The translations under genes and the position numbers were made by a program. Shown piece by piece: positions 1 to 44,523 of a DNA stretch of 44,523 nt (its first letter is position 1; each line of letters opens with the position of its first letter). Source of the DNA: Terriglobia bacterium. Lineage in GTDB: Bacteria; Acidobacteriota; Terriglobia; UBA7540. A model generated the notes under the pieces. It saw only the letters and a list, made by a program, of their open reading frames with translations, ran no database searches and was not told where the DNA came from. The stretch is from NCBI GenBank assembly GCA_020073545.1, contig JAIQEZ010000028.1:1-44523 (forward strand), read 5' to 3'.

Positions 1-52
1 ATGCACCGATCACCAAAACAATCGCTACTGCGGCAATGAACCGTCTGATCAT
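1..52 (-). CDS. N-terminal fragment of a probable exported protein (runs off left edge)
   Basis: Reading the minus strand from an ATG at 52 gives about 17 residues before the window ends. They begin with Met-Ile-Arg-Arg and continue as an unbroken hydrophobic stretch (FIAAVAIVLVIGA), which is a typical signal-peptide n- and h-region. It starts 20 nt after the stop of the DUF1329 gene on the same strand, so it is probably the next gene of that operon. DUF1329 genes are often next to outer-membrane DUF1302 or RND-type genes, but nothing here identifies the product. The ribosome-binding site is weak. Confidence 0.4.
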   Translation of the reverse strand, partial: MIRRFIAAVAIVLVIGA

Positions 53-72
53 GTGCTCATCGAACGTTGTAG

Positions 73-1242
73 TTATCGCGACAAGGTCTGTGGATTGAAG
101 CTGCCCTCCGATACATCTCCGGTGTCGATCTTCTGCTCAAATGTTCCATGCGCCGGTATCAGCGCACGAAAGAACCATCGCGGGTACTCCGGCCTCGCCT
201 GGTGATCTTTCGCCGATGCTATGCTGGCCCTCTCCGCCTTTGGAGATATTGGAGGCTGGCGGTCCGGGACATAGAATTCACCGGCCAGGTCAAAGAGATT
301 TCCACCCTCTGTCGAAGGATGCGATCGCCAGAGCGGAATTGCGCTTCCGGTCCTCTCGTTGCCCGCAAAGAATTCCGCGCCTATCCAGAGATAGGCCTCA
401 GTATCGACGTAAACCAGCGTGCGCAGATCTCCATACGTCTGAGTCTTTGGAGTCATCTCCAGAATATACGCATTGCGTAGCTCGAAAGGCTCCTCGCCCA
501 TCTTCATAGCTATATCGCCGGGCACGAGTCCCGCTGGTTCGTCATTCGCCGTCAGGCAAGCCAGCAGCGACGCGGTTCCGAGGACCCGATATGAATATTC
601 CTCAGTCTTGGGAAGTGCATATGCCCAATATGGTTGATGACACGAGCGGCACGCTTCGTTGACGGGCACGAAGCCCGAGCCCATCCGTCTGACTCTCCGA
701 GTTTGGGAATCAAAACCATAGAATTCGTCGCCGCGATGCGGATCGAGAAAACGAATCCAGATCCCCGAGCCTTCGCCCCCATCGCCCTCTGGGGTTGCGG
801 TCCATAGATTGCAGCGGGCCTTCCATTCGAATCCCAGGGAATTCGAACCGATGGTCGGGCGTGGATCGACTTCGGTGCGATGTGCGAAACGCATGAAGGT
901 AAACTGCTCGCAGATGTAGTTGTAGTCCTCTTCCGCCTGGATAGTGTTCGGCGCCACATCGGAATAAGCAAAGCTGCCCCACGGCGTCAGCGAAAAGTCG
1001 TCGGGCATGAACGGTCCCATATGCCAGTTGTATGCGATTTTCACCGCAGCTTTCGGATCCGAAAGGGTAACCGTAGGGAACGGAGCACCGGCTATGTAGT
1101 TGGTGATGTTGTCTTCACTGTACAGGCTGACCTGTGGCGAGTATTTCTCCGTTGCCTGGGTGAAGCCCGTAGACCAATCGAGTCTCTTCGTCGGAACAAC
1201 ACGAATCGAAAAGATCGAAGGGCTCTTACGTGACACCGGCAT
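73..1242 (-). CDS. DUF1329 family protein, 5'-truncated, with a CxxCH motif
   Basis: The protein has 389 residues. The segment around residues 30-75 (TEKYSPQVSL, then NYIAGAPFP and AAVKIAYNW) matches the pattern I know from DUF1329, a family of periplasmic or outer-membrane-associated proteins of about 450 residues. The RRVRRM segment near residue 183 is also typical. The function of the family is unclear; members often lie beside DUF1302 and RND-type export genes. Homology seems to start near residue 11, so the signal peptide and roughly the first 70-80 residues are missing. Upstream in the same frame there are only three codons before the TGA that ends the MFS gene, so no hidden N-terminus is available in this frame. 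A single CRSCH motif near residue 198 looks like a c-type haem site but would be non-functional without export. This may be a decaying gene or one created by a deletion at the MFS junction. Confidence 0.65.
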   Translation of the reverse strand: MPVSRKSPSIFSIRVVPTKRLDWSTGFTQATEKYSPQVSLYSEDNITNYIAGAPFPTVTLSDPKAAVKIAYNWHMGPFMPDDFSLTPWGSFAYSDVAPNTIQAEEDYNYICEQFTFMRFAHRTEVDPRPTIGSNSLGFEWKARCNLWTATPEGDGGEGSGIWIRFLDPHRGDEFYGFDSQTRRVRRMGSGFVPVNEACRSCHQPYWAYALPKTEEYSYRVLGTASLLACLTANDEPAGLVPGDIAMKMGEEPFELRNAYILEMTPKTQTYGDLRTLVYVDTEAYLWIGAEFFAGNERTGSAIPLWRSHPSTEGGNLFDLAGEFYVPDRQPPISPKAERASIASAKDHQARPEYPRWFFRALIPAHGTFEQKIDTGDVSEGSFNPQTLSR

Positions 1243-1251
1243 AGTGGAGTC

Positions 1252-2553
1252 TCAACCCCGCGCCTGCGTCCGAGCTTCCCGCGGACCGAGGGACTTGTTG
1301 GGATCAACCACCAGCCAGGCTGCGGCGCCCAGGGCACACAACCCGGCGGCGGTCAGGAACGGTGCGGTCCAGCCGAAGTGCCTGGCGAGCGCAGGCGTCA
1401 GAGCCGCAGTCACTGCGCCCCCTATTTGGCCTCCCATATTCATGAAACCGGAAAGTGAGCCGGAGGAGCGTCCGCCCAAGTCCGCGGAGAGCGCCCAATA
1501 GGCGCTTTGCGAGATGTAGAGCGCGCCCGCGCCACCGGCGAGCATGATACTGGCCGCGGCAGCACTGTGCGCCCGAGCGCCGAAGGCCACGAACACCGCG
1601 GCTCCCGTCAGACCCAAGGCTGCCACTCCACAGCGTCCCCACCAGCGCCCAAAACGCCGGCTCACGGCGTCGGCGATCCAGCCGCCCGCTGCCGATCCCA
1701 GGGACATCGCCACGAAAGGCAACATGCCGTAATAGCTGCCGGTCTTGAGGTCCAGACCGCGAACCCTGGTCAGATAAATGTAAAACCAAGTGAAGAAAAT
1801 GTAGGCGACATACCCGAAGCAGAAATAGCTGAGGGTGATGGCCCAAACGTCCTGACTCGCGAGCATTGTGCCCCACGAGAGTTTGGGTCCCTCGACGCGC
1901 TCACCTTGCGGGATGCCCTCGCGAATCCATTTTCTTTCGGCGTCGTTCACCCAGGCATGCTGGTCGGGATGATCGCGCGCTATGCCGTACCACCCCACTG
2001 CCACCAGCAGTCCCAGCAAGGCGCAGAACCAGAAGGCGGCACGCCAGCCGAAGTGAATCATGAGAGAAGCGATGAGGGGCGGCGTCAGGGCGGCGCCGGC
2101 GCCCACCCCGGCAAAGATCAGGCCGTTGGCCAAGCCGCGCTCCGCCGTGGGCACCCAGTTGGCTACCCAGCGGTTCGAGCTCGGGTACATGACGGACTCG
2201 CCCACGCCCAGCAGGAAGCGTACGGCCAATAAGACCAGAAACGCCTTCGCCAAGCCCGCGGGGATACTTGCCGTGAGCGTGGTGAAAACGGCCCACCACG
2301 TGGCGCCGAGCGCCAGCACGCGACGCGGGCCAAGACGATCCGCCGCCCAGCCGCCACCAATCTGAAAGAGCCCATAGCCCAGCGAGAAGGCGCTAAAGAC
2401 CCAGCCAAGCTGCGCGTCCGTGAGGTGAAATCCCTGAGAGATGGATTGTCCGGCGATGGAGATATTGACCCGGTCGAGGTAGCTGATCGCGCCCATCAGG
2501 GTCATCCAGGCCACCAGCATCCAGCGAACACGCGTTGGTTTGTCGGAGTCCAT
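1252..2553 (-). CDS. MFS transporter, anion:cation symporter (ACS) type
   Basis: The protein has 433 residues and about 12 hydrophobic segments. It starts with a short cytoplasmic tail and the YLDRVNISIAG segment of TM1 that is characteristic of the ACS group (glucarate, galactonate and phthalate permeases). The loop-2 signature appears as GGWAADRLGPRR. It is therefore likely to import an organic anion; the substrate cannot be read from the sequence. The open frame continues upstream by 63 codons, but that extension is Cys/Arg-rich and unlike the family, so I place the start at the ATG at 2553. The ribosome-binding site is poor. The stop TGA at 1252-1254 lies 9 nt from the start of the truncated DUF1329 gene, so the two are probably cotranscribed. 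Confidence 0.85.
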   Translation of the reverse strand: MDSDKPTRVRWMLVAWMTLMGAISYLDRVNISIAGQSISQGFHLTDAQLGWVFSAFSLGYGLFQIGGGWAADRLGPRRVLALGATWWAVFTTLTASIPAGLAKAFLVLLAVRFLLGVGESVMYPSSNRWVANWVPTAERGLANGLIFAGVGAGAALTPPLIASLMIHFGWRAAFWFCALLGLLVAVGWYGIARDHPDQHAWVNDAERKWIREGIPQGERVEGPKLSWGTMLASQDVWAITLSYFCFGYVAYIFFTWFYIYLTRVRGLDLKTGSYYGMLPFVAMSLGSAAGGWIADAVSRRFGRWWGRCGVAALGLTGAAVFVAFGARAHSAAAASIMLAGGAGALYISQSAYWALSADLGGRSSGSLSGFMNMGGQIGGAVTAALTPALARHFGWTAPFLTAAGLCALGAAAWLVVDPNKSLGPREARTQARG

Positions 2554-2717
2554 CGAACGGTCTGGGCCGCTCAGGCCGGTGCGGCCCAAGGGCTCAACAG
2601 GTTGGCACGAATCGACGAGGATCGCAACAGTTGCGTGGGTGGCGCAGCCCAATGCAACGCACCGGGACAAGTGGGCTGCCCTGTTGAAGATTACACAATA
2701 GGGTGACAGGTTTTCCC

Positions 2718-2762
2718 CGTAGCGCCGCCGTCCCGGCGGCAATGCTTGATGCCGGCGCTACG
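2718..2762. repeat. Nested inverted repeat upstream of the MFS gene
   Basis: The outer arms CGTAGCGCCG (2718-2727) and CGGCGCTACG (2753-2762) are perfect complements. Between and overlapping them, GCCGCCG (2724-2730) and CGGCGGC (2734-2740) form an alternative inner hairpin. It resembles the short GC-rich palindromic elements dispersed in intergenic DNA of many high-GC genomes. It has no T-tract, so I do not call it a terminator. Confidence 0.7.
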
Positions 2763-2837
2763 AAAGCGCGTCACTATATTCGGTAATCTTCAGTAGATGT
2801 GCGCGCCGGCCGATCCCGCGTACGCGAGACACTGGCC

Positions 2838-2911
2838 TGGAAACTACGGAGGCTTGGAGCGGGTTCCCAAGTCTCGCCGGTCCCGCAGGCGCGGGATCAG
2901 CGCCACCCGCG
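2838..2911. repeat. 74-bp imperfect direct repeat, copy 1
   Basis: It aligns without gaps to 3187-3260 at about 85 % identity by eye. The best conserved part is the run GCAGGCGCGGGATCAGCGCC. It contains an imperfect version (one mismatch) of the GATCCCGC/GCGGGATC hairpin that is perfect in copy 2. Confidence 0.8.
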
Positions 2912-3186
2912 AAATCGCGGCAAATCGGGAATGGTAGCACAGGGCCCGTGGTCTGGCCCTGCGGCTCTTCCAGCAGCACGGGGCTTTGCCGCGTTGCAAA
3001 CTCGATAATCTTGGGTTTCTTCGGCCGCGCCTTAAACAAAAGCTCTCCATCCTCCTAGCCGCGCCGCCAGTAGCGCGTCGCGGTGGAAAAGCCGCAAGGC
3101 TGGAGAGCGAGCCTTGCGTTACGTTGCTCTCGCGGGTGGCGCAAACATTCCCCCGGATGTACACGCCGGTGGACAATGCAGCGGCT

Positions 3187-3260
3187 TGGAAATTGGGGAG
3201 GCTTGGACCGGGTTTCCAAAGGTCGCCGATCCCGCAGGCGCGGGATCAGCGCCACGCGCG
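3187..3260. repeat. 74-bp imperfect direct repeat, copy 2
   Basis: Second copy of the repeat at 2838-2911. The arms GATCCCGC (3228-3235) and GCGGGATC (3240-3247) are perfect complements around an AGGC loop. It ends about 30 nt downstream of no gene start and 27 nt before the stop codon of the AlbA_2 gene, so it lies in that gene's 3' region. Confidence 0.8.
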
Positions 3261-3287
3261 AGAAACACTAAGCTGGTGTGCGGCGGG

Positions 3288-4679
3288 TCAAGACGCGAAC
3301 TCGGCGACGAGTCTCCTCAGGTCTTCTGGTTGTGCCTGGACGTCCGCAGACCCGTGGCGCAAGTAGATGACGCCATTCATCATGTAGATTGGTGCCTCAC
3401 CGCGCGCAACGGAAATCTTAGCGATTGTCAGACCCCGCACGTCCTCAAAGGTGAACTGAATAGGTGGCGTCGGCTTTATGCGGCTCCGGACAAGCTGGTG
3501 GATTTTCCTTTCCAGGCGGTCTCTCTGTTTGAAGTCGAGCTCCAGCCCCTTTACGTGACCGGTATCGTCGACCCCTATGAAGACCACCCCATCGTCCGTG
3601 TTCGCGAATGCCGCTATTGACCTCAGCAGCTCATCGTCGACGCTGCCACTCTTTGCTTCGTCGTCAGAAATGCCTCGTTTGAACTCGACGTTCCGCCCCT
3701 CGCCGGTTCGCTGGGCTTCCTCAAGAGTTGGCACTCGGATTCCTGCCAAAGCGAAATATCTCCGCAAGTATCGCCGGCTGAGGGAGCGAGCTAAGACACT
3801 GATGCCTAGGAATGCGATGCCGCAAAGAGCCGCCAGCCACCAGAGGCTTCCAATGTCGACAAACGAGATCGCCAGAAGCGGGTCCTTGACGGCCGTCTCG
3901 ACAAGGTAGACTTCGTCGTCGCGGATGTAAAGCTGATAACCGGGGGCCGGTAGCCTCGCACCCTTGCGCAGGAACGTGGGGAGCGACGGCCCCCACACCT
4001 CAACGCGGTTGGTATGCGCATCCACAACTACGAATCCGTCAGCCGAAAGCCTGAGCCTTGACCCTCGGGCTGATGCTTTCTGGGTTGGAGGGTTCGCAGC
4101 GATCTCATCGGCCTCGCGCTTGAGCCTAGCGTCCACCGTGCCAATTTGCGACTGCAGCGTCTCTAGCATTTTCCAAGGGGCCTTGACGGCGTAGCCTATA
4201 AGGATTTCAACCTTCTTTTCGGCCACGCTTGCTTCCCGCGAGTACAAACGCCAGACTTCTCCGTCCGGCGTGTTATACGAAGTGGGCTCGCGGAATCCTC
4301 TGATGAACGCTGTATCCAAATAGTCCAGGGGCGGGAAATGCGCTGGGACTTCTTCTGTCGAAGCTGGAAAAGCGATAAGGTACAGCGTCTGCGTGTCATT
4401 CACATAGATCACATAATCGGGTTCCTCCAGCTGCCAGTCTGTTGTGAACTGGCTTGTGTCGCACGTTCCGCCCGAGCAATCGATTTCAGACAGAGCCCGC
4501 CAACTGTCCCGTTCGCAGCGTTGGACAAAGGGATAGGCTGATACGATGTACACAAACGCCGTCACGAGAGCTGCAACCACTCCGATCGATAGAGAGAAGC
4601 GGAGAATCTTGCGGTCTACGTGTCGCCGCACAAAATGAAGCTTGGCGGTATTTCTAGCGGAAGCATCTGACGCTGACAC
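3288..4679 (-). CDS. Membrane-anchored AlbA_2 (Schlafen-type) protein with periplasmic sensor-like domain
   Basis: The protein has 463 residues. Order: basic N-terminus; TM1 about residues 25-50 (RFSLSIGVVAALVTAFVYIV); a region of about 220 residues with three cysteines near its start and PDGEVWRLYSR and DGFVVVDAHTNRVEVWGPS segments, like extracytoplasmic sensor domains of histidine kinases; TM2 about residues 275-300 (WWLAALCGIAFLGISVLA); then an AlbA_2 domain of about 130 residues (VEFKRGIS, LLRSIAAFANTDDGVVFIGVDD, YLRHGSAD). AlbA_2 domains are usually soluble, in Schlafen-like and putative DNA-binding ATPase proteins. The two-TM receptor arrangement suggests signal input from the periplasm to a nucleic-acid or nucleotide-binding output; that is inference. 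There is no ATG. I choose GTG at 4679 because AGGTGG lies five bases before it; an earlier GTG is at 4688. The gene stands alone. Confidence 0.8.
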   Translation of the reverse strand: MSASDASARNTAKLHFVRRHVDRKILRFSLSIGVVAALVTAFVYIVSAYPFVQRCERDSWRALSEIDCSGGTCDTSQFTTDWQLEEPDYVIYVNDTQTLYLIAFPASTEEVPAHFPPLDYLDTAFIRGFREPTSYNTPDGEVWRLYSREASVAEKKVEILIGYAVKAPWKMLETLQSQIGTVDARLKREADEIAANPPTQKASARGSRLRLSADGFVVVDAHTNRVEVWGPSLPTFLRKGARLPAPGYQLYIRDDEVYLVETAVKDPLLAISFVDIGSLWWLAALCGIAFLGISVLARSLSRRYLRRYFALAGIRVPTLEEAQRTGEGRNVEFKRGISDDEAKSGSVDDELLRSIAAFANTDDGVVFIGVDDTGHVKGLELDFKQRDRLERKIHQLVRSRIKPTPPIQFTFEDVRGLTIAKISVARGEAPIYMMNGVIYLRHGSADVQAQPEDLRRLVAEFAS

Positions 4680-5101
4680 AACGACCACCTAGGAAATGCC
4701 GATAGCATACCATTTTCGCGGCCTTCCGCGAAAGTGCCCTGGCCGACGTGATGATGGGACTTTCGGTTGTGGCATGGCGTTCCTTACTCTCCCCAACATC
4801 GATGGTGGTGGGCCAGGATTCCGGGCTTGTCGGCGCCGCCCGCGGGCAATGTGTCCGATCGATTCAACTTTCCTCCTACCGGTAGGCTAAAAGTGCTCCA
4901 CCCCTCTTGACTTCAAACTGGGACCTTGGCCTAGACTGGACTTATGAGGGCCGTGCCGCGAGTCTGCGTGACGATTCCGCCTCGGGGCCTCTTCGGCGGT
5001 CCCGCCCTGCGGGACAACGAAGCATCTGGCACGGGCTATGAAAATGTACAGGGCGAGGTTGTTCGCGAACTTTGCCCCGAGCGAAATGAAAAAGATCCTT
5101 C

Positions 5102-5120
5102 GTCCCGATCAGATCGGGAC
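5102..5120. repeat. Perfect TCCCGATC/GATCGGGA palindrome
   Basis: GTCCCGATC and GATCGGGAC face each other around a single A. It belongs to the group of short TCCCG...CGGGA hairpins also seen at 3228-3247, 41925-41940 and 43949-43966. Confidence 0.7.
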
Positions 5121-5405
5121 TCAGGATGACAGCGAATGGGATCAGGTCCCATTTCTGGTTCGATCACATCGAACCTCGGACTCCTGGGATCGGAGACCCC
5201 AGCCATCGGAGACGACCGCAGGGAAGAGTTTCTCCGTGGCCTGCACAAGGCTGCGGTTTGCCACGATATAGCAGAAACAAAAGGGGTTACCGATCGAGAG
5301 CGAAAACTCTGCAGAAATCTATGTCATTTAAATCAAAGGAGTTAGTTGATTCTGCCGCAACCAGGCTGACGAAAAAAAAGGGGGCCCCAAAATGAAGGTA
5401 AGTCT

Positions 5406-5521
5406 CACGATGCTATTGAAAACAAATGGAGAAGAAATGCCCGTTTGCGGGTTTTCCACGATGTTGATGAAAAAAAGCAAGTTAAGTCCACTCTGCCACG
5501 ATGTACTTGAAAACAAGTTAG
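5406..5521. repeat. Three copies of a 25-nt CACGATG...AAAACAA repeat
   Basis: Copies begin at 5406, 5457 and 5497. Each starts CACGATG and continues with a TTGAAAACAA-like tail (the middle copy is TGAAAAAAAG). The steps of 51 and 40 nt put the third copy in another reading frame from the first two, so what is conserved is the DNA or RNA, not a peptide. A CCCG/CGGG stem followed by TTTT lies between copies one and two (5440-5455). Confidence 0.6.
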
Positions 5522-5746
5522 ATAGCTGCATCGAAGCGCCCCAAGCGGGCGGAGAACCCGTCTCGGGCTCGGCATGAAATGACGTTCATGACACGAGGAG
5601 AGATACTCAGCGCCGGCAACGTACGGAGCAACGGACACGTTGCGGGCCAACACGGTCTGCCGCCCCGCGTCGCCGCGGGAACTGAAGCGAGCGATCGTAT
5701 TGTCGACATTTCTGGATCTGTGACTGCAGCGGGAGGATTCTGATTC

Positions 5747-7633
5747 ATGCGCTTTAGGGTGAACCGCCGCACCTTTCTCAAGCAAAGCACCACCACGTTG
5801 CTCGCCGCGTCGGCGTGGCCTGGTGCGATTCCCACGACCACCAGACCCACCACGAGGGTGGAAAGAGAGTGGCGCACCTACGGCGGCAATCCCGCCGGAC
5901 TGCGCTACTCGCCGCTTGCCCAGATCAATCGCTCGAACGTGCACAAGCTACGGGTCGCCTGGACGTATCACACCGGCGACAGCCGCGACAACCCTTTCAC
6001 GACCATCGAGTGTACGCCGCTCGTGGTGGATGGCGTGATGTATCTCACCACCGCGCAGTTGAAACTCTGCGCGCTGCAGGCGGCCAGGGGAAAACTCCTC
6101 TGGCAGTTCGATCCCTTCGAAGGCATGGACGCCGACACACCGCGCGGAGTGAATCGCGGGGTGGCGTATTGGGAAGACGGCAACGACCAACGCATCTTCT
6201 TCGTGGCGCGCGCTCGCTTGATGGCGCTTGACGCCAAAACCGGCAAGCTGATTCACGACTTCGGTCAGGGCGGCAGTGTGGATCTGACCCAGGGCCTGGG
6301 CCGCGAACTTCGCGGCCTGACGTATGACGTCGCGACGCCCGGCATCATTTACAGAAATCTGATCATCGTGGGATCGACGTGCGACCAAGGCCCGGAACCC
6401 GCCGCCCCCGGCCACGTGCGCGCCTTTGACGTGCGCACCGGGGTAATGGCCTGGCTTTTTCACACCATTCCTCGCTCCGGTGAGTTCGGCAACGAGACCT
6501 GGGAGGGGAATTCCTGGCGCACGGCGGGGGGCGCCAACGATTGGGGCGGCATGACCCTGGATGAAAAGCGCGGCTGGGTTTTCCTCTCTACGGGCTCCGC
6601 CACGTTTGATTTCTACGGCGGGCAGCGCCTGGGACAGAACCTTTTCGCGAATTGCGTGCTCGCACTCGACGCTGCCACCGGCAAGCGCCTTTGGCACTAC
6701 CAGGTCGTGCATCACGATTTGTGGGATCGCGATCTTCCCTGCCCGCCCGCACTCGTGACGCTGAACCTCAACGGCAAACGCGTTGACGCTGTTGTGCAGC
6801 CCACCAAGTTCGGCCAGCTCTTCGTGCTCGAGCGCGAAACCGGCAAGCCGCTTTTTCCAATTGAAGAGCGGCCTGTGCCGGAGTCGGACGTTCCCGGCGA
6901 AAAGGCTTGGCCCACCCAGCCGCAGGTGCTGAAGCCGCCGCCGTACGCGCGGCAAGTCTTCACGGAAGACGACATCACAAATATCTCGCCGGAAGCACAC
7001 GCCGCCGTGATGGAAATCTTCAAGAAATCGCGCAGCGGCGCGTGGCAACCGCCCAGCTTGCAGGGGACAATCATCTTTCCGGGGTTCGACGGGGGCTCGA
7101 ACTGGGGCGGCGGTTCGTTCGATCCCGTCACGGGCCGGTACTACATCAACTCTCAAGACGAACCGTGGATCCTTACACTCGTGGCCGCGCCCGCCGGGGC
7201 CGGCTATCCTTACACGCACGCCGGCTACAAGCGCTTCGTTGACCAGGAAGGCTACGCGGCCATCAAGCCGCCCTGGGGACAGCTTACCGCCTGCGATTTG
7301 AACAAGGGCGAGATCGTGTGGCAGGTCGTGCTCGGCGAGCACAAGGAATTGACCGCGCGGGGCATCCTGCCCACCGGCACGCAGAACATCGGAGGCTCCG
7401 TCGTCACTGCCGGTGGGTTGGTCTTTATCGGCGCAACTCAGGATGAGAAGTTTCGCGCCTTCGATAAGACCTATGGCCAACTCCTGTGGGAAGCGCAGCT
7501 CCCCGCCGGTGGATACGCGAGTCCCTGCACTTACGAAGTGAACGGCATGCAGTACGTGGTTATCGCCGCGGGCGGCGGTGGCAAACCTCCTACCCGCTCG
7601 GGAGACGCCTATGTGGCGTTCGCTCTTCCGTGA
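5747..7633 (+). CDS. PQQ-dependent dehydrogenase (glucose-dehydrogenase-like), Tat-exported
   Basis: The protein has 628 residues. The N-terminus carries a twin-arginine motif (NRRTFLK, residues 6-12) followed by an alanine-rich hydrophobic stretch, so it is probably folded and exported to the periplasm by Tat. The rest is a quinoprotein beta-propeller: EWRTYGGNPAGLRYSPL at the start, repeated ALDAKTGKL/ALDAATGKRLW blades, HHDLWDRDLPCPP, and FDGGSNWGGGSFDPVTGRYY, as in membrane-type PQQ glucose/alcohol dehydrogenases. It lacks the N-terminal TM bundle of membrane GDH and has no cytochrome c domain or CxxCH, so a separate electron acceptor is needed. GGGAGGA lies about 10 nt before the ATG. 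No PQQ synthesis gene is in the window. The substrate is unknown. Confidence 0.85.
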   Translation: MRFRVNRRTFLKQSTTTLLAASAWPGAIPTTTRPTTRVEREWRTYGGNPAGLRYSPLAQINRSNVHKLRVAWTYHTGDSRDNPFTTIECTPLVVDGVMYLTTAQLKLCALQAARGKLLWQFDPFEGMDADTPRGVNRGVAYWEDGNDQRIFFVARARLMALDAKTGKLIHDFGQGGSVDLTQGLGRELRGLTYDVATPGIIYRNLIIVGSTCDQGPEPAAPGHVRAFDVRTGVMAWLFHTIPRSGEFGNETWEGNSWRTAGGANDWGGMTLDEKRGWVFLSTGSATFDFYGGQRLGQNLFANCVLALDAATGKRLWHYQVVHHDLWDRDLPCPPALVTLNLNGKRVDAVVQPTKFGQLFVLERETGKPLFPIEERPVPESDVPGEKAWPTQPQVLKPPPYARQVFTEDDITNISPEAHAAVMEIFKKSRSGAWQPPSLQGTIIFPGFDGGSNWGGGSFDPVTGRYYINSQDEPWILTLVAAPAGAGYPYTHAGYKRFVDQEGYAAIKPPWGQLTACDLNKGEIVWQVVLGEHKELTARGILPTGTQNIGGSVVTAGGLVFIGATQDEKFRAFDKTYGQLLWEAQLPAGGYASPCTYEVNGMQYVVIAAGGGGKPPTRSGDAYVAFALP

Positions 7634-7681
7634 TGACCTGCGCCAACTCCCGCGCGGCGCGAGCACTTCGAACACAGGTGG

Positions 7682-7707
7682 CACAGGTCCGAGGCTGAAG
7701 ACCTGTG
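7682..7707. terminator. Hairpin between convergent genes
   Basis: CACAGGTC (7682-7689) and GACCTGTG (7700-7707) are perfect complements around a 10-nt loop. It sits between the stops of the PQQ dehydrogenase and the convergent MBL-fold gene, so it could end transcription from both sides. There is no T-tract, which lowers confidence. Confidence 0.45.
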
Positions 7708-7726
7708 GTTCCACTGCCGCCACAGA

Positions 7727-8740
7727 TCACTGCCGCGGTGGGTAAACCTTCGTCTTCCCGTTGCGGCTATTGGTCACCGTAAACTGCCCATCGGCCTGGG
7801 CCTCGAGCTTGATCCAGCTCACGCTGCTTTCCTGATCCACATTCACAATGAAAGGCTCAGGCGCGTTGTTCTCTTTGCCCGCATTCTGGGCGTAATGCAA
7901 CTGCCAGACGTCCTCGATGCCCGGCGAAGTGCGAATCGTCTGCAGAGCCTCGGGCGAGCCACCTTTGGTAGCGCCGTTGTTGATAATGGCCGCGCGCGGC
8001 CTGAGCGCCTGCACGATGGTCGGCGCGTTCGACTGGTCCAATCCATGGTGTGTGCTGAGGTAGACGTCCACCGTTCCGATTTTGTTGTCGGGGCAGGCGA
8101 GTTCCAGTTCTTTGTTCCAGGTCAGGTCGCTCAGATCGATCAGGCGAAATTTCCCGTACGTAACCAGCATGCCTATCGACTGAGCATTTTCAGAGGCATC
8201 AACCTCGCGAGGTTTCACGCTAGTACAGAGGGGATTCGGTTCACCCGCTCCCGGCAGCGGCCGCAAAATTCCCTGGCCGGTGGAGGCCACGACTCGCACG
8301 TCGATTCCCTCGATGGGAACTCGACTCCCCGCCCTGACAATCAGGTGAGATGCCCGATCCCGCACCCGCACATAGGCGTTGAAGAGCTCGTCAGCTTCTT
8401 TCCCCGTCTCGACGCTTCGTCCGTGATCCACATAGGTACCCACCGGTATGCGTTCGGCGAGCTCCGGCACGCCTCCCACATGGTCCCGGTGGTAGTGGGT
8501 GACCACCAGATAGTCGATGCGTGTGACGCCCGCGGCCTTGGCGACCGTGGCGATGCGCTCCGCGTCGCGGCCGTTGAAGCCCGGCCAGCCTGTATCCACC
8601 AGCATCGATTTCCCGGAAGGTGTGACGAAGAGCGTGGCTTGCCCGCCTTCCACGTCGATGAAATAAACATCCAAAACGTCGGCGGCCTGCGCCGGCACGC
8701 TGAGCAGAACGAAGAGAGCTGTCACAAGGAATGTGCGCAT
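7727..8740 (-). CDS. Secreted metallo-beta-lactamase-fold hydrolase (ComEC/Rec2-like MBL type)
   Basis: The protein has 337 residues. It opens with a signal peptide (MRTFLVTALFVLLSVPAQAA) and then an MBL domain: DVYFIDVEGGQATLF, LVDTGWPG and the metal motif HYHRDH, followed by STHHGLD. The DVEGGQA start is typical of MBL domains related to the C-terminal domain of ComEC, here as a free-standing exported enzyme. The substrate is unknown. I start at the ATG at 8740 rather than the first possible codon at 8773, because the signal peptide begins there and GAGGG lies about 9 nt upstream. It is convergent with the PQQ gene, so a joint role is not implied. Confidence 0.8.
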   Translation of the reverse strand: MRTFLVTALFVLLSVPAQAADVLDVYFIDVEGGQATLFVTPSGKSMLVDTGWPGFNGRDAERIATVAKAAGVTRIDYLVVTHYHRDHVGGVPELAERIPVGTYVDHGRSVETGKEADELFNAYVRVRDRASHLIVRAGSRVPIEGIDVRVVASTGQGILRPLPGAGEPNPLCTSVKPREVDASENAQSIGMLVTYGKFRLIDLSDLTWNKELELACPDNKIGTVDVYLSTHHGLDQSNAPTIVQALRPRAAIINNGATKGGSPEALQTIRTSPGIEDVWQLHYAQNAGKENNAPEPFIVNVDQESSVSWIKLEAQADGQFTVTNSRNGKTKVYPPRQ

Positions 8741-8867
8741 GGGGTGAACCCTCACAAAGGGCATTCGCCGCATCGACTAGGGCATCTTGAGGATCGCAGT
8801 TCACAGCCAACGTACGAGCCGCGCTCTCAGCGAGAAACGGCCTCGCCCTGCGACGCGGGTGGGCACG

Positions 8868-10127
8868 TCAGGAATGGGCCGCGGCAATGCAAGCCACGAT
8901 CGCGGCTAAAACCATCGCCACGAAAATCGGCAGGATGACGCGGCGCAGGGCGCGGCCCCCGAGGAAGGCCGCAATCCCGCCTTTCACCAGCGTATTCATC
9001 GCCCCCGCGAGCAGAATCGAGCCGCCTGCGGTGCTCCGTGCCAGCACGCCCTGCCGCGCCAATCCCGCCGCCGAGATGGTGAACGCGTCGACATCCGCCA
9101 GGCCCGCCAGCGCTCCCGCCGCATAAATGCCGGACGAGCCGAAGTAGTAATACGCCGCACGCGAGATGAACAGGACCCCCGCGAAGATCAATCCAAACTT
9201 GATGGCGCTGCCCAACTCCATGGGGTTCTTCACCTCGAGCGCAGTTTCTTGCTGGGCGCCTTTCTGCCTCCAAAGGAGAATTCCTACGCCCACGCCGATC
9301 ACCACCGGCAGCGCCATGGGGAGAATCAGGATAGGTGCCAGGTGGGGGTCGATCACAAAAGTTAGCAGAAGCATGCGGAGGAACATGATCGTCGAAGCGA
9401 TCACGATGCCCAGTGCGAAGTACTTTGCCAGCAGATCCTCCGCGTCGTGCGCCTTCTGCGAGAGGCCGAAGGTGACAGCGGTGCTGGAAGCGATTCCCCC
9501 CAGCACGCCCGTCACGGCCACGCCCCGCCGCGCTCCGAGCAAACGCATCAGCACGTAACCGATCATGCTTACGCCGGAAATCAATACTACCATCCACCAA
9601 ATCAGGCGCGGGTTCAAAACCTGGAACGGCCCGTAAGGACGGTTGGGAAGCAGCGGCAGTACAATCACGCTGACAATCCCAAACTTGAGGATGGCGTAAA
9701 GCTCTTCTTCGCGGATTCTCTCCGCGAGCTGATGCAGGGGCGCTTTGGTAGAGAGGAGCAGCGTGGTGACGACCGCAAATGTCGCGGCAGGAATCAGGAA
9801 GCCCAGCGCTGTGAGCGCGCCAAGGATGAAAGCGAGAACCGCGACGAACTCCGTGGTCGCACCCTTGTGTGGCCCGCCGACCTTCGATGCATACGCCGTG
9901 ACCACGATCGCGCACGTTCCCGCCAGCGCCACCGGCAGCACCCAGATGAATCCCGCTTGGGTCAGCAGGCCCGCGAGATACCCGCTCAGCACAATGATGG
10001 GGAAAGTGCGGACACCCGCGAACAGCGGCTCGTCGCCCCGTTGCGAGTGTTGCCGCTCAAGACCGATCAGCAGGCCCAGCAGCAGGGCCATGGCGCCGTG
10101 CCACGCGATCTGTGTGTAAGTGGGCAT
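8868..10127 (-). CDS. MgtC/SapB-DUF4010 family multi-spanning membrane protein
   Basis: The protein has 419 residues and is hydrophobic throughout, with about 12 TM segments. Residues about 1-130 resemble MgtC/SapB (GLLIGLERQHSQ, then FAGVRTFPII); residues about 190-400 match the DUF4010 part (RRGVAVTGVLGGIASSTAVTF, LAGLADVDAFTIS, GAMNTLVKGG). Transport or regulation of a small solute is usually assumed for the family; no substrate is proved. The ATG at 10127 is well supported: it overlaps the TGA of the preceding carbonic-anhydrase-like gene as TGATG, the signature of translational coupling. That link suggests the two products work together. Confidence 0.85.
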   Translation of the reverse strand: MPTYTQIAWHGAMALLLGLLIGLERQHSQRGDEPLFAGVRTFPIIVLSGYLAGLLTQAGFIWVLPVALAGTCAIVVTAYASKVGGPHKGATTEFVAVLAFILGALTALGFLIPAATFAVVTTLLLSTKAPLHQLAERIREEELYAILKFGIVSVIVLPLLPNRPYGPFQVLNPRLIWWMVVLISGVSMIGYVLMRLLGARRGVAVTGVLGGIASSTAVTFGLSQKAHDAEDLLAKYFALGIVIASTIMFLRMLLLTFVIDPHLAPILILPMALPVVIGVGVGILLWRQKGAQQETALEVKNPMELGSAIKFGLIFAGVLFISRAAYYYFGSSGIYAAGALAGLADVDAFTISAAGLARQGVLARSTAGGSILLAGAMNTLVKGGIAAFLGGRALRRVILPIFVAMVLAAIVACIAAAHS

Positions 10128-10591
10128 CAGGCGGAGACCGCGTCGATGGTGATGTGCTCGTTCGCATCCCATCCCGCGTAGTAGAGCTCCACGCTCAGGT
10201 CAGGACGCTCTCGCGCCAGCGCCACCCGCGCGCGCCGCAGGTCTTCTTCCTGACGCTGGCGCGGCTCGGAAGAAGAGTGCAGGTGGAATGGCAGCTCCTT
10301 GTACCAGCCGCAATCCTGGTGCTGGATCAGGATCAGCCGCCTCAGGTCATGTGCCTCCACCAAGAACCGAAACCACTTCCAACCCGCCCATGAAAACTTC
10401 GGCAAGTATTCGACCAGCGTCAGGCATTGCGCTCCGCCGGGCAACACCAGCAAATCGTAGTTCTCATCGAGATCCAGCGTGAGATTCAAGAACTCGTAAA
10501 ACCCTGCTTGAAACCGATGGTCGCTGCAGTGAATGGCCAGCACTTCGGCGTCCGTGTGCTTCAGCGACGAGGAGAGTTGAATGCTCGCCAT
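10127..10591 (-). CDS. Small beta-carbonic-anhydrase-like protein
   Basis: The protein has 154 residues. It carries the ligand pattern of beta-carbonic anhydrases: C22-x-D24-x-R26 in HCSDHRF and H91-x-x-C94 in QHQDCGWY, separated by a LLVLPGGAQ strand-loop. In the known family Cys-His-Cys bind zinc and the Asp-Arg pair gates it. At 154 residues it is shorter than typical enzymes (about 200), and I cannot tell whether it hydrates CO2. AAGGGG lies 8 nt before the ATG. It overlaps the DUF4010 gene by one base (TGATG), so an ion- or bicarbonate-linked role of the pair is an attractive inference. Confidence 0.7.
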   Translation of the reverse strand: MASIQLSSSLKHTDAEVLAIHCSDHRFQAGFYEFLNLTLDLDENYDLLVLPGGAQCLTLVEYLPKFSWAGWKWFRFLVEAHDLRRLILIQHQDCGWYKELPFHLHSSSEPRQRQEEDLRRARVALARERPDLSVELYYAGWDANEHITIDAVSA

Positions 10592-10685
10592 GCGTTATCC
10601 CCTTGCGCGTGGTGGAAGCCGACCGGGGCGCTGCAACTGAGGGCGCTCTCGAAACGGCGGCGCCGCGCTGGTCCTTTCCACCCAC

Positions 10686-10713
10686 GACTCCGGACCCCGG
10701 ACTTCGGAGTGTC
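10686..10713. repeat. Heptad tract (GACNCCG type), 4 units
   Basis: Four successive 7-mers starting at 10686, 10693, 10700 and 10707. The first three read GACTCCG, then GACCCCG, then GACTTCG. It lies in the 127-nt gap between the flotillin stop and the carbonic-anhydrase-like start. The same heptamer family occurs at 38100-38141. Confidence 0.8.
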
Positions 10714-10718
10714 CCTTG

Positions 10719-12296
10719 CTACTTCTTCCCTCCGCGTTCCTCCGCGCGTGGCGGCGCGGGCGTTGCCACCGGAGCCGGTTTTTCGCCCTCCACGCCGAGT
10801 TGCGCAAGCACGCTGGGAACGTCCAGGCCGAGTGCCTGCAGTTGCTGCAGCAAGCTGAACACCAGCGCCGGACCGGTGCGTGCAATGCGGCCGATGCCGC
10901 CCGTGCTGTCGCCCCCCGCGCCGTTGCCCTGCTCGATGACTACGACTTTGTCAATATTCCCGAGTGGCGCAGCCACGGCGCCGAAAACCGCTGCCGAGGC
11001 TTGCAGCACGCTAGGCAGCTTCTCCAGCAGTGTTTGCAGCTTGGCCGCATCGTTGAACTGCCGCCACGCTTCGGCTTTCTTCAAGATGGCCTGCGCTTCC
11101 GCCACACCTTGAGCTTCGATGGCGCGGGCCTGCGCCAGGCCCATGGCTTCGATCTTCGCGGCTTCCGCGCGGCCTTCCGCTTCCACCGCCGCCGCGCGGC
11201 CCATGCCTTCCTGTCGCAGCTTTTGCTGCTGGGCTTCGGCCATGGCGATCTGCGCGGTCTTCTGCCCGTCTGCTTCCAGGATCGCCGCCTGCTTCTTCGC
11301 TTCCGCGCGCACGATGGCCGCTTGCCGCTCGGCCTCTGCTGGCTTAATCACGGTGGCCTCGAGCTCTTTCTGCCTGCGCAGCACTTCCTGTTCCTGCACG
11401 GCGATCTCTTCCTGCGTGCGCGCTCTCTCCACGCGCACTTCTTCCGCCACCACGGCCTGCTTCGCCTTGGCTTCCGCCAGCGGCCCGGCCTGTGCGGCCC
11501 GGGCCTTCTCCGTTTCGATTTCAGCCTGGTACTGCGCCTGCTTCACTTGAAAGTCGCGCTGCGCGGCGGAGATGTTGGCGTCGGCGTCGAACTTCGCCTT
11601 CTCGCCTTCCTGCATCGCCAAGGCGGATTTGATCTTCGAGTCGCGCGTGGCTTCGGCCTCGCCGATGGTTCCATCGCGCTTCACTTCCGCCGTGCGCTTC
11701 TTTCCCAACGCGTCAAGATAGCCTTCCTCATCGCTAATGTCCTGGATCGTCAGCACGTCCACGCCAATGCCCATGCGCTCCAAGTCGAGCGCCGCCTCCG
11801 ACGTCAGCTTCTGCGCGAAGCTTTGCCGGTCGCTGTTCACTTCCTCCACCGTCAGCGTCCCGAGGATCGACCGCAAGTGGCCTTCCAGCGTCTGGAAGAT
11901 CACCTTCTGGATCTGGTCGTGCGTCATGCCCAGAAAGCGCTCCGCCGCCGCGGCCAGCGAGAGGTCGTCGCTCTTGATCTTCACGTTGGCCACTGCCTTG
12001 ACGGAAATCGGCACGCCTTTCAGCGTATAAGCACGCTTGATTTCGAGCGGAATCGTGAAGACGTTCAGCGAGAGATAATCGACTTGCTCCAGCAGCGGCC
12101 AGCGAAACGCCGCGCCGCCTCGCACCATGCGATAGCCCACCAAGCGGCCGTCCGGCAGCTTGTGTTTGCGCCCGCTGAGGATCGCCACCGCGTTGGGCGG
12201 TACCTTGACGTAATTCTTGCTGAACCGCGAAAGCGCAATCAGCAGCGCAATGGCGGCGATGATCGCCAGAAAAATGACGAAGGGTTGAAAGGCCAT
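10719..12296 (-). CDS. Flotillin-family protein (YuaG/FloT-like)
   Basis: The protein has 525 residues. A TM segment at the N-terminus (VIFLAIIAAIALLIAL) is followed by an SPFH/Band-7 domain (VPPNAVAILSGRKH ... VKIKSDDLSLAAAAERFLG ... ERMGIGVDVLTIQDISD) at about residues 30-220, then a long Ala/Glu/Gln coiled coil with EAEA-type repeats to about residue 420, and a C-terminal flotillin tail. Flotillins form large membrane scaffolds in bacterial lipid domains. AGGAGG lies 7 nt before the ATG. The NfeD-like gene 72 nt upstream is its usual partner (yuaF-yuaG in Bacillus). The C-terminal PAPVATPAPP stretch is low complexity. Confidence 0.9.
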   Translation of the reverse strand: MAFQPFVIFLAIIAAIALLIALSRFSKNYVKVPPNAVAILSGRKHKLPDGRLVGYRMVRGGAAFRWPLLEQVDYLSLNVFTIPLEIKRAYTLKGVPISVKAVANVKIKSDDLSLAAAAERFLGMTHDQIQKVIFQTLEGHLRSILGTLTVEEVNSDRQSFAQKLTSEAALDLERMGIGVDVLTIQDISDEEGYLDALGKKRTAEVKRDGTIGEAEATRDSKIKSALAMQEGEKAKFDADANISAAQRDFQVKQAQYQAEIETEKARAAQAGPLAEAKAKQAVVAEEVRVERARTQEEIAVQEQEVLRRQKELEATVIKPAEAERQAAIVRAEAKKQAAILEADGQKTAQIAMAEAQQQKLRQEGMGRAAAVEAEGRAEAAKIEAMGLAQARAIEAQGVAEAQAILKKAEAWRQFNDAAKLQTLLEKLPSVLQASAAVFGAVAAPLGNIDKVVVIEQGNGAGGDSTGGIGRIARTGPALVFSLLQQLQALGLDVPSVLAQLGVEGEKPAPVATPAPPRAEERGGKK

Positions 12297-12319
12297 GATC
12301 TTCCTCCTGCGGGTCGGGC

Positions 12320-12335
12320 AAGCACGCTGGTGCTT
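12320..12335. repeat. Hairpin in the NfeD-flotillin gap
   Basis: AAGCAC and GTGCTT are perfect complements around GCTG, about 25 nt before the flotillin start. It may affect the relative expression of the two genes; no function is shown. Confidence 0.4.
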
Positions 12336-12368
12336 CTGGCGCGGGGCAGGCAGCTCTCGCCTACAGCC

Positions 12369-12911
12369 TCATTCCGCGCGCTCCACCAGCACGACCTCCC
12401 CGACGATGGCGTTGATTCTTACCAGGGTGTTGACAGGAATCTCCTCGTTGTGCGCGGCGCGGGCGATCTTTTCCACCACGGTGTCGCCCAACGTGCAGCG
12501 CACCTGGCCCATTCCACCTTTGGGAATGGCTACGCTCACCTGCGCAGTGTTCCCCACCAGGTCACCTGTGTGGACATGGCTCGAGGCCTGTTGACTGTAA
12601 AGAAAACTCGCGAAAGCGTAGATCACGCCCGCAAACAGCACGCCGCCTCCGAATCCCATCGCCGTGCTCGCGCCCAGCCCATAACCCAGGTGTATCCCGA
12701 TCGCGCCAAAGCTGCCGAACGCCGTCACGAACACGCTCAGGATGCGGCTGCTCAGGATGCTCGGCCCCCCACCGTGGCCGTCGACGTCGTGGCTAAAATC
12801 GCCGTGCTCGAACAGGTCGCCGAGGATGGAACTGGCAATCAGAAAGACGAAGCCGAACGCCGCAATGGCCAGAAAGGTGACGAATGCTGAAATGCTTGCG
12901 AGGAGAATCAT
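12369..12911 (-). CDS. NfeD/YuaF-like membrane protein, flotillin partner
   Basis: The protein has 180 residues. The N-terminal half has TM segments (LLASISAFVTFLAIAAFGFV; ILSVFVTAFGSFGAIGIHLG; GFGGGVLFAGVIYAFASFLY); the C-terminal third (HTGDLVGNTAQVSVAIPKG ... VNTLVRINAIVGEVVLVER) looks like the OB-fold domain of NfeD proteins. It is the upstream neighbour of flotillin, the usual arrangement. The frame is open for 71 more codons, but the extension is not membrane-like; GGAGG lies 8 nt before the ATG at 12911, which fixes the start. Confidence 0.85.
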   Translation of the reverse strand: MILLASISAFVTFLAIAAFGFVFLIASSILGDLFEHGDFSHDVDGHGGGPSILSSRILSVFVTAFGSFGAIGIHLGYGLGASTAMGFGGGVLFAGVIYAFASFLYSQQASSHVHTGDLVGNTAQVSVAIPKGGMGQVRCTLGDTVVEKIARAAHNEEIPVNTLVRINAIVGEVVLVERAE

Positions 12912-13065
12912 ATCGATGGCCTCCGCATAAGGAGAGCGTGCTGCACCTCGCGAGGAGCTGCCGCTGTGCGGACAATTTCGCTTGCAAGTGAAGGTTACTC
13001 TAAGGCCAAGCCGCGGCGAAGTCAAGGCGAGGAGGCAGGCCGGAAGGAAGCTCTGGCTGCGGCGC

Positions 13066-13239
13066 TCAAGGCGCGGGGTACATGATCCAGCCCAGCAGCA
13101 CCGCGATGCCCACGAACGCCACAAAGACTTTCCCGCCGTAAAGCAACCGGTCGCGCGGCGTGTCCTTGCTCAGGACTCCAAACACTACGGAGACGAGGAA
13201 GGAGAACAGGAGCATCGCCGGAAGGTGTGGAATAGCCAT
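13066..13239 (-). CDS. Small two-TM membrane protein (57 aa)
   Basis: An ATG at 13239 opens a 57-residue frame ending in TGA at 13066-13068. It has two hydrophobic segments (AMLLFSFLVSVVFGVLS and KVFVAFVGIAVLLGWIMY) separated by a charged turn with KDTPRDR. The clean hydrophobic-charged-hydrophobic layout and its position, filling the gap between the NfeD-like gene and the DUF6677-like gene on the same strand, support a real gene. I recognise no named family. Confidence 0.65.
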   Translation of the reverse strand: MAIPHLPAMLLFSFLVSVVFGVLSKDTPRDRLLYGGKVFVAFVGIAVLLGWIMYPAP

Positions 13240-13242
13240 GTC

Positions 13243-13291
13243 AGAACCCAGTCAACAGTGACGAGTGACAAGTGACGAGCAAAGAGCAAAA
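13243..13291. repeat. Heptad tract (AGTGACG type), 7 units
   Basis: Seven units step by exactly 7 nt from 13243, each starting with AG; the best conserved are AGTGACG (13257 and 13271) and AGTGACA (13264). The arms AGTGACGAGTG (13257-13267) and CACTCGTCACT (13307-13317) also form an inverted repeat. The tract fills the gap between the stop of the gene at 13322 and the start of the small gene at 13239. Confidence 0.85.
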
Positions 13292-13321
13292 ACTTTGCGC
13301 GCGCTTCACTCGTCACTGCAC

Positions 13322-13738
13322 TTATGGTTTTCTCCCCATAGCAACGTCGTAAACGTCAAGAATCGCCAGCACATTCAGCATCCCTGCAGCCACAAGACAA
13401 GCTGTCCCATAGTCGGCGCTTACAAAGAGCGGATCGCCGCCCGCATAGCCGAAGAAGCGCGCCGCCGGCATGGCCACGCCCACGCACAGCTCGCCGAAGT
13501 AACCCAGCGTCTGCAGGTACGATCCCGAGCTGGTAGAGAAAAATTCGCCGCGCATGGCGATGCCCATCAGGAACATCGCCACAATCGTCGCAAAGAGGAT
13601 CAGCGCTCGCCATTTGCGGCCAAGCAGCAAGTGGCCCAACCCGGGCACAACCCACGCGGCTGCGCACACTCGCACCAGCGTGCTCAGCTTGGGCTGAGCT
13701 TTGGCGGGAACAGCTTCCCGGACGGCTTTGTTCGCCAT
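13322..13738 (-). CDS. Small membrane protein, DUF6677-like
   Basis: The protein has 138 residues. After a basic N-terminus it has VCAAAWVVPGLGHLLLGRKWRA and three further hydrophobic segments. The VPGLGHLLLGRK-type motif resembles the TM2/DUF6677 kind of small membrane proteins; the family assignment is tentative and no function is known. The longest frame begins with a TTG at 13747, but the ATG at 13738 is preferred. It is in a run of membrane-protein genes on the minus strand. Confidence 0.7.
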   Translation of the reverse strand: MANKAVREAVPAKAQPKLSTLVRVCAAAWVVPGLGHLLLGRKWRALILFATIVAMFLMGIAMRGEFFSTSSGSYLQTLGYFGELCVGVAMPAARFFGYAGGDPLFVSADYGTACLVAAGMLNVLAILDVYDVAMGRKP

Positions 13739-13885
13739 GAGTCGCAACTCAGAGGAACGGCTGCCGCCGTCCCCACCTCAACATGTCACCCTGCGACAGA
13801 TCCCACGGACTTCACCACGATTCCTGGCCGCCGCCCCCACAGCAAGGTCAAAGCCGGCAAGCCAAGTCCTCCAACCTAACACACC

Positions 13886-15067
13886 TTATCGCGGAGCGGC
13901 AAGGATGGGGACAATCGCTTGTTGGATCTCTCCCGTCACACGCGCGTCGCGCTCTTCCACGAACACGTTCACTTCACTCCGGACGCCGAATTCGTTCAGG
14001 TAAATGCCCGGTTCGATGGAAAAGCATGTCCGGGGGATAATCCGCCGCTCGTCGTGTGTTTCGAAGTTATCCATGTTAGCGCCGTTGCCGTGCACGTCTT
14101 CGCCAATCGAGTGGCCTGTGCGGTGAACGAAGAAGGCGCCATACCCGCCCCTGGTGATGACCTGGCGCGCGGCATCGTCAACTTCGTAACCGTGCAAAGG
14201 ATGCCCGGCGCGCATCGACTCCTGCACCAGGCTGATCGCCGCGTCGCGCGCCTCGCGAACGACCTCAAAAATCTCCGTGTAGCGGTGCGGGGCAGTCTCA
14301 CCGACATATCCCGTCCAGGTGATGTCGAAGTAAACGCCGCCGGGTTTGTTCTGTTTGGCCCAGACGTCCATGAGCACAAAGTCCCCGCTACGAATGGGCA
14401 GCGAGCTCTCCCGCGACGGCGAGTAATGCGGGTTGCCGGTGTTGGCATTCACCGACACGTTGGGGGCTTCGTCCGCGATCACCCGCTGCGCGTCGAACAG
14501 CCGCACCATCTCCTGCTGCACGTCGTATTCGCTAAGCGTCTTGCCCAAGCGCACCGCGTCGCGAATCATGGCAAACCCCGTCCTGACCGCTTCGTGCACC
14601 ACTCGCCCGGCCGCTAGATGCGACTGCCACTCGACCTCCGACCAGCACGCTTCGAACTGCTGCACGAGGTCCGCCGAAGAGACCACTTCCACGCCGCAGT
14701 CTTTCACCAGCTCCACGGTGCCCGCATCCACCAACCCCACATAGGGAATGCTGTTGAGAGGCGAATATTGCATCGCAATGCGATGTTTTCCCGCGAGCAG
14801 GCGGGCGAGGCCGTCGCGTTGTTCGCGCCAGGAAGAATAGTGATCGTCGCTGCCCGGCAGGCCCGCCAGGTTCTGCGCCTCAATACGATGCACCAGCTTC
14901 GCCGGCTCACCCTCTTTAGGAATCAGGTAATACCAGCGGCGCGTACACATCGGAGGGTTAATCTTGAGCACGCGATAGGCAATGGGATCGCGCCGGTGAT
15001 GGTCGTAGAACAGCCAGCCGTCTAGTTCTGCTGTGCGAAGTGCTGTCTGAATATCGCTGAGATTCAT
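13886..15067 (-). CDS. M24-family metallopeptidase (Xaa-Pro aminopeptidase/prolidase-like)
   Basis: The protein has 393 residues. An N-terminal creatinase-like domain (about 1-150) precedes the pita-bread domain. The five metal ligands are all visible: D234 (VLMDVWAK), D248 (YFDITW), H319 (HRTGHSIG), E352 (SIEPGIY) and E365 (VRSEVNV). It should release N-terminal residues before proline, or split X-Pro dipeptides, in the cytoplasm. GAGGGGG lies shortly before the ATG. The POT peptide transporter is 79 nt upstream on the same strand, which fits uptake of small peptides followed by hydrolysis. Confidence 0.88.
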   Translation of the reverse strand: MNLSDIQTALRTAELDGWLFYDHHRRDPIAYRVLKINPPMCTRRWYYLIPKEGEPAKLVHRIEAQNLAGLPGSDDHYSSWREQRDGLARLLAGKHRIAMQYSPLNSIPYVGLVDAGTVELVKDCGVEVVSSADLVQQFEACWSEVEWQSHLAAGRVVHEAVRTGFAMIRDAVRLGKTLSEYDVQQEMVRLFDAQRVIADEAPNVSVNANTGNPHYSPSRESSLPIRSGDFVLMDVWAKQNKPGGVYFDITWTGYVGETAPHRYTEIFEVVREARDAAISLVQESMRAGHPLHGYEVDDAARQVITRGGYGAFFVHRTGHSIGEDVHGNGANMDNFETHDERRIIPRTCFSIEPGIYLNEFGVRSEVNVFVEERDARVTGEIQQAIVPILAAPR

Positions 15068-15146
15068 CGAGTGTCCCCCTCATAGCGGTCGATCGTTCAA
15101 CTTGACAGTCTGCCGAAAGAACTCGCTCGGGCCGCTCTCCCCGGCC

Positions 15147-16436
15147 TTAGCCTCCAGTCCCCAGGCTCTGTCCTTGACCAAGCTTGAAGATCTTATCGTA
15201 AATCACCATCAACACCGCGCCGGAGATTCCAACTCCAGAGATCACCCACCACATTTGCTGCGGCCGGTGCCGGACATCGCCGAACTCATGGAGAAGATAT
15301 CCGCCCAGCGGCCCTGCGATGAGGTACCCAATGGCAATGGGCAGGAACGCGTAGCCCATGTAAAGCCCCTGCTGGCCGGAGGGCGCAAGGCGTGAGATAT
15401 ATTCGTAGTAGCGCGCCGCCTGGGTGATTTCGCCGAGCGCCAGTACCACCAGCGCCGCGACCAGCCCCATGGTCGTTGGATGGAGGGCCAGAATCAGCCA
15501 CGACAGACTGGAGATGAGCAGGCCTAGCGTCATGGCTGAAAACGCGGGAATTCTGCGGGTCACATAGCTCACCAGAATCTGGAAGCAAATCACCGTGAAC
15601 GCGTCGATCGAAAGCAGCAGATCGGCATTGGCGTTGGGGTCCACATAGCCCCGCAAGAACATCGGCGCGGAAATGAATTCCTGCCAGAAGACCACGAAGA
15701 AGCTCGAAAAAATCACCAGGAAGAGGACGAAGCGGAAATTGCCCAGCACCACGAACATGTTCTTGATGGCATCCGCCACACTCGCCACTTTCTGTTCGCC
15801 CGATTGCGTCGGCTCACGGAAGAAGCCCAGCGTAACCAGGAACATCAGGAATACGCTGAGGGCGGAAACGCGAAAGACGTTCTCCATGCCCCACCCCAAC
15901 TGCTTGCGCACCAACCAGGCCATGATCGGCCCGAGCGTGCCACCGATATTCACCAGGGTGTAATAAATCGAATAACCGATGGAACGAACGTTTTCCGCCG
16001 AAGCGCGTGCCGTCGTCCCCGCCACGCAGGGTTTTACCACGGCCGGCCCCAGCGCCGGAATCATCAGGATGCCGAGTACCAGCCACTTGTCGCCCAGCGC
16101 CTGGCGCGCCCCGTGCATCCACGGCGCCGAAAGTGACCCCAACAGAAAATAGCCGACCGTCATGACGAGGTACGCAAACATCAGCGCGCGGCGAAAACCA
16201 AAGCGGTCGGCGAGCGTGCCGCCTAGCACCGGCAGAAACCACACCACAAAGCCGAAAATCCCGATCATCCAGCCGGTGACTTCTTTCGACAAATGCAGTT
16301 GCTCATTCAGATACATCGCCAGCACCGCGCTCGCGCCGTAGTACGAAAGGCGCTCGAACAGTTCCGTGAAGTTCGCCACCCAGAAGGGGCGGTCGAATCC
16401 CGCGCGAATTTCCTCAAGTCGCTGCGTGAAGCTCAC
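15147..16436 (-). CDS. POT-family proton-coupled oligopeptide transporter
   Basis: The protein has 429 residues and 12-14 TM segments. The TM1 motif ExxER is present at residues 25-29 in NFTELFERLSYYGAS, the signature of POT/PTR2 symporters, and GGTLADRFGFRR gives the MFS loop motif. It imports di- and tripeptides with protons in characterised members. The start is GTG at 16436: it overlaps the TGA of the DUF167 gene (16433-16435), and AGGAGG lies five bases before it. The frame is open further upstream but that stretch overlaps DUF167 and is not membrane-like. It forms an operon with DUF167 and the M24 peptidase. Confidence 0.88.
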   Translation of the reverse strand: MSFTQRLEEIRAGFDRPFWVANFTELFERLSYYGASAVLAMYLNEQLHLSKEVTGWMIGIFGFVVWFLPVLGGTLADRFGFRRALMFAYLVMTVGYFLLGSLSAPWMHGARQALGDKWLVLGILMIPALGPAVVKPCVAGTTARASAENVRSIGYSIYYTLVNIGGTLGPIMAWLVRKQLGWGMENVFRVSALSVFLMFLVTLGFFREPTQSGEQKVASVADAIKNMFVVLGNFRFVLFLVIFSSFFVVFWQEFISAPMFLRGYVDPNANADLLLSIDAFTVICFQILVSYVTRRIPAFSAMTLGLLISSLSWLILALHPTTMGLVAALVVLALGEITQAARYYEYISRLAPSGQQGLYMGYAFLPIAIGYLIAGPLGGYLLHEFGDVRHRPQQMWWVISGVGISGAVLMVIYDKIFKLGQGQSLGTGG

Positions 16437-16753
16437 CGAGGCCTCCTGTTGCTGGCCGCTGCCGCCAGGGTTTTGATCTGCGTGATGGTCTCTGCCGCCG
16501 ACCGCCCCGTGACACGGAGCAACTTGCGCCGCGCCTTCCGGCCGGAAAGAATGACGACGCACGCTTGGGGCAGACGAAGGGCGCGCGCGAAGAAATACAC
16601 GCAGGCTTCATTCGCCTGCCCTTCCGTGGGCGGCGCCTGCAACTCCAGGCACAACTGACCCGAGGAGTCTACGGTCAGCCGCTCGCGCGCCGCGCGCGGC
16701 TTCACGCGCAGCCAGAAGCTCACGTTTTCGCGTTCGATTTTGAAATCAGGCAC
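16433..16753 (-). CDS. DUF167 (YggU-like) protein
   Basis: The protein has 106 residues. VSFWLRVKPRAARERL, then LCLELQAPPTEGQANEAC, then VVILSGRKARRKLLRVTG are the conserved blocks of the UPF0235/YggU family, small alpha/beta proteins of unknown function. There is no ATG, so the start is GTG at 16753. A heptad tract begins 14 nt upstream. It is downstream of yggS, a common neighbour of yggU-type genes, and its stop overlaps the GTG of the POT transporter. Confidence 0.85.
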   Translation of the reverse strand: MPDFKIERENVSFWLRVKPRAARERLTVDSSGQLCLELQAPPTEGQANEACVYFFARALRLPQACVVILSGRKARRKLLRVTGRSAAETITQIKTLAAAASNRRPR

Positions 16754-16766
16754 CGGTATGGAAAAG

Positions 16767-16822
16767 GTTGTCAGTTGTCCACCGTCCGTTGTCGGTAGTC
16801 AACTTTCCGTTGCTTGTTCTTA
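16767..16822. repeat. Heptad tract (GTTGTCC type), 8 units
   Basis: Eight units of exactly 7 nt from 16767; examples are GTTGTCA (16767), GTTGTCC (16774), GTTGTCG (16788) and GTAGTCA (16795). It fills most of the gap between the stop of yggS and the start of the DUF167 gene. Confidence 0.85.
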
Positions 16823-16894
16823 CTGGCCACTCGTTCGTATCGATCTTGCAGCCCGAAAGGACTCCAGCAGAGAGTCTCTGCCTTCTGCCTTCTC

Positions 16895-17596
16895 TCACTC
16901 ACGCGGGCCAAAGATGGCCGTCCCCACACGCACGATGGTCGCGCCCTCTTCGATGGCGACTTCGAAATCGTGGCTCATGCCCATGGAGAGCTCCTGCATG
17001 GAAACGTTGGGCAGATTCCGCGCGGCGATCTCCCGGGCCAGCGTGCGCAATTGCCGGAAGTACGGACGCACTGCCTCGGGATTCGTGAGGAAGGGCGGGA
17101 TCACCATCAGGCCGCGCAGCTCGAGCGTCTCGAGCCGGCTTATCCGCTCGGCGAACTCCGACGCCTCACCCGCGCGCACGCCCGCCTTGGAGGCCTCGTC
17201 GCCCAAATTCACCTCGATCAGCACCGGCAGCCGCTCGCCGCCTGGTGCGGCGGCCTGAGCGAGCTTCTCCGCCAGGCGGAGCGAATCCACCGAATGCACC
17301 CAGTGGAAGAGCTCGCGCGCGGCCCGCGCCTTGTTGGTCTGGACGTGCCCCACCAGGTGCCACGTGGCGGTCAGGTCCGCAAGCGCCGGCCGCTTGGCCT
17401 TCGCCTCTTGCACGCGATTCTCGCCGAAATCGCGCAGGCCCACATCAAAAGCCGCGCGGATCAATTCCGGCGGGTGCGCTTTCGAAATTGCCACCAGCTT
17501 CACGTCGTCACGCCGGCGTCCGCTGCGCCGGCAGGCAGCGGCGAGGCGCTCTTCGACGCGTGCAATGTTCTCTCGAATGTTAGCTGCAGTCTCCAC
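16895..17596 (-). CDS. yggS: YggS-family PLP-binding protein
   Basis: The protein has 233 residues, the usual size. It has the PLP lysine at about residue 39 (KLVAISKAHP), DFGENRVQEAK, WHLVGHVQTNKAR, LIEVNLGDEASKAG and the C-terminal block SMGMSHDFEVAIEEGATIVRVGTAIFG. The family binds pyridoxal phosphate without a known catalytic reaction and is needed for PLP and amino-acid homeostasis. The frame is open upstream to 17887, but that stretch runs across a heptad tract (17739-17815). I place the start at GTG 17596, with GAGG 11 nt upstream; an ATG at 17683 is the alternative. It is divergent from tmk. Confidence 0.85.
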   Translation of the reverse strand: METAANIRENIARVEERLAAACRRSGRRRDDVKLVAISKAHPPELIRAAFDVGLRDFGENRVQEAKAKRPALADLTATWHLVGHVQTNKARAARELFHWVHSVDSLRLAEKLAQAAAPGGERLPVLIEVNLGDEASKAGVRAGEASEFAERISRLETLELRGLMVIPPFLTNPEAVRPYFRQLRTLAREIAARNLPNVSMQELSMGMSHDFEVAIEEGATIVRVGTAIFGPRE

Positions 17597-17738
17597 CGGC
17601 AGACCTCGGCCCGCGCGAGCGACGTGCGAACTTCCTGCCCCAGACGAATCGAAACCGTGCCATTCTATCATTCGTTGCGTCATGTGTTCGCGCCTTGTTC
17701 CGGCTGCGCCACGAGTGTTAGGATGCAGGCGCGGAAAA

Positions 17739-17815
17739 GTGTCCGTTGTCCCTGGTCCGTCGTCCGTTATCCCTGGTCGGTTGTTGGCCGTCTGCATCGA
17801 GGATCGAGGGTCCGG
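17739..17815. repeat. Heptad tract (GTCCGTT type), 11 units
   Basis: Eleven 7-nt units run from 17739. Units at 17753, 17760 and 17774 read TGGTCCG, TCGTCCG and TGGTCGG; the last ones shift to CATCGAG and GATCGAG. It lies in the divergent yggS-tmk gap and is the longest tract of the window. The tract at 17882-17916 is its reverse-complement type. Confidence 0.85.
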
Positions 17816-17881
17816 AGCAAGATGTTCGCGGTCGAGGATCAAGGGCTCACGCCAGAACAGGCGGTAGCCCGCGCTGTCACC

Positions 17882-17916
17882 TGACAACGGACCACGGACA
17901 ACAGACTACGGACAAA
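17882..17916. repeat. Heptad tract (GGACAAC type) abutting tmk
   Basis: Five 7-nt units from 17882; those at 17889, 17896 and 17910 read GGACCAC, GGACAAC and GGACAAA. It ends six bases before the tmk ATG, so it occupies the ribosome-binding region. It is the reverse complement of the GTTGTCC/GTGGTCC type. Confidence 0.85.
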
Positions 17917-17922
17917 GAACTT

Positions 17923-18591
17923 ATGAAAGGCGGCCTCTTTATCACTCTCGAAGGAATAGACGGCACCGGCAAGAGCACGCAGCTTCGCCGGCTCGTCCAG
18001 CATTTGCGCAAGTGCGGCTACCGCGTGCGAGCCACGCGCGAGCCAGGCGGCACGCGCGCCGGCGAGCGGATTCGCACCATCCTGCTTGCGGCGAGCACGG
18101 GCAAACTCGCCCCGTTGGCCGAACTCGCTCTCATGTACGCTGCGCGCGCCCAGCACTTGGAAGAAGTGGTGCGACCGGCGCTCGCCCGCGGCGAAATCGT
18201 GGTGAGCGACCGCTACAACGACGCCTCGTTTGCCTACCAAGGTTACGGGCGCGAGTTGGGCATCGCCACCGTGCGGGCCCTCGACCGCATCGTCTGCGGC
18301 AAGACTCAGCCGGACCTGACGATTGTTCTCGATCTCGACCCGGAACTGGCGCTCGCGCGCGCGCGGGGGCGCGAAACGCGGCGCAAATCGCGCCACGGGC
18401 GCTTCGAATCGCAAGGACTGCAATTCCACCAACGTGTGCGCGCCGGGTATCTGGCCATCGCACGCCGCGCGCCGCAGCGGGTCAAGGTCGTGCCCGCCAA
18501 CCGGCCCGTCATGGAAATCCAACGCGAAATTCGCGCGCTCATCGAAACGCTTCTCGGCGGACGCGGCAAGAAGCAAGGGACAACAATCTGA
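17923..18591 (+). CDS. tmk: Thymidylate kinase
   Basis: The protein has 222 residues. The P-loop is at the N-terminus (LEGIDGTGKST), followed by the TREPGGTRAGERIR block, the DRY motif (SDRYNDASFAYQGYGRE), and FHQRVRAGY near the C-terminus, all typical of dTMP kinase. It phosphorylates dTMP to dTDP for DNA synthesis. The ATG at 17923 is chosen because the family begins right before the P-loop strand; the frame is open upstream only through a heptad tract. No good Shine-Dalgarno sequence is present. holB follows, a common bacterial pairing. Confidence 0.93.
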   Translation: MKGGLFITLEGIDGTGKSTQLRRLVQHLRKCGYRVRATREPGGTRAGERIRTILLAASTGKLAPLAELALMYAARAQHLEEVVRPALARGEIVVSDRYNDASFAYQGYGRELGIATVRALDRIVCGKTQPDLTIVLDLDPELALARARGRETRRKSRHGRFESQGLQFHQRVRAGYLAIARRAPQRVKVVPANRPVMEIQREIRALIETLLGGRGKKQGTTI

Positions 18592-18615
18592 ATCGTGAAT
18601 TCTGAATGACGAGAC
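18588..18615. repeat. Heptad tract (CTGAATN type) at the tmk stop
   Basis: Units CTGAATC (18588), GTGAATT (18595) and CTGAATG (18602) follow in exact 7-nt steps, then a weaker fourth. The first unit includes the tmk stop codon. Confidence 0.75.
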
Positions 18616-18643
18616 AAAGAGATTGTCCAAGTATTCTTTTTTC

Positions 18644-18671
18644 ATAATTTACAATTCAGCATTTAGCATGT
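18644..18671. repeat. Heptad tract (ANNATTT type) before holB
   Basis: ATAATTT (18644), ACAATTC (18651), AGCATTT (18658) and AGCATGT (18665) are four 7-nt units that end six bases before the holB ATG. It is AT-rich, unlike the other tracts. Confidence 0.75.
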
Positions 18672-18677
18672 AAGTAA

Positions 18678-19766
18678 ATGGGCTTCGACACTTTCCTCGG
18701 CAACCCGCAAGCGGTCACGGCGGTTCGCGAGATGCTCGCCAGCAGCCGCGTGCCAGGCGCCTTGCTTTTCGCCGGCCCGGACGGCGTGGGCAAGAAAACG
18801 CTGGCCCTGATGCTGGCCAAGGCGCTGGTGTGCGAGCACGGCCCCTTAGATTTCTGCGGTCAGTGCGCGCGCTGCCGGAAGGCCGAGCAGATGTTTGCTG
18901 CGGCGCGCGAAGACCTGGCACGGCGCCGCGAAGTCAAGGAAACTGCGCGTCGTGTCGAAGGCTTGGTATATTTCGATCTTCAGCTCCTCGAGCCGCTGAC
19001 AAAATTCATTCTCACAGAGCAGATCCGCCAGTTACGCGCCGTTTCCTACACGCGGCCGTTCGAGTTGCCCTACCGCGTCTTCATTCTCGACGACGCGCAG
19101 ACCATTCACTGGCAGGCCGTTGACCTGTTGCTTAAAGTGCTGGAGGAGCCGCCGGAGACAACGAGCTTCGTCCTGGTCTGCCCGAACGCTTACGAGCTGC
19201 GCTCCACGATCCGGTCGCGCTGCCTGCGTGTTCCCTTCCAGCCCGTGGACGAGCCGCTCATTCAGGACTTGCTCGCCCGCGAAAAGAATCTCACTAAGCC
19301 GCAGCAGGCGCTCGCCGCGCGCGTGTCGGCGGGCAGCGTGGCGCGCGCGCGAGCCTTCGATGCTGCCGAGTACGAACGTCGCCGCAAGCCCTGGCTGGAT
19401 TTTCTCGAAGCCACGGCGCGCTGCAGCGCTCCCGGGGTGGCGCCAGACTGGCGCTTGGTTTTCGACTCCGCCCGCGCACTCGCCGAGAATCGCGACGCCT
19501 TTGAGGAAACGCTCAGGATCGGCTATGCCCTCCTGGCGGATTTGCTACACGTCCTGCTGGAACCGGCGGCCGGCGCGGTGGTGAATGTGGATGTGCAGCC
19601 GCGCCTCAAGGGCTGGGCAGCGAAGCTGAACCTCGCCGGAATCGAAACGCTCAAGGCCGGCCTCGATCAGGCCTATCGCCTGCAGATACGGAACGTCAAC
19701 CCGCAATTGGGCTTTGAGACGCTGGGCATCGAGGTGATCTCTGGCCGCAAGTCTGGCCCTCGTTAG
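18678..19766 (+). CDS. holB: DNA polymerase III subunit delta'
   Basis: The protein has 362 residues. The AAA+ domain has GNPQAVTAVREML, a P-loop GPDGVGKKT near residues 33-41, and the zinc-finger cysteines FCGQCARC near residue 60. The Walker B-like ILDDAQTIHW is followed by the LLKVLEEPPETTSFVL block, and the SRC motif near residue 174 (TIRSRCLRV) supplies the arginine finger. This is the clamp-loader subunit that helps load the beta clamp at the replication fork. In many delta' proteins the P-loop is degenerate; here it looks intact, so a DnaX-like role cannot be fully excluded, but the length and the tmk neighbour favour delta'. Confidence 0.88.
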   Translation: MGFDTFLGNPQAVTAVREMLASSRVPGALLFAGPDGVGKKTLALMLAKALVCEHGPLDFCGQCARCRKAEQMFAAAREDLARRREVKETARRVEGLVYFDLQLLEPLTKFILTEQIRQLRAVSYTRPFELPYRVFILDDAQTIHWQAVDLLLKVLEEPPETTSFVLVCPNAYELRSTIRSRCLRVPFQPVDEPLIQDLLAREKNLTKPQQALAARVSAGSVARARAFDAAEYERRRKPWLDFLEATARCSAPGVAPDWRLVFDSARALAENRDAFEETLRIGYALLADLLHVLLEPAAGAVVNVDVQPRLKGWAAKLNLAGIETLKAGLDQAYRLQIRNVNPQLGFETLGIEVISGRKSGPR

Positions 19767-19790
19767 ACCCTCCCGTATCGCGCCCTTTCG

Positions 19791-19810
19791 GGCCGGCAAC
19801 CCCGCCGGCC
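19791..19810. terminator. GC-rich hairpin after holB
   Basis: GGCCGGC (19791-19797) and GCCGGCC (19804-19810) pair perfectly around AACCCC, 25 nt after the holB stop. No T-run follows, so termination is possible but not certain. Confidence 0.45.
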
Positions 19811-19978
19811 GCGCGGCGGGATCGGGCAATTCCGCACAGCCGCTCCGCGCAGTTCTTCGTGCCAAGCAGGCAACGGCGAACGACCCCGGGCCATCCAATC
19901 AGCGAATCTCGAGCGGTTAGCGTCACCCGTCCGAAGACCATCGTGGAGCGAGCCGGCCTGCGTCGCGGTTAAAACGAT

Positions 19979-20007
19979 TTGCAGGCTGCGGAAGTCTGTG
20001 TTACTAT
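19979..20007 (+). promoter_or_regulatory. Sigma-70-type promoter for the hfq-like gene
   Basis: TTGCAG (19979-19984) and TACTAT (20002-20007) are separated by 17 nt. Transcription would begin near 20014, leaving a leader of about 155 nt. The upstream part of the 400-nt gap (19767-19978) holds only the hairpin after holB and no visible gene. Confidence 0.65.
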
Positions 20008-20013
20008 GCAGCG

Positions 20014-20168
20014 CATTCGCAGCTATCTTCCTCGCATGTTTCTTGTGTTAGCCGAAGGAAACCGCGGCGCCCGATGCAACCTCTAGAGGAAAGGTGGCGT
20101 ACCGCAGTTTTCAGCGGGAGGAGCGCTAAATCCTTGCCCGTCCGTACGGGCTTCAGGAGAGTACCAGG
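20014..20168 (+). promoter_or_regulatory. Long leader of the hfq-like mRNA
   Basis: The predicted 5' UTR is about 155 nt. It contains a 16-codon frame from the ATG at 20037 and a hairpin GCCCGT/ACGGGC around CCGT (20137-20152) just before the AGGAGAG sequence upstream of the start. The position of the hairpin would suit control of translation, and Hfq is known to autoregulate in other bacteria. I recognise no riboswitch class. Confidence 0.4.
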
Positions 20169-20522
20169 ATGAATCGACGACTGATCCGTCCCTCCCTGTC
20201 GGAGGTGCAGGACCAACTAGGCGCGCGCATGCAACGCAAGAAGCCTGCTCCACCGGAGCAGACCAACGCTGAGAATTTCTATTACGTGAAACAGATGCAG
20301 GCGCGCACCCCGATGGTGGTGGTGTTGGACCAGGGCGAAACGATCCGCGGCGTGATCGAGTGGTACGACAAGAATTGCATCAAAGTCCATCGCCTGAATG
20401 AACCCAACCTTCTGATCATGAAGTCTTGCATCCGCTTTATGTACAAAGATGGCGAATCCAGGAATGGGGGAAACAGCGAAGGGAGCAGCCATCATTTGCA
20501 CGAAACGGATCTGGAAGAGTAG
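20169..20522 (+). CDS. hfq: Hfq-like Sm-fold RNA chaperone, divergent
   Basis: The protein has 117 residues. The Sm-like core spans about residues 36-93: [39 protein letters not shown] forms the Sm1-like half and [13 protein letters not shown] the Sm2-like end. Hfq proteins bind U-rich RNA ends and pair small RNAs with mRNAs. The YKHA motif that lines the proximal RNA-binding pore is here MKSC, so the histidine is lost while the lysine remains. The first 35 residues are basic and the tail after 95 is polar, as in long acidobacterial versions. The start follows AGGAGAG. Confidence 0.8.
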
Positions 20523-20684
20523 TCTGCGGCGTCTCGTCTGATTCGCGTCACCTCTGCACTTGAAAAGCACGCAGGGCGAATTTTCGAATTTCCAAGTCGC
20601 ACTCCCCAGGGGACGCGTCTCTTTCTTTGGGGCACATCCGCTGTCCGGCGCGGAGACCAGCGAACGCCACCTTGCGGGCAGCAC

Positions 20685-20713
20685 TTGACAGCCTGCCAAG
20701 GCTCTCCTAGCAT
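20685..20713 (+). promoter_or_regulatory. Sigma-70-type promoter
   Basis: A perfect TTGACA (20685-20690) and TAGCAT (20708-20713) are 17 nt apart. Transcription would start near 20720, 30 nt before the ATG at 20750. Confidence 0.7.
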
Positions 20714-20749
20714 GAGGCTGCGCCTGAAATCTCCGCTAGGGGTTCAACC

Positions 20750-21214
20750 ATGAGACCTCTTCCCTTTTGCTGTTCTGCGCCGAAAGTCGCAGGGCGCGGC
20801 GCGGGGCATCTGCGCGTCCTCCGGCGGGCGAGCTTCCGACTGGCGCTGGTGATTCCCGGGCTGTTGCTGGCCGCGGGCCTGGCTTCCGCGCAGGATCGCC
20901 CTAGACCCAAGGTGCCGGTCATCGACAAGATCAGTGGCGGCGGCTCCCATCAGGCCTTCAACGGCATCGTGCAATCGCTCGACGAGAAGCGCAACATCTT
21001 GAACGTCAACGCGGTCGAGGGCGGGGTCACGGAAATCTTCCCCATCAAGAAGAGCACGCACGTGTTCGGCCCTGACGGCTCCAGACTCAAGCTGGGCGAC
21101 CTTGCTCCCGGCAGCAACATCATCGTCTACTTCGAGCTGCGTGCCGACCACCGCTCCGTAAAGCGCATCGAAATTCTCTCCAGCGAATCCAAGAAGCGGG
21201 CGCCACCCTCGTAG
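20750..21214 (+). CDS. Small exported protein, DUF5666-like pattern
   Basis: The protein has 154 residues. A basic N-terminus leads into a signal-like segment (LALVIPGLLLAAGLASAQ, about residues 31-48). The mature part (FNGIVQSLDEKRNILNVN ... THVFGPDGSRLKLGDLAPGSNIIVYFEL) has the alternating strands and the LGDLAPGSNI turn seen in DUF5666-like OB-fold periplasmic domains. This is a pattern resemblance only; the function is unknown. It has its own promoter and is 42 nt before bshA, so readthrough into bshA is likely. Confidence 0.7.
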   Translation: MRPLPFCCSAPKVAGRGAGHLRVLRRASFRLALVIPGLLLAAGLASAQDRPRPKVPVIDKISGGGSHQAFNGIVQSLDEKRNILNVNAVEGGVTEIFPIKKSTHVFGPDGSRLKLGDLAPGSNIIVYFELRADHRSVKRIEILSSESKKRAPPS

Positions 21215-21256
21215 CCGCGCCGCGGCGGGCCGGCACGTGATTGCGGCGGGACCTCT

Positions 21257-22381
21257 ATGCGCATCGGCATTACCTGCTATCCCACTTACGGTGGAAGCGG
21301 CGTGGTCGCGACCGAGCTGGGACTCGAGCTCGCCGCGCGCGGCCACGACGTGCATTTCATCAGCTACGCCATGCCCGTGCGCATCACCGAAGCTGCCGAG
21401 CACATCCACTTCCACGAAGTCGAAATGCTGAACTACCCGCTGTTCGATCACCCGCCCTACACGCTCGCGCTCGCCACCGCCATGACGAATGTCGCCGTGA
21501 ACGAATCGCTCGACCTGCTGCACGTGCACTACGCGATCCCCCACTCGGTCAGCGCTTATCTGGCGCGCGCCATGCTGAAGCCGCGCCGGCTGCCCTTCGT
21601 CACGACCCTGCACGGCACGGACATCACGCTGGTCGGCGCGGACCGCTCGTACCTTCCTATTACGCGCTTCTCCATCGAGGAAAGCGACGCGGTCACGGCG
21701 ATTTCCGAATACCTGCGCCAGGTCACGCTCCGGGAGTTTGACATCCGGCGGCCGGTCGAGGTCATTCCCAACTTCGTCAACTGTGAGGTTTTCCGTCCCG
21801 CCAACGGCAAATGCCGCCGTGAGGAGTTTGCGCCGCACGGCGAGAAGATCCTGGTCCACCTGTCGAATTTCCGGCCCGTCAAACGGGTTCCCGACGTCGT
21901 CGAAATCTTCTCCCTTGTCCGCCGCGAGCTTCCCACCAAGCTCCTGATGATCGGCGACGGCCCCGACCGCACCATCGCCGAGTGGATGGTCCGCGAAAAG
22001 AAAATAAGTCGCGATGTGATATTTCTCGGCAAGCAGAACCAAGTGCAGGACCTGCTGAACTGCGCGGACGTACTGCTGCTGCCCAGTGATTTGGAATCGT
22101 TCGGGCTGGCCGCGCTGGAAGGGATGGCGTGCGGCGTGCCCGCCGTCTGCTCGCGCGTGGGCGGCGTATCGGAAGTCCTGCGCGATGGCGTGGAGGGTTT
22201 TCTGGTGGAAGCGCGCGATGTTCACACCATGGCCACTCGGGCGCTCGAAATCCTCTCCAGCCCCGAGCGTCACGCTGAAATGTCACTCGCGGCGCGGCAG
22301 CGCGCGCTGCGCAACTTCTGCAGCAACAACATCATCCCTCTCTACGAAGACCTTTACCAGCGCGTGCTCAAGAACTCCTGA
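21257..22381 (+). CDS. bshA: N-acetyl-alpha-D-glucosaminyl L-malate synthase
   Basis: The protein has 374 residues. It is a GT4 glycosyltransferase that begins MRIGITCYPTYGGSGVVATELG, followed by HFISYAMP, HVHYAIPHS, FVTTLHGTDITLVG, SEYLRQ, NFVNCEVF, and the donor site DLESFGLAALEGMACGVP. These blocks are specific enough for BshA, which joins L-malate to UDP-GlcNAc in the first step of bacillithiol synthesis. The bshB and bshC genes are not in the window. Its spacing from the exported-protein gene upstream suggests a shared transcript. Confidence 0.9.
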   Translation: MRIGITCYPTYGGSGVVATELGLELAARGHDVHFISYAMPVRITEAAEHIHFHEVEMLNYPLFDHPPYTLALATAMTNVAVNESLDLLHVHYAIPHSVSAYLARAMLKPRRLPFVTTLHGTDITLVGADRSYLPITRFSIEESDAVTAISEYLRQVTLREFDIRRPVEVIPNFVNCEVFRPANGKCRREEFAPHGEKILVHLSNFRPVKRVPDVVEIFSLVRRELPTKLLMIGDGPDRTIAEWMVREKKISRDVIFLGKQNQVQDLLNCADVLLLPSDLESFGLAALEGMACGVPAVCSRVGGVSEVLRDGVEGFLVEARDVHTMATRALEILSSPERHAEMSLAARQRALRNFCSNNIIPLYEDLYQRVLKNS

Positions 22382-22409
22382 CCTGAATTCGTCACGACAG
22401 AGGGGGGAG

Positions 22410-22429
22410 GGCGGGGGTTTAATCCCGCC
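22410..22429. terminator. Hairpin between convergent bshA and lipoprotein genes
   Basis: GGCGGG (22410-22415) and CCCGCC (22424-22429) pair around GGTTTAAT. It lies in the 87-nt convergent gap. There is no T-run. Confidence 0.45.
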
Positions 22430-22468
22430 GTCCTGCGATCTTCCTAGCTGTTTCCGCGCCGCGCGCCG

Positions 22469-23197
22469 TTATTTCGGCGTAACTTCTCCCTCGTAGTGTT
22501 CCTTCCAGGAGTGGGCGTTCTTATCCAGATAGTCGGCGTCAAGATTGAATTTGACGAGCTCGCCGGAATCCTTCGCGATCCAGGCCGTCCCCTTGCACTC
22601 CTTGATACTAGTGAGCATCGCGCGGGTCACATCGAGCGCCATCTTTTGAGATCCGGCGGCGGTGGTGGTGTCAAAGGTGTATTTGTCGGCCAGGGTCGTT
22701 CCCACCATGTCGTTGGTAGGTGACGAGGCCACGGTCGACCCGATGGCAATGGTGAAATTAGGACTCGTCATCACCCCAAGCAAGGTCAGTTGGGCCATGG
22801 CCCAATTCATCTCGTCGCCCTTCTTAGCCTTAGCCACCTTCTTGGTTTGGCCGCGCGTCTCCGTCAGGTTGAGCTCGTCCGGAGAAACGTCCGCCTGCAA
22901 GTCCACGGGGCCGACTTCGGGCGCCTGGGTTCTGTCCCGCAAATACTTGTCGTTGATGTTCTCCTGCCCTTGGAAGGACAAGTGGAAGGACTTGGTCGGC
23001 TTGCTCATCGCATCGATCAGTTTATTCGCGCCGGCGCTCAGTCTCCTGGCGTCGCTCCGGGCTGAGACTCCGGTCGCAGGCGCAGAAGCAGCGCTCTTGA
23101 CTGGCGCCGGGTTGCTCTTGCACCCCACCAGAGCGGCGGCCAGCACGAGACTAGCACCCACAATAAAACCCTTCACATGGGAGCTTGCGCGTTTCAT
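22469..23197 (-). CDS. Lipoprotein of unknown function
   Basis: The protein has 242 residues. It starts with a lipoprotein signal (SSHVKGFIVGASLVLAAALVGC), with LVGC as lipobox, so it is probably tethered to the membrane on the outside. The mature part is polar (DEMNWAMAQLTLLGVMTSPNF; LVKFNLDADYLDKNAHSWKEHYEGEV) and shows no family I recognise. The C-terminal half has the strand pattern of LolA-like or DUF-type lipid-binding folds, but this is weak. Start: AAAGGAGT lies 9 nt before the ATG at 23197; the longer frame to 23404 is rejected. Confidence 0.75.
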   Translation of the reverse strand: MKRASSHVKGFIVGASLVLAAALVGCKSNPAPVKSAASAPATGVSARSDARRLSAGANKLIDAMSKPTKSFHLSFQGQENINDKYLRDRTQAPEVGPVDLQADVSPDELNLTETRGQTKKVAKAKKGDEMNWAMAQLTLLGVMTSPNFTIAIGSTVASSPTNDMVGTTLADKYTFDTTTAAGSQKMALDVTRAMLTSIKECKGTAWIAKDSGELVKFNLDADYLDKNAHSWKEHYEGEVTPK

Positions 23198-23506
23198 CAC
23201 GGTATGACTCCTTTCCGAGGGAATCTGTCGAACCCGCCGAAATCCAGACGGCATCACCACCCGGAACAAAATCCGCGCAGGGTAGCGGCGAGAGAATCCT
23301 GCGCATTCTAGAGGAAGGGCAGGCCGCGCGCAACTAACATCGCGCCCCCCGGAGGCGCCTTGCGCCTCGCCGGGGAGAGCGCTCCACAAAAACTGCGTTA
23401 ACACACGCCCGCCAGGCGACCCGCGGCGCCGCCGGTCGAAACGCCGGCATTACCACGGAAACACCCCCCTCGCAGGGACGGATTGTCAATGCCGCGATCG
23501 TTCTCC

Positions 23507-23536
23507 TTGACACCCGCAATCCCAGCGGAGTACGCT
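23507..23536 (+). promoter_or_regulatory. Promoter of the TonB-dependent receptor gene
   Basis: A perfect TTGACA (23507-23512) and TACGCT (23531-23536) are 18 nt apart, leaving a leader of about 125 nt before the ATG at 23668. Confidence 0.6.
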
Positions 23537-23667
23537 CCGCCCAGCAATGATTCTTGGCCAGCGGGGAGGAAACACCGTCCCCTCAGATTCCTGAAGTCGC
23601 CGGCCGGACATCACACGACGACCCTTCTCCCCTCGCCAGCGTCGGGTACGTGATGGAGGAACTGCAT

Positions 23668-26600
23668 ATGCACATAGAGAATAGGAATGGCGGCTGCCCG
23701 GGCCTGCGTCCGCACGCTCGCTGCGGAGTGTGGTCTTGGCCCCTGCTGGTTTGTCTGCTTGGATGCGCCGCGACTTCGGCCTGGGCGCAAATCTATTCCA
23801 GTTCGCTGACGGGCGTGGTCTCCGACCCCAGCGGAGCCGTGGTTCCCGGAGTGAAAGTAACCCTGACGGATGTCGGCAAGCAATTCGACTACACCGCCAC
23901 CACCGACAGTGCGGGGCGGTATTTGCTCCGATCTCTTCCCCCTAGCACCTACAAGCTACGAGTGGAAGCCCCGGGCTTCAGTACGTTCGTTCAAGACAAC
24001 ATCGTACTGACGGTGAATCAGAACGGCGCCGTGGACGTGGTTCTGAAGGTCGGCCGTGAAACCCAGACCATTGAAGTCTCCGCGACTCTCGCCGCGGCCG
24101 TCCTGGCCACGCAGGATGCCACCACCGGCCAGGAACTCGACCGCTCGATGATCAATAACCTGCCCTTGCTGGGCCGGGGCGTATTTGATTTGGCCACGCT
24201 GGCGCCGGGTGTTCATCAGCGCGAAGGGGGCAGCGGCGGTGCAAACAATTTCATCTCCGATGGCAGCCGCAACTCCACGGCGGATATCCTCATGGACGGT
24301 GTCAGTGCCACGAGCTTCGAGCAGAATAGTGGCATCCTGGATCCGCTCTACACCCCGTCGGTGGACTCGGTGCAAGAATTCAAGATTCAGCAATCCAACT
24401 TCAGCGCCGAAATGGGCTTTAGCGGGTCTACGGTCATCAACCTGGTCACCCGCTCAGGGACCAACGCCTTCCACGGCAGCGCCTGGGAATTTTTGCGTAA
24501 TAACATCCTGACAGCCAATAACTGGTTTTCAAATGCCAACGGTGTGCCGCTGCCGGCTCGGCGCTACAACCTTTTCGGCGCGACTTTCGGCGGGCCCATC
24601 AAGAAAGACAAGACGTTTTTCTTCTTCAGCTATGAAGGGACACGCGACATCAACGCCGCCACTTATACCGCCGGTGTGCCCAGCGCGGCCGAACGAGAAG
24701 GCGATTTCGGCGAGCTCTGTCAGGAGGGATTTGACCCCCAGGGAAAGTGCCAGGGCGACGGTCAGATCTGGGATCCTTACTCCGGAGTCTTCGACGAGAA
24801 CGCCGGTGGGGCGGTCCGCTCCGTCTACGTTCCTTACAACCGCATGGACCTCTATCAAAGCCCAGGCAGCCCCAACCTGGAGGGCACCTCCTTCCAGCCG
24901 CCCGCCCAGCCGGGCAACCTCATCGACCCGGCCGCGTACAAGATCATGCAATTCTTCCCGCTTCCCAACGTCGACACGGGGAATCCTTACAACAACTGGT
25001 TCAGCGCGGGTTCCAACCGCAGCCGGAACGATCAGTGGGATCTCAAGATCGATCAAAGCTTCAACGAGAACAATCGCCTCAGCGCGAAGTTTTCCCGCGG
25101 CATGAACAGTTCGACTTCCGCGAACCCCTTCAAGAATGCTCTGGATCCAACCGTAGAGCCGGGAGTCACTCACGCCCACTTGTTCGCCATCAACTTCACC
25201 CGCACGCTCAGCCCCAACACGCTCCTGAACATCTCTTACGGATTCACGCGCCGCTTCGATGACTTCAAAGATCCCGTGGTCGACTCGGCAGCCACGCTGG
25301 GAATGCCCGCCTACATGCAGACGTCGGGTTTCAAGACCGCTCCGTCCATCGCCATCGAGAACTACTACTCGGCCATGCCGGACAACGCCAATATCGGCGC
25401 TATGGCGTGGGGTATCCTGCGTCAATCACCGGAAACCCACCACCTACTCGGCATCCTGAGCCATCAACGGGGTCAGCACGACATGCGGATGGGGGGCGAG
25501 GGCCGCATGCACCGAATCAGTTTTGTGCAGCCCGGCGAACAGCAGGGATACTTCCAATTTGACCGGAATGCTACCTCCCAGGCGCCCTATGTGGGCGGCG
25601 ATTCCATGGCCAGTTTCCTGACCGGGCTCACCTCCTGGGGTGAATACGAGGTGCCGATCTGGGATAGCTCCCAGAGCTTCCAGTTGGCGGGTTATTTCCA
25701 GGACAACTGGAAGGTGACCCCACGGCTGACTCTGAACCTGGGGATTCGCTACGATTTGGAGACGCCGCGGACCGAGCGTCACAATCGCATGAGCTACGTC
25801 GATCCTACCGCTCCCAATCCTTTGCAGGCGCCGGGATTCCCGACCCTGAAAGGCGTGCTGGCGTTCGTGAACGGCAGCGATCGCCACAACTATGGATATG
25901 ACCCCAACAATTGGGGTCCCCGTATCGGATTTGCCTACCGGCTGGCCGACAAGACCGTGATGCGAGGCGGTTACGGCATTTTCTATCAAATCACCACGCG
26001 CGGCGCGGCAGGCTCCGGCGCCTACGGCTTCCAGGGATTCGATCGCTTAACCGAAATGGAGTCCACCTACCAGTGGAACGGCGGTACCCCCGGCGCGCGG
26101 TTGAGCGACCCCTTCCCCGGGGGACCGCTGCTTCCGCCGGGATCGTCGCTGGGAGGCATGTCCTACGTCGGCGAGGGCATCCGCGGACCCATTAAGGGCA
26201 TGGATGCGACGCCTTACGAACAAACCTGGACTTTCGGATTCCAGCATCAACTACCCGGCGGGATTGTCCTAGATGCCAACTATGTGGGCAAGAAGGGAAC
26301 CAAGCTGTTCTTCGGTGGAGCCTCGGAATTGAATATCCTGGGCCCGCAAATTGAGCGATACGACAGTGCGCAGATAGCCGACCTGCTTACCTACGTCGAT
26401 AACCCCTTTTACGGATATATCCCCGATGGAACCTCATTGGGCGGGCCAGAGGTTCAAACCTACCAATTGCAGCGTCCGTTCCCGCAGTTTACCGGTGTGA
26501 ACGGCATTGCCTTCCCGGTGGCCAACTCGATTTACAACGCCTTCCAGTTCCGGGCCGAGAAGCGCTTTTCGCACGGGCTGGAGTTCCTGGTCACCTATAC

Positions 26601-27282
26601 CAACAGCAAGTCCATCGATGATGCTTCCATCACCCACGACGGTCTGGGCTGGCTGGGAGGCTTGATCAGTCTCCAAGATCCCAACAACCGCGAGCTGGAG
26701 CGGTCGCTTTCCCAGTTCGATCTTCCGCAGGTCCTCAACATCAGCTACGTCTTCGAGCTGCCCTTCGGCCGCGGCAAAGCTCTCGGGAACAAATGGAATC
26801 CCGTGCTCAACGGCTTCCTGGGCGGTTGGAAGACCAACGGCATCTGGAGATTCACCAGCGGATTTCCCATTGGCCTGGGCTTTGCCAACTCCCTCGCGCT
26901 GCCCACTTACGGCTCGCAGCGTCCCAATCTCGTCGGGACTCTCCGCCGAAACACCGGACCCGACTTCCGCGACCAGTATTTCGCCAATCCCGAGGTGGTT
27001 CAGGAACCTGCCCCCTACGCGCTGGGGACAGCCCCGCGGGTGGTCGGCTCCGTTCGCACGCCGAGCTACCAAAACGCCGACGTTTCGCTGCTGAAGGAAA
27101 TCTACCTAAACAAGTTCCGCGAAGGAATGCATCTGGAATTCCGCGCGGAGTTCTTCGACGCTTTCAACCACCCGCAATTCTGCGGACCCGACACGACGCT
27201 CGACGGTGGCAGCTTCGGCCAGGTCTCCTGCCAGCATAACGCCCCGCGCGAAGTCCAGTTGGCCATGAAGTTTTACTTCTAG
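23668..27282 (+). CDS. Oar-like TonB-dependent receptor with carboxypeptidase-regulatory-like domain
   Basis: The protein has 1204 residues. The signal peptide is long and ends at AWA-Q near residue 40. Residues about 42-125 form a carboxypeptidase-regulatory-like domain (SLTGVVSDPSGAVVPGVKVTL). A plug domain follows (NNLPLLGRGVFDLATLAPGV, then ILMDGVSATSFEQN), then a large beta-barrel to the C-terminal Phe (MKFYF), the outer-membrane insertion signal. Such receptors are greatly expanded in Acidobacteriota and are thought to import glycans or other large substrates; the substrate is unknown. Start: GGAGGA lies 7 nt before the ATG at 23668; earlier codons at 23554 (TTG) and 23653 (ATG) are less likely. 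A strong terminator follows. Confidence 0.92.
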   Translation: MHIENRNGGCPGLRPHARCGVWSWPLLVCLLGCAATSAWAQIYSSSLTGVVSDPSGAVVPGVKVTLTDVGKQFDYTATTDSAGRYLLRSLPPSTYKLRVEAPGFSTFVQDNIVLTVNQNGAVDVVLKVGRETQTIEVSATLAAAVLATQDATTGQELDRSMINNLPLLGRGVFDLATLAPGVHQREGGSGGANNFISDGSRNSTADILMDGVSATSFEQNSGILDPLYTPSVDSVQEFKIQQSNFSAEMGFSGSTVINLVTRSGTNAFHGSAWEFLRNNILTANNWFSNANGVPLPARRYNLFGATFGGPIKKDKTFFFFSYEGTRDINAATYTAGVPSAAEREGDFGELCQEGFDPQGKCQGDGQIWDPYSGVFDENAGGAVRSVYVPYNRMDLYQSPGSPNLEGTSFQPPAQPGNLIDPAAYKIMQFFPLPNVDTGNPYNNWFSAGSNRSRNDQWDLKIDQSFNENNRLSAKFSRGMNSSTSANPFKNALDPTVEPGVTHAHLFAINFTRTLSPNTLLNISYGFTRRFDDFKDPVVDSAATLGMPAYMQTSGFKTAPSIAIENYYSAMPDNANIGAMAWGILRQSPETHHLLGILSHQRGQHDMRMGGEGRMHRISFVQPGEQQGYFQFDRNATSQAPYVGGDSMASFLTGLTSWGEYEVPIWDSSQSFQLAGYFQDNWKVTPRLTLNLGIRYDLETPRTERHNRMSYVDPTAPNPLQAPGFPTLKGVLAFVNGSDRHNYGYDPNNWGPRIGFAYRLADKTVMRGGYGIFYQITTRGAAGSGAYGFQGFDRLTEMESTYQWNGGTPGARLSDPFPGGPLLPPGSSLGGMSYVGEGIRGPIKGMDATPYEQTWTFGFQHQLPGGIVLDANYVGKKGTKLFFGGASELNILGPQIERYDSAQIADLLTYVDNPFYGYIPDGTSLGGPEVQTYQLQRPFPQFTGVNGIAFPVANSIYNAFQFRAEKRFSHGLEFLVTYTNSKSIDDASITHDGLGWLGGLISLQDPNNRELERSLSQFDLPQVLNISYVFELPFGRGKALGNKWNPVLNGFLGGWKTNGIWRFTSGFPIGLGFANSLALPTYGSQRPNLVGTLRRNTGPDFRDQYFANPEVVQEPAPYALGTAPRVVGSVRTPSYQNADVSLLKEIYLNKFREGMHLEFRAEFFDAFNHPQFCGPDTTLDGGSFGQVSCQHNAPREVQLAMKFYF

Positions 27283-27305
27283 TGCCGTCTACCGGATCGC
27301 TTCCC

Positions 27306-27341
27306 AGGAGGGGCTTCCGCCCCTCCTTCTTTCTTCATTTT
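27306..27341 (+). terminator. Intrinsic terminator after the receptor gene
   Basis: AGGAGGGGC (27306-27314) and GCCCCTCCT (27319-27327) form a perfect 9-bp stem around TTCC. A T-rich run with TTTC and ATTTT blocks follows. It begins 24 nt after the receptor stop. Confidence 0.85.
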
Positions 27342-27351
27342 CGAATAGGCG

Positions 27352-27380
27352 CACGACCCGCTCGCGCCGTGCGGTACAAT
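27352..27380 (+). promoter_or_regulatory. Candidate promoter for the TPR gene
   Basis: TACAAT (27375-27380) is a good -10 box. The sequence 17 nt upstream (CACGAC) is a poor -35. It lies after the terminator and 94 nt before the ATG at 27474. Confidence 0.4.
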
Positions 27381-27473
27381 CACCTGCGCTGCCCAGTCCA
27401 AAGTTCGACTGGTCCAACGGCGTCGCGGCTTTGGGGAGCCCGCGCGCCAGCCTCACAAGCACCCGTCGGAATC

Positions 27474-30200
27474 ATGCCCTGCCGCTGGAGAATCCTCGCT
27501 GCCCTGGCCTCCCTTCTCACTGCCTTGCTCGTGGCCGCGCAGAACCCGCCGAGCCAGGTTCCACGCAGCGTGCTTCAGCAGGCTGCGGCGGAATACCAGC
27601 AAGGCAAGCTCGCCCAAGCCGAGCAGGCGATGCGGGCAGCACTCAAGCAAGCTCCTCACGACGCGGCGGCGCTCAACCTTCTGGGCGTCGTCCTCGACGC
27701 TCAGCAGCGCTACGACGAGGCCGAGGCAAGCTACCGGCAGGCGCTGGCACGCGCGCCGGGTTCGCCCGCAATTCTAAATAACCTGGGAAGTCATTACCTG
27801 ACGCAGGGCAAAAGCGCAGCGGCGCGTGCGGCATTTCTGAAAGTCCTGGCGCGGGATCCCAAGCACGCCAACGCCAACCTGCAAATGGCTCGCCTGAGTG
27901 TGACCGCCCAACAAGGCGCATCCGCTCTCAAGTACCTCAACCAGGTGCCGCCGGATGAAGCCTCCGTGCCCGCGGTGGCGATTCTGCGCGCGAAGGCGCT
28001 TGCCTTGAATGGGCAGACCCAGGCCGCGGAGGATCTTCTTGCGGAAGTCGCCAAGCGCTCGGGAGATGACCCGCGCGTGAGCTTCTCGATCGGCTTGACT
28101 TTCGTTGACTGGAAACGTTACGCCGACGCCGAGAAGGCTTTCACACACGCTCTCGACGCGGCGCCTGCGGACTTCGACATCCTCTATAATCTGGGGCTCG
28201 CTGCGCAACGCGCCGGCCACCTCGACCGCGCTCTGCAGGTTTACCAGGTTGCCCTCCAGCAGCAGCCCAATGACGCCGATTGCCTTTACAACCTCGCGAA
28301 CCTCTATACGCAGAAACACAACGCCAGCCAGGCTGCTGTCCTGCTTCTACAGGCTCACAACGCCGCGCCGGCGCGCGCGGACATCCTTCTGGCCCTCGCT
28401 CAGACCAGCGAGGACATGGGCTTCTTCGGCGATGCCGCCAGCGCCCTCGGCCAGTACCTCCAGCTCAAGCCCCACGATGACGTCGCCCGCCGCGAACGCG
28501 GCTTCTGCCTGGTGCGCTCCGCCAAGCTCAACCAGGGCCTCACGGATCAGCGCTGGTACACGCAGAAATATCCCCGCGACGCACGCGGTCTCTACGAGCT
28601 GGCGGTGGCGGAGGCCGTGCGCGAGCCGGGCATGGCCCTCGAGCACCTCAGCCAAGCGCTCGCGCTCGACCCCCAGCTTAATGCCGCCCGCTACGCCCGC
28701 TCCCTCGTCTATTACCAGATGGGAAAGACTGCGGATTCGATCGAAGACCTGAAGCGCATTCTCGGTACCGAGCCCGACAACTTCCGCGCCCTCGACGCTC
28801 TCGGCCAGGATTATCTGCGGCTGGATCAGTACCCGGAGGCCGCTCAGGCTCTCGAACGCGCCGCCCAGCTCGCCCCCCAGGATCCCAGGGTCTTGATGCA
28901 CTACAGCCGCGCCCTGCTGCGCTTGGATCGTCGCGACGAGGCCGCAAAGGTGACGGCCGCGTTCCAGAAGCTCGGGCCCGATGAAACCCGCCGTCGGCCC
29001 TATGGCGGTCTGTTCGATTTCCTTAACCTCCGACCCGAAGAACAATTCAATCGCTATCTCATGAACCTGCAGAGCGCTATCAACACCCGCCCCGAAGACC
29101 CCACACTGAGAGTGCGCCTGGGTCGCGCGCTGCTCTACGCCGGAAAAACTCCGGAGGCGCTGGAGGCTTTTCGCGCCGCTCGTCACGTGACTTCCGATCC
29201 CAACCTGCTGGCCAGCATGGGCCGGTCCCTGCTTGATTACGAGCAATTTGTGCCGGCGCGCGAATTCCTGGAACCCGCCGTCGCCGCGAATCCCTCTGCG
29301 ACCGACCCGCGCCTGGACCTCGCCATCGCCGTCTTTCACTCCGACGGTCCCGAGGCAGGATTGCAGGCTCTGGATGGAACTCCGGCGGCGCAACGCAAAG
29401 GGGATTACTTCCTGCTGCGTGCCCAGATCCTCGACGCTATGCAGAAGCCCGAGGAAGCCGCCCGGGCCCTGAACCGCGGGCTCAGCGCCGCTCCCACGCG
29501 CCCCGACCTCTATTTCCAGGCGGCATTGTTCTTGATCAAGCATGCGCGGTACCAACAGGCCGTCCGCTTGCTCGATCAAGCGAGCCAGGCGTTTCCCGAT
29601 TCAGCGGAACTGCAACTGACCGAGGCTATTGCCTACGCGCTGCTTGGGCAGCACGACGATGCCGCGCGCCTCCTCACCCAAATCGAAGCGCGCTGGCCGG
29701 AATGGGCCATGCCCTACACGATTCACGGCATCACGCTGGTCATCCGTGCGCGCCCCAGCCAGGCGCAGCCCGTCCTCGAAGACGCCATTGCCTTGGGGGC
29801 CAACGATGGCATCACATACTATTACCTGGCCCTGGCGATGGTGAATGCCAGCCCGCAGAAAACCGTGGAGGCGCAAGAAGCCATCACGCAAGCTCTGAAG
29901 TTGAATCCGGACGATGTCTACGTCCGAGCGCTGGCGGGAAGGATTGCCTACCTGCGGAAGGATTACCCAGCGGCGCTCGAGCACCTGAGTCTCGCACTGC
30001 GCGCCTGGCCCGATATGATCGAGGCTCACCAGAATCTTGCTGCGGTCTATCGCGCCTTGGGCGATCGCGAGAAATCCGCCGAGCACCTGCAAGCAGTGGT
30101 ACGCATCAAGCAGCAGAACCCCGCCGCGGACCAGTCGCCTTCGTTCCTGGCGGAGGGCCTGCTGTTCGCGGTCCGGCCGCCGACACCGCCGGCGATGTGA
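27474..30200 (+). CDS. Large exported TPR-repeat protein
   Basis: The protein has 908 residues. A signal peptide (WRILAALASLLTALLVAAQ) is followed by about 20 TPR units over the whole length, for example AAALNLLGVVLDAQQRYDEAEASYRQAL, FDILYNLGLAAQRAGHLDRALQVYQ and ALAGRIAYLRKDYPAALEHLSLAL (given here only as examples of the A/Y/A/P-spaced pattern). TPR arrays bind partner proteins, so it is likely to be a periplasmic scaffold. Pairs of Oar-like receptor and TPR gene are common in this phylum, but the terminator between them argues for separate transcription. The frame is open back to a GTG at 27282; the ATG at 27474 starts the signal peptide. It ends one base from the convergent pncA. Confidence 0.85.
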   Translation: MPCRWRILAALASLLTALLVAAQNPPSQVPRSVLQQAAAEYQQGKLAQAEQAMRAALKQAPHDAAALNLLGVVLDAQQRYDEAEASYRQALARAPGSPAILNNLGSHYLTQGKSAAARAAFLKVLARDPKHANANLQMARLSVTAQQGASALKYLNQVPPDEASVPAVAILRAKALALNGQTQAAEDLLAEVAKRSGDDPRVSFSIGLTFVDWKRYADAEKAFTHALDAAPADFDILYNLGLAAQRAGHLDRALQVYQVALQQQPNDADCLYNLANLYTQKHNASQAAVLLLQAHNAAPARADILLALAQTSEDMGFFGDAASALGQYLQLKPHDDVARRERGFCLVRSAKLNQGLTDQRWYTQKYPRDARGLYELAVAEAVREPGMALEHLSQALALDPQLNAARYARSLVYYQMGKTADSIEDLKRILGTEPDNFRALDALGQDYLRLDQYPEAAQALERAAQLAPQDPRVLMHYSRALLRLDRRDEAAKVTAAFQKLGPDETRRRPYGGLFDFLNLRPEEQFNRYLMNLQSAINTRPEDPTLRVRLGRALLYAGKTPEALEAFRAARHVTSDPNLLASMGRSLLDYEQFVPAREFLEPAVAANPSATDPRLDLAIAVFHSDGPEAGLQALDGTPAAQRKGDYFLLRAQILDAMQKPEEAARALNRGLSAAPTRPDLYFQAALFLIKHARYQQAVRLLDQASQAFPDSAELQLTEAIAYALLGQHDDAARLLTQIEARWPEWAMPYTIHGITLVIRARPSQAQPVLEDAIALGANDGITYYYLALAMVNASPQKTVEAQEAITQALKLNPDDVYVRALAGRIAYLRKDYPAALEHLSLALRAWPDMIEAHQNLAAVYRALGDREKSAEHLQAVVRIKQQNPAADQSPSFLAEGLLFAVRPPTPPAM

Positions 30201-30201
30201 G

Positions 30202-30804
30202 TCATGCGCCGGGTTCGCAGACGTCCTCGGTCGTGACCAGCCGGACGCCTGCGGCCGTCATCTCGGCCAGCGCCTTACGGCCGCCCTCCTCGGTGATGGG
30301 CTTGATCGCATCCACAACCAGATCAACCGGAAAGCCGTGCCGGCGCAGCGTCAGCGCGTCAGCGCGCACGCAATACTCCGTGGCCACGCCGAACACCACG
30401 GCGCGCCGCCGTCCCACCGCGCGCAGCACGTCGTCGAAGTTAGGATTGTCCTGCGTATCGTAGGTGGGTTTCTCGATAATGAACTGGCCAATCCAACGCG
30501 CCGGGGGCGTGAAAGCGCCCGGGCGGCTCGGGATGATGACCGCGTCGGCGAACTGCGTCTCCGGAATGCGCCGCTGCCCGGCGCTGCCGACGACGCAATG
30601 GGGCGGCCAGATTTTGAACTCGGGGTCGTCGGGGGCGTGTGCGTCTGCCGAAGAAAGCACGGGAATCTCGTGTTCAAGCGCCCAATTCATCAGCCGCACC
30701 AGGTTGGGCACGATCCGCTCGGCGCCCGGCACGTAGAGCCTCCCGGTGGGGACCATGAAATCCACCTGCGTGTCCACATCGAAGAAGACTAGAGGCTCAC
30801 TCAT
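30202..30804 (-). CDS. pncA: Nicotinamidase (isochorismatase family)
   Basis: The protein has 200 residues. Catalytic triad: D11 (FFDVDTQVDF), K112 (FIIEKPTYD) and C145 (VATEYCVRAD). Metal ligands: D54 and H56 (SADAHAPDD) and H69 (WPPHCV). These are the PncA hallmarks; the enzyme deamidates nicotinamide to nicotinate. It starts 12 nt after the pncB stop, so one transcript makes both steps of nicotinamide salvage into nicotinate mononucleotide. Its stop is one base from that of the TPR gene, with no space for a terminator between them. Confidence 0.9.
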   Translation of the reverse strand: MSEPLVFFDVDTQVDFMVPTGRLYVPGAERIVPNLVRLMNWALEHEIPVLSSADAHAPDDPEFKIWPPHCVVGSAGQRRIPETQFADAVIIPSRPGAFTPPARWIGQFIIEKPTYDTQDNPNFDDVLRAVGRRRAVVFGVATEYCVRADALTLRRHGFPVDLVVDAIKPITEEGGRKALAEMTAAGVRLVTTEDVCEPGA

Positions 30805-30816
30805 CGCGCTCGCTCC

Positions 30817-32202
30817 TCAACTTCCCCCCTTTAGGTGGGATGCTTTCATCGCACCGAAGCGCTGCACCCGAATCTCTTCCAGCAACTGCTTGAGCGCGGC
30901 ACTCTTCTCGACGGGATACGTGGGTGCAGCGCGCAAAGCCTGATAGGCTTGCGGCAGGCAGGCGAGATTCGCGAGCGTCCGCTTGCGGATTTCTTCCACT
31001 CGCGGCGGGGGCGCCAGCCGGCGGCCCTCGCGCATCACGAGTTGAAGCAGCGGCGACGCCTGCGGGTAATCTTCCTCGGCGCGCGCGAGCAGGTCGTGAT
31101 GGTACTGCCCGCCGTGGGAGAATCGAAACACCTGCTTTCTGCCGGGCCAGTAGACTTTTTCCTCGCTGAATTTTGTTTTCGGCTCCGCCACGCCGCCGGC
31201 TTCCGTTTCCACCAGTTTATAAACCACGCTCAGCGCGGGCATGTCGCGCGAGGTGGCAAGGTCCGTGCCCACCCCGAAGGAATCGATCGGCGCGCCACCC
31301 ACCAGCAACTCCTCGATCTTGTATTCGTTCAAATCACCGCTCGCCACGATCTTCGTGTCGCGAAGGCCGTGCCGGTCGAGGATGGCGCGAACCCGCTGGC
31401 TTTTTCCGAGCAGGTCTCCACTATCCAGCCGCACACCGGGAACTTTTCGTCCCAGCGTCGCGGCGATCTCCGCGCCCGCCAGGGGATCGTAGGTGTCGAC
31501 CAGCAGGATGGCGGAATCCGGAAAAGTCTCCAGCAGCGCTTCAAAACTCCGCCGCTCGCTGGGAAAAACCTGCGTCCAAGAATGCGCCGCGGTGCCGGCC
31601 AGCGGCAGATCATAAAGCGCGCCCGCCAGCACATTGGAGGTGGCCGCGCAGCCGCCCACACAGGCGGCCCGCGCGGCGCGCACGCCCGCTTCCGGCCCAT
31701 GCGCCCGGCGCGTTCCGAACTCCAGCACGCTGCGGCCCCGCGCCGCGTGCACCACGCGCGCCGCCTTCGACGCCACCAGAGTTTCAAAATGGATAACCGA
31801 GAGCAGATAGGTTTCGGCGATCTGCGCTTCCAGGACGGGCGCGGTCACTTGCAGCAGGGGTTCTTCCGCAAAGACCAGCGTGCCTTCCTCGACCGCCCGC
31901 ACGTCTCCGTGGAAGCGAAATTCCCGCAGGTAGTCGAAGAAAGCCGGCGAGACCGTCCGGAAGGCCGGCTGCGCGCGGAGGAAGCGCACGTCCGCGTCGC
32001 AAAAACGCAGGTTCTCCAAATACGCGAGCGCCGAGTCGAGCCCCGCCGCTACCAGGTAGGCGCGCTCCGGGGGCAGTTGACGCACAAAGAGCTCAAATGT
32101 GGCGCGACAGTCGACGCGATGCTCGAAATACGCCGCCGCCATGGTCAGCTCGTAAAGATCCACGAGCAACGCACGGTCCGTATTCATCTCAGCTCTGGGC
32201 AT
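30817..32202 (-). CDS. pncB: Nicotinate phosphoribosyltransferase
   Basis: The protein has 461 residues. Conserved blocks are LLVDLYELTMAAAYFEH at the N-terminus, LEFGTRRAHG, GCAATSNVLAGALYDLPLAGTAAHSW, LLVDTYDPLAG, GVRLDSGDL and IDSFGVGTDLATS. It couples nicotinate and PRPP to nicotinate mononucleotide in the Preiss-Handler pathway. The start is ambiguous: I use the ATG at 32202, with AGG about 8 nt upstream; an ATG at 32187 is also possible and matches typical homolog starts. It forms an operon with pncA. Confidence 0.9.
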   Translation of the reverse strand: MPRAEMNTDRALLVDLYELTMAAAYFEHRVDCRATFELFVRQLPPERAYLVAAGLDSALAYLENLRFCDADVRFLRAQPAFRTVSPAFFDYLREFRFHGDVRAVEEGTLVFAEEPLLQVTAPVLEAQIAETYLLSVIHFETLVASKAARVVHAARGRSVLEFGTRRAHGPEAGVRAARAACVGGCAATSNVLAGALYDLPLAGTAAHSWTQVFPSERRSFEALLETFPDSAILLVDTYDPLAGAEIAATLGRKVPGVRLDSGDLLGKSQRVRAILDRHGLRDTKIVASGDLNEYKIEELLVGGAPIDSFGVGTDLATSRDMPALSVVYKLVETEAGGVAEPKTKFSEEKVYWPGRKQVFRFSHGGQYHHDLLARAEEDYPQASPLLQLVMREGRRLAPPPRVEEIRKRTLANLACLPQAYQALRAAPTYPVEKSAALKQLLEEIRVQRFGAMKASHLKGGS

Positions 32203-32569
32203 CGTTTGCACCTAGCCGCCAGGCGTGAGGCCCGTCGGGACCGCCTCGCCCCTCTGCTCCGCGACGGAACCCTATGAACCCAGTATGTCGTTGAGAGTCG
32301 AGGAGAGTCAAGCGCGGGCGAGGCGTGGAAGCTGGTCGATTCCGAAACGCCGGCCTCGCAGGCAGCGGGAGCTCGAACGCGTTCTGATACTACGTTTAAC
32401 GGTTCGCAGGTTCCGAGTGGCCAAGTCGAGTACAGGGCGGCTTACGAGAGCATCGTCGTAAGTGACGGGAAGCTGGTTACAGGGTAGAATCTCATGTCGG
32501 ATCATGCAATCACTCAAGCACGTGCCAAAGCCCTAAGTGAGGCGCAAACCCAACAAGGAGATCAAAACC
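32203..32569 (+). promoter_or_regulatory. Divergent gap with a promoter before the alcohol dehydrogenase
   Basis: TAGAAT (32485-32490) is a good -10 box; GTGACG (32462-32467), 17 nt upstream, is a partial -35. Transcription would begin near 32497, about 73 nt before the ATG at 32570. No clear promoter is visible for pncB, and the rest of the 367-nt gap shows no gene. Confidence 0.5.
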
Positions 32570-33619
32570 ATGCTCAAAACTCCCGCTTATGCCGCTGCCA
32601 TTGCGAAAGCACCGCTTGCCCCGTTCTCCGTCGAGCGGCGCGAGCCCGGCCCACACGATGTGCTGATCGACATCCTTTACTGTGGTGTCTGTCACTCGGA
32701 CATTCATCAGGCCCGTGGCGAGTGGGGCGGTGAGATTTTCCCAATGGTGCCAGGCCACGAAATCGTGGGCAAGGTTGTGAAAGTCGGAAGCGAGGTCAGA
32801 AAATGGAAGGCTGGCGACACCGTCGGTGTCGGTTGTTTCGTTGATTCCTGCCGCGCCTGTGAGGCGTGCAAGGCCGGTGACGAGCAATACTGCGAACGCG
32901 GGGCGAACTTCACCTACAACGGCCGTGAGCGTGATGGTAAGACGCCCACCTACGGGGGCTATTCGACGCGTATCACCGTGGATGAGACGTACGTACTGCG
33001 CATCCCCGACGGCATTCCGCTCGACGGCGCCGCACCATTGCTGTGCGCTGGTATCACCACTTACTCCCCGTTGGTCCACTTCGGCGTAAAGGCAGGCGAC
33101 AGGCTCGCCGTAGTGGGCCTCGGCGGCCTCGGTCACATGGGGGTAAAGATCGCGAAGGCCCTGGGCGCCAAGGTCACCGTGCTCAGCCATTCACCTGGCA
33201 AGCGCGAGGATGCGTTGCGTCTGGGCGCAGACGATTTCATCGCCACGCGCGATGCGGCCGTGTTTCAGAAGAACGCCGGGCGTTTCGATTTCATTCTGGA
33301 CACAGTTTCGGCACAGCACGACTACAACGCCTACCTCCAGCTCCTGCGCCGCAACGGCACGATGGTGCTGGTAGGGTTGCCCGATCCGACGCCGCTCGCG
33401 GCCTTTACGCTCATCCTGGGCCGCCGCCGCTTGGCGGGCTCGTTGATCGGGGGTATCCGCGAAACGCAGGAAATGCTCGATTTCTGCGCCGCGCACGGGC
33501 TGACCTCCGACGTGGAGGTGATTCCCATCCAGCAGATCAATGAGGCTTACGAGCGTACGGTCAAGAGCGATGTTCGCTACCGCTTTGTCATTGACATCGC
33601 CAGCCTCAGGCGGTCCTGA
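32570..33619 (+). CDS. Zinc-dependent alcohol dehydrogenase (YahK/cinnamyl-alcohol-dehydrogenase type)
   Basis: The protein has 349 residues of the medium-chain dehydrogenase superfamily. Catalytic zinc ligands: C38 and H63/E64 ([15 protein letters not shown]). The structural zinc has four cysteines at about 94, 97, 100 and 108 ([16 protein letters not shown]). The nucleotide-binding turn is [16 protein letters not shown]. This arrangement and the [15 protein letters not shown] block fit the NADP-dependent aldehyde reductase/YahK group; substrates are broad. AGGAG lies 10 nt before the ATG; the frame is open to 32537. The ABC exporter gene begins 12 nt downstream. Confidence 0.9.
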
Positions 33620-33631
33620 GTAACGGATCAT

Positions 33632-34561
33632 ATGGATGTCGCGATTCGCTGTCGCCAGCTCCGCAAGACCTACGAGGGCAAGGTCGAGGCGGTCCGCGGC
33701 CTCGACTTGGAGATCCTGGCCGGCGAATGCTTTGGTCTGTTGGGTCCGAATGGCGCGGGGAAGACGACCACCATCGAGATTCTCGAGGGACTGCTCCAGC
33801 CCACCTCCGGTGAGGTTGAGATCCTGGGAAGCACCTGGAACGCGCAAAATCGAGAACTGCGCGAAGTTCTGGGAATATCGCTGCAAGAAACGCGCCTCGG
33901 GGAAAAACTCACGGTGCGCGAAACCCTGGACCTGTTCGCCAGCTTCTATCGTCGCCCTCGCTCGACCAACGAGGTGATGGCAGAAATGGCGCTCACCGAG
34001 AAGGCCAACACCTGGGTCGGGAAGCTTTCGGGCGGGCAAAGACAGCGGCTGGCAGTGGCCACCGCCTTGGTGGCCAATCCGAAAATCCTGTTCCTGGACG
34101 AACCCACGACGGGCCTCGACCCGCAGAGCCGGCGCCAGCTTTGGGAGATCATCCGCCAGTTCCAGCAGCGTGGCGGCACGGTCCTGTTAACGACACATTA
34201 CATGGACGAAGCCGAGCGGCTCTGCGACCGCATTGCGATCATCGACCACGGGCTCACGATCGCTTCCGGCACACCGGCCGAGTTGATCGAACGTCTGGGC
34301 GGGCACCACATGGTGGAATTCGACGCTACAGGTGACGGTCTCCGCGAGCTGGAGGCGTGGCGCTCACTTCCCGGCGTCGAGGCGGTGCACGAAGAAGACG
34401 GCAAAGTCGTGCTGAGCGTGCGCGAACCGCACGAGACCATCCCCGCGTTGCTGGCGGCCTTGCAGAAGCAAAACTCGCACTTGCTACATCTCACCACGCG
34501 CCAGGCTAGCTTGGAGGACGTCTTCGTTCGCCTCACGGGGCGCCACCTGCGCGAGGAGTAA
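33632..34561 (+). CDS. ABC transporter ATP-binding protein, DrrA-like
   Basis: The protein has 309 residues. Walker A LLGPNGAGKTTT, Q-loop SLQETRLG, signature KLSGGQRQRLAVATAL, Walker B ILFLDEPTTGLDP and the H-loop TTHYMDEAE are all intact. The C-terminal 80 residues (SVREPHETIPALLAALQ; ASLEDVFVRLTGRHLREE) are the regulatory tail of the DrrA/ABC-2 exporter group. It pairs with the permease just downstream. Export of a drug, lipid or polysaccharide is possible; the substrate is unknown. Confidence 0.92.
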   Translation: MDVAIRCRQLRKTYEGKVEAVRGLDLEILAGECFGLLGPNGAGKTTTIEILEGLLQPTSGEVEILGSTWNAQNRELREVLGISLQETRLGEKLTVRETLDLFASFYRRPRSTNEVMAEMALTEKANTWVGKLSGGQRQRLAVATALVANPKILFLDEPTTGLDPQSRRQLWEIIRQFQQRGGTVLLTTHYMDEAERLCDRIAIIDHGLTIASGTPAELIERLGGHHMVEFDATGDGLRELEAWRSLPGVEAVHEEDGKVVLSVREPHETIPALLAALQKQNSHLLHLTTRQASLEDVFVRLTGRHLREE

Positions 34562-34569
34562 GCAGACTA

Positions 34570-34618
34570 GGTCGTAAGTGGTAGGTGGCACATGGGGAAG
34601 TCCCCACCTACGACCTGC
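34570..34618. repeat. Heptad tract (GGTGGTA type) between the ABC genes
   Basis: GGTCGTA (34570), AGTGGTA (34577) and GGTGGCA (34584) step by 7 nt. Complementary units CACCTAC and GACCTGC follow at 34605 and 34612, so GTAGGTGG (34581-34588) and CCACCTAC (34604-34611) form a hairpin. The strong AGGAGG of the permease gene comes right after. Confidence 0.7.
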
Positions 34619-34630
34619 CAGGAGGGGAAA

Positions 34631-35704
34631 GTGAACTCAACCACCGCCACGCCAGAAAACGGCCGCTGGAAGGGCTACGAGTACCTGCTCCTGGCGCGCC
34701 TGAAGGAGCTGTACCGCGAACCGGAGGTGATCTTCTGGGTATTCGCGTTCCCAATCCTTCTGGCACTGGGACTGGGGATCGCTTTCCGCAACAAGCCTAC
34801 CGACACGAGCCGCGTGGCGGTAGTGGCGGGCCCGGGAGCGGCGCGCGCCCTGGAGCTGCTTGGCGCCGCGCCCGCCAGGGATGCGGTTCACGCGGAGGTG
34901 CTTCCTGCCGGCGACGCGTTCAACCAATTTCGGCTGGGTAAGTACGACCTCGTTGTGACACCGCGAGCCGACAGCTATGAGTACCGTTATGACCCGGCGC
35001 GTCCGGAAAGTGTGCTGGCCCGCACCGTCACGGATGACGCCCTGCAAGCCGCCGCCGGGAGAACGAATGCCGTCCCCACGACCAGCCGGGCGTCGAGCGA
35101 GCCGGGCGCAAGGTACATCGACTTTCTGATTCCGGGCTTGCTGGGCATGAACCTGATGAACTCGGGCATGTGGGGAATCGGATTTGCCCTCGTCGATATG
35201 CGGCAGCGGAGGTTGCTTAAGCGTTTTGTGGCCAGCCCCATGCGGCGCGGCGATTTTCTTCTGGCTCTGGCCAGCAGCCGGCTGGTGTTGATGTTGATTG
35301 AGCTTGCGCTGCTGCTCAGTTTTGGCGTGCTGGCTTTTCATATGCGGGTCATGGGTTCGTTGCTGTCGATCCTTGTCATCAGCGCGCTTGGAGCCCTTTG
35401 CTTCGGCGGCGTGGGGCTGCTCACAGCAAGCCGCGCGCAGAAAATCGAGACGGTTAGTGGCCTGATTAACGTGGTCCTGATGCCCATGTGGATTTTGTCC
35501 GGCTCCTTTTTCTCGTACGAGCGATTCCCGGCCATCCTGCAACCTCTCATCAAGGCGTTGCCGCTCACCGCGCTGAACGACGCCCTCCGCGCCGCCATCC
35601 TCGAAGGTGCCCCGCTTGTCCACCAAGCCATGCGTCTTTTCGTGCTCTGCCTCTGGGGTGCTGTGTCCTACTTCTTGGCGCTGCGCTGGTTTCGGTGGAC
35701 TTGA
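34631..35704 (+). CDS. ABC-2 type permease
   Basis: The protein has 357 residues with six TM segments. An N-terminal TM (EVIFWVFAFPILLALGLGIAF) is followed by an extracytoplasmic loop (about 60-160) and five TMs after FLIPGLLGMNLMNSGMWG, including GLINVVLMPMWILSGSFFSYERFP, the ABC-2 signature. It is the membrane partner of the ATPase. I use GTG at 34631 because AGGAGGGGAAA lies directly before it; an ATG at 34592 sits in the heptad hairpin and lacks such a site. Confidence 0.9.
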   Translation: MNSTTATPENGRWKGYEYLLLARLKELYREPEVIFWVFAFPILLALGLGIAFRNKPTDTSRVAVVAGPGAARALELLGAAPARDAVHAEVLPAGDAFNQFRLGKYDLVVTPRADSYEYRYDPARPESVLARTVTDDALQAAAGRTNAVPTTSRASSEPGARYIDFLIPGLLGMNLMNSGMWGIGFALVDMRQRRLLKRFVASPMRRGDFLLALASSRLVLMLIELALLLSFGVLAFHMRVMGSLLSILVISALGALCFGGVGLLTASRAQKIETVSGLINVVLMPMWILSGSFFSYERFPAILQPLIKALPLTALNDALRAAILEGAPLVHQAMRLFVLCLWGAVSYFLALRWFRWT

Positions 35705-35804
35705 CAGTTTATTGAAGGAGTTGGGAAGTCTTGTTATTTAGGTCTGCGGCTTTCCCTCTGGCGCGATACCGAGAGGCGCGCAGTCATAAGACCACTCGGC
35801 ACGG

Positions 35805-35853
35805 TCTCTTCTGTCTCCTGACTCCTGGCGGCTGACTTCTGACTTCCGACTCA
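35805..35853. repeat. Heptad tract (TGACTTC type) left of the IS
   Basis: Seven units of 7 nt from 35805; TGACTCC (35819) and TGACTTC (35833, 35840) are clearest. It ends against the left end of the IS4-family element. The units on the other side (37177-37204) are the reverse-complement type. Confidence 0.8.
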
Positions 35854-37171
35854 GTACTGTCCCATCATAAGTTGAACAGATCCAATTGGATATGAGGATC
35901 TGGTTCTGGAATTCGGTCGTTGTAGTGAGAAAACGCCAATGAAATCGGGGTTTTTTCGAAAATCGTGACACTGAGAATTTGCAGGATTTTGTACAGGCTC
36001 AGGTCCAATTGGAGCTGCTTTTTCAGAATGGCCACCAGGACGTAGACGGTGATGGCGATCCAGACCTGGGTCTTGACGGCGTTCTCCGAGGTCCCATAGA
36101 AAGCCCGGATATGCAAATGTTGTTTGATCCAGCGAAAGAACAATTCGACCTGCCAGCGGGCGCGGTACAGGTCGGCGATGGTCAGCGGCGCGAGCTGGAA
36201 ATTGTTGGTGAGAAAGATCAGGCGCAAGTCTTTTTCGGCATCGAAGTAGTGAATCCGCCGCAGGGGAGCCGGATACCGACGCGAGCTCTTCGGTCCGGTC
36301 AGGCGAATGGTCTGATCGGAACGCAGTCCGGTGGAACGATCGACCCAGCGCCAGGAGCAGCGACGGTAGCGCGTGTTCTGCTCGGCGCGGGTGACGAAGA
36401 AAGCCAGGGCTTGCGTGATCGTGTAGAGACGCCGGTAGTCCACGTAGGCGCGATCCAGCAGATAAAACGACCCCGCATCGAGCCCCAGTTGGTCGAGCAA
36501 CTTTACATCGTTCACCCCTCCGCCGGTCACATAAACCGCGGTCGGAATGTTGCCGCGCAGATCGAGCAAAGTGTGGAGCTTCACCGCACTCTTGCGACGC
36601 CGAAACTGCGCCCAGGGGAACAGCGACAAGCACAAATCCACGGTGGTGGAATCGAAGGCGTAGACGGTCTCGTCCAATTTCACGCCGAAGGGGTCGTGCT
36701 GATACAGGGCGCGGGCCGGCGCGATGAGGGTCCGCGCAAAATCGGCGTAGATGCGCCAGTCGCGCTGCGCGTTGGCGTTGGCCAGGGTGTTGCGCGAGAT
36801 GCCGCCCCGAATGCCCATGTGATAAAGCTGGGGCTGGTGCGCGCGCAAGCAGGTTTGGATGTCGCGCAGACTCTCGCGATAAGTGAGCTGCGCGAAAGCC
36901 AAACACAGGAATTGATCGAGGCAGGAGAAACTCTGCACTTTGTAGTCGCCGTCGTAGCGATCCACGCAACGGCGAAATTCGGCGAGCGGAAGCAAGTCCA
37001 TCAGTTGAGCAAAAATCGTTCGGCCCGTGTTCATGCACCATCCCCCTGCAGCTTTCGGAATGGCTCCAGGCTATCTCCGAATTCAAATCGATTTTGCTCA
37101 TTTTCGCGTGCAACTCACGATTTCGCATGCAGTTACACAACATCTCGAAATCAATATTGGGACAGTACTGA
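35851..37171. mobile_element. Complete IS4-family insertion sequence
   Basis: The element spans about 1321 bp. The ends TCAGTACTGTCCCA (35851-35864) and its exact reverse complement (37158-37171) form 14-bp inverted repeats. Inside is one transposase gene whose stop abuts the left repeat. Because AGTACT is itself palindromic, it may instead be a 6-bp target duplication at both sides (35853-35858 and 37164-37169), which would shorten the true ends to GTCCCA/TGGGAC. No other direct repeat is visible in the flanks. Confidence 0.85.
35865..37034 (-). CDS. IS4-family transposase with N-terminal DUF4372 domain
   Basis: The protein has 389 residues. The N-terminal ~70 residues (FAQLMDLLPLAEFRRCVDRY) match the DUF4372 domain of IS4-type transposases. 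DDE residues: the first Asp in YAFDSTTVDL, the second in LLDRAYVDY, and the YREK signature in YRARWQVELFFRWIKQ. All are intact, so it is probably active. The frame is uninterrupted. The long frame in the same region but another phase (35851-37143) is a shadow. Confidence 0.93.
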   Translation of the reverse strand: MNTGRTIFAQLMDLLPLAEFRRCVDRYDGDYKVQSFSCLDQFLCLAFAQLTYRESLRDIQTCLRAHQPQLYHMGIRGGISRNTLANANAQRDWRIYADFARTLIAPARALYQHDPFGVKLDETVYAFDSTTVDLCLSLFPWAQFRRRKSAVKLHTLLDLRGNIPTAVYVTGGGVNDVKLLDQLGLDAGSFYLLDRAYVDYRRLYTITQALAFFVTRAEQNTRYRRCSWRWVDRSTGLRSDQTIRLTGPKSSRRYPAPLRRIHYFDAEKDLRLIFLTNNFQLAPLTIADLYRARWQVELFFRWIKQHLHIRAFYGTSENAVKTQVWIAITVYVLVAILKKQLQLDLSLYKILQILSVTIFEKTPISLAFSHYNDRIPEPDPHIQLDLFNL

Positions 37172-37176
37172 TTTGG

Positions 37177-37204
37177 GATTCAGGAGTCAGAAGTCAGGGG
37201 TCCA
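37177..37204. repeat. Heptad tract (GAGTCAG type) right of the IS
   Basis: GATTCAG (37177), GAGTCAG (37184), AAGTCAG (37191) and GGGTCCA (37198) step by 7 nt. They are reverse complements of the tract on the left of the IS, so the element sits between facing tracts. Confidence 0.8.
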
Positions 37205-37335
37205 GCGGCGAAGAAATCGAAAACTCGACGCGGCGAGCCCTGCCCTTCCGACGAGGACACACGACGGTCGGTCCAAGGCGAAGCCTGGTCAGGAGCAGGC
37301 GGGCATCGCTGGGGCCCAATGCAAAGGAGGATTCC

Positions 37336-38010
37336 ATGGAAGACGCGAAATCAATCTCCATTTCGAAGCTTATCATAATTCCCGCGGTGATTACCCTGGG
37401 TGTGACCATCCTACGGCTGGTGGGCGAGCTCAAACACTGGCCCACGCCCTGGTTCAGCGCGGTGGCGGGCGGGGGAGCGGCGGTGGTGGGTATCTCCTGG
37501 CTGCCGATCATCTTCGGACCCTATTTCGCCCTTAAGCTGGCCGGAGCTGGAGACAGGCCCTCGAGCACGGGAAAGTCGATCGCCTATGCGTTTGCGGCCT
37601 TGGTTGTGTATGTGCTCGCTGGGTTTTTGTTCACCAAGACGATCTCGCATCCCTCCGCCCTTACCCTGGTGGCGCTCCTCTTGATGCTGGCTGCGGCGTT
37701 TGTGCCGTGTCTCGGCTGGCGTTCCCTCGGGTGCGCGTTGTTCGCCTACGCTCTGGCGGCGCGGATTCCGGTCCTGGTCGTGATGTACTTCGCCATGTAC
37801 GGAAATGGCGGCGCGGGCTGGGGAACCCACTATGACGCGGTGCCACCGGCGCTTGCCCACGTACCGCTGGCAACGAAATACCTCTACGCAGCGATCCTGC
37901 CGCAGATGACCATGTGGATCGGATGGACAGGCGTCTTGGGCGCGATCTTCGGCAGCGTGGTTGCCGCCGTCGCGCGTCGGGGAAAACCAACGGCGCCGGC
38001 TGGTGCGTAA
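37336..38010 (+). CDS. Multi-spanning membrane protein of unknown function
   Basis: The protein has 224 residues with six or seven hydrophobic segments, for example KLIIIPAVITLGVTIL, SWLPIIFGPYFALKLAG, IAYAFAALVVYVLAGFLF and MTMWIGWTGVLGAIFGSVV. I recognise no family. A perfect AAAGGAGG lies five bases before the ATG at 37336, so the longer frame to 37027 (which overlaps the IS) is rejected. Confidence 0.75.
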   Translation: MEDAKSISISKLIIIPAVITLGVTILRLVGELKHWPTPWFSAVAGGGAAVVGISWLPIIFGPYFALKLAGAGDRPSSTGKSIAYAFAALVVYVLAGFLFTKTISHPSALTLVALLLMLAAAFVPCLGWRSLGCALFAYALAARIPVLVVMYFAMYGNGGAGWGTHYDAVPPALAHVPLATKYLYAAILPQMTMWIGWTGVLGAIFGSVVAAVARRGKPTAPAGA

Positions 38011-38099
38011 GCACGCCACGCCGGGCGTTCACCTCGGTGGGGCATCGGTCTGACCTTCAGGCGTGCAGGTTCCGCCGATCGCCCGATCACGCGATGAAT

Positions 38100-38141
38100 C
38101 AGTCCCGACTTCGGACCCCGGACTCCGGACTCGGGACTTTC
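38100..38141. repeat. Heptad tract (GACTCCG type), 6 units
   Basis: Units at 38107, 38114, 38121, 38128 and 38135 read GACTTCG, GACCCCG, GACTCCG, GACTCGG and GACTTTC, with a weaker one at 38100. The tract ends six bases before the DinB-like stop codon at 38147. It shares its unit with the tract at 10686. Confidence 0.85.
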
Positions 38142-38146
38142 TTCAT

Positions 38147-38632
38147 TTACGCCCCGTAGAGTGTCTGGGTATTGACAGGCAATCCCAGCAGTTTCAAGTA
38201 TGTGAACAGTTGCATTTTGTGGTTGTTGAGGTGCCCGAGAAAGGAAACACCCAGGATTTCCAGCTTGGCCTTCCATCCCCAGGGCACGGAAACCACGCGG
38301 TTGGTGAAATCCGCTTCGCTGATACTGTCCAGCGCCGTGCGCAGAATCTTCTTGTCCTTTTCGAGCTTGTCCAGTGCGTCTTGAACTCCACAGGAGGGCA
38401 TGTTCTCCAGTTTCATGCCCACTTCCATTTCTTCCATCGACGGCCACTTGCCGCTCAGCAGCATTTCAAATCCGCCGCCGAGCCCGTCGCTCAGGTGGCA
38501 AACAACCTGGCCAAGGCTCATGAAGGTTGGCCCGGGCTTCCAATCCAGTTTGTCGGCCGGAACCATCCCGATCAGCTTTTCAGCCGGCCCGACCGATTCC
38601 ATGGCGACCTTATAGAATTCACTCTTGGTCAT
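38147..38632 (-). CDS. DinB-superfamily protein
   Basis: The protein has 161 residues. The four-helix DinB pattern is visible: FYKVAMESVGPAEKLIGMVPADKLDWKP, the histidine of SLGQVVCHLSDG at residue 46, and FLGHLNNHKMQLFTYL near the end, where two more histidines would complete a metal site. Proteins of this group are metal-dependent, often thiol transferases; its neighbour in the wider window, BshA, makes bacillithiol, a known cofactor of some members, but the two genes are 16 kb apart. AAGGAGG lies five bases before the ATG. Confidence 0.82.
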   Translation of the reverse strand: MTKSEFYKVAMESVGPAEKLIGMVPADKLDWKPGPTFMSLGQVVCHLSDGLGGGFEMLLSGKWPSMEEMEVGMKLENMPSCGVQDALDKLEKDKKILRTALDSISEADFTNRVVSVPWGWKAKLEILGVSFLGHLNNHKMQLFTYLKLLGLPVNTQTLYGA

Positions 38633-38745
38633 AAGTCCTCCTTCTGATGTGTGGCGAACAGGGGGTAATGCCGCACTTCGTCATTCTCTTCCGTTTCTGC
38701 CGAATGGAAACTCTAGCGCATAACTCCAGGCCATCAAAGCGAGGT

Positions 38746-39105
38746 TTACGGCATCCGGGTGCCGTACTGGCCGCAGGATTCAAAGACGGACAGCAGGTTG
38801 GTCATTCCCAAAAGCTCCCGGATCTTCTGCGACAGGTTGATCAGTTGAAGTTCGCAGTCGCTTTTCTTGGCGGTGACGTACACGCCGATGATGGCGCCGA
38901 GCCCGGAGCTATCCATAAACGCAACTTCACTCAGGTCCAGAACGATCCGCTTCGTCTGCGGAATCAAGGCCCGGACTTCCTGCTTGAATTCCGCCGCGAT
39001 ATCGGCGGTCAGCCGGCCACTGCACCTGACGAGGGCAGACTCCGTATGAGGTTGAATGCGCAGCTTGAGGCGTGCAGTGGGCAGGACCGGCGGATTCGTG
39101 GACAT
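38746..39105 (-). CDS. STAS-domain anti-sigma-factor antagonist
   Basis: The protein has 119 residues. RLTADIAAEFKQEVRALI is followed by KRIVLDLSEVAFMDSSGLGAIIGVYV, the STAS core, with the phosphorylatable serine at S66 or S67. The family binds anti-sigma factors of the RsbW/SpoIIAB type in partner switching. No kinase or sigma gene is in the neighbourhood, so the partner is unknown. GAGGAAGAGGA precedes the ATG. Confidence 0.85.
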   Translation of the reverse strand: MSTNPPVLPTARLKLRIQPHTESALVRCSGRLTADIAAEFKQEVRALIPQTKRIVLDLSEVAFMDSSGLGAIIGVYVTAKKSDCELQLINLSQKIRELLGMTNLLSVFESCGQYGTRMP

Positions 39106-39253
39106 GAAAAATCCTCTTCCTCGGGGCTCGGCCGCCGCGCCTTTCTTCTGGTTGCGCGCCGCCGTGCTGGCATGGACGCGCTACGTGCCATCTCACCCTC
39201 TCGGCAGCCTCTGACCATGGGTCGATGTCCTGAGCACCCATTGTACCTGAAAT

Positions 39254-39287
39254 CCCCTGCGCACTGGGGCGCCTTCACCCGCAGGGG
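39254..39287. terminator. Inverted repeat between GNAT and STAS genes
   Basis: CCCCTGCG (39254-39261) and CGCAGGGG (39280-39287) pair around 18 nt. It lies 115 nt after the GNAT stop (minus strand). It may be a terminator or another dispersed hairpin; there is no T-tract. The rest of the 297-nt gap shows no gene. Confidence 0.35.
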
Positions 39288-39402
39288 GGATCTGTCCCGC
39301 AGGATCGGTCTGTTTCTGGCACTAACCCTGCTTGCGCGGCGGTGGCCCCACCCGCAAGGCGCCAACGGGCAGGCACAGGGTTGGGGGCGCGCGGACAGGA
39401 AC

Positions 39403-39897
39403 TCAGACGCCGGTGACCTTGCTGCGTCGCTCCAGCAGGAGAACGTCGCGCCAGACGCCGTCCAGTTGGCCGAGACGCTCGCGCCGGCCGACCTCACGAA
39501 AGCCACATTTCCTGACCAGGACGAGGCTGCCGGCATTTTCCGGGAAGATTCCGGCCTGCAGCGTCCAGATGCCATGCTTCTCCGACAGGTCAATTACGGC
39601 CCGGAGCAGGGCCGCGCCGATTCCTTGGCCGCGGTGGCTTTTGCCCACGTAGACGCTCGCTTCGGCCACTCCCGCATAACAGCATCGGTCTGAGATGGGA
39701 CTGAGCGCCGCCCAGCCGAGCACGGCGTCGTTTGCGCGAGCCACCAGCCGTCCGAAGGGAAGATGCGAGGTGTTCCATTTCTCCCAGGTCGGTGGCGCGG
39801 TTTCGAAGGTGGCATTCCGGGTCGCGATCCCCTCGTGGTAAATCACGCGGACCTGCTCCCAGTCGGTGGGTTTCATGGCGTCTATGACGAAATGCAT
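39403..39897 (-). CDS. GNAT N-acetyltransferase (phosphinothricin/MnaT-like)
   Basis: The protein has 164 residues. IDAMKPTDWEQVRVIYHEGIATRNATFE at the N-terminus and SVYVGKSHRGQGIGAALL, the acetyl-CoA motif, match the phosphinothricin acetyltransferase/YncA (MnaT) group, which acetylates methionine-like amino acids. LVLVRKCGFREVGRRERLGQLDGVWRDV is the C-terminal block. The natural substrate is not known. AAGGTG lies upstream of the ATG. Confidence 0.85.
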   Translation of the reverse strand: MHFVIDAMKPTDWEQVRVIYHEGIATRNATFETAPPTWEKWNTSHLPFGRLVARANDAVLGWAALSPISDRCCYAGVAEASVYVGKSHRGQGIGAALLRAVIDLSEKHGIWTLQAGIFPENAGSLVLVRKCGFREVGRRERLGQLDGVWRDVLLLERRSKVTGV

Positions 39898-40562
39898 TTA
39901 CAGTTCACCTTGTTAGTCAGAGCTGTGTTCTCTCGATACTGTTCTGTGCTGGCGTTCGACGGCCTCGGCGATCAAACCGGCCCGGAGGAACAAGGGGGTA
40001 TGATGCAACTGTTCGAGGGCGCCTTGCTCAGCATCCGAAATCCCGGGGGCAGTCAGAGGGCACCGAGCAACGCGTCATCGAGTATATCTCCCTTCTCAGG
40101 CTTCTCGCCTCCAGAGTGCAGGAAGCAAAGCGCCTCAAGGGCCCGTAGATTTTGGCGGGCTAACAAGCCACTGAACCCGGCGGCCGCAGGTCCCGCCCGC
40201 CGCCGTAGAGGTCCCCGCGCGGGCAGTGGACAACAAGTCCGTTCGCCCCACGTTTGACATTCTACAAACAGCGCCCTGCCCGTTTTCAAGGGATAGTCTC
40301 TCGCAAACTACCTTTTCGCAGTGTGATAACCCACATGTTGGCCTTGTCAAAGGCGGACCGTCACCTTGCACGAGGCCTTAGGCCTTCAAGAATTAGTAAG
40401 TTAGGCTACCTTCAAGCTGCCGCGTAATTCCTGGCCCACCTCTTGCTTTGGTAGGACCAGGATGAATCGGTCCGGCACAAAGTCGTGGGGCGCGAACCTA
40501 GTGGGGCACAGGCCCGACCCGCGGCACTGCGAACCGGGTGAGGCGGGTATGGGGGACAGGTT
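39898..40562. other. Intergenic region with possible gene remnants
   Basis: About 665 bp without a convincing gene. On the plus strand, MMQLFEGALLSIRNPGG (from about 40000) and, in another frame, QRVIEYISLLRLLASRVQEA (to a stop near 40148) look more protein-like than random and could be a frameshifted remnant. On the minus strand TTGAAA and TAGAAT, 19 nt apart near 40264-40294, could be a promoter. A short palindrome AGGCCTTAGGCCT is near 40374. No tRNA fold is visible. Confidence 0.4.
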
Positions 40563-41906
40563 ATGCAGAGAGTCGTGATTCTCGGCGCGGCGGGCAGGGA
40601 TTTTCACAATTTCAACGTGGTGTTTCGCAACAATCCCGCGTTCCAGGTGGTGGCGTTCACGGCCACGCAGATTCCCAACATCGACCACCGCAGTTATCCC
40701 CCGGAGCTTGCCGGGGCGTTGTACCCCAGCGGCATTCCCATTGTGGCCGAGACCGAACTGGAGAACCTGATCCGCACGCAGTCGGTGGACGTGGTGGTGT
40801 TTGCTTACAGCGACGTGTCGCACCAAACGGTTATGCATTTAGCCTCGCGTGCCGTGGCGACGGGCGCCGACTTCTGGCTGTTGGCGACGGAGCGCACCCA
40901 GTTGCAGGCGCGCGTGCCGGTGGTCTCCGTGTGCGCGACGCGCACGGGCTGCGGCAAGAGTCCGGTGTCGCGGCGGGTGGCGCAGGAGTTACGAGAGCTG
41001 GGCTGGAAGCTAGTGGTGGTCCGGCACCCCATGCCTTACGGCGATTTGCGGGCCGAGCGGGTGCAGCGTTTTGCCACGCTGGAGGACCTGGAGAACCAGC
41101 GCTGCACTATCGAGGAGCGCGAGGAGTACGAGCCGCACATTCGCCGGAACACGGTGGTTTATGCCGGGGTCGACTACGAGGAGATCTTGCGCCAAGCGGA
41201 GCGGGAAGCGGAGCTGATCCTGTGGGACGGCGGCAACAACGACACGCCCTTCTTCCGCTCCAACCTGGAGATCGTGGTGGCCGACCCGCACCGGGCGGGC
41301 CACGAGCTCGGGTATTTTCCTGGCGAAGTCAACCTGCGGCGCGCGCAGGTGGTGGTAATCAACAAGGTTGACACCGCCTCACCGGAAGGCGTCGCGACCG
41401 TGCGCGCCAACCTCCAGCGCCACAACCCCGCAGCCACGGTGATTGAGGCGGCCTGCCGGGTCAGCGTGGCGGAACCGGAAGCGATCAAAGGCCGGCGGGT
41501 CCTGGTAGTGGAAGACGGACCGACACTCACGCACGGCGAGATGACTTACGGAGCGGGCGTGGTAGCGGCCTGCCAGTTTGAGGCCGCCGGACAAGTCGAT
41601 CCACGTCCCTACGCGGTGGGCTCGATTCAAGAAACCTTCGAGCGCTTCCCGCACCTGAAAGGCCTTCTGCCCGCCATGGGTTACAGCGACGCGCAGCGTC
41701 ACGAGCTGGAAGAGACCATCAACCGCACCCCGTGCGATCTGGTTTTGGTGGCAACACCTGTGGATTTGGCGCGCCTGCTGCGCCTCAACAAGCCCAGCTT
41801 GCGAGTGAATTACGAGATCGAAGAGCGCACCCGGCCCGGCCTCGGTGAAATCCTGGAGCGCTTCACCGAAGGCCAGCAGCCGCAGCGCCGGCTGAAGACG
41901 GCATGA
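40563..41906 (+). CDS. Cyclic 2,3-diphosphoglycerate synthetase-like NTPase
   Basis: The protein has 447 residues. The N-terminal Rossmann-like part (QRVVILGAAGRDFHNFNVVF) precedes a P-loop VCATRTGCGKSPVSRRVA near residue 125 and the ILWDGGNNDTPF and VVVINKVDTASPEGV blocks, as in archaeal cyclic 2,3-diphosphoglycerate synthetase and its bacterial homologs. In methanogens that enzyme makes the osmolyte cDPG; bacterial homologs are mostly untested. It is in an operon with ornithine carbamoyltransferase (54 nt) and carbamate kinase, which suggests a role tied to carbamoyl-phosphate or acyl-phosphate chemistry rather than osmolyte synthesis. The Shine-Dalgarno site is weak. Confidence 0.8.
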   Translation: MQRVVILGAAGRDFHNFNVVFRNNPAFQVVAFTATQIPNIDHRSYPPELAGALYPSGIPIVAETELENLIRTQSVDVVVFAYSDVSHQTVMHLASRAVATGADFWLLATERTQLQARVPVVSVCATRTGCGKSPVSRRVAQELRELGWKLVVVRHPMPYGDLRAERVQRFATLEDLENQRCTIEEREEYEPHIRRNTVVYAGVDYEEILRQAEREAELILWDGGNNDTPFFRSNLEIVVADPHRAGHELGYFPGEVNLRRAQVVVINKVDTASPEGVATVRANLQRHNPAATVIEAACRVSVAEPEAIKGRRVLVVEDGPTLTHGEMTYGAGVVAACQFEAAGQVDPRPYAVGSIQETFERFPHLKGLLPAMGYSDAQRHELEETINRTPCDLVLVATPVDLARLLRLNKPSLRVNYEIEERTRPGLGEILERFTEGQQPQRRLKTA

Positions 41907-41924
41907 TGGGTGATGGGCAGGGGT

Positions 41925-41940
41925 TCCCGCTGAAGCGGGA
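41925..41940. repeat. TCCCGC/GCGGGA hairpin
   Basis: TCCCGC and GCGGGA pair around TGAA, between the cPGS-like gene and the carbamoyltransferase gene, just before the AGGAGG of the latter. Two 7-nt units (ATGATGG, GTGATGG at 41903 and 41910) precede it. Confidence 0.65.
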
Positions 41941-41960
41941 TCGAGCCGAGAGGAGGTCCT

Positions 41961-42932
41961 ATGCGCAAACTTAAAATCGTTCCGGACGCGGAGAAAGAAC
42001 TTCCACCGCTTCCCCGCCCCGCGACTTTGGCGCATCGGCATTTGATTTCGCTCCACGACCTGACGCCGCCGGAGATCGATTTCCTGTTGAAGCTGGCGCT
42101 ACGCGTCAAGGCCTCTCCTGCCCGTTACAGGCACGCGTTGGAGGGCAAGGCGCTGGTGATGCTTTTTGAGAAGCCGAGCCTGCGCACCCGGGTGACCTTT
42201 GAGGTGGGCATCAGCCAGTTGGGCGGCCGCGCGTTTTACCTGGGCCCTCAGGAAGTGGGGCTGGGCAAGCGCGAAGCGGTGAAAGACGTGGCGCGCAACC
42301 TCTCGCGCTGGGTGGACGCCGTGATGGCGCGCGTCTTCTCGCACCAGACGGTGATCGAGCTGGCGGAACACGCCTCGATTCCGGTGATCAACGGGCTTTC
42401 GGACTTCGAGCATCCCTGCCAGGCGCTGGGCGATTACCTGACCTTGCTCGAGCACAAGGGCATGCTCGCGGGCGCCACGCTCGCCTGGGTAGGCGACGGC
42501 AACAACGTGGCGCATTCCCTGATGTACGGCGCGGCACGATTGGGCGTGCGGATGCGCATCGCCACACCCCCCGGGTACGAACCGGATCGGTCTGCGCTGG
42601 CCGAGGCCAAGCGCGAGGGGGGCGACGTCGAGTTGACCCGCGATCCCGCCCAGGCCGTGGCGGGCGCGGACGCCGTCTACACCGACGTCTGGACGAGCAT
42701 GGGCCAAGAGGACGAGGCGGAGACCCGTAAGCAGGTCTTTCGTCCCTACCAGGTGAACGCGCAATTGATGCGTGCGGCGGGCCCGCAGGCCCTGTTCATG
42801 CACTGCTTGCCGGCGCATCGCGGCGAGGAAGTAACCAACGACGTCATTGACTCGCCCCGCTCCATCGTTTACGACCAGGCAGAGAATCGCTTGCACATCC
42901 AGAAAGCCATTCTGCTGGCCCTGCTTTCCTGA
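41961..42932 (+). CDS. argF: Ornithine carbamoyltransferase
   Basis: The protein has 323 residues. Carbamoyl-phosphate site: SLRTR at residues 73-77. Then HPCQALGDYLTLLEH, WVGDGNNVAHSLMYGAARLG and the ornithine-side HCLPAHRGEEV. The DVWTSMGQEDE block is typical of ornithine, not aspartate, carbamoyltransferases. It has an N-terminal extension of about 25 residues (KELPPLPRPATLAHRH). With carbamate kinase 8 nt downstream, it may work in the catabolic direction, giving carbamoyl phosphate from citrulline, though an anabolic role cannot be excluded. AGGAGG precedes the ATG. Confidence 0.9.
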   Translation: MRKLKIVPDAEKELPPLPRPATLAHRHLISLHDLTPPEIDFLLKLALRVKASPARYRHALEGKALVMLFEKPSLRTRVTFEVGISQLGGRAFYLGPQEVGLGKREAVKDVARNLSRWVDAVMARVFSHQTVIELAEHASIPVINGLSDFEHPCQALGDYLTLLEHKGMLAGATLAWVGDGNNVAHSLMYGAARLGVRMRIATPPGYEPDRSALAEAKREGGDVELTRDPAQAVAGADAVYTDVWTSMGQEDEAETRKQVFRPYQVNAQLMRAAGPQALFMHCLPAHRGEEVTNDVIDSPRSIVYDQAENRLHIQKAILLALLS

Positions 42933-42940
42933 GAGGTGCC

Positions 42941-43918
42941 ATGGCCATCGCGGTGGTCGCTATCGGCGGGAATTCCCTGGTCAAGCCGGGCGAGCGTGGC
43001 ACGCTGGAAGAGCAGCGCACGAATCTGCAGATCACGTGTGAAGGCATCGCCGCGGTGATGGCCGCCGGCCACCGCGTAGTCGTGACCCACGGCAACGGCC
43101 CGCAGGTGGGCGACGCCCTGCTGCGCTCGGAGCTGGCCGCGTCCCAGGTCCCACCCCTCACGCTCGATGCCTGTGTCGCCGAGACGCAGGCCACCATCGG
43201 TTATCTGTTGCAGCAGATGCTGCAGGAAACGCTCCAGCGCCACGGCTTGCGGCGTCCGGTGGTGACCATCGTGACGCAAGTTCTGGTCTCGCGGCGCGAT
43301 CCCGCCTGGCGCAATCCCACCAAGCCCGTCGGCCCCTTCTATTCGCGGGAAGAGGCGGAGCGCCGGCGCGCGGCGTTCGGTTGGACGATGGTTGAAGACG
43401 CGCAGCGCGGTTATCGGCGCGTGGTACCGTCGCCGGAGCCGAAGGAGATCATGGAACTCGCCGCCATCCAGGCCGCGCTCGCGAATGACGTGCTGGTGAT
43501 CGCCTGCGGAGGTGGAGGAATCCCGGTGGTCTTCAAGCGCGAGCGGCTGGTGGGCATCGACGCGGTCATCGACAAGGACCGCGCCTCGAGTCTGCTGGCG
43601 TGGGAACTGGAAGCCGAGCTGTTCCTGATCTCCACCGGCGTCGATCAGGTGGCGCTCAACTACCGCACGCCCCAGGAGCGGGCCCTCGGGAGCCTGACGG
43701 CCGCCGAGGCGCGTCGCTACCTGCGCGAGGGGCAGTTTCCGGCGGGGAGCATGGGACCAAAGATTGAAGCGGCGCTCGCCTACCTCGAGCGCGGCGGGCG
43801 CTTGGCGATCATCACTTCACCCGAGCGCATTCCGGAGGCCCTGCAGGGCATGGCGGGGACGCGCATTACTCCTGCCGCCGAACCCACCGGGCGGCCGAGA
43901 CCGCGTCGGGCGGCGTGA
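42941..43918 (+). CDS. arcC: Carbamate kinase
   Basis: The protein has 325 residues. IAVVAIGGNSLV at the N-terminus, VVTHGNGPQVG, ETQATIGYLLQQ, RRVVPSPEP, VIACGGGGIPV, AVIDKDRASSLLAWEL and FPAGSMGPKIEAA are the carbamate kinase blocks. The enzyme transfers phosphate from carbamoyl phosphate to ADP, making ATP, ammonia and CO2. GAGAGGTGCC precedes the ATG, 8 nt after the argF stop. No arginine deiminase is in the window, so the citrulline source is unknown. Confidence 0.92.
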   Translation: MAIAVVAIGGNSLVKPGERGTLEEQRTNLQITCEGIAAVMAAGHRVVVTHGNGPQVGDALLRSELAASQVPPLTLDACVAETQATIGYLLQQMLQETLQRHGLRRPVVTIVTQVLVSRRDPAWRNPTKPVGPFYSREEAERRRAAFGWTMVEDAQRGYRRVVPSPEPKEIMELAAIQAALANDVLVIACGGGGIPVVFKRERLVGIDAVIDKDRASSLLAWELEAELFLISTGVDQVALNYRTPQERALGSLTAAEARRYLREGQFPAGSMGPKIEAALAYLERGGRLAIITSPERIPEALQGMAGTRITPAAEPTGRPRPRRAA

Positions 43919-43919
43919 A

Positions 43920-43996
43920 GGACAGTAGGCAGCGAGCGCCTGGTGCGAGTCCCGACGGAGTCGGGATAGGCAGTAGGCACCAAGCAGTAGGCGGGC
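43920..43996. repeat. Heptad tract (GGCAGTA type) with internal hairpin
   Basis: A single 7-nt phase runs from 43920. GGACAGT (43920) and AGGCAGC (43927) at the left and GGCAGTA (43969), GGCACCA (43976) and AGCAGTA (43983) at the right keep the step across an inserted TCCCGA...TCGGGA hairpin. It starts directly at the arcC stop. Confidence 0.75.
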
Positions 43997-44024
43997 TGGC
44001 GCAGACTCCTGCCGCGGTAGTTTT

Positions 44025-44045
44025 GGATTTTCGATTGTGGACTTG
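44025..44045. repeat. Short heptad tract (GGATTTT type)
   Basis: GGATTTT (44025), CGATTGT (44032) and GGACTTG (44039): three units in 7-nt steps. Confidence 0.55.
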
Positions 44046-44358
44046 CAGGGCGGGCGCGGTCAGAACCCAGCCCTTTCCCTGCGACGCTTAATACTACCAA
44101 GAAGCGAGACGCGCGATCGGAACGTCTCTACGCGCGCTTCAATTCATACAAAGTGATTTCCGGGGGGAGCCGATGCGCCACCCGGCAGAGCGGCTTCCGT
44201 ACCTTGCAGGGGACGATTGGGCAGAGCCAACCGTAGGGTCGCTAGTAGTGCCCCAAATGTATGTTGGTGTTGGCTTACTTCACGATAGGATCTGGCTTAA
44301 ACGTGCTGTGTATATCGGCTTCAAACTGCGCCTGACCTGCCCCCGTTTCCTGTACCAA

Positions 44359-44523
44359 TCATAATGCGAGTTCCAGGGTAGTTTTTTGCTTTTGTTCTTC
44401 TCTCCGGGGCGGCTCGGGGGGGAGAGCCGCCCCGGCGCCTGCGAATTCTTGCGGGGTCCGATTCCCCAACGAAGTGTGGGGCCGAACCTCGTTATAATCC
44501 TTCCTCCAAGCCTCAATCGTCTC
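44359..44523 (-). CDS. C-terminal part of an IS3-family transposase (OrfB), partial
   Basis: The last 54 codons of the gene are present. They encode EAWRKDYNEVRPHTSLGNRT followed by PQEFA, the well-known C-terminal block of IS3/IS407-type OrfB integrase domains, then a Pro/Glu-rich and Gln/Lys-rich tail. The DDE catalytic residues lie outside the window. A perfect 12-bp hairpin (CCGGGGCGGCTC 44404-44415 and its complement 44424-44435) is within the tail codons, an unusual feature for the end of this gene. Confidence 0.88.
   Translation of the reverse strand, partial: ETIEAWRKDYNEVRPHTSLGNRTPQEFAGAGAALPPEPPRREEQKQKTTLELAL
44404..44435. repeat. Perfect 12-bp hairpin in the transposase tail
   Basis: CCGGGGCGGCTC and GAGCCGCCCCGG pair completely around an 8-nt loop. 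On the minus strand it encodes part of the ALPPEPPR stretch. Confidence 0.75.

What the first reader, a model, noticed from the sequence alone, without database searches (positions are those of the whole stretch)
3288..4679. Receptor-like AlbA_2/Schlafen protein with a periplasmic sensor-like domain
AlbA_2 domains are normally cytoplasmic parts of putative DNA-binding or ATPase proteins. Here it follows two TM helices that bracket a ~220-residue domain resembling histidine-kinase sensor modules (PDGEVWRLYSR, DGFVVVDAHTNRVEVW). This gives a one-protein route from an external signal to a nucleic-acid-acting output, possibly stress or phage-sensing. It stands alone between repeat-rich gaps.
Basis: partly seen in the sequence, partly recalled or inferred. 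Interest (0 to 1): 0.62.

Follow-up and report, generated by a model that had tools for sequence, protein, structure and literature searches.

The report
Membrane-receptor-like bacterial Schlafen protein
One bacterial gene encodes a protein with a sensor-like domain outside the inner membrane joined through the membrane to an RNA-cutting-type (Schlafen/AlbA_2) domain inside the cell, and unrelated signalling modules joined to the same kind of domain turned up in other genomes of the phylum, so the domain may be a reusable output switch, although nothing has yet been shown by experiment.

Summary
Window 3288-4688, minus strand, is one intact 463-466 aa gene: basic N-tail, TM1 (residues 31-51), a 227-residue segment that topology puts in the periplasm, TM2 (279-299), basic linker, and a C-terminal SLFN_AlbA_2 domain (Pfam E 3.8e-19; confident AlphaFold model, Z 10-13 to SAMD9 and Schlafen nuclease domains) with the Schlafen carboxylate triad E330/E335/D375. 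The claimed resemblance of the middle domain to histidine-kinase sensors is not supported: no profile match, no relative in about 750 sampled genomes, no confident fold. Defence context is not supported: neighbours are metabolic and transport genes. Following AlbA_2 outward gave the stronger result. In the same phylum, C-terminal AlbA_2 is fused to a second, unrelated TM-sensor-TM input (L108, L159), to a response-regulator receiver encoded directly after a hybrid histidine kinase (L160), and to an ion channel (L153). The window's AlbA_2 does not group with L108/L159 (AU p 0.008), so the receptor layout probably arose twice. Best reading: a one-component membrane receptor whose output is a Schlafen-type RNase or RNA-binding domain, most simply switched by dimerisation. 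Activity, ligand and biological role are untested.

The parts
3288..4688 (-). Whole CDS (466 aa from GTG 4688; 463 aa from the preferred GTG at 4679; stop 3288-3290)
   Evidence: the only match to itself in its own genome
4685..4690 (-). AGGTGG, putative Shine-Dalgarno for the GTG at 4679
   Evidence: read directly from the sequence
4536..4598 (-). TM1, residues 31-51, preceded by a basic cytoplasmic tail (7 K/R, 2 D/E)
3855..4535 (-). Predicted periplasmic domain, residues 52-278; acidic overall; strand/helix pattern bb-a-bbb-long a-bbbb (low confidence)
   Evidence: no known family
4461..4517 (-). Three cysteines (C58, C71, C76) at the membrane-proximal start of the periplasmic domain; possible disulfide
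   Evidence: sequence; function inferred
3792..3854 (-). TM2, residues 279-299
3723..3788 (-). Basic juxtamembrane linker, residues 301-322 (RSLSRRYLRRYF...), cytoplasmic side
   Evidence: modelled as a helix continuous with TM2
3336..3701 (-). SLFN_AlbA_2 domain (PF04326), residues 330-451
3684..3701 (-). E330 and E335 (ExxxxEFK motif), first two residues of the Schlafen carboxylate triad
   Evidence: SLFN13 E205/E210 in PMC5862951
3564..3566 (-). D375 (GVDD), third residue of the triad (SLFN13 D248)
4999..5146 (+). Dispersed intergenic repeat upstream of the gene (many copies in the genome)
5253..5516 (+). About 260-bp dispersed repeat upstream of the gene with an invariant AAAAAAxGGGGCCCCAxxATGAAGGTAA core
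2834..3261 (+). 79-nt repeat, two copies (2834-2912, 3183-3261), downstream of the gene

Best explanation
A one-component transmembrane receptor. The 227-residue periplasmic domain senses an unknown envelope or external cue. The signal passes through TM2 and the continuous basic helix that follows it to a cytoplasmic single-lobe Schlafen/AlbA_2 domain that carries the carboxylate triad. Schlafen cores that cleave tRNA use two such lobes facing each other, so the simplest switch is ligand-controlled pairing of two protomers, which would assemble an RNA-cutting or RNA-binding groove at the inner membrane and slow translation under stress. Shown: the gene, the topology (by prediction), domain identity and fold, the triad. 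Inferred by analogy: output activity on RNA. Guessed: ligand, dimer switch, physiological role.
For: Topology and domain. AlbA_2 part modelled at pLDDT mostly above 90 and matching SAMD9 tRNase/DNA-binding and SLFN5/11/12/13/14 structures at Z 8-13, mostly 10 or more, with unrelated folds at 6.1 and below. Triad E330/E335/D375 present, with K337, N363, G372 and R444 near-invariant over 162 domains; [quoted passage not shown] The same domain sits behind other signal inputs in the phylum: TM-ECD-TM (L108, L159), receiver domain (L160, Response_reg E 3.4e-30, encoded directly after a hybrid histidine kinase) and ion channel (L153, Ion_trans E 2.9e-36). REC-AlbA_2 and TM-AlbA_2 are sisters in the tree (98/86), so the same output was swapped between inputs.
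Against: No activity has been shown for this protein. The triad is common to much of the family (129 of 162), so it does not single out nucleases. A single lobe may only bind nucleic acid. The periplasmic domain has no recognisable fold or relatives, so sensing is inferred from topology alone. The receptor form of L108/L159 is not a close relative (AU p 0.0076). The gene is a singleton absent from its sampled congeners.
Confidence: 0.45

Rival explanations
1. A membrane-anchored, ToxR/CadC-like regulator: the AlbA_2 domain binds DNA or RNA and controls expression, without cutting.
For: AlbA_2 is often described as a DNA-binding domain (PMC6299218; PMC5445408), and one of the best structural matches is a SAMD9 domain bound to DNA (7ksp). 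A basic linker lies next to TM2.
Against: The carboxylate triad is complete; no HTH; no conserved target gene or operon, since the gene stands alone.
Confidence: 0.25
2. An abortive-infection phage-defence protein: the periplasmic or membrane part detects phage attack and the Schlafen domain cleaves tRNA, stopping growth.
For: Schlafen-family RNases are reported as backup effectors in BREX loci, with bacterial Schlafens cited as anti-phage (PMC12839542 citing preprint 10.1101/2025.07.24.666596). C-terminal AlbA_2 is fused to GmrSD and HsdR-like restriction proteins in the same phylum. The gene is patchy and of lower GC3 than most neighbours.
Against: No defence genes among the other window ORFs that were scanned; PADLOC gave nothing significant for the protein. 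The window AlbA_2 is not placed inside the clade that holds the restriction fusions, although this is not excluded (AU p 0.36).
Confidence: 0.18
3. A tether: the N-terminal part only anchors an AlbA_2 domain to the membrane and the periplasmic segment senses nothing, as the TM helix of SLFL-3/4 anchors a Schlafen nuclease complex.
For: Membrane anchoring of Schlafen-domain nuclease subunits is known in C. elegans PUCH (PMC10567574).
Against: A 227-residue domain between two TM helices is more than an anchor needs.
Confidence: 0.1

Closest known systems
Eukaryotic Schlafen nucleases (SLFN13/11/14 core; PF04326)
   Same: AlbA_2 fold (Z about 8-11) and E/E/D carboxylate triad
   Different: One lobe instead of two; joined to TM helices and a periplasmic domain
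SAMD9/SAMD9L tRNase / DNA-binding domain
   Same: Single AlbA_2 domain, among the best structural matches (Z 12-13)
   Different: SAMD9 is a STAND-like NTPase protein; no receptor part
PUCH complex SLFL-3/SLFL-4 (C. elegans)
   Same: Schlafen domain with a TM helix (PMC10567574)
   Different: Single C-terminal anchor in an intracellular trimer; no extracytoplasmic domain
Usual bacterial AlbA_2 genes (annotated 'ATP-binding' or 'RNA-binding domain-containing' protein)
   Same: Same Pfam domain
   Different: AlbA_2 is N-terminal and cytoplasmic there; most of the 164 ORFs surveyed are of this kind
L108/L159 (same phylum, anonymous genomes)
   Same: TM - large extracytoplasmic domain - TM - C-terminal AlbA_2 with the triad
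   Different: Periplasmic domains not related by sequence; AlbA_2 in a different clade
One-component membrane regulators (ToxR/CadC) and sensor histidine kinases
   Same: Membrane-spanning sensor layout with a cytoplasmic output (family knowledge)
   Different: Output is AlbA_2, not HTH or kinase; sensor domain matches no known family

Membership tests
SLFN_AlbA_2 (PF04326) | Profile match above the curated cut-off | tested here: met
   69.8 bits against 25.3, E 3.8e-19
SLFN_AlbA_2 (PF04326) | AlbA_2/Schlafen fold | tested here: met
   AlphaFold pLDDT mostly >90; Z 8-13 to SLFN and SAMD9 structures, unrelated folds at 6.1 and below
Schlafen-type endoribonuclease | E/E/D carboxylate triad | tested here: met
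   E330, E335, D375; triad from PMC5862951
Schlafen-type endoribonuclease | Two AlbA_2-like lobes forming the tRNA-gripping U shape | tested here: not met
   Only one AlbA_2 domain in the protein; a homodimer could supply the second, untested
Schlafen-type endoribonuclease | Metal-dependent RNA cleavage | not testable with these tools
   needs purified protein
Transmembrane one-component receptor | Two TM helices bracketing an extracytoplasmic domain, cytoplasmic output | tested here: met
   predicted by hydrophobicity, insertion score and charge bias
Transmembrane one-component receptor | Known sensor fold (PAS/Cache/2CSK etc.) or demonstrated ligand | tested here: inconclusive
   no family match; low-confidence models
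Anti-phage defence system | Match to a catalogued defence protein or position in a defence island | tested here: not met

The most novel reading that the evidence does not exclude
Schlafen/AlbA_2 is a general output module of bacterial signal transduction: membrane receptors, two-component response regulators and ion channels each switch a Schlafen-type RNase on or off, linking envelope or environmental signals directly to RNA cleavage without transcription. The window protein is one independently assembled member.
Probability: 0.25. Interest if true: 0.8.

Novelty: new variant of a known kind. Interest (0 to 1): 0.52.

Why it matters
Schlafens are known as antiviral tRNases of animals and, more recently, bacteria, but how prokaryotic AlbA_2 proteins are switched on is largely open. 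A natural protein in which the input is outside the cell and the output is a Schlafen domain, together with REC-, channel- and second receptor-AlbA_2 fusions, makes a direct test possible: give or remove the input and measure RNA cleavage. If it works, it would be a transcription-independent route from an envelope signal to RNA control. If it does not, AlbA_2 is more likely a nucleic-acid-binding or regulatory domain.

Tried and rejected
Histidine-kinase sensor homology: not upheld, for lack of any profile or sequence match. Relatives of the periplasmic domain: searched in 399 class genomes, 396 phylum genomes and plasmids; weak hits were off-frame or low-complexity chance matches (L016-L018, L079-L081). 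Full-length relatives in viral contigs, GTDB genomes, phages and plasmids: none; matches, where any, cover only AlbA_2. Defence island: none. Single-sequence AlphaFold of the periplasmic domain: pLDDT 44, no usable fold. Common origin with L108/L159: rejected by AU test, p 0.0076; joining the whole C-terminal clade is not rejected, p 0.36. The gene's nearest AlbA_2 relative is unstable between trees, so no sister group is claimed. Rfam and tRNA scans of the neighbourhood: nothing.

Full report
What was checked. The window carries one open frame on the minus strand, 3288-4688, 466 aa. Codon-position GC is gene-like; GC3 is 0.649, lower than most neighbours (about 0.73-0.80). The genome holds one copy of the full-length gene and a second AlbA_2 gene of the usual soluble layout (L029). 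None of the eight sampled congeners has a full-length relative; the nearest congener at the locus, G006 (about 80% nucleotide identity in the flanking genes), has the MFS and PQQ genes separated by another gene and no AlbA_2 match. The gene therefore looks accessory, possibly acquired.

Topology. Two segments, residues 31-51 and 279-299, stand far above all others by hydrophobicity and by an approximate insertion score (-0.25 and -0.5, next best +8.6), and charges are positive outside them and negative between them. This predicts N-in, middle out, C-in. The middle has three cysteines near its start (C58, C71, C76). Its fold is unknown: no Pfam or PDB sequence match, no credible relative in 399 class and 396 phylum genomes or in plasmids, and low AlphaFold confidence with or without the AlbA_2 alignment. 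Both models show strands and helices, in an order (two strands, short helix, three strands, long helix, four strands, as pieced together from the two) compatible with, but not evidence for, a PAS/Cache-like sensor.

Output domain. PF04326 matches residues 330-451. The AlphaFold model of this part is confident and aligns with SAMD9 tRNase and DNA-binding structures (Z 12-13), the bacterial protein DIP2311 (Z 13) and SLFN5/11/12/13/14 (Z 8-11), with unrelated folds at Z 6.1 and below. E330, E335 and D375 match the SLFN13 triad E205/E210/D248 (PMC5862951); K337, N363, G372 and R444 are near-invariant across 162 domains, of which 129 keep the triad, counting D for E and E for D at the last two positions. 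So the triad is a family trait, consistent with but not proof of nuclease activity. Vertebrate Schlafen cores use two such lobes; this protein has one, hence the dimer hypothesis.

Survey of architectures. PF04326 is common: 72 of 200 class genomes and 148 of 396 phylum genomes. I collected 164 distinct AlbA_2 ORFs, with unusual lengths over-sampled, so these counts are not frequencies. In most the domain is N-terminal and the protein soluble. C-terminal AlbA_2 occurs behind GmrSD and type-I-restriction-R-like regions, and behind three kinds of signal input: TM-large domain-TM (L108; L159, partly masked), receiver domain (L160), and ion channel with a TTVGHGD filter (L153). The L160 gene begins within the end of a hybrid histidine kinase gene, so the pair looks like a two-component system with an AlbA_2 output. 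In a careful 49-row tree these fusions form a well-supported clade (100/98) in which REC-AlbA_2 is sister to the two TM-AlbA_2 proteins (98/86): the same output was swapped between inputs. The window protein lies outside this clade; grouping it with L108 and L159 is rejected (AU p 0.0076), placing it with the whole clade is not (p 0.36). The groups were defined by architecture, but the test was run after the tree had been seen. The receptor layout therefore probably arose more than once.

Context. The annotated window genes are MFS, DUF1329, PQQ dehydrogenase, metallo-beta-lactamase fold, MgtC/DUF4010, flotillin, M24 peptidase, alanine racemase N-domain, DNA polymerase III delta', a TonB-receptor-like outer membrane protein with a carboxypeptidase regulatory domain, TPR, NAPRTase, isochorismatase and ABC transporter. 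There is no defence island. The gaps on both sides are made of dispersed repeats.

Literature. Full-text searches found no paper joining AlbA_2 with response regulators or bacterial membrane receptors. Related work: Schlafen RNases as BREX accessories and bacterial Schlafens as anti-phage (PMC12839542 citing a preprint not held here); membrane-anchored Schlafen nuclease PUCH (PMC10567574); AlbA_2 in pAgo and SAMD9 proteins. Absence from this library is weak evidence of novelty.

Verdict. Anatomy is near certain by prediction; RNA-directed output is a fair inference; sensing, dimer switching and role are hypotheses.

Noticed in passing
L160:3-2499 (anonymous genome of the same phylum): Response-regulator receiver domain fused to C-terminal AlbA_2, encoded directly after (overlapping) a hybrid histidine kinase: looks like a two-component system with a Schlafen-type output.
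   Followed up: partly
L153 / L162 (same phylum): Ion_trans channel with a TTVGHGD selectivity filter fused to a C-terminal AlbA_2 domain, 404 aa. In the plasmid collection the listed hits were ion transporters matching the channel part.
   Followed up: partly
L108 full frame (511 aa), L159: Second, sequence-unrelated TM-extracytoplasmic-TM-AlbA_2 receptor-like protein in the same phylum.
   Followed up: partly
window 5253-5516: About 260-bp dispersed repeat, several near-full copies in the genome at 80-83% identity plus shorter ones, with an internal CACGATGTT..TTGAAAA unit and an invariant AAAAAAxGGGGCCCCAxxATGAAGGTAA core; one copy lies about 3 kb from the genome's other AlbA_2 gene. Nature unknown.
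   Followed up: partly
window 4999-5146: About 150-bp dispersed intergenic repeat with more than 15 copies (GATCCTTCGTCCC...GGACTCAGGATGACA).
   Followed up: no
window 2834-2912 and 3183-3261: 79-nt repeat, two copies in the gap downstream of the gene and five matches in the genome.
   Followed up: partly
window 1252-7633 against L189: Local rearrangement: in congener G006 the MFS and PQQ genes are in tandem with an oxidoreductase-like gene between; here the MFS gene is inverted and the AlbA_2 gene sits between.
   Followed up: partly
L021, L022 (same class): Two 437-448 aa soluble proteins with C-terminal AlbA_2 and an unassigned N-terminal 300-residue region (L022 has no other Pfam domain).
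   Followed up: no
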